Source: a virus. Taken from it: a DNA stretch of 32,055 bases. Made by a program: the position numbers and the translations under genes. The DNA is taken from positions 1 through 32,055 of IMG/VR virus record IMGVR_UViG_3300017759_000031; one strand, given 5' to 3'. A model generated the notes under the pieces. That model searched no databases. It saw only the letters and a program-made list of their open reading frames with translations, and was not told the origin of the DNA. Positions within the stretch are counted from its first letter, which is position 1. Every line of letters starts with the position of its first letter. Positions 1-32,055 of this stretch are shown here, piece after piece.

Positions 1-1034
1 CTTGGAAAAATAAATTGTCGGGAATTTCTAATGAAAAAATTGCTAGCACCGGAAGTCCTTATGTTAAAGAAGGTGGCTCAAAAAGAGGCCCTTACCCTGA
101 AAACTTATATTTACAGTTAAAAGAGCATGTTAGGAAGTTTCTTCGTGCTGGTTCAAGTAATACAGGTAATGATGGTTTATTTGAAGTACTCGAAGAAATT
201 GAAGAATTATTACTCAAAAGAAAATATATTACTGCTGATGACTTAGAAAAATTAGAATTGTATGTAAATGCAATTGCTAAAATAGAAGATAACGAGAAAT
301 TAAATCCTAGAAATACTTTATTCACTAGGCCGACAGACTGGAAAATAGCAGGGAAAAGTACAACTGATTCTAGAGCAAAAAACAAAATCCAAATACTTGA
401 CGAGAAACCACAAGAAATTTATGGGCATTACAGGGATAACTTTTTTGAAGATAAGTATGGTGTTCCCGAAAAGAAAAAATGGTGGAGTACGGAACTGAAT
501 ACAGCAAATCCCCCATTAGCACAAGCAATTTTTGGAAAAGGAGATTTAGTAACAGTTGGTCTTTTGGAAATTTTAAATAAAGCCATAGATGAGTTAGAGA
601 AAAAACCAATAGGAATACAACTAAAAGTTCAAAGAAATGCAGATTCCTTAGCGTTAATACCTTCTGTAAGAAAACAAATTTTTGCTTTGTTGAAGAGAAC
701 TGACTTGTTTTCTAATGGAAAACCAAAACTAAAACAAATGGCCTCTATTCTTTCTTCGATGGAATTTGTTGTTGGTGATAAGTCATACGGTGCTAGAAGT
801 GCTAGCCCATCTAGAATTATTACTTTCGTTGGTAATTTACCAGAATTTGCTGGCCCTACAGAAGTCTTTTCATTAAAGCCATTTGGCCCTAATGTTATGG
901 CTAACTTAATTATGAAAGTTATTGGTAGAAAAACTTACAAACTTAAGAACGGAAATTATTTAGATATTAAAGGTAAAACAGAAGTACCGAAAGAAGTTAA
1001 AAAGTCTTGGATGGAATTACTTTGGAGAGATTAA
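1..1034 (+). CDS. Hypothetical tagged protein, 5' end outside window
   Basis: The first ATG/TTG-type codon inside the window is TTG at 15, but the same frame is open to the left edge and reads W-K-N-K-L from base 3, just before that codon. This matches the M-S-W-K-N-x-L-K start seen at 1997 and 8809, so the true start is almost certainly one or two codons upstream of the window. About 343 residues are visible. I recognise no domain. The protein is mixed and moderately basic, with a charged helical region (about residues 30-85 counted from base 15) and a C-terminus ending W-M-E-L-L-W-R-D. It is followed after one base by the next gene, whose GGAGAG ribosome site lies inside this CDS. It is probably a virion-associated protein, judging only from the tag and the neighbours. 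Confidence 0.75.
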   Translation, partial: WKNKLSGISNEKIASTGSPYVKEGGSKRGPYPENLYLQLKEHVRKFLRAGSSNTGNDGLFEVLEEIEELLLKRKYITADDLEKLELYVNAIAKIEDNEKLNPRNTLFTRPTDWKIAGKSTTDSRAKNKIQILDEKPQEIYGHYRDNFFEDKYGVPEKKKWWSTELNTANPPLAQAIFGKGDLVTVGLLEILNKAIDELEKKPIGIQLKVQRNADSLALIPSVRKQIFALLKRTDLFSNGKPKLKQMASILSSMEFVVGDKSYGARSASPSRIITFVGNLPEFAGPTEVFSLKPFGPNVMANLIMKVIGRKTYKLKNGNYLDIKGKTEVPKEVKKSWMELLWRD

Positions 1035-1035
1035 A

Positions 1036-1347
1036 TTGTGGTTCAGCATTTTAAAGAGAAAGAAATTTAATTTTCAATTAATAAAAGAAACAATTAGAAG
1101 AATAGTTGTAGAGTTAGATGGTGAAGGAATCAATACTAAAGACTTGGATAATAAATTAATATCAACTTATACTGAAGTAGTCAATGAATTAGGAACTAAA
1201 GAAGAAAAAGCCGCACTCAATAGATTAAAAGGTAAGCAAGAAAGTTTAAGAGCATATTCTAAATTATTAAGAAACTATGGCTATACTACAAAACAATCAA
1301 GTGGAAACAATAGAGATTTAAGAACAACAATGTGGGTGAAAGAATGA
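1036..1347 (+). CDS. Small tagged hypothetical protein
   Basis: This 103-residue, Lys/Arg-rich helical protein starts with TTG at 1036, preceded by GGAGAGATTAAA, the same ribosome site used at 1997, 2333 and 2732. Its N-terminus M-W-F-S-I-L-K-R-K-K-F-N-F is a variant of the shared W-x-x-I-L-K tag. It also shares the extra K-K-F-N-F with the protein at 2333, so these two may be related beyond the tag. No catalytic or metal-binding motif is visible. Its stop overlaps the ATG of the next gene (ATGA), which suggests translational coupling. Function unknown. Confidence 0.75.
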   Translation: MWFSILKRKKFNFQLIKETIRRIVVELDGEGINTKDLDNKLISTYTEVVNELGTKEEKAALNRLKGKQESLRAYSKLLRNYGYTTKQSSGNNRDLRTTMWVKE

Positions 1348-2000
1348 TTACAAGAAAGAGATGTGCTTTTTGTCAACATGAACAAAGAGAAGAGTTTGAA
1401 GCAGCATTAGAACAGGGTTCTGTTAGTTGTGACGATTTAGATTCAAGAAACAATTGGAGAAGCGGTACTGCGGCCCAACATCAAAGAAATCACATGGGAG
1501 AATATACAAACAGTAGTAACCCCAAATGTAAGTTGTGTGTTGACCCAATGCGAAAACATTACGAAGAAGCCCTTTCTAGTGGTAATATAACAAGTGACGC
1601 TATTTCTCAGGTCTTAGATATCTCAAAACAGCAGGTGCAACGACACATGAAGCACCACTTGGCCCCATTGGTACAGCAATCTGCGGCCACTATGATAGCG
1701 AAAAAGGAAGTAAATGAGATTGATTTGTTGAGTGCGAATGTTCAACGCTTAGATGATAAATTGAATGATTTGTTCCTTAATACAGATTTAGAACCAAGAG
1801 AGATTGATAGCCTCACTAAACTCGCAAAAGAAGTTCGAGAGTCATTAAAGTATCTACTTGAGTTCAAAGGCAAACTTGTTCATAAGAGACAAGATACAAT
1901 TATTGTCGCACAGATGCAGGTTGTTCAAGAAGTGTTAGCACAGAACAATCCTGAGATTTGGCTTGATATTAAGAAAAAGATGCAGGAGAGATTACAATGA
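1344..2000 (+). CDS. Candidate terminase small subunit, double zinc-finger repeat
   Basis: I chose ATG 1344 because it has GGGTGA four bases upstream and forms an ATGA overlap with the previous gene. A GTG at 1332 is also in frame but lies before that ribosome site. The 218-residue protein has two tandem metal-binding-like units with identical spacing: C7-C10...H46-H50 and C62-C65...H101-H105, each spanning a helical segment. In the second unit, residues 82-105 look like a helix-turn-helix (DAISQVLDISKQQVQRHM). The rest is helical, with a segment (about 145-185) of the LTKLAKEVRESLKYLLEFKG type that is common in phage small terminases, which bind packaging sites and assist the large subunit. 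That assignment is inference. A zinc-dependent DNA-binding regulator is the alternative. It lies about 8 kb from the large terminase and lacks the N-terminal W tag. Confidence 0.6.
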   Translation: MITRKRCAFCQHEQREEFEAALEQGSVSCDDLDSRNNWRSGTAAQHQRNHMGEYTNSSNPKCKLCVDPMRKHYEEALSSGNITSDAISQVLDISKQQVQRHMKHHLAPLVQQSAATMIAKKEVNEIDLLSANVQRLDDKLNDLFLNTDLEPREIDSLTKLAKEVRESLKYLLEFKGKLVHKRQDTIIVAQMQVVQEVLAQNNPEIWLDIKKKMQERLQ

Positions 2001-2320
2001 GTTGGAAAAATACATTAAAGAAGAGTATTGCTACTGCTACTCGTTCAGCAGAACTTTGGATTATGAATGAAGAACCCGTTTATAGAGAAGTTTTGGCTAA
2101 AATAAAATCATTAGTTAAAAGCGGCCATGATAAAGAAGAGGCTCTTGAGCAATTAGCAAATTGGCTTCCTAGCATAATGATTCACATGGAAGGCTTCATG
2201 GAAGAACTAGAAAGAGAAGACCATGATGGTTCAGTTGATTCTCTTAATGATGTAGATTGGGAAGAAGTCGCTAATAACTACGAAGAGGATATTGATACTA
2301 TCCTTGAAGACTATGCTTAA
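1997..2320 (+). CDS. Small acidic tagged protein
   Basis: This 107-residue protein starts with ATG inside an ATGA overlap with the upstream gene and has GGAGAG upstream. The N-terminus is a clear copy of the shared tag, M-S-W-K-N-T-L-K-K. The remainder (about 25-107) is acidic and helical, ending in a run rich in Asp and Glu. No domain is recognised. The contrast between a basic tag and an acidic body fits the idea that the first ten residues are a transferable peptide attached to an unrelated protein. Function unknown, possibly virion cargo. Confidence 0.75.
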   Translation: MSWKNTLKKSIATATRSAELWIMNEEPVYREVLAKIKSLVKSGHDKEEALEQLANWLPSIMIHMEGFMEELEREDHDGSVDSLNDVDWEEVANNYEEDIDTILEDYA

Positions 2321-2332
2321 GGAGAGATTACA

Positions 2333-2719
2333 ATGAGTTGGGAAGATATACTAAAACAAAAGAAGTTTAATTTTAGTGATTTAAACTTTAAAAAGACAGA
2401 CAATAGATGGGGCGCACTTTACAAATTTGGAGAAGATGTTACTTTTAGCATTGTTGCGGGTAAATATGTTTATAGCAAACCAAAAGAATATCTTGAAGAC
2501 CCGATGGCATATGAAAAATATGAAGTTATGTTAGGCCATCCCGAAATAAGCATACCCCAAGAAATAGGAATTATGGAAAATGATATGGTTTTCCCCTATA
2601 AGACAAAGGAAGAAATTACAGAATATGCAAGAAAGGTTGAAGCAAATTTACCTTCTAAGTTAAAAGAGAAAAAACAAAAGAAGAACTTAGGCAGACTAGT
2701 TGATGCGTTTAAAGAATAA
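2333..2719 (+). CDS. Small tagged hypothetical protein
   Basis: This 128-residue protein starts at ATG 2333, preceded by AAGGAGAGATTACA, essentially the ribosome site of its neighbours. It begins M-S-W-E-D-I-L-K-Q-K-K-F-N-F, the canonical tag, and shares K-K-F-N-F with the protein at 1036. The middle (about 25-85) looks like a small mixed alpha/beta fold with several aromatic residues. The C-terminal 40 residues are a Lys-rich helix. No enzyme motif is visible. It sits between another tagged protein and a giant Lys-rich protein, so a structural or packaged role is possible but unproven. Confidence 0.75.
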   Translation: MSWEDILKQKKFNFSDLNFKKTDNRWGALYKFGEDVTFSIVAGKYVYSKPKEYLEDPMAYEKYEVMLGHPEISIPQEIGIMENDMVFPYKTKEEITEYARKVEANLPSKLKEKKQKKNLGRLVDAFKE

Positions 2720-2731
2720 GGAGAGATTACC

Positions 2732-4666
2732 TTGAAGAAGCAAGCATTGATTCCTTTTTTATCGGTGGATATGTCCACTGATATGTTAATCAATGATAAG
2801 CAAAAAAAGATTAATAAAAGGGTTTTTATTGACTTCGCTAAAATGATTGGTGATGTTCAATCAGAAAGTAGTTTCTTTTTAAAATTATCTAGAGATGAAG
2901 AAATATTTTCTGGATATAAAACAATAGTAAAAGGCAAAAGCAGACAAGAAAAAGAAAACCTCAAACTTAAAATTTTTGAAAATTTTAAAAGAGCAAAGAA
3001 AGCACTTCTTGGAAAACAAAGAAAGTTTAACATGGAAGAACTAGATAAAGAGATTTTAGAAGGAAGAAATGTTAATGCCAATTTAATAAAAATGTTTAAT
3101 ATTATAAAACAGAATAAAGATAAGAGAACAGCAAATATAAAAAGAATAATTAAAGAACCAACGAAACTTTTTAGTTTGTTTGTTAGAAATATTCCTGAAA
3201 AAAAACCATCTGTTGAAGATTTCAAATCTAACAATTTTCCAATATATTCATATAACTTAGTAGAAGTTATCTTAGCGGAGCCATCTGAAAAAAAAGAAAT
3301 AAAAAACTGGAAAAAAACCACAAAAAATTTAGGTGGTGGCGATTTAGAAACATGGGCTAGAGTTTATCCTAAAAGTGAAGAAAAAAACTTTCAAGCAAAG
3401 AAAAAAGGCAAAATCAAATTACGAAGTAAATTAGCAAGAGAAGAAAGGGTAGTATCAATAGAGCAAAACGAAGTACAAAAGTTGATTGAGGATTTAGGCA
3501 TTGACAGTGTTTGGGATGATGAAAAGAAAGTAAGAGTTTATTTTAGTAAGCCATTATTAAGAGAAGTATTGCTTGGAGCAAAGGAAATTAAATCCGAGTT
3601 TTTCGTAGATGTGGAAAAAGAAAACTTTTCTCCAATAGGAGATTTTACTGATGAACAAGTAAAAGACTATTTTGAAATATTGAGAAGTGCTGGTAATTCT
3701 GAAAATAAAGGAACAAAAATAATAACTTTACCTAAATTGAATGGTCAAAAAACTAGCAAAAGAATCTTTAAAAGGTCGGGGAAGTTTCAAGTTTCTATCA
3801 TACCTGTAGTCAAAGACTTGTTAACTGAAACTACAACTGATTCTATATTTGATAATGTTATCAAAAATTATCCATTGAGCCCGTTAGCGATGTCTATTTC
3901 TAGATTTAAAGTTGATTTTCAAAGGGAAAATGAGGATTTGGATTTAGATAGTGAAACTGGCAAAGAAAGATTAAAAGAAAGTTATAAAACACAAGTGGTT
4001 CTACAAACACAACTAAGTAAAGAGAATTATGATAAAATGATGGTAGCAATAAAAAATGATTTAGAAGATGATGAGAAAGAATTGATTAAAGAAAATCTTA
4101 AAGAAGAGGGTAATGTTATTCTTCCTGTAAATAAAAAAGGCGTAAAGGCTATTAATTTAATAAGAGAATTAGCAGAAGAAAATGATTTTCAGGTTGATAC
4201 AGAAAAAGACAGTTCATTATCTAAAAATATAGTTACTGCAATAAAATTAGTTCTATCAAAGGGAGAAAAACTAGAAAATGTTTTAGAAATTACTGAAAAT
4301 TTGGACAAGTATTTCGGAGAAAGCACCAATATTACTATTGTTGATGTCCTTATTATTTCAAATTTCCTAGTAAGTAGAATAATGCAAGTAAAATTAGATG
4401 ATAAGGTTAAAAAAATTGACACTATTGTTGCGGAGGCAGGAGAAGCCTTATCCCTTGACGACCCCTCGTTGAAAACAGCCATGAATGAACTAGGAATAGA
4501 GATGAATAAAGGGCTTAAAGAATTAAAAACTAAATTTAAAGAGAATTTGAAAGAATATTTTGAAAATTTACGAAAAAATAAAGAAAATTATCCAGAAGTT
4601 TTCACTGGTCAAATTAAAAATGCACTAATAAAGGCAAATATTCTAAGTTTGGAGGTCGAATCATGA
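2732..4666 (+). CDS. Giant Lys/Glu-rich hypothetical protein A
   Basis: This 644-residue protein starts at TTG 2732, supported by the AAGGAGAGATTAC site shared with its neighbours. It is very rich in Lys, Glu, Asn and Ile, with no signal peptide, membrane segment or recognisable catalytic motif. Long helical and probable coiled-coil stretches occur around residues 70-150, 430-480 and 590-630. It lacks the W-x-x-I-L-K tag. A strong hairpin lies 30-50 bases after the start codon. The stop overlaps the start of the next giant gene (ATGA) after GGAGGTCG, so the two are probably translated together. It could be an internal virion protein or an early host-takeover factor; nothing in the sequence decides. 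Confidence 0.75.
   Translation: MKKQALIPFLSVDMSTDMLINDKQKKINKRVFIDFAKMIGDVQSESSFFLKLSRDEEIFSGYKTIVKGKSRQEKENLKLKIFENFKRAKKALLGKQRKFNMEELDKEILEGRNVNANLIKMFNIIKQNKDKRTANIKRIIKEPTKLFSLFVRNIPEKKPSVEDFKSNNFPIYSYNLVEVILAEPSEKKEIKNWKKTTKNLGGGDLETWARVYPKSEEKNFQAKKKGKIKLRSKLAREERVVSIEQNEVQKLIEDLGIDSVWDDEKKVRVYFSKPLLREVLLGAKEIKSEFFVDVEKENFSPIGDFTDEQVKDYFEILRSAGNSENKGTKIITLPKLNGQKTSKRIFKRSGKFQVSIIPVVKDLLTETTTDSIFDNVIKNYPLSPLAMSISRFKVDFQRENEDLDLDSETGKERLKESYKTQVVLQTQLSKENYDKMMVAIKNDLEDDEKELIKENLKEEGNVILPVNKKGVKAINLIRELAEENDFQVDTEKDSSLSKNIVTAIKLVLSKGEKLENVLEITENLDKYFGESTNITIVDVLIISNFLVSRIMQVKLDDKVKKIDTIVAEAGEALSLDDPSLKTAMNELGIEMNKGLKELKTKFKENLKEYFENLRKNKENYPEVFTGQIKNALIKANILSLEVES
2761..2782 (+). promoter_or_regulatory. 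Hairpin in 5' coding end of giant protein A
   Basis: A 9-bp stem with one G-T wobble closes a four-base loop (ATCGGTGGA / TATG / TCCACTGAT) at codons 10-17 of the TTG-initiated gene, just after a run of six T. An in-frame ATG at 2771 lies in the loop region. The structure could modulate early elongation or initiation, or could be chance. I see no second copy in the window. Confidence 0.25.
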
Positions 4667-7155
4667 GCGAATATTCAGAATTAGATAAATATTTCCCTGA
4701 TTTTAGGACAAAATTTTCAAAAAAGGAATTTCAAGAAGCAACTACTAGGACAGATGCTATTATTCCGGCTCTAAAAGGCAAAATTGTGGAAAAAATAAAA
4801 GATAATCCAAAATATCCAGAATATAATAATTATGAGGGTAAAAAAAGAGTTATTCTTAATCTTATGGTCAAAGAAATTAGAAAATATTTTACTTCTAAAA
4901 AAGTAGATGTTGGTGTTCCACAAAGTAAATCGGGTGCGGTGACAAATGCTCTTGATAAACTAATAAAAAAATACTTAGCAGGAGTAAAATATAGAAATAT
5001 AAAAATAACTCCTAAAAATATTATGGATTCTGAGTTTGATGAGAAAAATGTGACTGTTACTAAAACGCAAAAGGGTAATGTTGCTAATATTGACGGATTA
5101 AAGGAAGAATACCGCAATTTAAAGGAAGGTTTGGAGCCTTTGCATAAGCCACTGAAAAGAAATATGCGAATATTTTTTAGTGAAGTACAGAAACAAATAA
5201 AAGATTTGAGCGAAGGTAAAGTTCGACAACAATTAGAAAGTCGCCTTAAGATAGGTATAGATATAAAAAGCATTTTTAATGCTAAAAGTATGAAAAATTT
5301 CGAGAAAAGAGAGGATGCCTATGAATATTGGGGTGAAATCAATAAAAAATTAGTTAAATTAGAAGAAAATTTGGATGAATTAAACCAAAAACTAATACAA
5401 ACTAAAGACAAAGAAACTGAAGAAATACGGAAATTAACCAAATTTCTTAATAATAAAGGCAATAATCTTAACTATATTAAAGAATTTGAGCCGAAAAAAA
5501 TCAGTGTTAAGGGCTTAGATAGTTCTGCATACTTCGCATTTGAGGCTTTTTTGAATTATATTGGAGGATATATGGAAAAAGAAGACATTGATTCTTTATC
5601 TCGATTAAATGTCGAATCAAATTATAGTAAAGAAGGTAATCCAACAGGCCAAACATCCGATATGGAAGAAGAAATAGAAGAAGACAGTTTGCCTACTGAA
5701 ATTATGTCTGCTAAAGATATATTAGACGAAAAGCAATTTTTAGACCCACTAGGGATTATTTATTTTAGAAAAGAACTCAAAGAACTTGGTGCTGTAAATA
5801 CAAACCTAGTCAAACTAAAAGAGGAACTAGAAGGGTATTTTGAGGATTTAAATACTGAAAGCGAATATCCTGATTTAGATGTAGAAAATGCAGATGCATT
5901 GTTTGAAAACTTTTTAAACAAGTTAGAAGACATTGAAAACATTTCTTCGGGAACTAAATTTTATCTTCCTGTTTTTATGTCCGAAGATACTTCTCTTTCT
6001 AAAGAGTATTCAGATTTAATAGGAGAGTCCAGAGAAATAGATAGAAACATTAAAGAATTCCTTGATGTATTTTCGGATTTCTTGCAAATAGATAAGGCTA
6101 ATTTATCAAGAGAATTTTACGATGAATTTCTAGGCGCAGGTAGTGGGGGTAAAGATAAAAGTGATAGAAACTTAAGCATGCCTTGGTTTAGTTATTCTGG
6201 GTTAATGACAACTTCTAGAGGAAGACAAAGATATAGTTCGGAAAATATAAAAGCCGCAAATAATTTAAATGAAGATATTATTGTTTCAATTAATAGCATT
6301 TCTCAATTAATTGCAGATTGTTTTCTATTACCCCAGTTTTCTCCATACAGGGCAGGAATAAATCTTCCTTTTGAGAGGGATATAGCACTTAGGGTTATTT
6401 CCGCAACAAGACCCCTAAAGGGCAAAAAATATAAAGCAATAAGTGTAATCAATAAAAGACTTCTAGAAAGAGATACTGCTTTTGTTAGCGATGAGGATAT
6501 TGATGATGTTATAAAATACTTAGAAGAATTAGCGGGTTCGGATAATATTAAGAACTATAACGCCCTATATGATAGGTCTAGTGAACTCTCGGAAACCTTA
6601 AAAGATGTAATTGATGAAGAAAGTCTCGATAATCAAATAGATGCTAGTTTAGGTTCTGTTTTGGGTTCAATATACAGGTTGCTAACTCCCGAACAAAAGG
6701 AACAAGCAGGTAATAGAAAAAAATTCAAGGGTAAAGAGGTAGAAACTCTTTACAACAAACTTCTACATGATGACCCCGAAGATAGTTATGTAATGAGAGC
6801 ATTTATAGATGCTTTGCGTTTAAGAGCAAAAAATATGAGTAATAGCGATAAAATCGACAGGTTGTTATCTCTTATAGATAGAGTAGCGAAAAGCATTTTA
6901 CAGAAAAAACTTCTTGAAGCACACGACGCTTTAAGAATACTTAAGTCTAAGGAATTATATCACTCTAAAAAGAACTTAAACAGTTTTGATGATATGAATA
7001 ACATGATTATGAAAATGGAAGAAAAATATAATATTGATATGAATGCTACTGAAATAATTGGAATAGTAAAGGCAGTTGATTCTTTTGAAGGTATTGCTGA
7101 AGACTACGGCATTGATTCGGAACATGTTTATATTGTAAAGGCAAACTTTAGGTGA
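4663..7155 (+). CDS. Giant Lys/Glu-rich hypothetical protein B
   Basis: This 830-residue protein has an ATG in a 4-base overlap with the upstream gene, preceded by GGAGGTCG. It is hydrophilic, rich in Lys, Glu, Asp, Asn and Leu, with long helical stretches (about 140-260, including a heptad-like KLEENLDELNQKL segment near 230-240) and an acidic patch near 330-345. No membrane segment, metal site or catalytic motif is visible. It shows no recognisable sequence relation to giant protein A, although composition and layout match. The stop is followed by a GNAT gene whose ribosome site AGGTGAGT overlaps the stop. Function unknown; an internal capsid or tail-associated protein is one option. Confidence 0.75.
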   Translation: MSEYSELDKYFPDFRTKFSKKEFQEATTRTDAIIPALKGKIVEKIKDNPKYPEYNNYEGKKRVILNLMVKEIRKYFTSKKVDVGVPQSKSGAVTNALDKLIKKYLAGVKYRNIKITPKNIMDSEFDEKNVTVTKTQKGNVANIDGLKEEYRNLKEGLEPLHKPLKRNMRIFFSEVQKQIKDLSEGKVRQQLESRLKIGIDIKSIFNAKSMKNFEKREDAYEYWGEINKKLVKLEENLDELNQKLIQTKDKETEEIRKLTKFLNNKGNNLNYIKEFEPKKISVKGLDSSAYFAFEAFLNYIGGYMEKEDIDSLSRLNVESNYSKEGNPTGQTSDMEEEIEEDSLPTEIMSAKDILDEKQFLDPLGIIYFRKELKELGAVNTNLVKLKEELEGYFEDLNTESEYPDLDVENADALFENFLNKLEDIENISSGTKFYLPVFMSEDTSLSKEYSDLIGESREIDRNIKEFLDVFSDFLQIDKANLSREFYDEFLGAGSGGKDKSDRNLSMPWFSYSGLMTTSRGRQRYSSENIKAANNLNEDIIVSINSISQLIADCFLLPQFSPYRAGINLPFERDIALRVISATRPLKGKKYKAISVINKRLLERDTAFVSDEDIDDVIKYLEELAGSDNIKNYNALYDRSSELSETLKDVIDEESLDNQIDASLGSVLGSIYRLLTPEQKEQAGNRKKFKGKEVETLYNKLLHDDPEDSYVMRAFIDALRLRAKNMSNSDKIDRLLSLIDRVAKSILQKKLLEAHDALRILKSKELYHSKKNLNSFDDMNNMIMKMEEKYNIDMNATEIIGIVKAVDSFEGIAEDYGIDSEHVYIVKANFR

Positions 7156-7160
7156 GTATT

Positions 7161-8444
7161 ATGAGTATTTTCTGGACTATTATAAATAAAAAGCAAACTA
7201 CTCTTCCTGCTTTTGATAAGAAAGGAATAAAAAGAAATGTTGGCAAGAAAAACAGTAATGTTTTTATTGCTGCCAAAGAAGGAAATAAAGTATTCTCAAA
7301 GAAAGAACTAAGTGATTTTAGTGATGCTCTTCTAAAGGATTTAACTAAATTAAATAAAAATCTAAGAATGAATAATAAAAAACAATTTACAATTACCAGT
7401 GCTACTGGAAATGCAGAATGGGAACTAGAGCCATTATTTATGTTGACTAATGTACCCGAAGAAGCAATGCCAATGATATTTAAATTAGCAAAAAAATATA
7501 AACAAGATTCAATTGCTGTCTCGAATAAAAATGAAACTGGCGCAAGTTTCGTTACTCCCGAAGGAAAAGTTACAGACAAGTACAAAAAAATGGTTTTTGA
7601 CTCCGAGGCTCTTTATTCTACTGATTTCCCGACTGGGCAAAGGTTTACTTTTAAGAAACAAAAATATACTGAAAGCGATATTACTTTTAAAGAAATGTCC
7701 GAAGACGCAGCAGTTAAGGCTTTTCAAGACGATGGCTATTTTGATTATCAAAAAAGAAGTATGCGGTATGGGCCAAACCTTTCAAAAGATTCTATTTGGG
7801 CTACTGCACCGGCAAGAATGTTTGTAGCATTCGATGGTGAAACTCCCGTAGCAGTATGCGGAATAGCAAAGTATAAGAGTGTTTTACTTGGCGCAGGTAT
7901 TCATACTAGAGAGGCCTACAAAGGAAGAGGTCTTTTTGGTTTATGTGTTCAAAAGGTTCTATCCGAGAAAGGAAGTAAAACTTTGTATATTAATGTCGCT
8001 AATGAAAAATTAGCGGAAATGGGTTCATTTAGAAAAAGAGGATTTACTGATATGCAAGTTGAAGAACTTCCCGAAGAAATACAAGAAGAACTCAAAGATA
8101 CCAAATACGCAGACCAAGTGCAAAAGTGGATTAAGTCTAATACAGGGAGTTGGTTTGGTTTGCTTAAGAATGACATTCGTAAAAAAAGAGACAAAGCAAG
8201 AATGTTTTGGGTAAAGATGGGAAATCAAATCCTACAAGATAAAATACCCTTTTTAGAACCAAAAAAGTATGTTAAGTATTCTAATTTAGGTAGAGATAAT
8301 AAAAGAGCCATAAGGTTTTATTTAGAAGATGGACTTGACAAACCAGAAAGAAGAAATGCTTATTATTCTAAACTACAAGAAGAAATGCTTCGTTCAAGTA
8401 ATGTTCGTTATGATGTCGAAGACCAAAGCCGAGGTGACAGATAA
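7161..8444 (+). CDS. Tagged GNAT-family N-acetyltransferase
   Basis: I chose ATG 7161 over GTG 7152 because the GTG lies inside the ribosome site AGGTGAGT and because the ATG start gives M-S-I-F-W-T-I-I-N-K, a variant of the shared tag. The protein has 427 residues. About residues 170-300 read as a GNAT fold: a strand pair around FVAFDGETPVAVCGIAKY (221-238), then the acetyl-CoA-binding motif A with Y-K-G-R-G-L-F-G (253-260), then a beta-strand and helix (LYINVANEKLAEMGSFRKRGF) typical of the C-terminal half. Residues 65-125 weakly recall a small DUF3293-type module; that is a guess. GNAT enzymes transfer acetyl groups to amines, and the substrate here is unknown. Its place among virion genes suggests modification of viral or host proteins, possibly after co-packaging. 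Confidence 0.75.
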   Translation: MSIFWTIINKKQTTLPAFDKKGIKRNVGKKNSNVFIAAKEGNKVFSKKELSDFSDALLKDLTKLNKNLRMNNKKQFTITSATGNAEWELEPLFMLTNVPEEAMPMIFKLAKKYKQDSIAVSNKNETGASFVTPEGKVTDKYKKMVFDSEALYSTDFPTGQRFTFKKQKYTESDITFKEMSEDAAVKAFQDDGYFDYQKRSMRYGPNLSKDSIWATAPARMFVAFDGETPVAVCGIAKYKSVLLGAGIHTREAYKGRGLFGLCVQKVLSEKGSKTLYINVANEKLAEMGSFRKRGFTDMQVEELPEEIQEELKDTKYADQVQKWIKSNTGSWFGLLKNDIRKKRDKARMFWVKMGNQILQDKIPFLEPKKYVKYSNLGRDNKRAIRFYLEDGLDKPERRNAYYSKLQEEMLRSSNVRYDVEDQSRGDR

Positions 8445-8812
8445 TGACTGAACTTTGGTTTGAAGAACTTAAAAAGAAACAGGATGCCTGTTATCATAAA
8501 GTAAAGAGCCGATATAAGAAATGGCCTTCGGCTTATGCTAGTGGTGCTTTAGTTCGTTGCCGTAAAGTTGGTGCAAAGAATTGGGGCAATTCTGTAAAGA
8601 AGGCTAATCCTTTGAAAACATGGTTTGAACAAGAAGCCGAAGGTGAAAAAGGACAACCAAAGGTAAAGGGTTGGGTTTCTTGTCAATCTTGTGAAGATGA
8701 TAAAAAAGGAGCAAAACCTTGTGGAAGACAAGATGCTTCTAAAGGAACTAAACAAAGATGTAGGCCAACTTGTGCCGCTTGTAAAACTTACAAAAGGAGA
8801 AAGGGAGCATGA
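8444..8812 (+). CDS. Small Cys-rich basic protein with K-W-P-S-A-Y-A-S-G motif
   Basis: This 122-residue protein overlaps the GNAT gene by one base (TAATG) with GAGGTGAC upstream. It begins M-T-E-L-W-F-E-E-L-K-K-K, a shifted version of the tag. Residues 16-42 contain CYHKVKSRYKKWPSAYASG followed by a Cys, a sequence type I know from small uncharacterised proteins of marine phages and other large DNA viruses. The second half (79-113) has paired cysteines (C80, C83, C93, C106, C110, C113) with a K-P-C-G-R and C-R-P-T-C pattern, probably a zinc ribbon. Very basic overall. Function unknown, possibly a nucleic-acid-binding virion component. Confidence 0.75.
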   Translation: MTELWFEELKKKQDACYHKVKSRYKKWPSAYASGALVRCRKVGAKNWGNSVKKANPLKTWFEQEAEGEKGQPKVKGWVSCQSCEDDKKGAKPCGRQDASKGTKQRCRPTCAACKTYKRRKGA

Positions 8813-9162
8813 GTTGGAAAAATGTCTTAAAGACTGACCCGAAAAAAGGAACGGGTAAAAAACCAAAAGGTTCAGCAAGAAGACTATACACAGATGAAAA
8901 CCCAAAAGATACTGTTCCGGTTAAATTTAGAACTGCTCAAGATGTTAAAGATACTTTTAGTAGTTCTGCATTTAAATCTAAATCACACAAAAGACAATCA
9001 CAAATAATCAACTTAGTTGAACAAAGGGCAAGAGTGGCAGCAAAAAGAGCAAAAGACCCCGAAGCAAAGAAGAGATTAAATGCTGCACATAAAGTTGCTT
9101 TAGCAAGAAAAGAATCAAGTAAAAGAAAAACAAGTCGCAAAAGAAGCGCATTTACAAGGTGA
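8809..9162 (+). CDS. Small highly basic tagged protein
   Basis: This 117-residue protein starts in an ATGA overlap after GGAGAAAGGGAG. The N-terminus M-S-W-K-N-V-L-K is the consensus tag, and its first 15 bases are identical to those of the gene at 1997. The body is strongly basic: a Lys/Gly linker (10-24), a middle segment with F-R-T-A-Q-D-V-K-D-T-F, and a long Arg/Lys/Ala-rich helix (about 70-117) ending K-R-K-T-S-R-K-R-S-A-F-T-R. The composition suggests DNA binding inside the capsid, similar in spirit to internal proteins of other phages. That is inference; no family is recognised. Confidence 0.7.
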   Translation: MSWKNVLKTDPKKGTGKKPKGSARRLYTDENPKDTVPVKFRTAQDVKDTFSSSAFKSKSHKRQSQIINLVEQRARVAAKRAKDPEAKKRLNAAHKVALARKESSKRKTSRKRSAFTR

Positions 9163-9167
9163 TTAAA

Positions 9168-9281
9168 TTGACAAGATGTACACTATTAGATGAATGGTTT
9201 GATAATAAATCAAAAAAGATTGATGAAACTGAGAAAGAGACAAAGAAAGATTTTGTAACAGGAAAGGAAGTGAAGAAATGA
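9168..9281 (+). CDS. 37-residue small protein
   Basis: A short ORF starts at TTG 9168, preceded by AAGGTGATTAAA, a near-perfect archaeal/bacterial ribosome site, and ends in an ATGA overlap with the tagged gene at 9278. The peptide is Lys/Glu/Asp-rich (MTRCTLLDEWFDNKSKK, then a charged tail). It contains E-W-F-D-N-K at residues 9-14, which may be an internal version of the W-x-x-x-x-K element. The strong start signal and exact junctions argue that it is translated. Function unknown. Confidence 0.55.
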   Translation: MTRCTLLDEWFDNKSKKIDETEKETKKDFVTGKEVKK

Positions 9282-9649
9282 ATTGGAAAGAAATACTAAA
9301 AGCCCATTGTGGCACAGAAAAAATGGATTGCGATTGTGCATCTTGTAGAGAGAAAACAAATAAGGCTTTAAGTTCTAAGCAAAAGAAACTTGACCGAAAT
9401 AAAAACGGTAAGTTGGATTCTGAAGATTTTAAAATACTTAGATTAAAAAAGAATATTGAAGAAGAAATTCTTGAAGAAGTAGAAGATGAAGGTGGTGCTT
9501 TAGGAATGAAGAACCTAAAAGATATTGCTAGCAAAGATAAATTAAAAGAAACCTTATCTTCTATGGAAGATAGAAAGAAAATATTTGAACATGAAGATGG
9601 CGATTTTTACACCCATGAACCCAAAAGAGAAAAGAGAAAGGGTGATTAG
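9278..9649 (+). CDS. Tagged small protein with Cys cluster and EF-hand loop
   Basis: This 123-residue protein begins M-N-W-K-E-I-L-K, the consensus tag. Residues 11-23 hold four cysteines (C11, C18, C20, C23), a possible metal site. Residues 39-50 (DRNKNGKLDSED) fit a canonical 12-residue EF-hand calcium loop: Asp1, Asn3, Asn5, Gly6, Leu8, Asp9 and Asp12. The family usually has Glu at position 12. A single EF-hand followed by an acidic helix (58-72) suggests calcium binding or a structural role. The ATG overlaps the stop of the 37-residue gene. Whether calcium is bound is unknown. Confidence 0.75.
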   Translation: MNWKEILKAHCGTEKMDCDCASCREKTNKALSSKQKKLDRNKNGKLDSEDFKILRLKKNIEEEILEEVEDEGGALGMKNLKDIASKDKLKETLSSMEDRKKIFEHEDGDFYTHEPKREKRKGD

Positions 9650-10051
9650 GTGAATTGGCAAATAATCCTCAAAGAACTTTCTTGTCCTAGAGCAACTCAA
9701 GACTTGAAACTTAACACTAAAAATAGAGATAGAGCCGTTAAAGAAAAGCATATTCAGTATGGGCCTCTTAATTTAGAAGATGAGGATTATTGGGAAAAAT
9801 ATGCTAAAAGGTGGAATACAACTGCCGATGTTGCTAAAGAATCTAATTGTAGTAATTGTATCGCTTTTGATATATCTCCTAGAATGGACAAATGTATGCC
9901 ATTAACTACTGATGAAGATGGTCGCTTAGGTTACTGTTGGATGCACGATTTCAAATGTCATTCGGCTAGAACATGCTATACTTGGGCTAAAGGTGGCCCA
10001 ATTGATGACGATAAAACTTCTAAAGAAAATCAAATGAGGGGAGAAAAATGA
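9650..10051 (+). CDS. Tagged small Cys-rich protein
   Basis: This 133-residue protein starts at GTG 9650 directly after the previous stop, with GGTGATTAG upstream. It begins M-N-W-Q-I-I-L-K-E-L, the consensus tag. Residues 67-109 carry six cysteines and two histidines (C67, C70, C82, C96, H99, C103, H104, C109) in a C-x2-C...C...Y-C-W-M-H-D...C-H...C-Y-T-W arrangement, consistent with zinc or possibly iron-sulfur binding. Small proteins with this kind of Cys pattern are common in marine phage genomes but poorly characterised. It overlaps the next gene by four bases. Function unknown. Confidence 0.75.
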   Translation: MNWQIILKELSCPRATQDLKLNTKNRDRAVKEKHIQYGPLNLEDEDYWEKYAKRWNTTADVAKESNCSNCIAFDISPRMDKCMPLTTDEDGRLGYCWMHDFKCHSARTCYTWAKGGPIDDDKTSKENQMRGEK

Positions 10052-10350
10052 AATGGGAACAAGTTTTAAAAAAACATCCTGCATTAAAGAGAGCAGGAGT
10101 TTCGGGTTTTAGTAAGCCAAAGAGAACACCTAAGCATCCTAAGAAATCTCATGTAGTTGTTGTTAAAGACGGTAAGAAAACAAAAACAATTCGATTTGGT
10201 GAGCAAGGCGCAAGCGTAGCCGGAAAACCAAAGAAAGGTGAAAGTAAAAGAATGAAAGCAAAGCGTAAATCATTTAAGAGCCGACACCGAAAGAATATCA
10301 AGAGAGGCCCGACAAGTGCTGCTTATTGGGCAAACAAAGTAAAATGGTGA
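10048..10350 (+). CDS. Small very basic tagged protein
   Basis: This 100-residue protein starts in an ATGA overlap after GAGGGGAGAAAA. The N-terminus is M-K-W-E-Q-V-L-K-K. The C-terminal two-thirds (about 33-100) include T-I-R-F-G-E-Q-G, G-K-P-K-K-G-E-S-K-R, F-K-S-R-H-R-K-N-I and S-A-A-Y-W-A-N-K-V-K-W. I have seen this type of basic domain in small uncharacterised phage proteins, usually without the first 30 residues. The join between tag and domain is the clearest sign that the tag is a separate module. It is probably nucleic-acid binding, from composition only, and lies immediately upstream of the large terminase. Confidence 0.75.
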   Translation: MKWEQVLKKHPALKRAGVSGFSKPKRTPKHPKKSHVVVVKDGKKTKTIRFGEQGASVAGKPKKGESKRMKAKRKSFKSRHRKNIKRGPTSAAYWANKVKW

Positions 10351-10354
10351 AATT

Positions 10355-11785
10355 ATGGAAATAGAAACCTTTAACTTTGAACATCAAATGGATATGGAGT
10401 TATCTCGAAACTCTTTTCCTTATTTTTTTCAAAATGTTCTAGGTTTTATGTTTCCTAAATATCAACAAGAGTGGTTAGAACTAATGAATGATACACAAAG
10501 AACAGTTATTGTTTGTAGTCGTGACCACGGAAAATCAGTATTTATGCACAGTTGGGTTGTTTGGAATTTAATATTTCAAGAACCCCCATATCAAATGCTT
10601 TATATTTCATCGAACCAAAAGCAGACAATGGTTCACATGAGAGATATTGATAAGATGTTCACTCACCCAATGCTTAAACAATTTAAACCTGCAAGGGGTT
10701 GGGCTATCGGTAACATTACATTAACAAACGGAAACCAAATCTTAGAGCGTTCAGTTGGTTCACAGATTCGTGGACTTCACCCTCAAGAGATTATTATTGA
10801 TGACCCTTTAAAAGAGTTCAGTATGACTGGTATTCAAAAAGTTACAGATTGGTTTTATGGTGACATGATACCGACACTTCACCACACCGCTTCATTGAGA
10901 GTTATTGGAACTCCTTTCAGTTATACAGATATTTACCAACAACTTGAGGAAAATCCTGCTTACACTGTCCGAACATATCCTTGTTTCAATGCTCTCAATG
11001 AACCATTATGGCCGGAAAGGTGGGACTATGATGCACTAATGGCAAGAAAGGCTGAAGTTGGTTCTTTAATGTTCACAAGAGAATATTTGTGTGTTCCTAT
11101 TTCTACTGGTACTTCTTTGTTCAATCCTGAGTTTTTGGAGAAAGCAAAGAGTAAAGAACATATTCTTAAGCCGCATCGTCGTGAAGGATATAAGTATTAT
11201 GTTGGTGTTGACCCTGCTATTTCTACTGATGGTGACTACAATGTTATTACTGTATTAGAAGTAGATGAACACGACAATAAAACAATTGTATTCATTGACC
11301 GTTCTAAGAATGTAGAGTTTAGAGAAAACATAGAAAAGGTTAGGTTGATTGGAAAGATGTTTCATCCAGAAGTTGTGCTATTTGAAACAAATACATTCGC
11401 TAAATCTTTTACTCAAGAATTGAGAAATGTTAGTGACTTAAATGTTCATGATTTCAATACTACTCGAAAGAAAAAGGAAGAGATTATTTTGAGCCTTCAA
11501 ATGAATTTTGAGAATCAAAAAATTAATCTACCTTACGGTAATGAAGAAAGCAGAAGGGTTTCAATGACTCTACTTGAAGAGTTGTCAATGTTTGCGATTA
11601 CTGAAAAGGGCAAGTTTGAGGGAATTGGAGCGCATGATGATATGGTGATGAGCCTTGCTTTAGCCAATGCCGCAACACATACTATGAGTGAAACATTCAT
11701 ATTGCTTGATGATTTAGGCCTATTTGAACAGCCTAAGACCAACAAATACAAGCGTAGTAGTGGTGTTATAGGTATGAATTTTTGA
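10355..11785 (+). CDS. terL: Terminase large subunit
   Basis: This 476-residue protein is the DNA-packaging motor that pumps and cuts viral DNA at the portal. The N-terminal ATPase has a Walker-A-like loop C-S-R-D-H-G-K-S (54-61), Walker B E-I-I-I-D-D (145-150) and the coupling motif G-T-P (185-187). The C-terminal RNase-H-like nuclease has D286 in V-G-V-D-P-A, E344 in V-L-F-E-T-N and D428/D429 in G-A-H-D-D-M, the usual metal ligands. Length is normal. The ATG has GGTGA five bases upstream. It is followed by a homing-endonuclease-like gene and then the portal, so the usual terminase-portal order is interrupted. Function is clear; the viral lineage is not decided by this gene alone. Confidence 0.93.
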   Translation: MEIETFNFEHQMDMELSRNSFPYFFQNVLGFMFPKYQQEWLELMNDTQRTVIVCSRDHGKSVFMHSWVVWNLIFQEPPYQMLYISSNQKQTMVHMRDIDKMFTHPMLKQFKPARGWAIGNITLTNGNQILERSVGSQIRGLHPQEIIIDDPLKEFSMTGIQKVTDWFYGDMIPTLHHTASLRVIGTPFSYTDIYQQLEENPAYTVRTYPCFNALNEPLWPERWDYDALMARKAEVGSLMFTREYLCVPISTGTSLFNPEFLEKAKSKEHILKPHRREGYKYYVGVDPAISTDGDYNVITVLEVDEHDNKTIVFIDRSKNVEFRENIEKVRLIGKMFHPEVVLFETNTFAKSFTQELRNVSDLNVHDFNTTRKKKEEIILSLQMNFENQKINLPYGNEESRRVSMTLLEELSMFAITEKGKFEGIGAHDDMVMSLALANAATHTMSETFILLDDLGLFEQPKTNKYKRSSGVIGMNF

Positions 11786-11794
11786 GGTGCTTAT

Positions 11795-13150
11795 ATGGTT
11801 ACAGAACAAAACTTAATAGATTCAAAAGATGAAATTGAAGAGTTAGAAGAACTTCAAGAAGAGAAAAAACCCGTTGTCCAAAGACTTAGTGATGTTGGAA
11901 TAGAATTAAAATCTATAAGTGATTATGTTATGTCGGATTATGAAGCAGTAACCCTACTATCAAAAAATCTTAACATCAATGCTACTGAAGCAAGAAAACA
12001 ATTAACTTCTTTTCCTAGACAATATTCTTTTGATGGAGAAAATATCCCAGACTTAGTTAAAAAAATGCGAAGGGCAAGAAGAAAACTAAAGGGTGAAGAA
12101 AGAGTAAGAATGGCTAAAGCAATTGATACTATTATAGATGGGTATTCTGACCACATTTCAAAATGTATTGAATCAATATACTGGTTAAACCCGTATAAGG
12201 AACCACTCCTAAAAATGAAATTCAATGAAAAAGATTTACTAAAACTTCACAAAATTGATGATGTTAAAACTAGAAGAGTTATTGTAGATTCGTTGTGCAA
12301 GTTTTGGGAAAATGATTTAAAGAAAAAAGACATGGTTTATGGCAAAGACTATTCATCTTTAGAAAAGACATGTCGTTTAGCAAAGAAAGACTTTAGGGCG
12401 GAGATTAAGAAAATTTCAGACCAATCAATAATCAAAACTAAAAAAGAAAAAGTTCTTAGTTTTATTGAAACTGAAATAAGAAAAAGTCCCGGAATTGGTG
12501 CTAAACAACTTCATGACAAATTACCATCTCAATTACACAAAGGAACAACTTCAAACATGATTTCTAAAATGGTTAAAAAATTAGATGTTGCTGTTGTTAA
12601 TGGTGGCTATTATAAAATGCCAAGCGAAATAAAAAAGAATATTTGGGCTTATACTGCTGCATTTATTGATTCCGATGGCTACATTACTATGGATAGAAAC
12701 CATAACCCAAGAGTGGGTTTAATTGCTACCGGAGAAAGAGGTCGTGCTTTCATGGAAGAAATGCATAAATCAATAGGTTTTGGTAAATTACATCTAAATC
12801 AAAAATCACCACAAGATACACGCCCAGTTCAAAGACTTAATTTTTATTCTCAAGCCCATGTTAGTGATTTATTAACTAAATGTCTGCCTCATTTTAGATT
12901 AAAGAAAGGTAATGCAGAATTACTTCTTGAACTGATTAGAATGAAAAAGTCTTATAAAAAAGAAGAGTGGTACAAACCAAGATGTGAAGAGATTTTCAAA
13001 TTAATGAAATGGGAAAATCATAAAGACCATGTAGGTTTTGATTTCTTAAAAGAAGGTATTTATTTAGATGATATTCAAAAATATAAAGATAACTGTAAAA
13101 TTTCTTTAATGGACTCTATGGAACAAGTTGGTAGTAATCTTTTGGTTTGA
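11795..13150 (+). CDS. Winged-helix protein with C-terminal LAGLIDADG-type domain
   Basis: This 451-residue protein follows terL after TGAGGTGC. Residues 30-215 are helical and charged and unrecognised. Residues about 218-278 look like a winged helix (VLSFIETEIRKSPGIGAKQL ... a wing near VNGGYYKM). Residues 284-380 resemble one LAGLIDADG homing-endonuclease unit: A-Y-T-A-A-F-I-D-S-D-G-Y-I (285-297) carries the catalytic acidic residue, followed by strands and S-I-G-F-G-K-L. A single motif implies a homodimer if it cleaves DNA. No intein splice residues are seen, and terL is intact. It could be a free-standing homing endonuclease, or a viral DNA-binding protein that captured the fold. The placement between terL and portal is typical of mobile endonuclease insertions. 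Confidence 0.7.
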   Translation: MVTEQNLIDSKDEIEELEELQEEKKPVVQRLSDVGIELKSISDYVMSDYEAVTLLSKNLNINATEARKQLTSFPRQYSFDGENIPDLVKKMRRARRKLKGEERVRMAKAIDTIIDGYSDHISKCIESIYWLNPYKEPLLKMKFNEKDLLKLHKIDDVKTRRVIVDSLCKFWENDLKKKDMVYGKDYSSLEKTCRLAKKDFRAEIKKISDQSIIKTKKEKVLSFIETEIRKSPGIGAKQLHDKLPSQLHKGTTSNMISKMVKKLDVAVVNGGYYKMPSEIKKNIWAYTAAFIDSDGYITMDRNHNPRVGLIATGERGRAFMEEMHKSIGFGKLHLNQKSPQDTRPVQRLNFYSQAHVSDLLTKCLPHFRLKKGNAELLLELIRMKKSYKKEEWYKPRCEEIFKLMKWENHKDHVGFDFLKEGIYLDDIQKYKDNCKISLMDSMEQVGSNLLV

Positions 13151-13160
13151 GGTGAGATAA

Positions 13161-13313
13161 TTGGAATATGCTCATTGTGCTAGGTGTTATATTAAATCCC
13201 GTAGAGATTTGACAAAATTTGGGTTTTGTCAGAGATGTTGGGAGAAAAAAGGCAAACCACCAGTAATGGGAAGCGATGACTATATAGCAGAAGAGGAACC
13301 TGCGAATCAATAG
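13161..13313 (+). CDS. 50-residue zinc-finger protein
   Basis: A short ORF starts at TTG 13161 with GAGGTGA upstream, immediately after the LAGLIDADG gene and before the portal. It encodes C6-A-R-C9 and C23-Q-R-C26-W with basic residues between, a treble-clef or ribbon-like zinc site of the kind seen in tiny viral proteins, and an acidic tail. Its stop is followed ten bases later by the portal start. The strong ribosome site and the two CxxC pairs support translation. Function unknown. Confidence 0.65.
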   Translation: MEYAHCARCYIKSRRDLTKFGFCQRCWEKKGKPPVMGSDDYIAEEEPANQ

Positions 13314-13323
13314 GGGTGTATTC

Positions 13324-14961
13324 ATGGTTGAGAGAAGAAGGAGATTTTCTTTTACTAACTTGTTTAGGCGTTCTACCCCCAAACCTGCCGATAGGCAGAT
13401 ATATAATATGGGTATTCAAGAAAGACAGAATAACTATATGATGACGGCTCCTATTATTTATTCTATGGTTCAACAGTCTGTTATTGTTAGAACTTGTATT
13501 ACTCAATTAAAGCAAGAAGTTTATCGAAGAGGATATGTTTGGGAAAAGGCTTTTGAAGCAATTTGTAATGATTGCGGAAAGAAACACAAAAGACCTGTTC
13601 AACAGTGTTCTCGTTGTGAATCTCAAAATTTAAAAGTTCCTGATGTAAAGCAACTTCAATATGCAGAAAAGTTTTTAGAAGGGTATGTTAATCCATCGGA
13701 ACAATTATTCATTGATGTTTTAAAAGAATTAGAAGATGACTTGAATACAATGGATGATGCGTACATTGTTTTGGTTAAAGAGTATTTCTTAGACGGTAAT
13801 GGCAAAATTAGAATGCATCGCATTAAAGAAATCTATCGGGGCGACCCAGTAACTATGTTCATTTATGCCGATGAAAACGGTGTTAAAGGAACAAAGGGTT
13901 TTACTTGCATTAATCATAGAACTATGTTAGCGACTGAACCTTATGCTAAGTGTGAAACTTGTGGTTCAGGATTAAAGCCAGTTCATTTTGTTAATAGAGC
14001 AAATGGAGAAGACCAATACTTCTTAGAAGGAGAAGTCCTTCATTTCAGTAAATATAGCCCAAGTAGGCTTTATGGTTTCTCTCCTGTAATTACACTATAT
14101 AATCACATTATGACTCTTATTGCTATGGAAAACTATGTTAATTCTGCTTATACTAAAAGCCGTATGCCAAGAGGTTTGTTAGCGGTTCAAACTAGAAACA
14201 TGGATTCAATGAGAGCCTTTTGGAGAGGCGTTAAAGAAAAAATGGAGGCAGACCCTCACTTTATTCCTGTAATGGGAATAGAAGCAGAAGGTGGAAAGGG
14301 TGCTGTTGAGTGGATTAAGTTCATGGATTCACTAAAAGAAATGGATTACATTTCAGTCAAGGATGACTTACGGGATAGAATTTCAGCATTCTATGGTGTT
14401 AGTAAAGTATTCATGGCAGACAATACTACTAGCGGTGGGTTAAATAATGAAGGTATGCAAATACTTGTTACTAATCGAGCAGTACAAATGGCTCAAAATG
14501 TTTATAATAATTATGTTTTTCCTTACTTAACTAAGCAGTTTGGTATTACTGATTGGGAATTAAAACTCCCTCCATCCGAAGAAGAAGATGAAATTGCAGG
14601 TCTTCGTAAAAGAGAGATAGAAGTTAATATTGCTGCTTCGATAAAGAATTTAGGTTTTGAAGTTGATATGGATGAAGACGGGCAATTTACTTTCAAAAAG
14701 CCCGAACCGGAACAACCCGAACAACCGCAAGAAGGTGAACAATCCGAAGCAGACCCTTATGCTGGAACTAATATAGATGCTTCACAAATGGGGCAAATGC
14801 AAGAGCAAGCATTACAAGGAACCCCTACGCCACAAGAAAATCCACCGGCCACAAGGAATAAAGCAAGGAACTCCGTAGGGCCGGATAAGCGCATGACGGG
14901 ATTGCCAGCAGAAGCAGGTAATCAAAATGTTGATACAAGAACAGAAAGAAGAGTTGGATGA
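13324..14961 (+). CDS. Portal protein with zinc-ribbon insertions
   Basis: This 545-residue protein forms the dodecameric ring at one capsid vertex through which DNA passes. The identity rests on position after terL, length, an N-terminal helical segment (IYSMVQQSVIVRTCITQLKQ, 45-64), the wing-like G-E-V-L-H-F-S-K (236-243) followed by R-L-Y-G-F-S-P, and the long helix with I-S-A-F-Y-G-V-S-K-V-F (353-363), all typical of HK97-type portals. Two Cys pairs, C81-C84/C95-C98 and C195-H198/C210-C213, look like metal-binding inserts not usual in textbook portals. The C-terminal 90 residues are rich in Pro, Gln and Glu. ATG 13324 has AGGGGTG upstream. Confidence 0.88.
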   Translation: MVERRRRFSFTNLFRRSTPKPADRQIYNMGIQERQNNYMMTAPIIYSMVQQSVIVRTCITQLKQEVYRRGYVWEKAFEAICNDCGKKHKRPVQQCSRCESQNLKVPDVKQLQYAEKFLEGYVNPSEQLFIDVLKELEDDLNTMDDAYIVLVKEYFLDGNGKIRMHRIKEIYRGDPVTMFIYADENGVKGTKGFTCINHRTMLATEPYAKCETCGSGLKPVHFVNRANGEDQYFLEGEVLHFSKYSPSRLYGFSPVITLYNHIMTLIAMENYVNSAYTKSRMPRGLLAVQTRNMDSMRAFWRGVKEKMEADPHFIPVMGIEAEGGKGAVEWIKFMDSLKEMDYISVKDDLRDRISAFYGVSKVFMADNTTSGGLNNEGMQILVTNRAVQMAQNVYNNYVFPYLTKQFGITDWELKLPPSEEEDEIAGLRKREIEVNIAASIKNLGFEVDMDEDGQFTFKKPEPEQPEQPQEGEQSEADPYAGTNIDASQMGQMQEQALQGTPTPQENPPATRNKARNSVGPDKRMTGLPAEAGNQNVDTRTERRVG

Positions 14962-14962
14962 T

Positions 14963-15211
14963 ATGAGTTGGGATTATTACAATATTAAGAAAGAACAATT
15001 AAATGAGCCAAATGATATTATTAAAGTAATTGATAAATTAATTAAAGAAATGAATACGGATGAGTTATTTAGTGTCTATAAAAATAAGAGACTAATGAAT
15101 ATGTTAGAAAATCTTGAGATTAAAAGGGAATATTTAAATTTAGTTGAAGCACTTGAAAAAAGCCAAGAAAGATTAAGAGGATTCAAGATGATGCTTGAAC
15201 AAAGAAGGTGA
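14963..15211 (+). CDS. Small M-S-W-D-Y-Y protein
   Basis: I chose ATG 14963, one base after the portal stop, giving an 82-residue protein that begins M-S-W-D-Y-Y-N-I-K-K. An upstream in-frame ATG (14927) lies inside the portal gene. The M-[ST]-W-D-Y-Y start recurs in the protein at 18058 and looks like a subtype of the W tag. The rest is a charged helical protein (DIIKVIDKLIKEM, LENLEIKREYLNLVEALEKS) likely to form a coiled coil. There is no clear GAGGTG site, so translation may be coupled to the portal. Function unknown. Confidence 0.65.
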   Translation: MSWDYYNIKKEQLNEPNDIIKVIDKLIKEMNTDELFSVYKNKRLMNMLENLEIKREYLNLVEALEKSQERLRGFKMMLEQRR

Positions 15212-15216
15212 TTAAA

Positions 15217-15444
15217 ATGACAGAAAATTTAAAGCAAAAAGAAATACGATTGAAAAAAGAATTGGCTAAAGTCAAGGCACAAAATTCAGCAGAAAGTAGA
15301 ACTCTAAAAAAGACAAGAGATTTCTCGGTTGGTGGATTACCGCCAGATACTACTCATAAGGCAACAAGAACTTCAAATGATGTTCCTGATGTTATTCTAC
15401 CGCCATCGAAGCGTCGTGGTAAGAAAGAAAACATTCCTTTTTGA
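15217..15444 (+). CDS. Small basic hypothetical protein
   Basis: I chose ATG 15217 because the upstream GTG (15208) is part of the ribosome site AAGGTGATT. The 75-residue product has a Lys/Glu-rich helix (MTENLKQKEIRLKKELAKVK) and a Pro/Arg-rich disordered tail (LPPDTTHKATRT, ILPPSKRRGKK). No domain recognised. It might bind nucleic acid or act as a small assembly factor; the sequence does not decide. Confidence 0.65.
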   Translation: MTENLKQKEIRLKKELAKVKAQNSAESRTLKKTRDFSVGGLPPDTTHKATRTSNDVPDVILPPSKRRGKKENIPF

Positions 15445-15454
15445 GTTGGTTTAA

Positions 15455-17692
15455 ATGGTTTTTCTTAAGGCTCAATTATCAGGCCGAATGGATGATGTTG
15501 AGTTCTTACTCAAATGTCTTATTGAACAAATTGAGAATGACATTAGGAAAGCAATTGGTGATGAACCTTTAGATGAAGATTTAGTTTCTGGTAAGAAAAG
15601 AATTAAACGAAGTAAATCTGTTTTTTATACTGATGAAGATAAAAACAAAGATAGAATACCAAAAGGTAAAAAAGTAGGAGATAGAAAGGAACCAATAGAC
15701 GGCAATTTAAGCCCAAGAGCAAAATCAAAAATAGAAAGAAGGCTCAAAAGGCCAATGTCTGCTAAAGAGCGTAAATATAGAGAATCTCTTGATGATTCAG
15801 GTATTCAGACTTCTAGCATAAGAGACTTTGCAGCAGCACCAAAACTTAAAAGAAAGAAAAAGCCAGTTTCATCTTCTAAAGATATTGAAATACCTATTAC
15901 TGGAGAAAAGGTCTTTGAGGCTTATTCTCCAAGACCTAAAAAAGATTTAGAAAAATTAAAAACACTATTAGATAATAAAGAAACTAAGAAATACTTAAAT
16001 CGTTTAAAACAAGTTGTTACTAGATTTCCGGTAGAAGGAAAACCCAATAAAAGAAGTAGAGAATATAAAGATAATTTGAGAAGTTTCTTAGATAAAAAAG
16101 GAGCAGGTGTGGAAGTTTTTAGTTATTTATTAACTGCACTAACTAATTTAAAAGATTCTACTGAAGATGGTACAAAGAAAAAAAGTATTCAAAGAGTAAT
16201 AGATACTCTAAAAAGACAGAATCAAAATTTACTTGATACTTTAAAAATAAAGAGAGCAAAGCAAACAGATTTTACTTCTGATGTCGAGCAGGGAACTCAA
16301 TCATTTTATAAAAGGTTAAGTAAGGCTTTTCAAGGATTAGATGTTAAGTTAATAGAAGCATCTAAGAAAAGCGAAGAGGCTGTTTTACTGGAAATTAGAA
16401 AAGTTTTGGGTGTAAATGGTAATAGACTAACTATGCTTATTTTAAAAGAAATGAATACTAAAAGAGATGCAGATGAAATAACGCCACAAAAATTAAATTT
16501 ACCTGATGATATTTTCTACCAAAAAGGGCTTGATGAACCGAGAAAAAAAGAAAAGAAAACTTCTACTCGTCAACTTACCGAAGAATATGAGGCTAAGAAA
16601 AAGTTAAAGAAAGCATTTATTTCAACATATAGACTATTAGATATAACTAAGTATAAGCCATACAAACTTAAGATAAGAACAATACCTTATAGTGATAATG
16701 CTAAAGGTATTAAATTAATAGAAAACCAAATCAATGAAATCACAAAAATGTTATCAAGCAAAAGATTTAAGCAAGCACTAGGAAAAGATATGCTTGATTA
16801 TATTAATGATTATGCTTCAATAACAGATGATAGATTAGCAAGAGTTGATTCTGGAACTAAGGAAGAAAAGAAAAAGAAGAAAGAAGAAATTCAAAACTAT
16901 ATGAATATTCGTTTGAAAAGAATCTTAGAGAAACAAAAAACAAATAAGCGAGTGCCAAATGTCCCAAAAGCATTGGTTCGTTCATATGATAAATTAACAG
17001 ATGAGATAATTAAAGACTTGCGAAAGTTTAGTGTTTTTGCTAAATATGAAAAAGTTAGTGAAAGTCCAGTTACTTTTTTTGTTGATACTGATGGAGAAAA
17101 GACAATCAATATGTCTATTATTTTCGATGATTTCAAAAAAGCATTAGATTCTTCTAAAGAAGAAAAGAAAAGATTAGATGAACAAAAACTCAAAGAATAT
17201 ACAGAAAACGAAAAAGTGTTAGAAGATGTTACCGCAAAACTACAAAAATTTGCAGATGAAGAAATGGATGGCATTATGAAAGATATTTCAAGTATTCAAA
17301 CTTTTGTTGAATACATGAATAAAACAGAAAAAAAATATACAAGTGCAATAAACAAACTCAAAACTATTGACCCATCAAATTTTGATGAGGAAGATGAAAA
17401 CTTGTTTGAAACAATAAGTAAAACAATGAAAATAAGAATTAAAATAGAAGGGGATGTTTATAATGCGCTTAAGAATTTTGGAGCATTTTTAGGTTCCGTG
17501 AAAGAAGAATACAAAGGTAGAGACTTTATAAAAATAATAGATTCATTTGAAGAAGAATTAGATTCTTTCCCAGAAGAAATTGAAAACACTAAAAGAATAT
17601 TTGGATTGTATAATGATTATGTAGATAGAGTCAGTAGTGTTTTGGAAAGAATTTTCTCTAATTATAGAAATGCAGACATTTCTGCTCTTTAA
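15455..17692 (+). CDS. Giant Lys/Glu-rich hypothetical protein C, ends at in-frame stop
   Basis: This 745-residue protein starts at ATG 15455 with GAGTTGG upstream, a degraded form of the common GAGGTGA site. It is extremely rich in Lys and Glu, with coiled-coil segments (for example about 565-610 and 630-680) and a disordered basic N-terminal third containing R-L-K-R-P-M-S-A-K-E-R-K-Y-R. No enzyme motif or membrane segment is seen. The TAA at 17690-17692 is followed in the same frame by 123 further sense codons of identical composition up to TGA 18059-18061. I therefore think the ancestral gene encoded about 868 residues and this ORF is its N-terminal part, either broken or read through. Confidence 0.75.
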   Translation: MVFLKAQLSGRMDDVEFLLKCLIEQIENDIRKAIGDEPLDEDLVSGKKRIKRSKSVFYTDEDKNKDRIPKGKKVGDRKEPIDGNLSPRAKSKIERRLKRPMSAKERKYRESLDDSGIQTSSIRDFAAAPKLKRKKKPVSSSKDIEIPITGEKVFEAYSPRPKKDLEKLKTLLDNKETKKYLNRLKQVVTRFPVEGKPNKRSREYKDNLRSFLDKKGAGVEVFSYLLTALTNLKDSTEDGTKKKSIQRVIDTLKRQNQNLLDTLKIKRAKQTDFTSDVEQGTQSFYKRLSKAFQGLDVKLIEASKKSEEAVLLEIRKVLGVNGNRLTMLILKEMNTKRDADEITPQKLNLPDDIFYQKGLDEPRKKEKKTSTRQLTEEYEAKKKLKKAFISTYRLLDITKYKPYKLKIRTIPYSDNAKGIKLIENQINEITKMLSSKRFKQALGKDMLDYINDYASITDDRLARVDSGTKEEKKKKKEEIQNYMNIRLKRILEKQKTNKRVPNVPKALVRSYDKLTDEIIKDLRKFSVFAKYEKVSESPVTFFVDTDGEKTINMSIIFDDFKKALDSSKEEKKRLDEQKLKEYTENEKVLEDVTAKLQKFADEEMDGIMKDISSIQTFVEYMNKTEKKYTSAINKLKTIDPSNFDEEDENLFETISKTMKIRIKIEGDVYNALKNFGAFLGSVKEEYKGRDFIKIIDSFEEELDSFPEEIENTKRIFGLYNDYVDRVSSVLERIFSNYRNADISAL

Positions 17693-17827
17693 GAAATAAC
17701 TTTTGAATTTAATGAATTATCCCGTAAGCAAAGAAGGCTAATTAAAATAGGAGAAGATATTAAAAAGAATGTTAAGGTCGTAAATGATGAAGAAAAAGAA
17801 AAAGAACTTTTACTTCAGTTTTATGAA

Positions 17828-18061
17828 ATGAAACAGAATAAATTGAAATCTGGGAAGGATAAAGAACCACCGACAATAGTTGAGAAACTAATACAGTCTT
17901 TTAGAGAAAACCCAGTACAAGATAAAGATGGCAAGTTAGTAACAAGCGAAGCCGAAATTGCTAGATACTTGGATGAAAAATATAAAAACTTAACTGACTT
18001 AGATAGGAAAGAATTGCAAGGTTACATTGAAGAATCAGATGATAAGGAGGAAGAAGAATGA
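17828..18061 (+). CDS. C-terminal remnant of giant protein C, or separate small ORF
   Basis: The first in-frame ATG after the TAA at 17690 is at 17828 and would give 77 residues, but no ribosome site precedes it (upstream is TTCAGTTTTATGAA). The same frame is open from 17693 and reads E-I-T-F-E-F-N-E-L-S-R-K-Q-R-R-L-I-K and onward, charged and helical like the upstream giant. The piece contains P-P-T-I-V-E-K-L-I-Q-S-F and a highly acidic end. The best reading is the C-terminal end of the interrupted gene. A genuine independent small protein is less likely. Its stop overlaps the next ATG by four bases. Confidence 0.5.
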   Translation: MKQNKLKSGKDKEPPTIVEKLIQSFRENPVQDKDGKLVTSEAEIARYLDEKYKNLTDLDRKELQGYIEESDDKEEEE

Positions 18062-18426
18062 CATGGGATTACTATGAAGAAGGAAAAGAGTTTATATTAA
18101 AGGCCGAGAAGAAACAAGTACCTAAAGACCTGCTTGATTCTTTAGGCACTAAAGAAAAAAAGAGACTTAAAAAGGTTTTACAGTCAGCACAACCTACTGA
18201 ATTTTTTGGGAAAGACTTTACTCAAATGGGTGAATTAATAGATGTTCTTAAAGATTTACAGTTAGTGAAAGATGATAGTAAATTAAACAAAAAAATGAAA
18301 TCAATGGATGAAAGGAACATTGATATAGTGGCTACTGCTACTGAACTTCGTAAGGACTATGAGTTGCTTTACCGACAGTTAAGAGATTTAGTTTATCCTA
18401 AAAAGAAAAAAGGTGATGATGAATGA
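18058..18426 (+). CDS. Small M-T-W-D-Y-Y helical protein
   Basis: This 122-residue protein starts in an ATGA overlap with the strong site AAGGAGG upstream. It begins M-T-W-D-Y-Y-E-E-G-K-E-F-I-L-K, like the protein at 14963, with I-L-K reappearing at 13-15. The rest is helical, Lys-rich and without recognisable domain; the C-terminal third contains ELRKDYELLYRQLRDLV, a probable coiled coil. It overlaps the mini-scaffold-like gene by four bases. Function unknown, possibly assembly-related from its neighbours. Confidence 0.7.
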   Translation: MTWDYYEEGKEFILKAEKKQVPKDLLDSLGTKEKKRLKKVLQSAQPTEFFGKDFTQMGELIDVLKDLQLVKDDSKLNKKMKSMDERNIDIVATATELRKDYELLYRQLRDLVYPKKKKGDDE

Positions 18427-18662
18427 GTGAAGCAAATGAAGAATTATTAGCCATACTTAAGGCTTTGACAGAAAAAATAGAAAATTTAGAAAAAACAGTT
18501 TATCATCAAGATAACATTTTGATGAAATCTGGTTTTGTTGTCACTGAAAGCCCAAGCCCAAAAATGAATAATGGTGGAATTGGTACATCATCCGTTGGTG
18601 ATGTTGGTAGTATGGAATGGTCAGATATACACAAAATGGTTGAAAAAGTAGGTGGTCAATAA
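18423..18662 (+). CDS. Mini-scaffold-like protein
   Basis: This 79-residue protein starts in an ATGA overlap after GGTGATGATG. It has an N-terminal coiled coil (about 5-30, EELLAILKALTEKIENLEKT), a Gly/Ser/Asn/Pro-rich linker (40-62), and the C-terminal peptide M-E-W-S-D-I-H-K-M-V. The same ten residues end the prohead protease-scaffold fusion. The layout coil-linker-tail, and even the M-S-E start, parallel the scaffold portion of that gene. In many phages the scaffold C-terminus contacts the capsid protein, so this protein may bind the same partner: a second scaffold, a length regulator or an adaptor. That role is inference; the shared tail is directly visible. Confidence 0.75.
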   Translation: MSEANEELLAILKALTEKIENLEKTVYHQDNILMKSGFVVTESPSPKMNNGGIGTSSVGDVGSMEWSDIHKMVEKVGGQ

Positions 18663-19306
18663 TGCCGGAAAAAGTAACTAGAGAAGAAAAAATAATAGAA
18701 CTAGCAATTGCTAAAGCAAGAGAAGTTAAGGCACTCCGAGATGGATTAACAAAAGACGAAATGCCAACAATTGAAAAAGTAAAGCGACCAAAGGCTAAAG
18801 CATCTAAACATGGCATTAAGCAAGACAAAGTTCATGCTAATGCTGGTGGAGAAGAATTTACTAGCGGTAAAATCAAAAAGGCCTTTGACAAAGCAAAAAT
18901 GATTAAGTCTATTCGCTCGGCAAGAGCATTTGTTATCGAAGGAGATAGAAAGATTGAAAAAGAACTTGCTAAAGGTGTTTTGAATGAAGAAGAAACAAAA
19001 GCACTAAACGAACTTAAAAAACAAGTAGAGGCCGTTTATCAAATATTAACTAAGCAAATGAATATGCTTGCTAACGCCAAAGGTGGATTTGGTGATTTCA
19101 AGAAAGACGATAGAGATGTAGAATTTTCAGAAGAACAACAAAGAATGGCTGATGAGACTTTTGCTGCTTTACAAAGTGCTTTTAGTAAAATTAATTCGGA
19201 GTATTTAACTTCTCCTTTAGACAAACAGGCTAAAATGGAAAGAGATATGAGAGAAATTACCAAAGATTTGAAAGAATTAACTATGTTTTTTGGTAGAAGT
19301 TCATAG
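18662..19306 (+). CDS. Hypothetical helical protein
   Basis: This 214-residue protein has its ATG overlapping the previous stop (TAATG). The N-terminal 65 residues are basic with K-R-P-K-A-K-A-S-K-H-G and look disordered. About 70-130 are helical (SGKIKKAFDKAKMIKSIRSA, then a charged helix with LNELKKQVEAVYQILTKQMN). The C-terminus again is helical and ends M-F-F-G-R-S-S. No domain recognised. It lies between the mini-scaffold-like gene and the DNA ligase, with a ribosome site (TAGGTGAAAT) for the ligase starting at its stop. Confidence 0.7.
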   Translation: MPEKVTREEKIIELAIAKAREVKALRDGLTKDEMPTIEKVKRPKAKASKHGIKQDKVHANAGGEEFTSGKIKKAFDKAKMIKSIRSARAFVIEGDRKIEKELAKGVLNEEETKALNELKKQVEAVYQILTKQMNMLANAKGGFGDFKKDDRDVEFSEEQQRMADETFAALQSAFSKINSEYLTSPLDKQAKMERDMREITKDLKELTMFFGRSS

Positions 19307-19315
19307 GTGAAATAA

Positions 19316-21841
19316 ATGGCTTATCTTCTTGAAAAAGATAAGTCCACATCGGATGAAATTATTCGCTTATTTGAAAAAGTAAGAGTGGCTTATCTATCGG
19401 CTCGAACTGACCCGAAAGAGTACGGGTCTAAGTGGGAAAAAAGCGTAGATGCTATAACAGCAGCGTATGAAGCCACAAATGAACTTTCTAAAGAATTAAA
19501 GAATTTTATTGATATTTCTGATTTAGAAGCCGATGATTTAAAAAATCCACAATCCCAAAATGCAGAAAAGTTATTTGAAGCAATCAAAAAACTTAGATAT
19601 TCTTCCGAATCTATTGAAGACCCTTTCGCTAAAAGGTTCAAAGGGGATGTTCTTGAAGCATTATTATCTTCTGTAGAAAACATGGTTAAATTTGTCCATT
19701 ATGCTATGAGGAATGACAATAAAGTTCTTTCACCTGACATTTACGCTGTTAAAGACATGGAACCCGACGATATTACGGAGGGTCTTCAAGGACTTGACCT
19801 AGAAGTTGACGACATAGACCTCTATATTATTGAGCATTACGGGGATGGAAAAGACTCAAACAAAGTTGAATCAAAAGTAAAGGAAGCGATGAGCATATTA
19901 GAATTAATATTCTTATCCAAGAATGAAAAAGACGATTGGAGTTTCTTAGAAGATGTTGAAGGTGTTCCCGTTAAGAAATCAAAAGAAGAAAAATCAACAG
20001 AAGAAAAGTCACAATCTGATTTTATTATTCCTAATAAACCAATGTATAGAATATTTGAAATAGAAGACATGGAAGAACTAAAAGGTTTTACCGGAGACTA
20101 CTATGTTCAAGAGAAATATGACGGGCTTCGTATTCAAATGCAAAAAATAGATAATAAAGTAAAGGTGTTTTCTTTTGATAAGAAAGACATAACATCAAAG
20201 TGTAAAGAACAAGTTCAAGAGATTTCTAAGAAACACTTTGGTGATTGTATATTAGATGGCTCTTTGATTCTTTTCAATGGTGAAGAAGCATTAAATAGGG
20301 CAGAAACTATTTCTCATGTGTATAAAGATAAAAACCCTGATGGTGTATTAAAAATGCACATTTTTGATTTACTAAGACACAATGAAAAGTCTTTACTTGA
20401 GGAACCTTTAGAACAAAGAATGACTACTATTTTTAATAATTATTCTGTTCACTCAAGCGAAATGCTTTCTTTCCCTTCTAAGAAAGATACTCGATTAGCA
20501 GACTCTTTGAAAGATATAGAAGAGTATGCTAAAGAAATTATGAAGATGCCAACAGCAGAAGGAGTTGTTATAAAAGATGCAACTTCTACTTATTATGTTG
20601 GTACTAAGAAAAACCCTAAATGGATTAAGTGGAAGAGTTTCGTCGATTTAGATTTAATTGTTCTTGATAAAAAGTCATCCGGTGGTAATTATTCCTATAC
20701 ATTAGGAGCAGGGCCAACAGAAGGAGAAGGTAAAGACTATCAAGAAATTGAAGGTAAAACATATATGGTTGTTGGAAAGGCTCTAAATACTAAAATTTCT
20801 GCGGATTTAGGAAGCATTGTTAGAGTTAAAATAGACCAAGTTAAGAAAGAAGGAGAAAGATACATTGTAAATTCTGCTAAAGTAGTTGAAATACCTGAAG
20901 CAAGACATCCAGATAAATTAGTTACTCTTGAAATTCTTGCAAAAGATGAGAAGAAAGCATTGAATTATAATGTTGAAGAAGTCAAAAAAGGAATATTAGT
21001 TACTGACCATATTCACGGAGAGGCATCTATTTTAATCAAAGGAGATATGGATGGCTTTACTATTTATGGATTTGAAGAAGATAATTTGATGGCTAAAAAT
21101 GCTTTAGTTGATTTGGATATGTGGAAGCAACAAGCAGAAGAAATAATGAAAACTAAACAATCACGATTGACTGTTGCAGGATTTCAATTTATGAAAACAA
21201 CTGGGCCTAAAACAATTAAAGAGATGCACAACTTTTTAGTAAAGAATCATAAAGATTTATACGAAGATATATTAGAAAGTAAATTAAGTAGATTAAAGGA
21301 CTGGATGAAACAAAGGGATGGTATTTCTTTTGATGAAAAAACAAATAAACTATATTCCGAAGACGATAAAATACTACAAGAAGAAAATATTTTAAAATCA
21401 TATAAAACTCCCAAAGAATATCAATCTGGGAAATTTAAGTTATATTTAAGGAATGATGACAATTTAAATCTAATAATTAAATTAAAAGACGAAACTCTAA
21501 ATTGGTTAATTGATTTAGATGATGATGGAGATATATTTGATTTGTTTGGCAAAGCCGGAAAATTCCCTGCTATGATAGCAACCAATACATCTAAAAGAAA
21601 AATTATTGATGAAGGTAAAATTCGATTAGGTGTTCAAAAACATGGTTATCATGAGTATTTCTTAGAAGGAAATAAATTTGAGACTAAATTCAACATAAGA
21701 AAATTAAGAGTAGATGATAATGATATGTGGTTGGCTTGGTCTGGATATAAACAAACCCCCGCCGATGACGAAGGAGATATGGGATTATGGAATATCTATG
21801 AGGATAGGAACAAAAAATTACCCCTTCCTCCTAAAAAATAG
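19316..21841 (+). CDS. ATP-dependent DNA ligase with long N- and C-terminal extensions
   Basis: This 841-residue protein seals nicks using ATP. Nucleotidyltransferase motifs are in order: motif I E-K-Y-D-G-L-R (266-272, K267 is the AMP-accepting lysine), motif III around L-D-G-S-L-I-L-F (313-320), motif IV E-G-V-V-I-K (415-420) and motif V W-I-K-W-K (436-440), then an OB-like region to about 540. ATP ligases of phages are usually 300-500 residues. Here 240 residues precede motif I and about 300 follow the OB fold. The last 130 residues (including N-W-L-I-D-L, H-G-Y-H-E-Y-F-L-E-G) faintly recall a LigD-type phosphoesterase domain; this is uncertain. Position between assembly genes rather than replication genes is unusual. 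Confidence 0.88.
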   Translation: MAYLLEKDKSTSDEIIRLFEKVRVAYLSARTDPKEYGSKWEKSVDAITAAYEATNELSKELKNFIDISDLEADDLKNPQSQNAEKLFEAIKKLRYSSESIEDPFAKRFKGDVLEALLSSVENMVKFVHYAMRNDNKVLSPDIYAVKDMEPDDITEGLQGLDLEVDDIDLYIIEHYGDGKDSNKVESKVKEAMSILELIFLSKNEKDDWSFLEDVEGVPVKKSKEEKSTEEKSQSDFIIPNKPMYRIFEIEDMEELKGFTGDYYVQEKYDGLRIQMQKIDNKVKVFSFDKKDITSKCKEQVQEISKKHFGDCILDGSLILFNGEEALNRAETISHVYKDKNPDGVLKMHIFDLLRHNEKSLLEEPLEQRMTTIFNNYSVHSSEMLSFPSKKDTRLADSLKDIEEYAKEIMKMPTAEGVVIKDATSTYYVGTKKNPKWIKWKSFVDLDLIVLDKKSSGGNYSYTLGAGPTEGEGKDYQEIEGKTYMVVGKALNTKISADLGSIVRVKIDQVKKEGERYIVNSAKVVEIPEARHPDKLVTLEILAKDEKKALNYNVEEVKKGILVTDHIHGEASILIKGDMDGFTIYGFEEDNLMAKNALVDLDMWKQQAEEIMKTKQSRLTVAGFQFMKTTGPKTIKEMHNFLVKNHKDLYEDILESKLSRLKDWMKQRDGISFDEKTNKLYSEDDKILQEENILKSYKTPKEYQSGKFKLYLRNDDNLNLIIKLKDETLNWLIDLDDDGDIFDLFGKAGKFPAMIATNTSKRKIIDEGKIRLGVQKHGYHEYFLEGNKFETKFNIRKLRVDDNDMWLAWSGYKQTPADDEGDMGLWNIYEDRNKKLPLPPKK

Positions 21842-21847
21842 CGAGTC

Positions 21848-21857
21848 TATTATATAG
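21848..21857 (+). promoter_or_regulatory. TATA-like box before protease-capsid genes
   Basis: TATTATATAG lies in the 44-base gap between the ligase stop and the protease ATG, one of the few real gaps in the window. In archaea transcription starts about 25 bases downstream of the TATA centre, here near 21878, just before ATG 21886. This would give the highly needed protease, scaffold and capsid mRNA its own promoter with a nearly leaderless start. AT-rich context makes chance matches common. Confidence 0.35.
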
Positions 21858-21885
21858 TCAAAGGGAATACGAAGGGTTGAGGAAC

Positions 21886-23115
21886 ATGAGCATAAGCGTT
21901 ATGGCTACAAGGAATGATGATTTTAGCATTCTCAAAAGCAACGACGACTTAATGATTGGTGGATATGCAAGTATTGAAATCGTAGATAAACAAAACGATT
22001 TAATTACATTAAACGCATTAAAAGATTCAGTAACAAAGTTTATGGGAGACTCAAAATTTAGAAATGTAATGACTAATCATTCAAATGTGCAAGTTGGAGA
22101 AGTTGTTGATTCATATAGAGATAAAAACGGAAAATTATGGAAATCCGAAGTTGATGATGTTGGGTTCTTTGTTGTAATTAAATTAAGAGATGACATCGAA
22201 AAAGCAAAAGAAGTGGGGAGAAATATTCGCAAAGGTTCGTTAAGAAGTTTTAGCATTGGTGGACAGGCATTACAAAAAGTAAAGAAAAGCCACAAAGAAT
22301 TAGGGGAATATAACGAAATTAGTAAGTTAGAACTCCACGAAGTTACAATATGTGAAAAAGGAATTAACCCCGAAGCGAAATTCGATATTTTAAAACAAGA
22401 TATAGGAAGTGAAAAAATGAGTGAAAAACTAGAAAAAGCACTGAGCGAGTTGGACACCTTGTTAGAAGAAGTTAATACTCTTCGCAAGGAAGAAGAGGAT
22501 GAAATGATGGAACGGGCATCTATGGCAGAAACCGCAGAAATGGCTGATGAAGAAGAAGACATGGATATGGACAAAGGAAACTATGAAATGGCTGATGAAG
22601 AAGAAGACATGGAAATGGGAGAATACCAAGATGATGAAACAAAAGCATACCTTCGTACCCTTGATGGCGCAGGAAACCAAATTGGCGAACCTGCCGACCG
22701 AATTGTAATTAACAACGGAAAGCCGACTTCTTCGGATATGCCAGTTGTTAAAGCATTTGAAAACAATGAATTTGATTCTCTTGATTTGATTAATGCAAAC
22801 ATCGAAAAGGCTTATGCTGCTTTCCGTGAAGAACAACTCGAAGCACTTGCCTACGATAATCTACGAAAGTCTTTTGAGTCTCGATTTGCCAGTGAACGAG
22901 CAAACCGTGAAAACATTCTCGCAAAGTCTCAATATGACGCAGCAAGTGAGATTTCTTCTCTTAAGGAAGAATTTACACAATTGCGAAAGTCTTTGACAGC
23001 CGAGAAAGATTCAATCATTAAGGCTCAAGAAGAATCTAAAGTAACCCTCCCATCGTTGAACGATATTGCAGAAATGGAATGGTCAGACATTCATAAGATG
23101 GTGAACAACATTTGA
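21886..23115 (+). CDS. Prohead protease-scaffold fusion
   Basis: ATG 21886 gives 409 residues; a TTG at 21877 is an alternative. Residues 15-170 fit the HK97-type prohead serine protease: H65 in T-N-H-S-N-V-Q-V-G-E, S123 in L-R-S-F-S-I-G-G, and E152 in L-H-E-V-T-I-C-E, followed by G-I-N-P-E-A. The protease matures the capsid by cutting scaffold and capsid protein. Residues 178-409 are scaffold-like: coiled coil (180-205), an acidic tandem repeat (216-247), a Gly/Pro linker, long helices (300-385), and the C-terminal tail M-E-W-S-D-I-H-K-M-V-N-N-I. Fusion of protease and scaffold is known in tailed phages. It is followed by the capsid gene. Codon use becomes visibly less AT-rich in the scaffold half. 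Confidence 0.87.
   Translation: MSISVMATRNDDFSILKSNDDLMIGGYASIEIVDKQNDLITLNALKDSVTKFMGDSKFRNVMTNHSNVQVGEVVDSYRDKNGKLWKSEVDDVGFFVVIKLRDDIEKAKEVGRNIRKGSLRSFSIGGQALQKVKKSHKELGEYNEISKLELHEVTICEKGINPEAKFDILKQDIGSEKMSEKLEKALSELDTLLEEVNTLRKEEEDEMMERASMAETAEMADEEEDMDMDKGNYEMADEEEDMEMGEYQDDETKAYLRTLDGAGNQIGEPADRIVINNGKPTSSDMPVVKAFENNEFDSLDLINANIEKAYAAFREEQLEALAYDNLRKSFESRFASERANRENILAKSQYDAASEISSLKEEFTQLRKSLTAEKDSIIKAQEESKVTLPSLNDIAEMEWSDIHKMVNNI
22417..23115 (+). CDS. Probable nested scaffold protein from internal start
   Basis: An in-frame ATG at 22417 lies exactly at the junction of the protease and scaffold parts. It is preceded by TAGGAAGTGAAAAA, a plausible ribosome site in the middle of a gene. 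The product would be 232 residues starting M-S-E-K-L-E-K-A-L-S-E-L, a coiled coil resembling the start of the 79-residue protein at 18423 (M-S-E-A-N-E-E-L-L). The arrangement matches the nested lambda gene pair C/Nu3, where scaffold is made separately from the protease fusion. Expression from this site is inference. Confidence 0.5.
   Translation: MSEKLEKALSELDTLLEEVNTLRKEEEDEMMERASMAETAEMADEEEDMDMDKGNYEMADEEEDMEMGEYQDDETKAYLRTLDGAGNQIGEPADRIVINNGKPTSSDMPVVKAFENNEFDSLDLINANIEKAYAAFREEQLEALAYDNLRKSFESRFASERANRENILAKSQYDAASEISSLKEEFTQLRKSLTAEKDSIIKAQEESKVTLPSLNDIAEMEWSDIHKMVNNI
22537..22613 (+). repeat. Two 29-bp direct repeats, 48-bp period, acidic linker
   Basis: GAAATGGCTGATGAAGAAGA continues identically for 29 bases at 22537-22565 and again at 22585-22613. 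The repeats encode E-M-A-D-E-E-E-D-M-[DE], giving a 16-residue period in the acidic linker of the scaffold. A recent tandem duplication is the simplest explanation. Confidence 0.85.
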
Positions 23116-23127
23116 AGGTGATTTATT

Positions 23128-24465
23128 ATGACAGGATATATTAATACAATAGCAGACTTAGAAGCGCAAACATACGGAATTAACAACTTACCTGCCGGTA
23201 ATGCTTTATTGAAGCAAGCCGGTATGGTCGGCGGTATTCACACAGGACACGACGGTTCTCCGTCTTTGTCCGGTAGTGGAGTTAGTGATGTTTCGGCATT
23301 ATACAACATCGTTTATGGACAAAAGGTTTGGTCTATGCTAAACCGAGAAGTTAACGCATTATCAATGATTGCAAAGCGACCTTATTCTTCAAGTGGTTGG
23401 AGAGTATTGAAAAGCCGACCTGCTGGCGGTAGTGGGAACTTATTCACTGTTGACGCAAGCGGAACAGAAAACCTTGCAGAATTAGGTTCGGATAGTCCAA
23501 GAGCAGATATGATTGGTGGTGTTCCTGAGAACGCTGCTCTTTCAACTGCTCAAGATGGATTAGGGCCTATTGCTCCAACTTATGCTCAATTAAACATGAG
23601 TCCAAAAGTTGTTGCACATCAATTCGATTTCAGTGAACTTGCTATGGAAATGGCACAAATTGATGACGGTATTGGAGATATTCGAGCGCAAATGCGTGAA
23701 GATATGGGTAAGCACCACGCAGAAGTACAAAACAAGATGCTAGTTATGCCATTAGAGCATTATGGTGAAAGTTCCGCTATGCCTAACATTGGGAACAACT
23801 ATTCATCATTGTTGAAGGTTATTACATCAAGAGCAGAATTACTCCTAATTGATGGTGGAGTTCTTGCTACTGATACAACCTCCGCTTCTAACGCATTAGG
23901 TAAGATTTACGGTAGTGAGCGATTTAGTGCCGCTTCTTTCCTTGATGCAGAAGTTGATTTCGGAACAGACTATACCGCAGGTAATGTTCGTTCTTTAACT
24001 TTAACTCTTTTGAACAATATGATTCGTAACTTGCGACTTGCAGGTGGCTCTCCAAAGGTTATCCTTACTGGATATGACACTATTCAAACATTGGCTGACC
24101 TATTGCAAAGCCAAGAGCGATTTATGGATAGAAAAGAAATTGTACCAACAGTTAATGGTGTTCGTGGGACAAAAGGACAAGAAGTAGGTTTCCGTGTGGC
24201 AACTTATTACGATATTCCTCTAATTCCGGTTAAAGACATGACCGCTACTGGTGCTGCTTCATCCAAACTAAGTGATATGCTTTTCCTTGATACTGACCAT
24301 TTGTGGCTATCCGTTATGAAACCAACTCAATACTTTGAAGATGGTATCGCAAACGGTAATCCATTTGGTGTAGGAACTTTGGGCAACCGAGCCCTTTACC
24401 GAACAATTGGTGAAGTCGGATGTTCATTCTTCAAAGGACAAGGAAAGATAACAAACATACAATGA
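23128..24465 (+). CDS. Major capsid protein, HK97 fold
   Basis: This 445-residue protein is the expected shell protein, placed directly after protease-scaffold with AAGGTGATTT upstream. The N-terminal 50 residues are Gly/Ser-rich. The W-S-M-L-N-R-E-V-N-A-L-S-M-I-A-K-R region (68-84) fits the N-arm/E-loop part of HK97-like capsid proteins, and helical and strand segments to L-S-V-M-K-P-T-Q-Y-F-E-D (about 393-404) and the C-terminal G-A/P-domain core follow. Composition is less AT-rich, with Ala, Gly and Ser abundant and frequent CGA/GCA/CTT codons, as expected of a highly expressed gene. I see no sequence signature that names the capsid family precisely, so the call rests on position, length and composition. 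Confidence 0.85.
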   Translation: MTGYINTIADLEAQTYGINNLPAGNALLKQAGMVGGIHTGHDGSPSLSGSGVSDVSALYNIVYGQKVWSMLNREVNALSMIAKRPYSSSGWRVLKSRPAGGSGNLFTVDASGTENLAELGSDSPRADMIGGVPENAALSTAQDGLGPIAPTYAQLNMSPKVVAHQFDFSELAMEMAQIDDGIGDIRAQMREDMGKHHAEVQNKMLVMPLEHYGESSAMPNIGNNYSSLLKVITSRAELLLIDGGVLATDTTSASNALGKIYGSERFSAASFLDAEVDFGTDYTAGNVRSLTLTLLNNMIRNLRLAGGSPKVILTGYDTIQTLADLLQSQERFMDRKEIVPTVNGVRGTKGQEVGFRVATYYDIPLIPVKDMTATGAASSKLSDMLFLDTDHLWLSVMKPTQYFEDGIANGNPFGVGTLGNRALYRTIGEVGCSFFKGQGKITNIQ

Positions 24466-24476
24466 GGTGATTAAGA

Positions 24477-24740
24477 ATGGCATTTGCAACAGTAATACAT
24501 TTAGAAATGAATTTAGAAGGAAACCGTAGATTAGTTTGCGGTCAAACAACGACAGACAGTACCGATGGGAACATTGAAACAGGACTTGCTCTAGTAGAAA
24601 GTCTTGTTTTTACCCATAAAGGTAGCGCAGAAGAAGCCGCAGCAGCAGTAATTAACGCAGATTTGCCACTTTCTAGTGGTGATGTAGCAATTCACTGTGT
24701 AAGCGGAGATGTTGTGTACTTTCAAGCAATCGGACAGTGA
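24477..24740 (+). CDS. Small capsid-adjacent protein, possible decoration protein
   Basis: This 87-residue protein follows the capsid gene with TGAGGTGATTAAGA upstream. It is neutral to acidic, Ala/Val/Thr-rich and predicted by eye to be mostly beta-strand (ATVIHLEMNLEGNRRLVCG, DVAIHCVSGDVVYFQAIG). Small beta-rich proteins immediately after the capsid gene often are head decoration proteins that sit on the outer shell. That is contextual inference; no family recognised. Confidence 0.65.
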   Translation: MAFATVIHLEMNLEGNRRLVCGQTTTDSTDGNIETGLALVESLVFTHKGSAEEAAAAVINADLPLSSGDVAIHCVSGDVVYFQAIGQ

Positions 24741-24750
24741 GGTGTTTTAA

Positions 24751-25104
24751 TTGGCACTAGCATTTACAGTAACTTTATTGGGCGACCATAAAGGGATTAC
24801 ACGGCCTAAAGTAGTTGGCGACGAATATGTAGTTGATGCTTTAGTTGATGTAAGTTCAATAGTAGCGACAGGTTCAGTAATACCTGCTTCTTCTTTTGGA
24901 TTATCTTCAATTACGGCGGCAGTTATTACAGGTCACGATAACGCTAATGGGCTACAAGCACAAATAGAATGTTCGGCAACAGGGGCTTATGAATCTAATA
25001 GTTCAATAGCACTGATGTTCACAAGTTTAGACGGAACAAACGCTACTGCGTCAAATGATGCCGATGGCGGTTCAGTCCGAATGCGTGTTTATGGCAACCT
25101 TTGA
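24751..25104 (+). CDS. Small beta-rich protein, possible head or tail component
   Basis: This 117-residue protein starts at TTG 24751 after TGAGGTGTTTTAA. It is uncharged, rich in Ala, Val, Ser, Gly and Thr, with strand-like segments (LAFTVTLLGDHKGITRPKVV, SSITAAVITGHDNANG, SVRMRVYGNL). The opening F-x-V-T-L-x-G-D-H-K is typical of small beta-sandwich virion proteins. Alternating hydrophobic pattern and the lack of Lys set it apart from most of the window. Capsid decoration or stabilisation is the likeliest role but unproven. Confidence 0.65.
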   Translation: MALAFTVTLLGDHKGITRPKVVGDEYVVDALVDVSSIVATGSVIPASSFGLSSITAAVITGHDNANGLQAQIECSATGAYESNSSIALMFTSLDGTNATASNDADGGSVRMRVYGNL

Positions 25105-25114
25105 GGTGAATTGA

Positions 25115-25462
25115 ATGGTAACAGTTCGATTGAGTGATAATTCATCAGTTCGTCGGCTTTATATAAATCCAAAGCAAGAAATAACAAGGGAAGAAGGGGT
25201 AGCCGTTCCGGTAAAATGGGCGGCTATCCGTCTTTCTGACCCTAATTACTTTTTTGTTTTTGAAGAAGCGGATAAAGAAGAATTATTGCAATTAAACGAT
25301 AGGTTCCTACAATTGTTTTCAAAGGAAACAGGAAAGGAATTTTCCTCAAATAATGATTTAATTAAGGAATTATTACCCACCCCTAAGAAAACAATTCTAC
25401 CAAAACCTTCTGTTAAGAAGTCTAAGACTCAAAATAAGTCTAAATCTACTTTAAAGAAGTGA
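25115..25462 (+). CDS. Small hypothetical protein with basic tail
   Basis: This 115-residue protein starts at ATG 25115 after TGAGGTGAATTG. Residues 1-50 are strand-like (VTVRLSDNSSVRRLYI, AAIRLSDPNYFFVFE), 55-75 are an acidic helix, and the last 35 residues are a Lys/Ser/Thr/Pro-rich disordered tail. No domain recognised. It ends the tight run after the capsid gene and is followed by the 57-base gap with a hairpin. Confidence 0.65.
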   Translation: MVTVRLSDNSSVRRLYINPKQEITREEGVAVPVKWAAIRLSDPNYFFVFEEADKEELLQLNDRFLQLFSKETGKEFSSNNDLIKELLPTPKKTILPKPSVKKSKTQNKSKSTLKK

Positions 25463-25482
25463 TTGAACCGACACATTAAATA

Positions 25483-25501
25483 GGAGGGTCTGACTTCCTC
25501 C
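25483..25501 (+). terminator. Hairpin in intergenic gap
   Basis: GGAGG and CCTCC pair across a nine-base spacer, with a possible sixth G-T pair, between the stop at 25462 and the ATG at 25520. It could be a weak terminator or attenuator after the capsid block, or could mask the GGAGGG Shine-Dalgarno-like sequence it contains. There is no T-run downstream, so termination is uncertain. Confidence 0.3.
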
Positions 25502-25519
25502 AATTAGCGAAGTGATATT

Positions 25520-25804
25520 ATGGTAGCAGGTTGTCGAAGTAGTGGTGTTTTAACAGCAGATAAATTGGTTGTAACAGGACAAGCAAAATTAATTAGCATT
25601 CATGCAGCAGAAGTTGGTGGTGCTGGCGCACCAGCATTAATTAAAGTGTATGATAGTACATCTGCTAGTGGTAAAGAAATAGCACGAATGGCTATAGGTG
25701 GCGAACAAACGCTTGAATTTGATATGCATGGTGTATTATGCACTAATGGCATTTTCTTTGAAGAAGTCAGTGGTGCAGTAGCAGTTTCAATAGAATTTTC
25801 TTGA
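25520..25804 (+). CDS. Small beta-rich protein, possible virion surface protein
   Basis: This 94-residue protein starts at ATG 25520 with GAAGTGATAT upstream. It is rich in Gly, Ala, Val and Ser with alternating hydrophobic strands (KLVVTGQAKLISIHAAEVGG, PALIKVYDSTSASGKEIARM, LEFDMHGVLCTNGIFFEE, AVAVSIEFS), the pattern of a small jelly-roll or beta-sandwich. The C-terminus F-S is followed at once by TGAGGTGATTT. Proteins of this type are often capsid or tail decoration. Inference from context and composition. Confidence 0.65.
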   Translation: MVAGCRSSGVLTADKLVVTGQAKLISIHAAEVGGAGAPALIKVYDSTSASGKEIARMAIGGEQTLEFDMHGVLCTNGIFFEEVSGAVAVSIEFS

Positions 25805-25813
25805 GGTGATTTA

Positions 25814-26227
25814 ATGGCCGCATTAAATAATGATACTAGATTAGTTATGACTATTTTATTTGTTGGTACTGTTAGTGGAGCAAATGTGTATTTTTACTCC
25901 GCTTACGGTTTAACTTTCCCATATGGAGCATTAGCACATTCAGTTCTTTTTGGATTGATTACAGTTGGTGGAATAATGGTAATGAAAGCATTATTTGATT
26001 TATCTTTAAATGATAGAATAGAAGTAAGACTATTAGATAGACAAATTGAATCACACTTTCAACGAGTAGCAAGAGAACAACAGATTAGACAAAAACTTAG
26101 AGATAGCATGAAACAATATGGTGTTCAAAGGAGAGAATCATGGAATACTGTTTATCCCGAACAACCAACTGCTTCTTTTGAAGAAAGCCAAATACCTAAT
26201 GAATTTTTAGCAACCATCCAACAGTAG
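25814..26227 (+). CDS. Two-pass membrane protein with cytoplasmic helical tail
   Basis: This 137-residue protein starts at ATG 25814 after TGAGGTGATTTA. Two hydrophobic segments (about 10-31, VMTILFVGTVSGANVYFYSA, and 40-62, AHSVLFGLITVGGIMVMKAL) are joined by a short loop. Residues 65-137 are a charged amphipathic helix with Arg/Gln-rich segments (RIEVRLLDRQIESHFQRVAR, EQQIRQKLRDSMKQ). By the positive-inside rule the tail is cytoplasmic. It is the first gene of a module with another membrane protein and a small GTPase. It could be a membrane anchor for virus assembly or exit, a holin-like protein or a receptor-type protein; nothing decides. Confidence 0.75.
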   Translation: MAALNNDTRLVMTILFVGTVSGANVYFYSAYGLTFPYGALAHSVLFGLITVGGIMVMKALFDLSLNDRIEVRLLDRQIESHFQRVAREQQIRQKLRDSMKQYGVQRRESWNTVYPEQPTASFEESQIPNEFLATIQQ

Positions 26228-26236
26228 GTGGTTTAA

Positions 26237-26458
26237 TTGGTTCTTGGCGATATTATGGGTTTTTCCGACTCGGATTACGCATATAATCAATCAAGGGCTC
26301 ATTCCGCAGATATTTTCTTTATGAAAATGAGAGCGTGGTTTTGGGGTAGTTGTGCTACATTATCGGCATTACTCATAGGAAATATTATGGGTGTCTTTGA
26401 TGTCAATATTATGGGTTCTTTAATTTCTTTAGTTAAATCAATATTCGGAGGGCATTAA
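26237..26458 (+). CDS. Small membrane protein
   Basis: This 73-residue protein starts at TTG 26237 after TAGGTGGTTTAA. The N-terminal 30 residues are polar with several Ser, Asp and Tyr. A hydrophobic segment W-F-W-G-S-C-A-T-L-S-A-L-L-I-G-N-I-M-G (about 34-52) is followed by a second amphipathic hydrophobic helix (M-G-S-L-I-S-L-V-K-S-I-F-G). Its stop directly abuts the GTPase start, and its 3' end supplies the ribosome site GGAGGGC. Function unknown; likely co-translated with, and possibly a partner of, the GTPase. Confidence 0.7.
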   Translation: MVLGDIMGFSDSDYAYNQSRAHSADIFFMKMRAWFWGSCATLSALLIGNIMGVFDVNIMGSLISLVKSIFGGH

Positions 26459-27127
26459 ATGTCAGTAATGGCAGGGTTCGCTATATTAATTACAGAAGCA
26501 GTAGTTTCATTTTATAAAAGAGTTCATGCTATAAATTTTGGTGTTTATGGTTCAACTATGGTGGGTAAAACAACTTTAAGTCATCAAATGAGAACTAGGG
26601 GAGAAGTACCACAAATAAACAAGAGAACAGTTGGTTTAGAAAGAGCAAGCAGAAAGGTAATTAAATTTGATGGAGATTCTCACACTTTAAAAAGTTCGGA
26701 TATTGGTGGCGAGGCAATATATTGGAAAGAATGGATTAAAGACATGAAAAGCAGAAAAGTAAAATATATTATTTTTATGATAGACCATAGACATTTAGAT
26801 TCTCCTGCAAACCTAGACCATCAATTAGCGTGGAAATTTTTAGTAGATACAATTATGTCAAATACATGGCCTAACGGAAAAAGAAAAAAAGAAGCAGATT
26901 ATCCCATGGCAGTAAGTATATGGGCAAACAAATATGATATATGGGGAGAAAAATATCCATTGAGAGAAGGACAACAAATTGATAAACATGATATTTATGA
27001 ACCATTTAAATATGGAATGCGCCAATTAAACGACAAAGGAATACCCACTTTTAAATATATTGTTTCTGCAAAATCTGACCCTGAAATGGTTTATAAAGGA
27101 ATTACTACTCTAATAAGAGATTACTGA
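26459..27127 (+). CDS. Arf/Sar-like small GTPase
   Basis: This 222-residue protein has all five G motifs: G1 G31-S-T-M-V-G-K-T-T39, G2 T57 in R-T-V-G, G3 D81-I-G-G84, G4 N157-K-Y-D160, G5 S203-A-K. The Arf/Sar family is favoured because G1 spacing matches G-x4-G-K-T-T, because G3 is D-x-G-G with a Trp (W92) eleven residues later as in Arf, and because an N-terminal amphipathic or hydrophobic helix (3-19) precedes the domain, as in Arf/Sar membrane anchoring. The residue corresponding to the catalytic Gln of Arf is Glu (E85), which may slow hydrolysis. Known relatives switch membrane-bound complexes on and off. Two membrane genes upstream suggest a membrane role here. Rab/Rag-like or MglA-like assignment is possible. 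Confidence 0.82.
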   Translation: MSVMAGFAILITEAVVSFYKRVHAINFGVYGSTMVGKTTLSHQMRTRGEVPQINKRTVGLERASRKVIKFDGDSHTLKSSDIGGEAIYWKEWIKDMKSRKVKYIIFMIDHRHLDSPANLDHQLAWKFLVDTIMSNTWPNGKRKKEADYPMAVSIWANKYDIWGEKYPLREGQQIDKHDIYEPFKYGMRQLNDKGIPTFKYIVSAKSDPEMVYKGITTLIRDY

Positions 27128-27136
27128 GGAATAACT

Positions 27137-27766
27137 ATGTATCAACAACCGAATTTAATAAGTAGCCCGCAAACACAGAATTTATTTTTGCCTAAATTAC
27201 AACAGTTTAGAGCATCAGGTAGTATAGAAGAATATACCTTTGATGCACTAAAACCGAAAAAACAATTAAAAGAAATAAAGAAAGTATTACTTCCCGAAAA
27301 GAAAAAATTTATTTTTAAATATGGATATAAATTTAATTTAAAAGATAGGTGTATTGTTTGTGGAATGCATCATATTTGGGAATCAAGTGATTATTTGCGA
27401 CCTCCTATTCCTTTAGATAATGTTACTAAAGGAAGACCTATGCGTGGAACATATTGTCAAAAACATGCAGGTATTCATAAACAAATGGAAATGCTACAAC
27501 AACAAATTTTAGCAGATGAACACGGTTTAGATTTCAAAGCATTTATACCTAGACCAAAAGTACCTCAAATGTTAAAAAGTGGCCCATTGAAAACATTGAC
27601 TAGGGAAGATGTTTTATCCTTGTCCTCAACCGGATGGATTATAACGCCACCCGTAGTCAAGGATAATGAGGGCGAGATGGCCGAAGCGATTAGATTAATA
27701 GCGGAAATAGAAATTAATACTAAGAGACTACATTCAATGATGACAAACAGTAAAGGAGAGGAATAA
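27137..27766 (+). CDS. Hypothetical zinc-site protein
   Basis: This 209-residue protein starts at ATG 27137, two codons past the GTPase stop, with TGAGGAATAA upstream. A probable metal site spans C72-I-V-C75-G-M-H78-H79 and C107-Q-K-H110 with H114 nearby. The N-terminal 60 residues are basic and probably extended; residues 110-125 are helical; the C-terminal 40 residues form an acidic helix (EGEMAEAIRLIAEIEINTKRL). No family recognised. Its location suggests a role with the GTPase and membrane proteins, or as a virion component. Confidence 0.7.
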   Translation: MYQQPNLISSPQTQNLFLPKLQQFRASGSIEEYTFDALKPKKQLKEIKKVLLPEKKKFIFKYGYKFNLKDRCIVCGMHHIWESSDYLRPPIPLDNVTKGRPMRGTYCQKHAGIHKQMEMLQQQILADEHGLDFKAFIPRPKVPQMLKSGPLKTLTREDVLSLSSTGWIITPPVVKDNEGEMAEAIRLIAEIEINTKRLHSMMTNSKGEE

Positions 27767-27768
27767 AC

Positions 27769-28428
27769 ATGGTTTTTGGAACAAGTAATAAAGCAGTAAT
27801 GGGTGCGGTACAAGCACAAAATGACCAACAATTTAAAAATGTAAATAACTTATTATCTTTACAAGATAATCATGTTGAAGAATTTTTTCAATATCATGGA
27901 GAGCAATTTTTATCTACCCTTGAAAAATTAATGGAAGATGTAGTTGAAAGAGTAGTCAGTCAAATGTTAGCAAAATTATCTTTTACTAATGTTGGCTCAA
28001 AAATGGTTATTGATGCAGATGCTATGAGAGATTATGAAAGAATTACTCAAGAGAATATTGATTTAGACATCCAAAGGATATTACAATCGGCAATTAACTC
28101 AGAAGTTGTGAACCAAAGGAAACTTGCTAAGTCGCAATATCTTGAATCTCAAGGATTTAGCGGTGGCGGTGGCATGAATCCGGTAGCACCGACAGCAGGT
28201 ATGGCTATGGCCGGAGTTATGGGACAACAGCAACAATACAACCAAGTTCAAGGTGCTATGAATAATGGAACCGGCTACCCTATTCCTCCTTCGGGAACAG
28301 ACGGATATGGTCGCCCATATTGGATTGACCCAAATAACGGGCAAATGTCATATGAACCTCCTTCAAGTGGATTACATCTTGGTTCTGCAATTCAAAAAGG
28401 TGCTGCTTGGGCTAAATGGTTAATGTGA
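27769..28428 (+). CDS. Hypothetical protein, helical with Gly/Met/Gln-rich C-terminal half
   Basis: This 219-residue protein starts at ATG 27769 just after the previous stop with GGAGAGGAAT upstream. Residues 15-125 are helical (NLLSLQDNHVEEFFQYHGEQ, STLEKLMEDVVERVVSQMLA), likely a coiled-coil oligomer. Residues 130-185 are low complexity, rich in Gly, Met, Gln, Asn and Pro. The end is Y-G-R-P-Y-W-I-D-P-N-N-G-Q, Pro/Ser and an Ala/Lys/Trp helix (AAWAKWLM). Such tails occur in fibre-like or membrane-interacting virion proteins. Function unknown. Confidence 0.7.
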   Translation: MVFGTSNKAVMGAVQAQNDQQFKNVNNLLSLQDNHVEEFFQYHGEQFLSTLEKLMEDVVERVVSQMLAKLSFTNVGSKMVIDADAMRDYERITQENIDLDIQRILQSAINSEVVNQRKLAKSQYLESQGFSGGGGMNPVAPTAGMAMAGVMGQQQQYNQVQGAMNNGTGYPIPPSGTDGYGRPYWIDPNNGQMSYEPPSSGLHLGSAIQKGAAWAKWLM

Positions 28429-28438
28429 GTGGATTAAC

Positions 28439-30685
28439 TTGAAATTAACATATGGCCGAATAGACCGTGAAATAGAGGTCAATGAAAGTTTTATGTTAAA
28501 AGAAATGCTTACATATGTTTTTAAAGAATATTTAAATGACAAAAATACAAGGAGAATAAATACGCAACTTTCATTAAGAAGCATGAAAAATAATAATCCT
28601 AATGATTTTGACGATAAAAAAACCGAGTATAAAAATATTTATGATTCTACTTTAAAAAAACTAAAGGGAAGTGATGAACAATCTTTAAGAGTTTTAAGTA
28701 ATAAAGTTAAATTAAATACAAAAGGTAAAGAAATTATAGACTATCTATATGAAATTAAGTCATCACCTTCGTTCAAAAATAATGCAGTTAGTTTTTCTGA
28801 TTTGAATGATAATAATTTTACTAACCTTACTTTACAAACACCCACAAGTTCTGGGGATTTAAGAGCCAAAAAAAGAAAAGGTTTTGAACAAGCGGCCTAT
28901 AATAAATATATGCAAGGTATTGAAATAGAAAAAGAAGGCCAAAAAACTGAAACAATAGAAAGTAAAAATAAAGAAGGTAAAAAAATAAAAGTCAAAAGGA
29001 CTACCGATAAAAAAATTATTAAATTTAATGAATTTGGTTTAAATCCATTAAATCCAAATGAAAGAGATAAAGTTAATAAAATAAATTTTCTATATAACCT
29101 TGGTGTTAGACCAATAACTCTTACTAGAATTGTTATATCGACTAAAGGTAAAAGTGTCGCTTCAAAAGAAAGAAAAGTTGGTGGAAAAGAAGGAGAAATA
29201 AAAGATATTGGTAGAAAAACTACTGATATAACCGGAGGTGAAAAAGAATCAACTCCGAGTTTATTGAATACTAGAAGTAATAAGACTAAATATATCTTTG
29301 AAAGTATGTTTGACTTAGAACCAGTCGGAAAAAATCTACCTAATCGCAATAATGCTTCACAAGTTAGACTGTATAAATTTCTTGGAGATATTGCTCGACA
29401 ATTTAAAAAACATCTTAAAAATGTTAAAGAACTATCTAAAAAAGCAAAAGAAGATGTTTATGAAATGGTTCTTTCTGAAGAAGATAAAAAATTTAATAAA
29501 AAACATTTTCCTGTAACTGAATATAATGATGAAGGTGAAATAAGTAATAACTATAAAAAGGTTGGAAACAAAACAATTGAGAGAAAATTAGGCGAGCGTA
29601 AATTAGTAGTTGAAAAGGACAGTTTTAAAATTTTATCTTTTGATGAGATAAATGAACTAAAGTCTATTTCTACAAGTTATGCTGGAAAAGGTGGTAAAAG
29701 TGTGGCTTCAGAATTTAAAGTACAAACTTTAGAAGACCTAATAAATAGCGTAGAACTCAAAAAAGATACAGATAAAGTTGATTTTAATAAATTTAAAAGG
29801 GCTATTAAAGTTTTGAGATTGCTACTTAACTTGTCCTCTACGAAACAAAGAAAAAAAGGGGCTCCTATCACTCTAGAAGGAGATTCCGCTAAAAAGTACA
29901 AGCAATACATTAAAGATTTTAATATAGAAATACAAAAAATGCAAAGAATCTTAACTTCTAATATAAAAGAATCAAACGCTGCAATATTATCACTAAAAGA
30001 AAAAAAGAAAAATTATGTTGATGAAAAATTAGAAAAACTTAAAACAAATAGAAAGAAGATTTTGACTACTCGAACTATGCCCGAAGAATTTAAAGATAAA
30101 TATTATTTAGACCCAGAACAATCCAGTTCTAAAAAATACAGGCGAAAAAAATGGACTGAAAAAGATTTCTTTAATCTTTTAGAATCTGGTTTTTTTGGCC
30201 CAAAGGCTAAAGAAGGAACTAAGCCCGAAGATATGAGCGCAAAAGAAAGAAGAAGGTACGATTTGGAAGAGGCTTCTAAAACAACCCAAGTTATAAATGT
30301 AAGTGATAAAGAATATGAAAACTTTACAGATGCTAAAAACGCTAGAAAAGCATTTAATGACCCTAAAGGTTGGACAAAATCAATATTTGCTGAACCCTTT
30401 AGGGATATGTCTAACTTATATAATTTAGAAATAAGAGTTTCAAAAATTAAAACAGGTAAAGAAAGCCCTAAATATAAATTTGAAGTATTTAATTTTGGCA
30501 CTACGCACGAAATAACTCAATCATCTGTTGACCCAAGAGCAAAAGGCAAAGAAGATAAAGCCAAATCTAGGTTTGCAGGTACAGTAAAAAGAGATAAGGA
30601 TTTAATTACAGATGTCAATGTGTTTATAAATTCAGTTAGAACAAACATTGATAAATTGGAAAAATCATTACTAAGAGGTGTTTAA
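28439..30685 (+). CDS. Giant Lys/Glu-rich hypothetical protein D
   Basis: This 748-residue protein starts at TTG 28439 after GAGTGGATTAAC, a degraded form of the usual site. It is hydrophilic and very Lys-rich, with several Lys/Gly/Ser-rich linkers (for example K-G-K-S-V-A-S-K-E-R-K at about 236-246, a motif G-K-S-V-A-S that recurs near 420) and long helical regions (about 470-545). No signal peptide, membrane segment or catalytic motif. Composition matches giant proteins A-C, but I see no clear sequence relation. It lies directly before the head-tail connector. An internal virion protein is possible. Confidence 0.75.
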   Translation: MKLTYGRIDREIEVNESFMLKEMLTYVFKEYLNDKNTRRINTQLSLRSMKNNNPNDFDDKKTEYKNIYDSTLKKLKGSDEQSLRVLSNKVKLNTKGKEIIDYLYEIKSSPSFKNNAVSFSDLNDNNFTNLTLQTPTSSGDLRAKKRKGFEQAAYNKYMQGIEIEKEGQKTETIESKNKEGKKIKVKRTTDKKIIKFNEFGLNPLNPNERDKVNKINFLYNLGVRPITLTRIVISTKGKSVASKERKVGGKEGEIKDIGRKTTDITGGEKESTPSLLNTRSNKTKYIFESMFDLEPVGKNLPNRNNASQVRLYKFLGDIARQFKKHLKNVKELSKKAKEDVYEMVLSEEDKKFNKKHFPVTEYNDEGEISNNYKKVGNKTIERKLGERKLVVEKDSFKILSFDEINELKSISTSYAGKGGKSVASEFKVQTLEDLINSVELKKDTDKVDFNKFKRAIKVLRLLLNLSSTKQRKKGAPITLEGDSAKKYKQYIKDFNIEIQKMQRILTSNIKESNAAILSLKEKKKNYVDEKLEKLKTNRKKILTTRTMPEEFKDKYYLDPEQSSSKKYRRKKWTEKDFFNLLESGFFGPKAKEGTKPEDMSAKERRRYDLEEASKTTQVINVSDKEYENFTDAKNARKAFNDPKGWTKSIFAEPFRDMSNLYNLEIRVSKIKTGKESPKYKFEVFNFGTTHEITQSSVDPRAKGKEDKAKSRFAGTVKRDKDLITDVNVFINSVRTNIDKLEKSLLRGV

Positions 30686-30686
30686 A

Positions 30687-31805
30687 TTGGCAATAGCATC
30701 ATCCCCAAGCGACTATACGGCAATAAATGTTGACTATTCAACAGGTAGCGGATATTACACTGATAAAGGGGCAGTAGCAGATATGCTACAAATACCCGCA
30801 TTTTCAAGTTCTACTTATCCAACTCAAGCACAAGTAGGCGCAATAATAAAAAATATAGAGGGTATTATTGACGATAAGGTAAAGCGTTCTTATAGGCCAA
30901 TTATTTACAGAAATGAATTTCATAACTTTGAATTTATTCGACACCCTATGCAATCGTATTATGGTGGCTATGTTGGCTTTGTTCAATTAGATACTTTAAA
31001 ATTAAAAAAGGTTATTTCATTACAAGTTTGGCAAGGAAACAGTTATCAAGAACTTGCTTCTGCTCAAGCCAGTTTAACTCTTGATACATCGGGATATGCA
31101 AGCCTAAGAAGCATTACATTACAATTACCTAACAGTGGAGATTCTTGGGTATTGTATCATCATGCCGAAGGTTCATTAGCCGCACACAATACTTTTCATA
31201 ATGGTTTTGGTTCAAAAACAACTGCTCAAGAAATTTGTCATTTAATTAACGAAGAATACCCATCAAAGACAGCACAATTTACAGGTGCTACAAGAGACAA
31301 AGTATTGACTTCTTCACCTAATGGCCTAAACATAAGTGATTTCTTCTATGCAAGCACAGACCCCGATAATGGTAATAAAGTGAACATTTCTAGCCTTTTA
31401 GCAGGTGAAGATGGCTCATTTTGTACTATTACTCTTGCAGATAAGGCGGGTCAAACATCAAGCACACAGTCGGTTGCGTTCACTGATATGCAGGATATGA
31501 AGAGACTTGGTTCTTTTTGGAGTATAGGCGATGAAGGCCGCATTTTCTTCTTAAGAGACTATCCTTATCATACACAAAATTCAATCATTTGTACTTATAT
31601 TGCGGGTAGTAGTCGCGTACCTTCGGCAATACACAAAGCCGCAACAATGTTAGTTGCAGCAGAATTGCTTAGACATGACGACCAAACAATTTTAATCGCT
31701 GAAACTGGCAGTAATATTTCAACGAAGGAAAAGTATGATATACTCAAGAAGGAAGCAGATGATATACTCAAGGGCAAGTCCGACTTGGTGTTTTTATTAG
31801 ATTGA
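30687..31805 (+). CDS. Head-tail connector (gp6-like) protein, expanded
   Basis: I chose TTG 30687 over GTG 30678 because the GTG lies inside GAGGTG, the ribosome site. The 372-residue protein has the helical start of gp6-type connectors: A-Q-V-G-A-I-I-K-N-I-E-G-I-I-D-D-K-V-K-R-S-Y-R (residues about 45-67), and a closing helical part I-H-K-A-A-T-M-L-V-A-A-E-L-L-R-H-D-D (about 310-327). Connectors of this type normally have 100-200 residues. The beta-rich middle (about 80-300, Ser/Thr/Gly-rich) looks like an insertion. The family links the portal ring to the tail. Position between capsid genes and the next tagged protein agrees. Confidence 0.72.
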   Translation: MAIASSPSDYTAINVDYSTGSGYYTDKGAVADMLQIPAFSSSTYPTQAQVGAIIKNIEGIIDDKVKRSYRPIIYRNEFHNFEFIRHPMQSYYGGYVGFVQLDTLKLKKVISLQVWQGNSYQELASAQASLTLDTSGYASLRSITLQLPNSGDSWVLYHHAEGSLAAHNTFHNGFGSKTTAQEICHLINEEYPSKTAQFTGATRDKVLTSSPNGLNISDFFYASTDPDNGNKVNISSLLAGEDGSFCTITLADKAGQTSSTQSVAFTDMQDMKRLGSFWSIGDEGRIFFLRDYPYHTQNSIICTYIAGSSRVPSAIHKAATMLVAAELLRHDDQTILIAETGSNISTKEKYDILKKEADDILKGKSDLVFLLD

Positions 31806-31815
31806 AGGTGATTAT

Positions 31816-32055
31816 ATGGATTGGTTTGATATAATAAAACAAACAAGAGTACAAAACATAGAAGGTTTGATTAGGGAACTTTACAAAGTAACTGCTAACC
31901 CAAATGCACATCAAAACATAAAAGGACAATTAACTGAAGATAAATTAAATGCGGCTATTGCTGCCGCCAAACAAAAAAATGCAGGGGCATTGAAGCCATT
32001 CAATACACAACAAGCAATACAACAAGCAAGAAACCCACCACAACAAACACAACAA
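31816..32055 (+). CDS. Tagged protein, 3' end outside window
   Basis: ATG 31816 follows TGAAGGTGATTAT. The visible 80 residues begin M-D-W-F-D-I-I-K-Q, another copy of the shared tag, then a helix (NIEGLIRELYKVTANPNAHQ), an Ala/Lys segment and a Gln/Pro/Asn-rich run at the window edge. The frame is open to the last base. Function unknown; following the connector, it may be another head-completion or packaged protein. Confidence 0.75.
   Translation, partial: MDWFDIIKQTRVQNIEGLIRELYKVTANPNAHQNIKGQLTEDKLNAAIAAAKQKNAGALKPFNTQQAIQQARNPPQQTQQ

Follow-up and report, generated by a model that had tools for sequence, protein, structure and literature searches.

A small GTPase of the Ras superfamily is encoded in a block of five genes, which is one part of a conserved viral head cassette. 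The block consists of five adjacent open reading frames on the plus strand (25814-28428) of the virus record IMGVR_UViG_3300017759_000031 (G000), whose 32,055 bases are referred to here as the window. Next to the GTPase it encodes two predicted membrane proteins (TM1 and TM2), a zinc-site protein and a coiled-coil protein. We rate the GTPase as a member of a known superfamily, and its setting in a viral head cassette as new.

The window genes run in one direction and include those for a terminase, an ATP-dependent DNA ligase, an S78 prohead protease and an SU10-type major capsid protein (MCP), as well as a putative portal-like protein, named by position and by eye. After the terminase gene lies that of a 451-aa protein (11795-13150), the C-terminal half of which resembles, by eye, a LAGLIDADG-type endonuclease. 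The relatives of the window are IMG/VR contigs, many of them 90-97 kb long. PolB was found in 16 of the 18 relatives examined, in 15 as at least two separate pieces, and the chaperonin Cpn60 in 10/10. The Magrovirales traits used for comparison were a 90-110 kb genome, a split PolB and a chaperonin, the window itself being a 32-kb fragment. One contig of 184,733 bases, IMGVR_UViG_3300021958_000021, carries two different GTPase loci (L044 and L118) and four PolB pieces, and is probably two virus genomes joined in assembly. The window MCP resembles that of the Druskaviridae (25% identity), a family to which ICTV assigns a more distant kinship with the magroviruses (PMC10768690). Furthermore, the ligase and prohead protease genes are found together, as they are in a group A magrovirus stretch presented in an excerpt of PMC7318539. 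The window is tentatively taken as a fragment of a magrovirus-like tailed virus, and its host is presumably a member of the Poseidoniales.

The five-gene block within the head cassette

TM1 and TM2 are predicted to be membrane proteins by hydropathy, with two peaks in TM1 (about residues 10-28 and 43-61) and one in TM2. In the alignment, TM1 also has a charged tail and a conserved C-terminal FLA..Q. The four ligands of the zinc-site protein (C72, C75, C107 and H110) are invariant in 40/40, and no Pfam family was found for the window protein. Its matches to Csm6-HEPN (6/40) and Gp6 (8/40) were judged to be due to chance. By mean pairwise identity the coiled-coil protein ranks second in conservation among the five; its C-terminal half is Gly/Gln-rich and both its ends are invariant. 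A WW domain was considered for it and rejected, the match being weak and restricted to a minority of members (8/41 at E<=0.5, best 0.031). The parts list of the first-pass annotation is thereby borne out. In the last protein, which it had called Gly/Met/Gln-rich, the Gly/Gln richness of the C-terminal half stands, and the coiled-coil label was given by eye. The same annotation had described the junctions as coupled. The gaps inside the block are indeed short (9, 0, 9 and 2 nt), but this is not distinctive, because of the other 34 window junctions 15 overlap and 16 are spaced by 0-15 nt.

Table 1. Positions of the block, its flanking genes, insertion sites and terminal tags in the window
Feature	Position	Strand	Basis or remark
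79-aa protein ending in the C-terminal tag common to the prohead protease	18423..18662	+
S78 prohead protease	21877..23115	+	C-terminal tag EWSDIHKMV
Major capsid protein, left flank marker	23128..24465	+	Pfam SU10_MCP 2.2e-6; Druskaviridae MCP
TM1, 137-aa membrane protein (predicted)	25814..26227	+	Hydropathy, alignment
TM2, 73-aa membrane protein (predicted), one hydrophobic stretch, TTG start	26237..26458	+	Hydropathy
TM2/GTPase junction, where tagged genes are inserted in relatives	26447..26470	+	27/151 loci
Arf-like small GTPase, N-terminal hydrophobic helix (model residues 2-22)	26459..27127	+	Motifs, Pfam, model, fold searches
GTPase/zinc-protein junction, where tagged genes are inserted in relatives	27125..27139	+	47/145 loci
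Zinc-site protein, CxxC...CxxH	27137..27766	+	Alignment
Coiled-coil protein, Gly/Gln-rich linker, strongly conserved C-terminus	27769..28428	+	Alignment
Head-tail connector-like protein (putative name), right flank marker	30678..31805	+	HCTV-1 gp117 orthologue
N-terminal tags	1036, 2333, 8809, 9278, 9650, 10048; 31816 (ORF cut by window end)

The co-occurrence of the five genes is conserved, and neither scattering nor independent loss, both of which were looked for, was seen. The fair test is the set of loci fetched by the MCP (the best 80 of 518 MCP relatives), because the second set, fetched by the GTPase, had been chosen for that gene. All five genes were present in 46/46 MCP-fetched loci whose sequence runs on for more than 4.5 kb past the MCP, and order and strand were kept in the 42/42 that span from MCP to connector. 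Of the 59 well-covered loci fetched by the GTPase, 56 had all five genes intact and in order; the other three were counted as gene-model failures, because every gene was detected, in order. Both sets together gave 112/112 spanning loci, with 89 distinct MCP/GTPase pairs, and the five genes were in order in all 142 loci that hold both end genes. The GTPase is on average more conserved than the capsid protein, with mean pairwise identities over 41 loci of 0.80 for the GTPase, 0.77 for the coiled-coil protein and 0.74 for the MCP. One contig filed as a Maricaulis MAG (NZMJ01000024.1, L086) carries the protease, the MCP and all five module genes, and for this reason we regard it as a virus contig in a bacterial bin.

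The flanks of the block can be followed into the Druskaviridae. Both the MCP (hhalign 99.5) and the connector (probability 95.2, E 2.6e-8 against HCTV-1 gp117) have orthologues there, and the slot between them likewise holds a TM protein. In HCTV-1 and HVTV-1, however, this is one single-TM protein, placed after three small proteins, and the GTPase was not found. A search in four outgroup records (HCTV-1, HVTV-1 and two viruses assigned to methanogen lineages), run without a positive control, gave 0/4 GTPase matches at E<=10. Orthology of TM1 to HCTV-1 gp116 was considered and is not supported, as the two are not alignable (hhalign 0.2%).

The proposal that the five genes form one functional unit stands in part. 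It is supported by their co-occurrence, and the Arf-type model described below strengthens the link of the GTPase to the membrane. It is weakened by the place of the block as one part of a conserved head cassette, and pairwise-distance correlations (mirror-tree) gave no excess for co-evolution inside the block: they ranged from 0.52 to 0.77 within the five and from 0.46 to 0.83 with ligase, protease and connector. The highest value for the GTPase was with TM1 (0.76), its correlation with the protease (0.62) equalled that with TM2, and that with the zinc protein was lower (0.58). Insertions also speak against a sealed unit at both flanks of the GTPase, with extra genes before it in 27 of 151 loci and after it in 47 of 145. 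The TM1-TM2 junction had inserts in 0/158 loci and the zinc/coiled-coil junction in 2/136, where the one distinct insert is a frame-broken zinc gene. The divergence of the MCP family (window 23128-24465) is decoupled from that of TM1, TM2, the GTPase and the coiled-coil protein (r 0.07-0.25; GTPase 0.19), which suggests MCP exchange between lineages.

The GTPase and related systems

By its motifs, profile matches and predicted fold, the viral GTPase is a small GTPase of the Ras superfamily (TRAFAC). The motifs G3 (DxGGE), G4 (NKxD) and G5 (SAK) occur in 150/150 complete copies (102 distinct) and G1 (GxTMVGKTT) in 149, the remaining copy reading GxTKVGKTT. The window protein matches Pfam Roc/Ras weakly (E 0.003). 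Among 34 family members, 33 match MMR_HSR1 at E<=0.1 (best 1.2e-5) and three match Pfam Arf. A six-frame search with MMR_HSR1 passed E<=0.01 in 2/10 genomes, both of them over the cut-off.

Structure prediction points to an Arf-type fold. A first model, from 34 sequences, had a pLDDT of 54 and was not relied on; KefC ranked first in one search. A wider alignment, with 44 more diverse sequences, gave a second model with pLDDT 78.4 and pTM 0.79, in which the P-loop stretch 35-38 is below pLDDT 50. The 50 Foldseek matches listed for the GTPase model are all Rab, Ras, Rho, Galpha or Arf (best E 2.0e-9), with TM-scores of 0.45-0.55 by query length. VIA-align puts Arf/Arl proteins at each of ranks 1-12 (Z 16.0 to 15.5, rmsd about 2.6, about 160 residues), with Arl1 at rank 1 (Z 16.0, rmsd 2.5, 162 residues). 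Asgard Arf follows with Z 15.2, and Rab and Galpha with about 14.5. The likeness to Arf/Arl, including Asgard ArfR, lies in the predicted fold (Z about 15-16), the DxGG switch motif and a helix before the G domain, whereas identity in the structural alignment is about 16-20% and the secondary structure of the model has an extra stretch near residues 133-150. At the position of the catalytic Gln of Arf (DxGGQ), which is also Gln in Ras, the viral protein has Glu in 150/150 copies. Its N-terminal helix, spanning residues 2-22, is hydrophobic but its hydrophobic moment is low (0.19-0.34), so it may simply anchor in the membrane as a TM segment instead of being amphipathic like that of Arf. Membrane anchoring by this helix is a prediction.

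Outside the group, no match to the GTPase was found among 50,697 phage records at E<=1, among 72,556 plasmids at E<=5 or in PHROGs, and a pattern-based search of genome_contigs (one genome for each of 84,980 species) matched only the Maricaulis-binned virus contig. Against the PDB, phmmer with the window protein found nothing, and the family profile retrieved only KRas/HRas and one glycosyltransferase, at E>=0.56. The 50 listed matches among predicted viral proteins resembling the fold are all from giant viruses of eukaryotes. Their Ras/Rab-like GTPases share with ours a virus-encoded Ras-superfamily fold, but these viruses infect eukaryotes and are not known to have such a fixed head-gene block. 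A full-text search, with Philosof 2017, Prabhu 2025 and Zhou 2023 outside its scope, returned no paper combining magrovirus and GTPase.

The nearest working analogue of the viral block, judging from excerpts of PMC10927574, is ArvA/ArvB/ArvC (OapA/B/C) of Haloferax volcanii. There, ArvA, an Arf-like GTPase that carries the annotation PF01926 and an amphipathic helix at its N-terminus, is described as required for vesicles to form. The same operon also encodes ArvB and the zinc-ribbon protein ArvC, the latter a suggested GAP (PMC10927574, same excerpts). Both systems, on that account, combine a small GTPase bearing an N-terminal membrane helix with a zinc protein close downstream. The viral block differs in its position in a head cassette and in its two extra membrane proteins, ArvA having been compared by description only. 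Neither OapB (PF09846) nor the zinc-ribbon OapC (PF09845) was found in 10 genomes (0/10 each), and the controls matched, for OapB in H. volcanii. Downstream of the viral GTPase there is instead a CxxC/CxxH protein without a match to OapC. Judged by the parts tested, the viral block is not ArvABC.

Tagged genes inserted beside the GTPase

The genes inserted next to the GTPase share a peptide at the start of their products. Distinct inserts encode a protein starting M-x(0-2)-W-x-x-[ILV]-[ILV]-K in 18/18 cases before the GTPase and in 32/34 after it. Of the two untagged, L133 is truly so and L011 is a frame-broken GTPase copy; with the latter set aside for that reason, 50/51 inserts are tagged. 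Across 2,914 gene readings from partly overlapping loci (663,707 residues), the motif W..[ILVM][ILVH]K is mainly terminal: there are 113 N-terminal occurrences and 186 within the final 25 residues, against 14 internal ones. In a second pass, 7 of 15 internal cases listed looked N-terminal behind a too-early start. Only two families have the C-terminal form, with 104 cases on the prohead protease and 82 on a protein of about 80 aa. N-tagged proteins, by contrast, fall into 81 families by BLAST with ten residues left off. All 49 N-tags counted in three near-complete genomes are encoded on the late strand, with 0 on the opposite one. In the window, the terminal tag reads W-x-x-[IVL]-[LIH]-K and links late proteins that are otherwise unrelated.

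Because the prohead protease must enter the prohead, we read the MWxxILK-type tag as a likely head-targeting or cargo-loading peptide, and the tagged proteins as likely cargo. The role would be akin to that of the N-terminal capsid-targeting sequence of T4 internal proteins. Some tagged proteins (L041 10675-11121, L166 13938-14465, A7 members) have GNAT acetyltransferase and PAP2-type matches, in one member per family, and others look HExxH-like by eye, which suggests effector-like cargo. In genome G014, eight tagged paralogues stand in tandem (L206 11086-15890, minus strand), each starting with xxWxDILK followed by KEIEDIDIDI. The tag is an observation separate from the module, and the two are linked by the insertion sites.

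Possible roles of the block

Our leading reading, which we hold tentatively and at slightly less than an even chance, is that the block may be a virus-owned Arf-type membrane switch, acting late and serving head assembly. We propose a late membrane switch because of the analogy with ArvABC and the gene position. It is consistent with the retained G motifs and with a GTPase that always has TM1/TM2 upstream and the zinc and coiled-coil proteins downstream, in the head cassette. Also in its favour are the high conservation of the GTPase, the TM protein in the corresponding slot of two Druskaviridae and a survey of three near-complete genomes. In these, the late-strand hydrophobic proteins conserved throughout are TM1, TM2 and the GTPase N-terminus, and besides them only a tape-measure-like protein (putative name), a beta-rich small protein of the 24751-25104 family and a large protein whose weak peak appears in one genome; some other hydrophobic calls in this survey were chaperonin ends or spurious ORFs. 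Against it, the ArvB and zinc-ribbon families were not found, the hydrophobic moment of the N-terminal helix is low, and the five genes are not singled out by distance correlation. In this reading the N-terminal helix, together with TM1/TM2, would hold the GTPase against the host membrane on its cytoplasmic side. Its GTP cycle would be regulated by the zinc protein, as proposed for ArvC, and the coiled-coil protein would link the GTPase to head proteins. The switch could thus collect growing heads at the membrane and later free them, late in infection. A membrane stage of head assembly has precedent, because T4 heads start on the membrane.

Head assembly is preferred over exit because of the gene position alone. 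As an exit module, which we consider somewhat unlikely, the GTPase with TM1/TM2 would remodel or breach the cytoplasmic membrane, either in an ArvA-like manner (budding) or in a holin-like one. Excerpts of PMC10927574 present ArvA as driving archaeal vesicle budding, and lytic haloarchaeal tailed viruses are, in an excerpt of PMC4284463, without known holin or lysin genes. We also read the two TM segments and charged tail of TM1 as a holin-like layout. However, the genes are embedded in the head cassette, with decoration-like proteins on one side and the connector on the other, rather than in a recognisable lysis cassette, and naked tailed virions need no envelope. Moreover, membrane work could also fall to a 158-aa TM protein encoded on the other strand and likewise conserved in the three near-complete genomes examined.

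TM1/TM2, and perhaps the GTPase, could also be part of the particle, to be inserted in the next host membrane at entry or to form a membrane patch. The position among structural genes, the TM protein in the same slot of two Druskaviridae and the tagged putative cargo genes beside the GTPase would fit. Nonetheless, we find this unlikely: none of the five block proteins has the terminal tag in the window, and hydrophobic segments for entry are already available from another protein, which we take to be tape-measure-like. In addition, haloarchaeal tailed viruses are described in an excerpt of PMC4284463 as typically lacking a lipid membrane. Least probable of all is that there is no unit, only five separate head genes held in order by the cassette. 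In its favour, correlations are no higher inside the block than outside, junction spacing is ordinary and synteny extends to ligase and protease. Against it, inserts almost never part TM1 from TM2 or the zinc gene from the coiled-coil gene, while both GTPase flanks vary, and the combination of membrane proteins with a GTPase has a biochemical logic.

Going further than the membrane switch at head assembly, a tailed archaeal virus might run its own Arf-type membrane-shaping machine both for head assembly and for release of naked virions, in a locus that takes swappable head-tagged genes. We regard this wider proposal as doubtful. If true, it would be a viral counterpart of archaeal vesiculation, with GTP-driven remodelling of the host cytoplasmic membrane. 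The question addressed is how archaeal tailed viruses handle the membrane of their host, and a highly conserved GTPase in viruses of very common marine archaea offers a concrete, testable set of proteins. Should the GTPase indeed shape membranes, the range of Arf-type switching would grow to include a prokaryotic virus and the assembly of virions.

Follow-up and report, generated by a model that had tools for sequence, protein, structure and literature searches.

The window analysed here (positions 1 to 32,055 of the IMG/VR virus record IMGVR_UViG_3300017759_000031, that is, the whole stretch of 32,055 nucleotides) encodes a small GTPase of the Ras superfamily (TRAFAC class), and its gene is the third of a five-gene module that lies within the capsid gene block of magroviruses and is present or absent as a unit. 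This identification is solid because motifs, profiles and fold all agree. Small GTPase switches are characteristic of membrane traffic in eukaryotes, and there is much debate about their origins in archaea. The family described here occurs in very common and abundant tailed viruses of the ocean, which probably infect non-Asgard archaea, and extends virus-encoded small GTPases past the giant viruses of eukaryotes. We propose, with about an even chance of being right, that the protein works as a late membrane-associated GTP switch at the centre of the module and serves virion assembly or egress.

The small GTPase and its family

The GTPase gene (26459..27127, plus strand, 222 amino acids) is an intact open reading frame located exactly where the initial annotation had placed it, and its ATG start abuts the stop codon of the preceding gene. 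That annotation described an Arf/Sar-like small GTPase with all five G motifs readable, and in fact the five motifs are found at the positions it gave, all on the plus strand: the G1 or P-loop motif GSTMVGKT (residues 31-38, 26549..26572), the G2 threonine T57 in the RTVG of switch I (26627..26629), the G3 motif DIGGE (residues 81-85, 26699..26713), whose last residue is the catalytic position, the G4 motif NKYD (residues 157-160, 26927..26938) and the G5 motif SAK (residues 203-205, 27065..27073). G1 (GxxxxGK[ST]), G3 (DxxG), G4 (NKxD) and G5 (SAK) follow one another in the correct order both in the window protein and in 148 distinct full-length members of the family, among which G31, G36, K37, T38, T57, D81, G83, G84, N157, K158, D160, S203, A204 and K205 never vary, although this invariance is partly selected because some of the motifs were search seeds. 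The Arf-like spacing between DxGG and a tryptophan was also borne out, as W92 (26732..26734, plus strand) stands 11 residues past D81 and is invariant in the 148 members; this is the spacing found in the Arf and G-alpha families.

Two scans of IMG/VR gave 236 and 242 relatives, and the GTPase is conserved across hundreds of marine viral contigs. When a degenerate DNA pattern for DxGGExxYW was used, 118 of the 119 stretches retrieved scored as members of the family, and extra members were collected via a WANKxDxW pattern, which leaves the G3 motif outside. The dN/dS values between the window GTPase and six relatives were 0.03-0.11, with dS near or above 1 and therefore close to saturation; despite this, the sequences clearly point to strong purifying selection on the gene. 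Two contigs depart from the usual picture. In one of them, and in this contig alone, a stop codon (L011, 6373-6375) splits the GTPase frame, which would be either a sequencing error or a damaged copy. The other (IMGVR_UViG_3300021958_000021, 184,733 bases) carries two GTPase copies 91.8 kb apart, about one genome length, so the assembly has probably linked two related genomes, or a dimer, into one contig.

The glutamate that the initial annotation had pointed out at the position of the Arf catalytic glutamine is real in the window protein, and the two residues are exchanged within the family. Position 85 is Glu in 137 of the 148 members and Gln in the other 11, and a scan not conditioned on G3 found 20 new loci with DxGGE and 17 with DxGGQ. 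In a tree of 63 rows the Gln rows all fall inside one clade of 25, and by parsimony at least four changes between Gln and Glu are required, two of them forced by well supported branches. The restriction of this position to Gln or Glu argues for a working catalytic position, and a loss of catalysis through Glu85 was ruled out by the presence of Gln in related viruses and by the repeated exchange. In Ras, a change of Gln61 to Glu preserves or raises intrinsic hydrolysis. The viral protein is predicted to hydrolyse GTP.

The AlphaFold (AF2) model, built from 40 diverse sequences, shows the topology of a G domain preceded by a helix (residues 2-22), with a pLDDT of 77.3 and a pTM of 0.78; switch I and some of the P-loop (residues 35-40 and 45-57) are modelled with low confidence. 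An earlier model from a shallow alignment (pLDDT 51) was discarded. The best 50 matches listed in a Foldseek search of the PDB are all GTPases of the Ras/Rho/Rab/Arf/Arl/G-alpha type or complexes with them, and the absence of any non-GTPase fold among these 50 speaks against a different P-loop class. The highest target-normalised TM-scores among the PDB matches listed (0.70-0.73) belong to the Asgard GerdArfR1 (8oum, 8ouk). Furthermore, with a deeper profile that included the Gln-type relatives, 8oun, which judging from its entry code presumably forms one Asgard Arf series with 8ouk and 8oum, ranked first of the PDB sequences (E 0.06) and aligned from the helix onward. The matches obtained in PHROGs (Sak4-like and guanylate kinase proteins, best 6e-4) look like P-loop cross-hits.

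Profile searches support the small GTPase class, but the Pfam profiles Arf, Ras, Roc and SRPRB give similar scores, none of which reaches the cut-off. The NCBIfam profile TIGR00231 (small_GTP) has a match in each of 40 members, the best at 2.7e-6; with 15.8 bits against a cut-off of 42.5, the window protein is by this profile a remote relative and not a standard member. Across the family there are weak matches to the Pfam families MMR_HSR1, SRPRB, Roc, Ras, G-alpha and Arf, below their gathering cut-offs, and a single-sequence search with the window protein gave only a weak match to Roc (3e-3). Arf (PF00025) does not match the window protein and matches 11 of 25 family members (best 3.6e-5, equal to Ras and Roc and below the gathering cut-off), while SRPRB matches 22 of 25 (best 1.7e-4; 13.3 bits for the window protein against a cut-off of 25), and SRPRB, Roc, Ras and MMR_HSR1 match the members as well as Arf or better.

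According to these data, the name Arf-like is fair as a description of anatomy. The viral protein shares with Arf, Arl and Sar proteins, including the Asgard ArfR, the small GTPase fold, DxGG[Q/E], the tryptophan at +11, a T-V-G switch I and an N-terminal helix directly before beta-1, and Asgard Arfs are among its top hits by structure and by profile. Membership of the Arf/Sar family, by contrast, was not supported: the Pfam Arf cut-off is not reached, the Gly2 needed for myristoylation is absent (the window protein has Ser at residue 2), G5 is SAK, the insert between G3 and G4 is long, the surroundings of G3 and G4 are rich in tryptophan and, unlike the Arf proteins, this one is encoded by a virus. 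The SRP receptor beta subunit offers another likeness, as its GTPase domain also lies behind an N-terminal hydrophobic anchor and SRPRB is among the most frequent Pfam hits of the family; it differs in that the viral proteins score below its cut-off and that no SR-alpha-like partner was seen.

The N-terminal helix (residues 2-22, 26462..26524, plus strand), supported by the AF2 model (pLDDT 76-83) and by hydropathy, ends in KR or KK. The initial annotation had called it amphipathic; the helix itself is predicted, but its amphipathicity is weak, since in most members the hydrophobic moment does not differ significantly from that of shuffled sequences, and it is hydrophobic instead. Its mean hydropathy over 19 residues (1.1-2.0) is borderline for a transmembrane segment, and E13 is conserved in 147 of the 148 members, the remaining one having a gap. 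A helix with a near-invariant Glu would be a poor transmembrane helix too. It could be a membrane anchor, and attachment of the GTPase to a membrane is likely.

A small GTPase is unusual for head-tailed viruses of prokaryotes, as the initial annotation had supposed. No relative was found among the 50,697 records of INPHARED, PHROGs contained no credible match to the family, and the best 50 BFVD matches listed include no protein from a prokaryotic virus, the best being from giant viruses of eukaryotes. The literature covered by our search contained no report of a small GTPase in prokaryotic viruses, and an earlier mention in the magrovirus literature is possible. The giant-virus (NCLDV) Ras/Rab GTPases that constitute these BFVD matches are likewise virus-encoded; they show 10-19% identity to the magrovirus GTPase over the matches, their hosts are eukaryotes and, as far as we know, they do not form a capsid-linked module.

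The five-gene module in the head block

All genes of the module and its borders, as well as those of the capsid protein and the adaptor described below, are on the plus strand. Module gene 1 (25814..26227, 137 amino acids) encodes a protein with one clear hydrophobic segment followed by a charged helical tail, with a probable second hydrophobic segment (LVMTILFVG), and its family is conserved beside the GTPase. Module gene 2 (26237..26458, 73 amino acids) has a conserved RAHSAD and one membrane segment. Downstream of the GTPase, module gene 4 (27137..27766, 209 amino acids) codes for a probable zinc protein, in which C72xxC75 and C107xxH110 are invariant in the alignment and for which no Pfam or PDB match was found, and module gene 5 (27769..28428, 219 amino acids) for a helical protein with a weak WW-like C-terminal stretch. 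This WW similarity (6 of 17 members, best 1.1e-3, below cut-off) is the sole Pfam match for the zinc, helical and first membrane proteins, and PDB profile searches with these three gave nothing convincing. No GEF or GAP was recognisable.

The order of the locus is: HK97-type major capsid protein (MCP; 23128..24465, phrog_24667, closest to Druskaviridae), small head genes, the two membrane proteins, the GTPase, the zinc protein, the helical protein, a variable large gene and a putative head-tail adaptor. The module is bordered on the left by a small head-region protein with a DMHG motif (25520..25804) and on the right by the variable large gene (28439..30685); the adaptor (30678..31805), which on reading resembles HCTV-1 gene 117, is also present in the sister group. 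The order of the five module genes is common to nearly every divergent locus with enough sequence. The head block of the Druskaviridae (HCTV-1 and HVTV-1) is alike in its MCP (about 25% identity), its adaptor and the gene order around the MCP, but no gene in the annotated part from MCP to adaptor takes the place of the GTPase. HCTV-1 gene 117 and HVTV-1 gene 125 were considered as GTPase homologues for their similar length and rejected, as they read as adaptors.

In a capsid-seeded scan, which gives a sample not conditioned on the GTPase, 20 loci contained the gene out of the 32 that extend 4.5 kb or more downstream. The 12 loci without it all belong to other MCP groups, more distant by MCP profile score, and within the MCP clade of the window every locus with at least 4.5 kb downstream has it, according to the table. 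In the sister MCP group exactly the five module genes are missing and the genes on both sides are kept, and three of the longer contigs of this group (32, 37 and 61 kb) have no GTPase elsewhere. As the five genes are gained or lost as a block, they most simply form one functional unit, in which the GTPase is linked in an all-or-none manner with the zinc protein and the two membrane proteins; from this gene neighbourhood we infer a partnership of the five products.

These data also bear on the possibility, raised by the initial annotation, that the contig was a chromosomal mis-assembly, and on that of a captured chromosomal gene without viral function. We found nothing in favour of either and no sign of a mis-assembly, and consider both refuted: dozens of contigs have the GTPase inside a conserved block of capsid genes, with fixed synteny, it recurs in hundreds of marine viral contigs and in complete-looking genomes, and its dN/dS is below about 0.11.

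Possible roles of the module

The reading to which we give about an even chance, the late membrane-associated switch, can be outlined as follows. The GTPase would be made late, alongside the capsid proteins, and its hydrophobic N-terminal helix would hold it at the cytoplasmic membrane of the host, beside the two membrane proteins encoded upstream. By switching between GDP and GTP it might recruit or release the zinc and helical proteins encoded downstream, and the step controlled could be one in which heads dock and mature at the membrane, or one in which the membrane is remodelled to let the virus out. The link to the membrane is suggested by the hydrophobic helix and the two membrane-protein genes directly upstream, and the late role by the location of the GTPase inside the head block, in conserved order and in every locus of the MCP clade with enough downstream sequence. 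A fixed block beside the capsid genes suggests a GTP-controlled step at the host membrane. A stronger version, which we regard as doubtful, is that the five products make up a complete GTP-controlled membrane-remodelling machine that shapes or cuts the host membrane in assembly or non-lytic exit. If this were true, no Arf-like trafficking switch would have been seen before in viruses that infect prokaryotes, and the GTPase might represent an ancient viral offshoot of the Arf/SR-beta lineage.

A virion component or a function in entry would suit the position among head genes just as well. In tailed viruses the interval between head genes and adaptor normally holds virion genes, and the module lies between the head genes and the head-tail adaptor in all loci, as would be expected if the five products were virion components that aid genome delivery across the archaeal membrane. 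We consider this improbable, because a GTP switch requires cytoplasmic GTP, membrane proteins would be unusual in a tailed virion without a membrane, and none of the five products has the N-terminal W-x-x-I-L-K tag of the variable genes described below. A GTP-dependent checkpoint of capsid assembly or head-tail joining, with no role at the membrane, would also agree with the genomic location and with the universal presence of the GTPase in the MCP clade; it seems quite unlikely given the hydrophobic N-terminus and the two adjacent membrane-protein genes, and given that viruses of the sister group are assembled with these flanking genes and without the module.

For the late membrane switch, the closest functional precedent, by analogy, is ArvA (OapA, HVO_3014) of Haloferax. 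This small GTPase has an N-terminal helix and shares its operon with a Zn-ribbon protein; its knockout strongly lowers vesicle release and its excess raises it (PMC10927574). Compared by description, the viral GTPase resembles ArvA in the N-terminal helix and in belonging to a conserved gene set with a downstream, in the viral case probable, zinc protein; the viral set differs in including two membrane proteins, and the Pfam families of ArvB (SepF-like, DUF2073) and ArvC (DUF2072 Zn-ribbon) were not recognised in the neighbours of the viral gene. Because euryarchaeal ArvA governs vesicle release (PMC10927574), and because fold and motifs of the viral protein resemble those of archaeal Arf-type GTPases, the latter could instead be a host-derived decoy that takes over or blocks host vesicle formation or envelope signalling, for manipulation of the host or superinfection exclusion. 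This too we hold to be unlikely, as genes for host takeover are usually variable whereas the viral GTPase is invariant in position and highly conserved, and as it has no close cellular relative. Its sole match in genome_contigs (79% identity) is a contig of a Maricaulis MAG (NZMJ01000024.1, in a GTDB bacterial bin) that appears to be a mis-binned virus contig, probably a viral contamination of the MAG. The late membrane switch raises the testable question of whether head-tailed archaeal viruses place a membrane step under GTP control, as ArvA does for haloarchaeal vesicles, and the module offers a defined five-protein set for reconstitution.

The virus and its variable genes

The window carries terminase, portal, maturation protease and capsid genes, together with an 841-residue protein (19316-21841) that has an ATP-dependent DNA ligase domain and lies inside the head block between portal and protease. 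A relative of 96.8 kb with repeated ends (G005, loci L087-L091) carries RFC, PolB, a TFIIB-type zinc ribbon, Cpn60 and a UvrD-type helicase, and has its replication and morphogenesis genes on opposite strands. The Magrovirales are tailed viruses of 90-110 kb with replication and morphogenesis modules on opposite strands and a gene set of PolB, RFC, TFB, chaperonin and ligase (ICTV profiles). The features found here match this description, so the window belongs to a magrovirus, and from the affiliation of the group we infer that its hosts are Poseidoniales archaea.

Between the terminase and the portal, the gene at 11795-13150 contains a LAGLIDADG-like stretch (AFIDSDGYI) that suggests a homing-endonuclease domain. 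Many late genes begin with M-x-W-x-x-[ILV]-[IL]-K (in the window, those starting at 1036, 2333, 8809, 9650, 10048 and 31816), and similar MxW starts occur at 1997 and 9278. In the 96.8-kb relative (L088-L091), 19 of 23 occurrences of W-x-x-h-h-K are N-terminal, all of them on the late strand. This N-terminal tag is present in 18 of 18 variable genes inserted near the GTPase and in none of about 340 conserved head or module genes, and it looks like a targeting signal for variable cargo, with a logic like that of the capsid-targeting sequence of T4; some of the tagged genes appear by eye to be ADP-ribosyltransferase- or nucleotidyltransferase-like. Finally, the maturation protease and a small upstream protein of the window (23070-23112 and around 18600-18660) end in related peptides, MEWSDIHKMV, which could be a scaffold-side counterpart of the tag or a variant of it.
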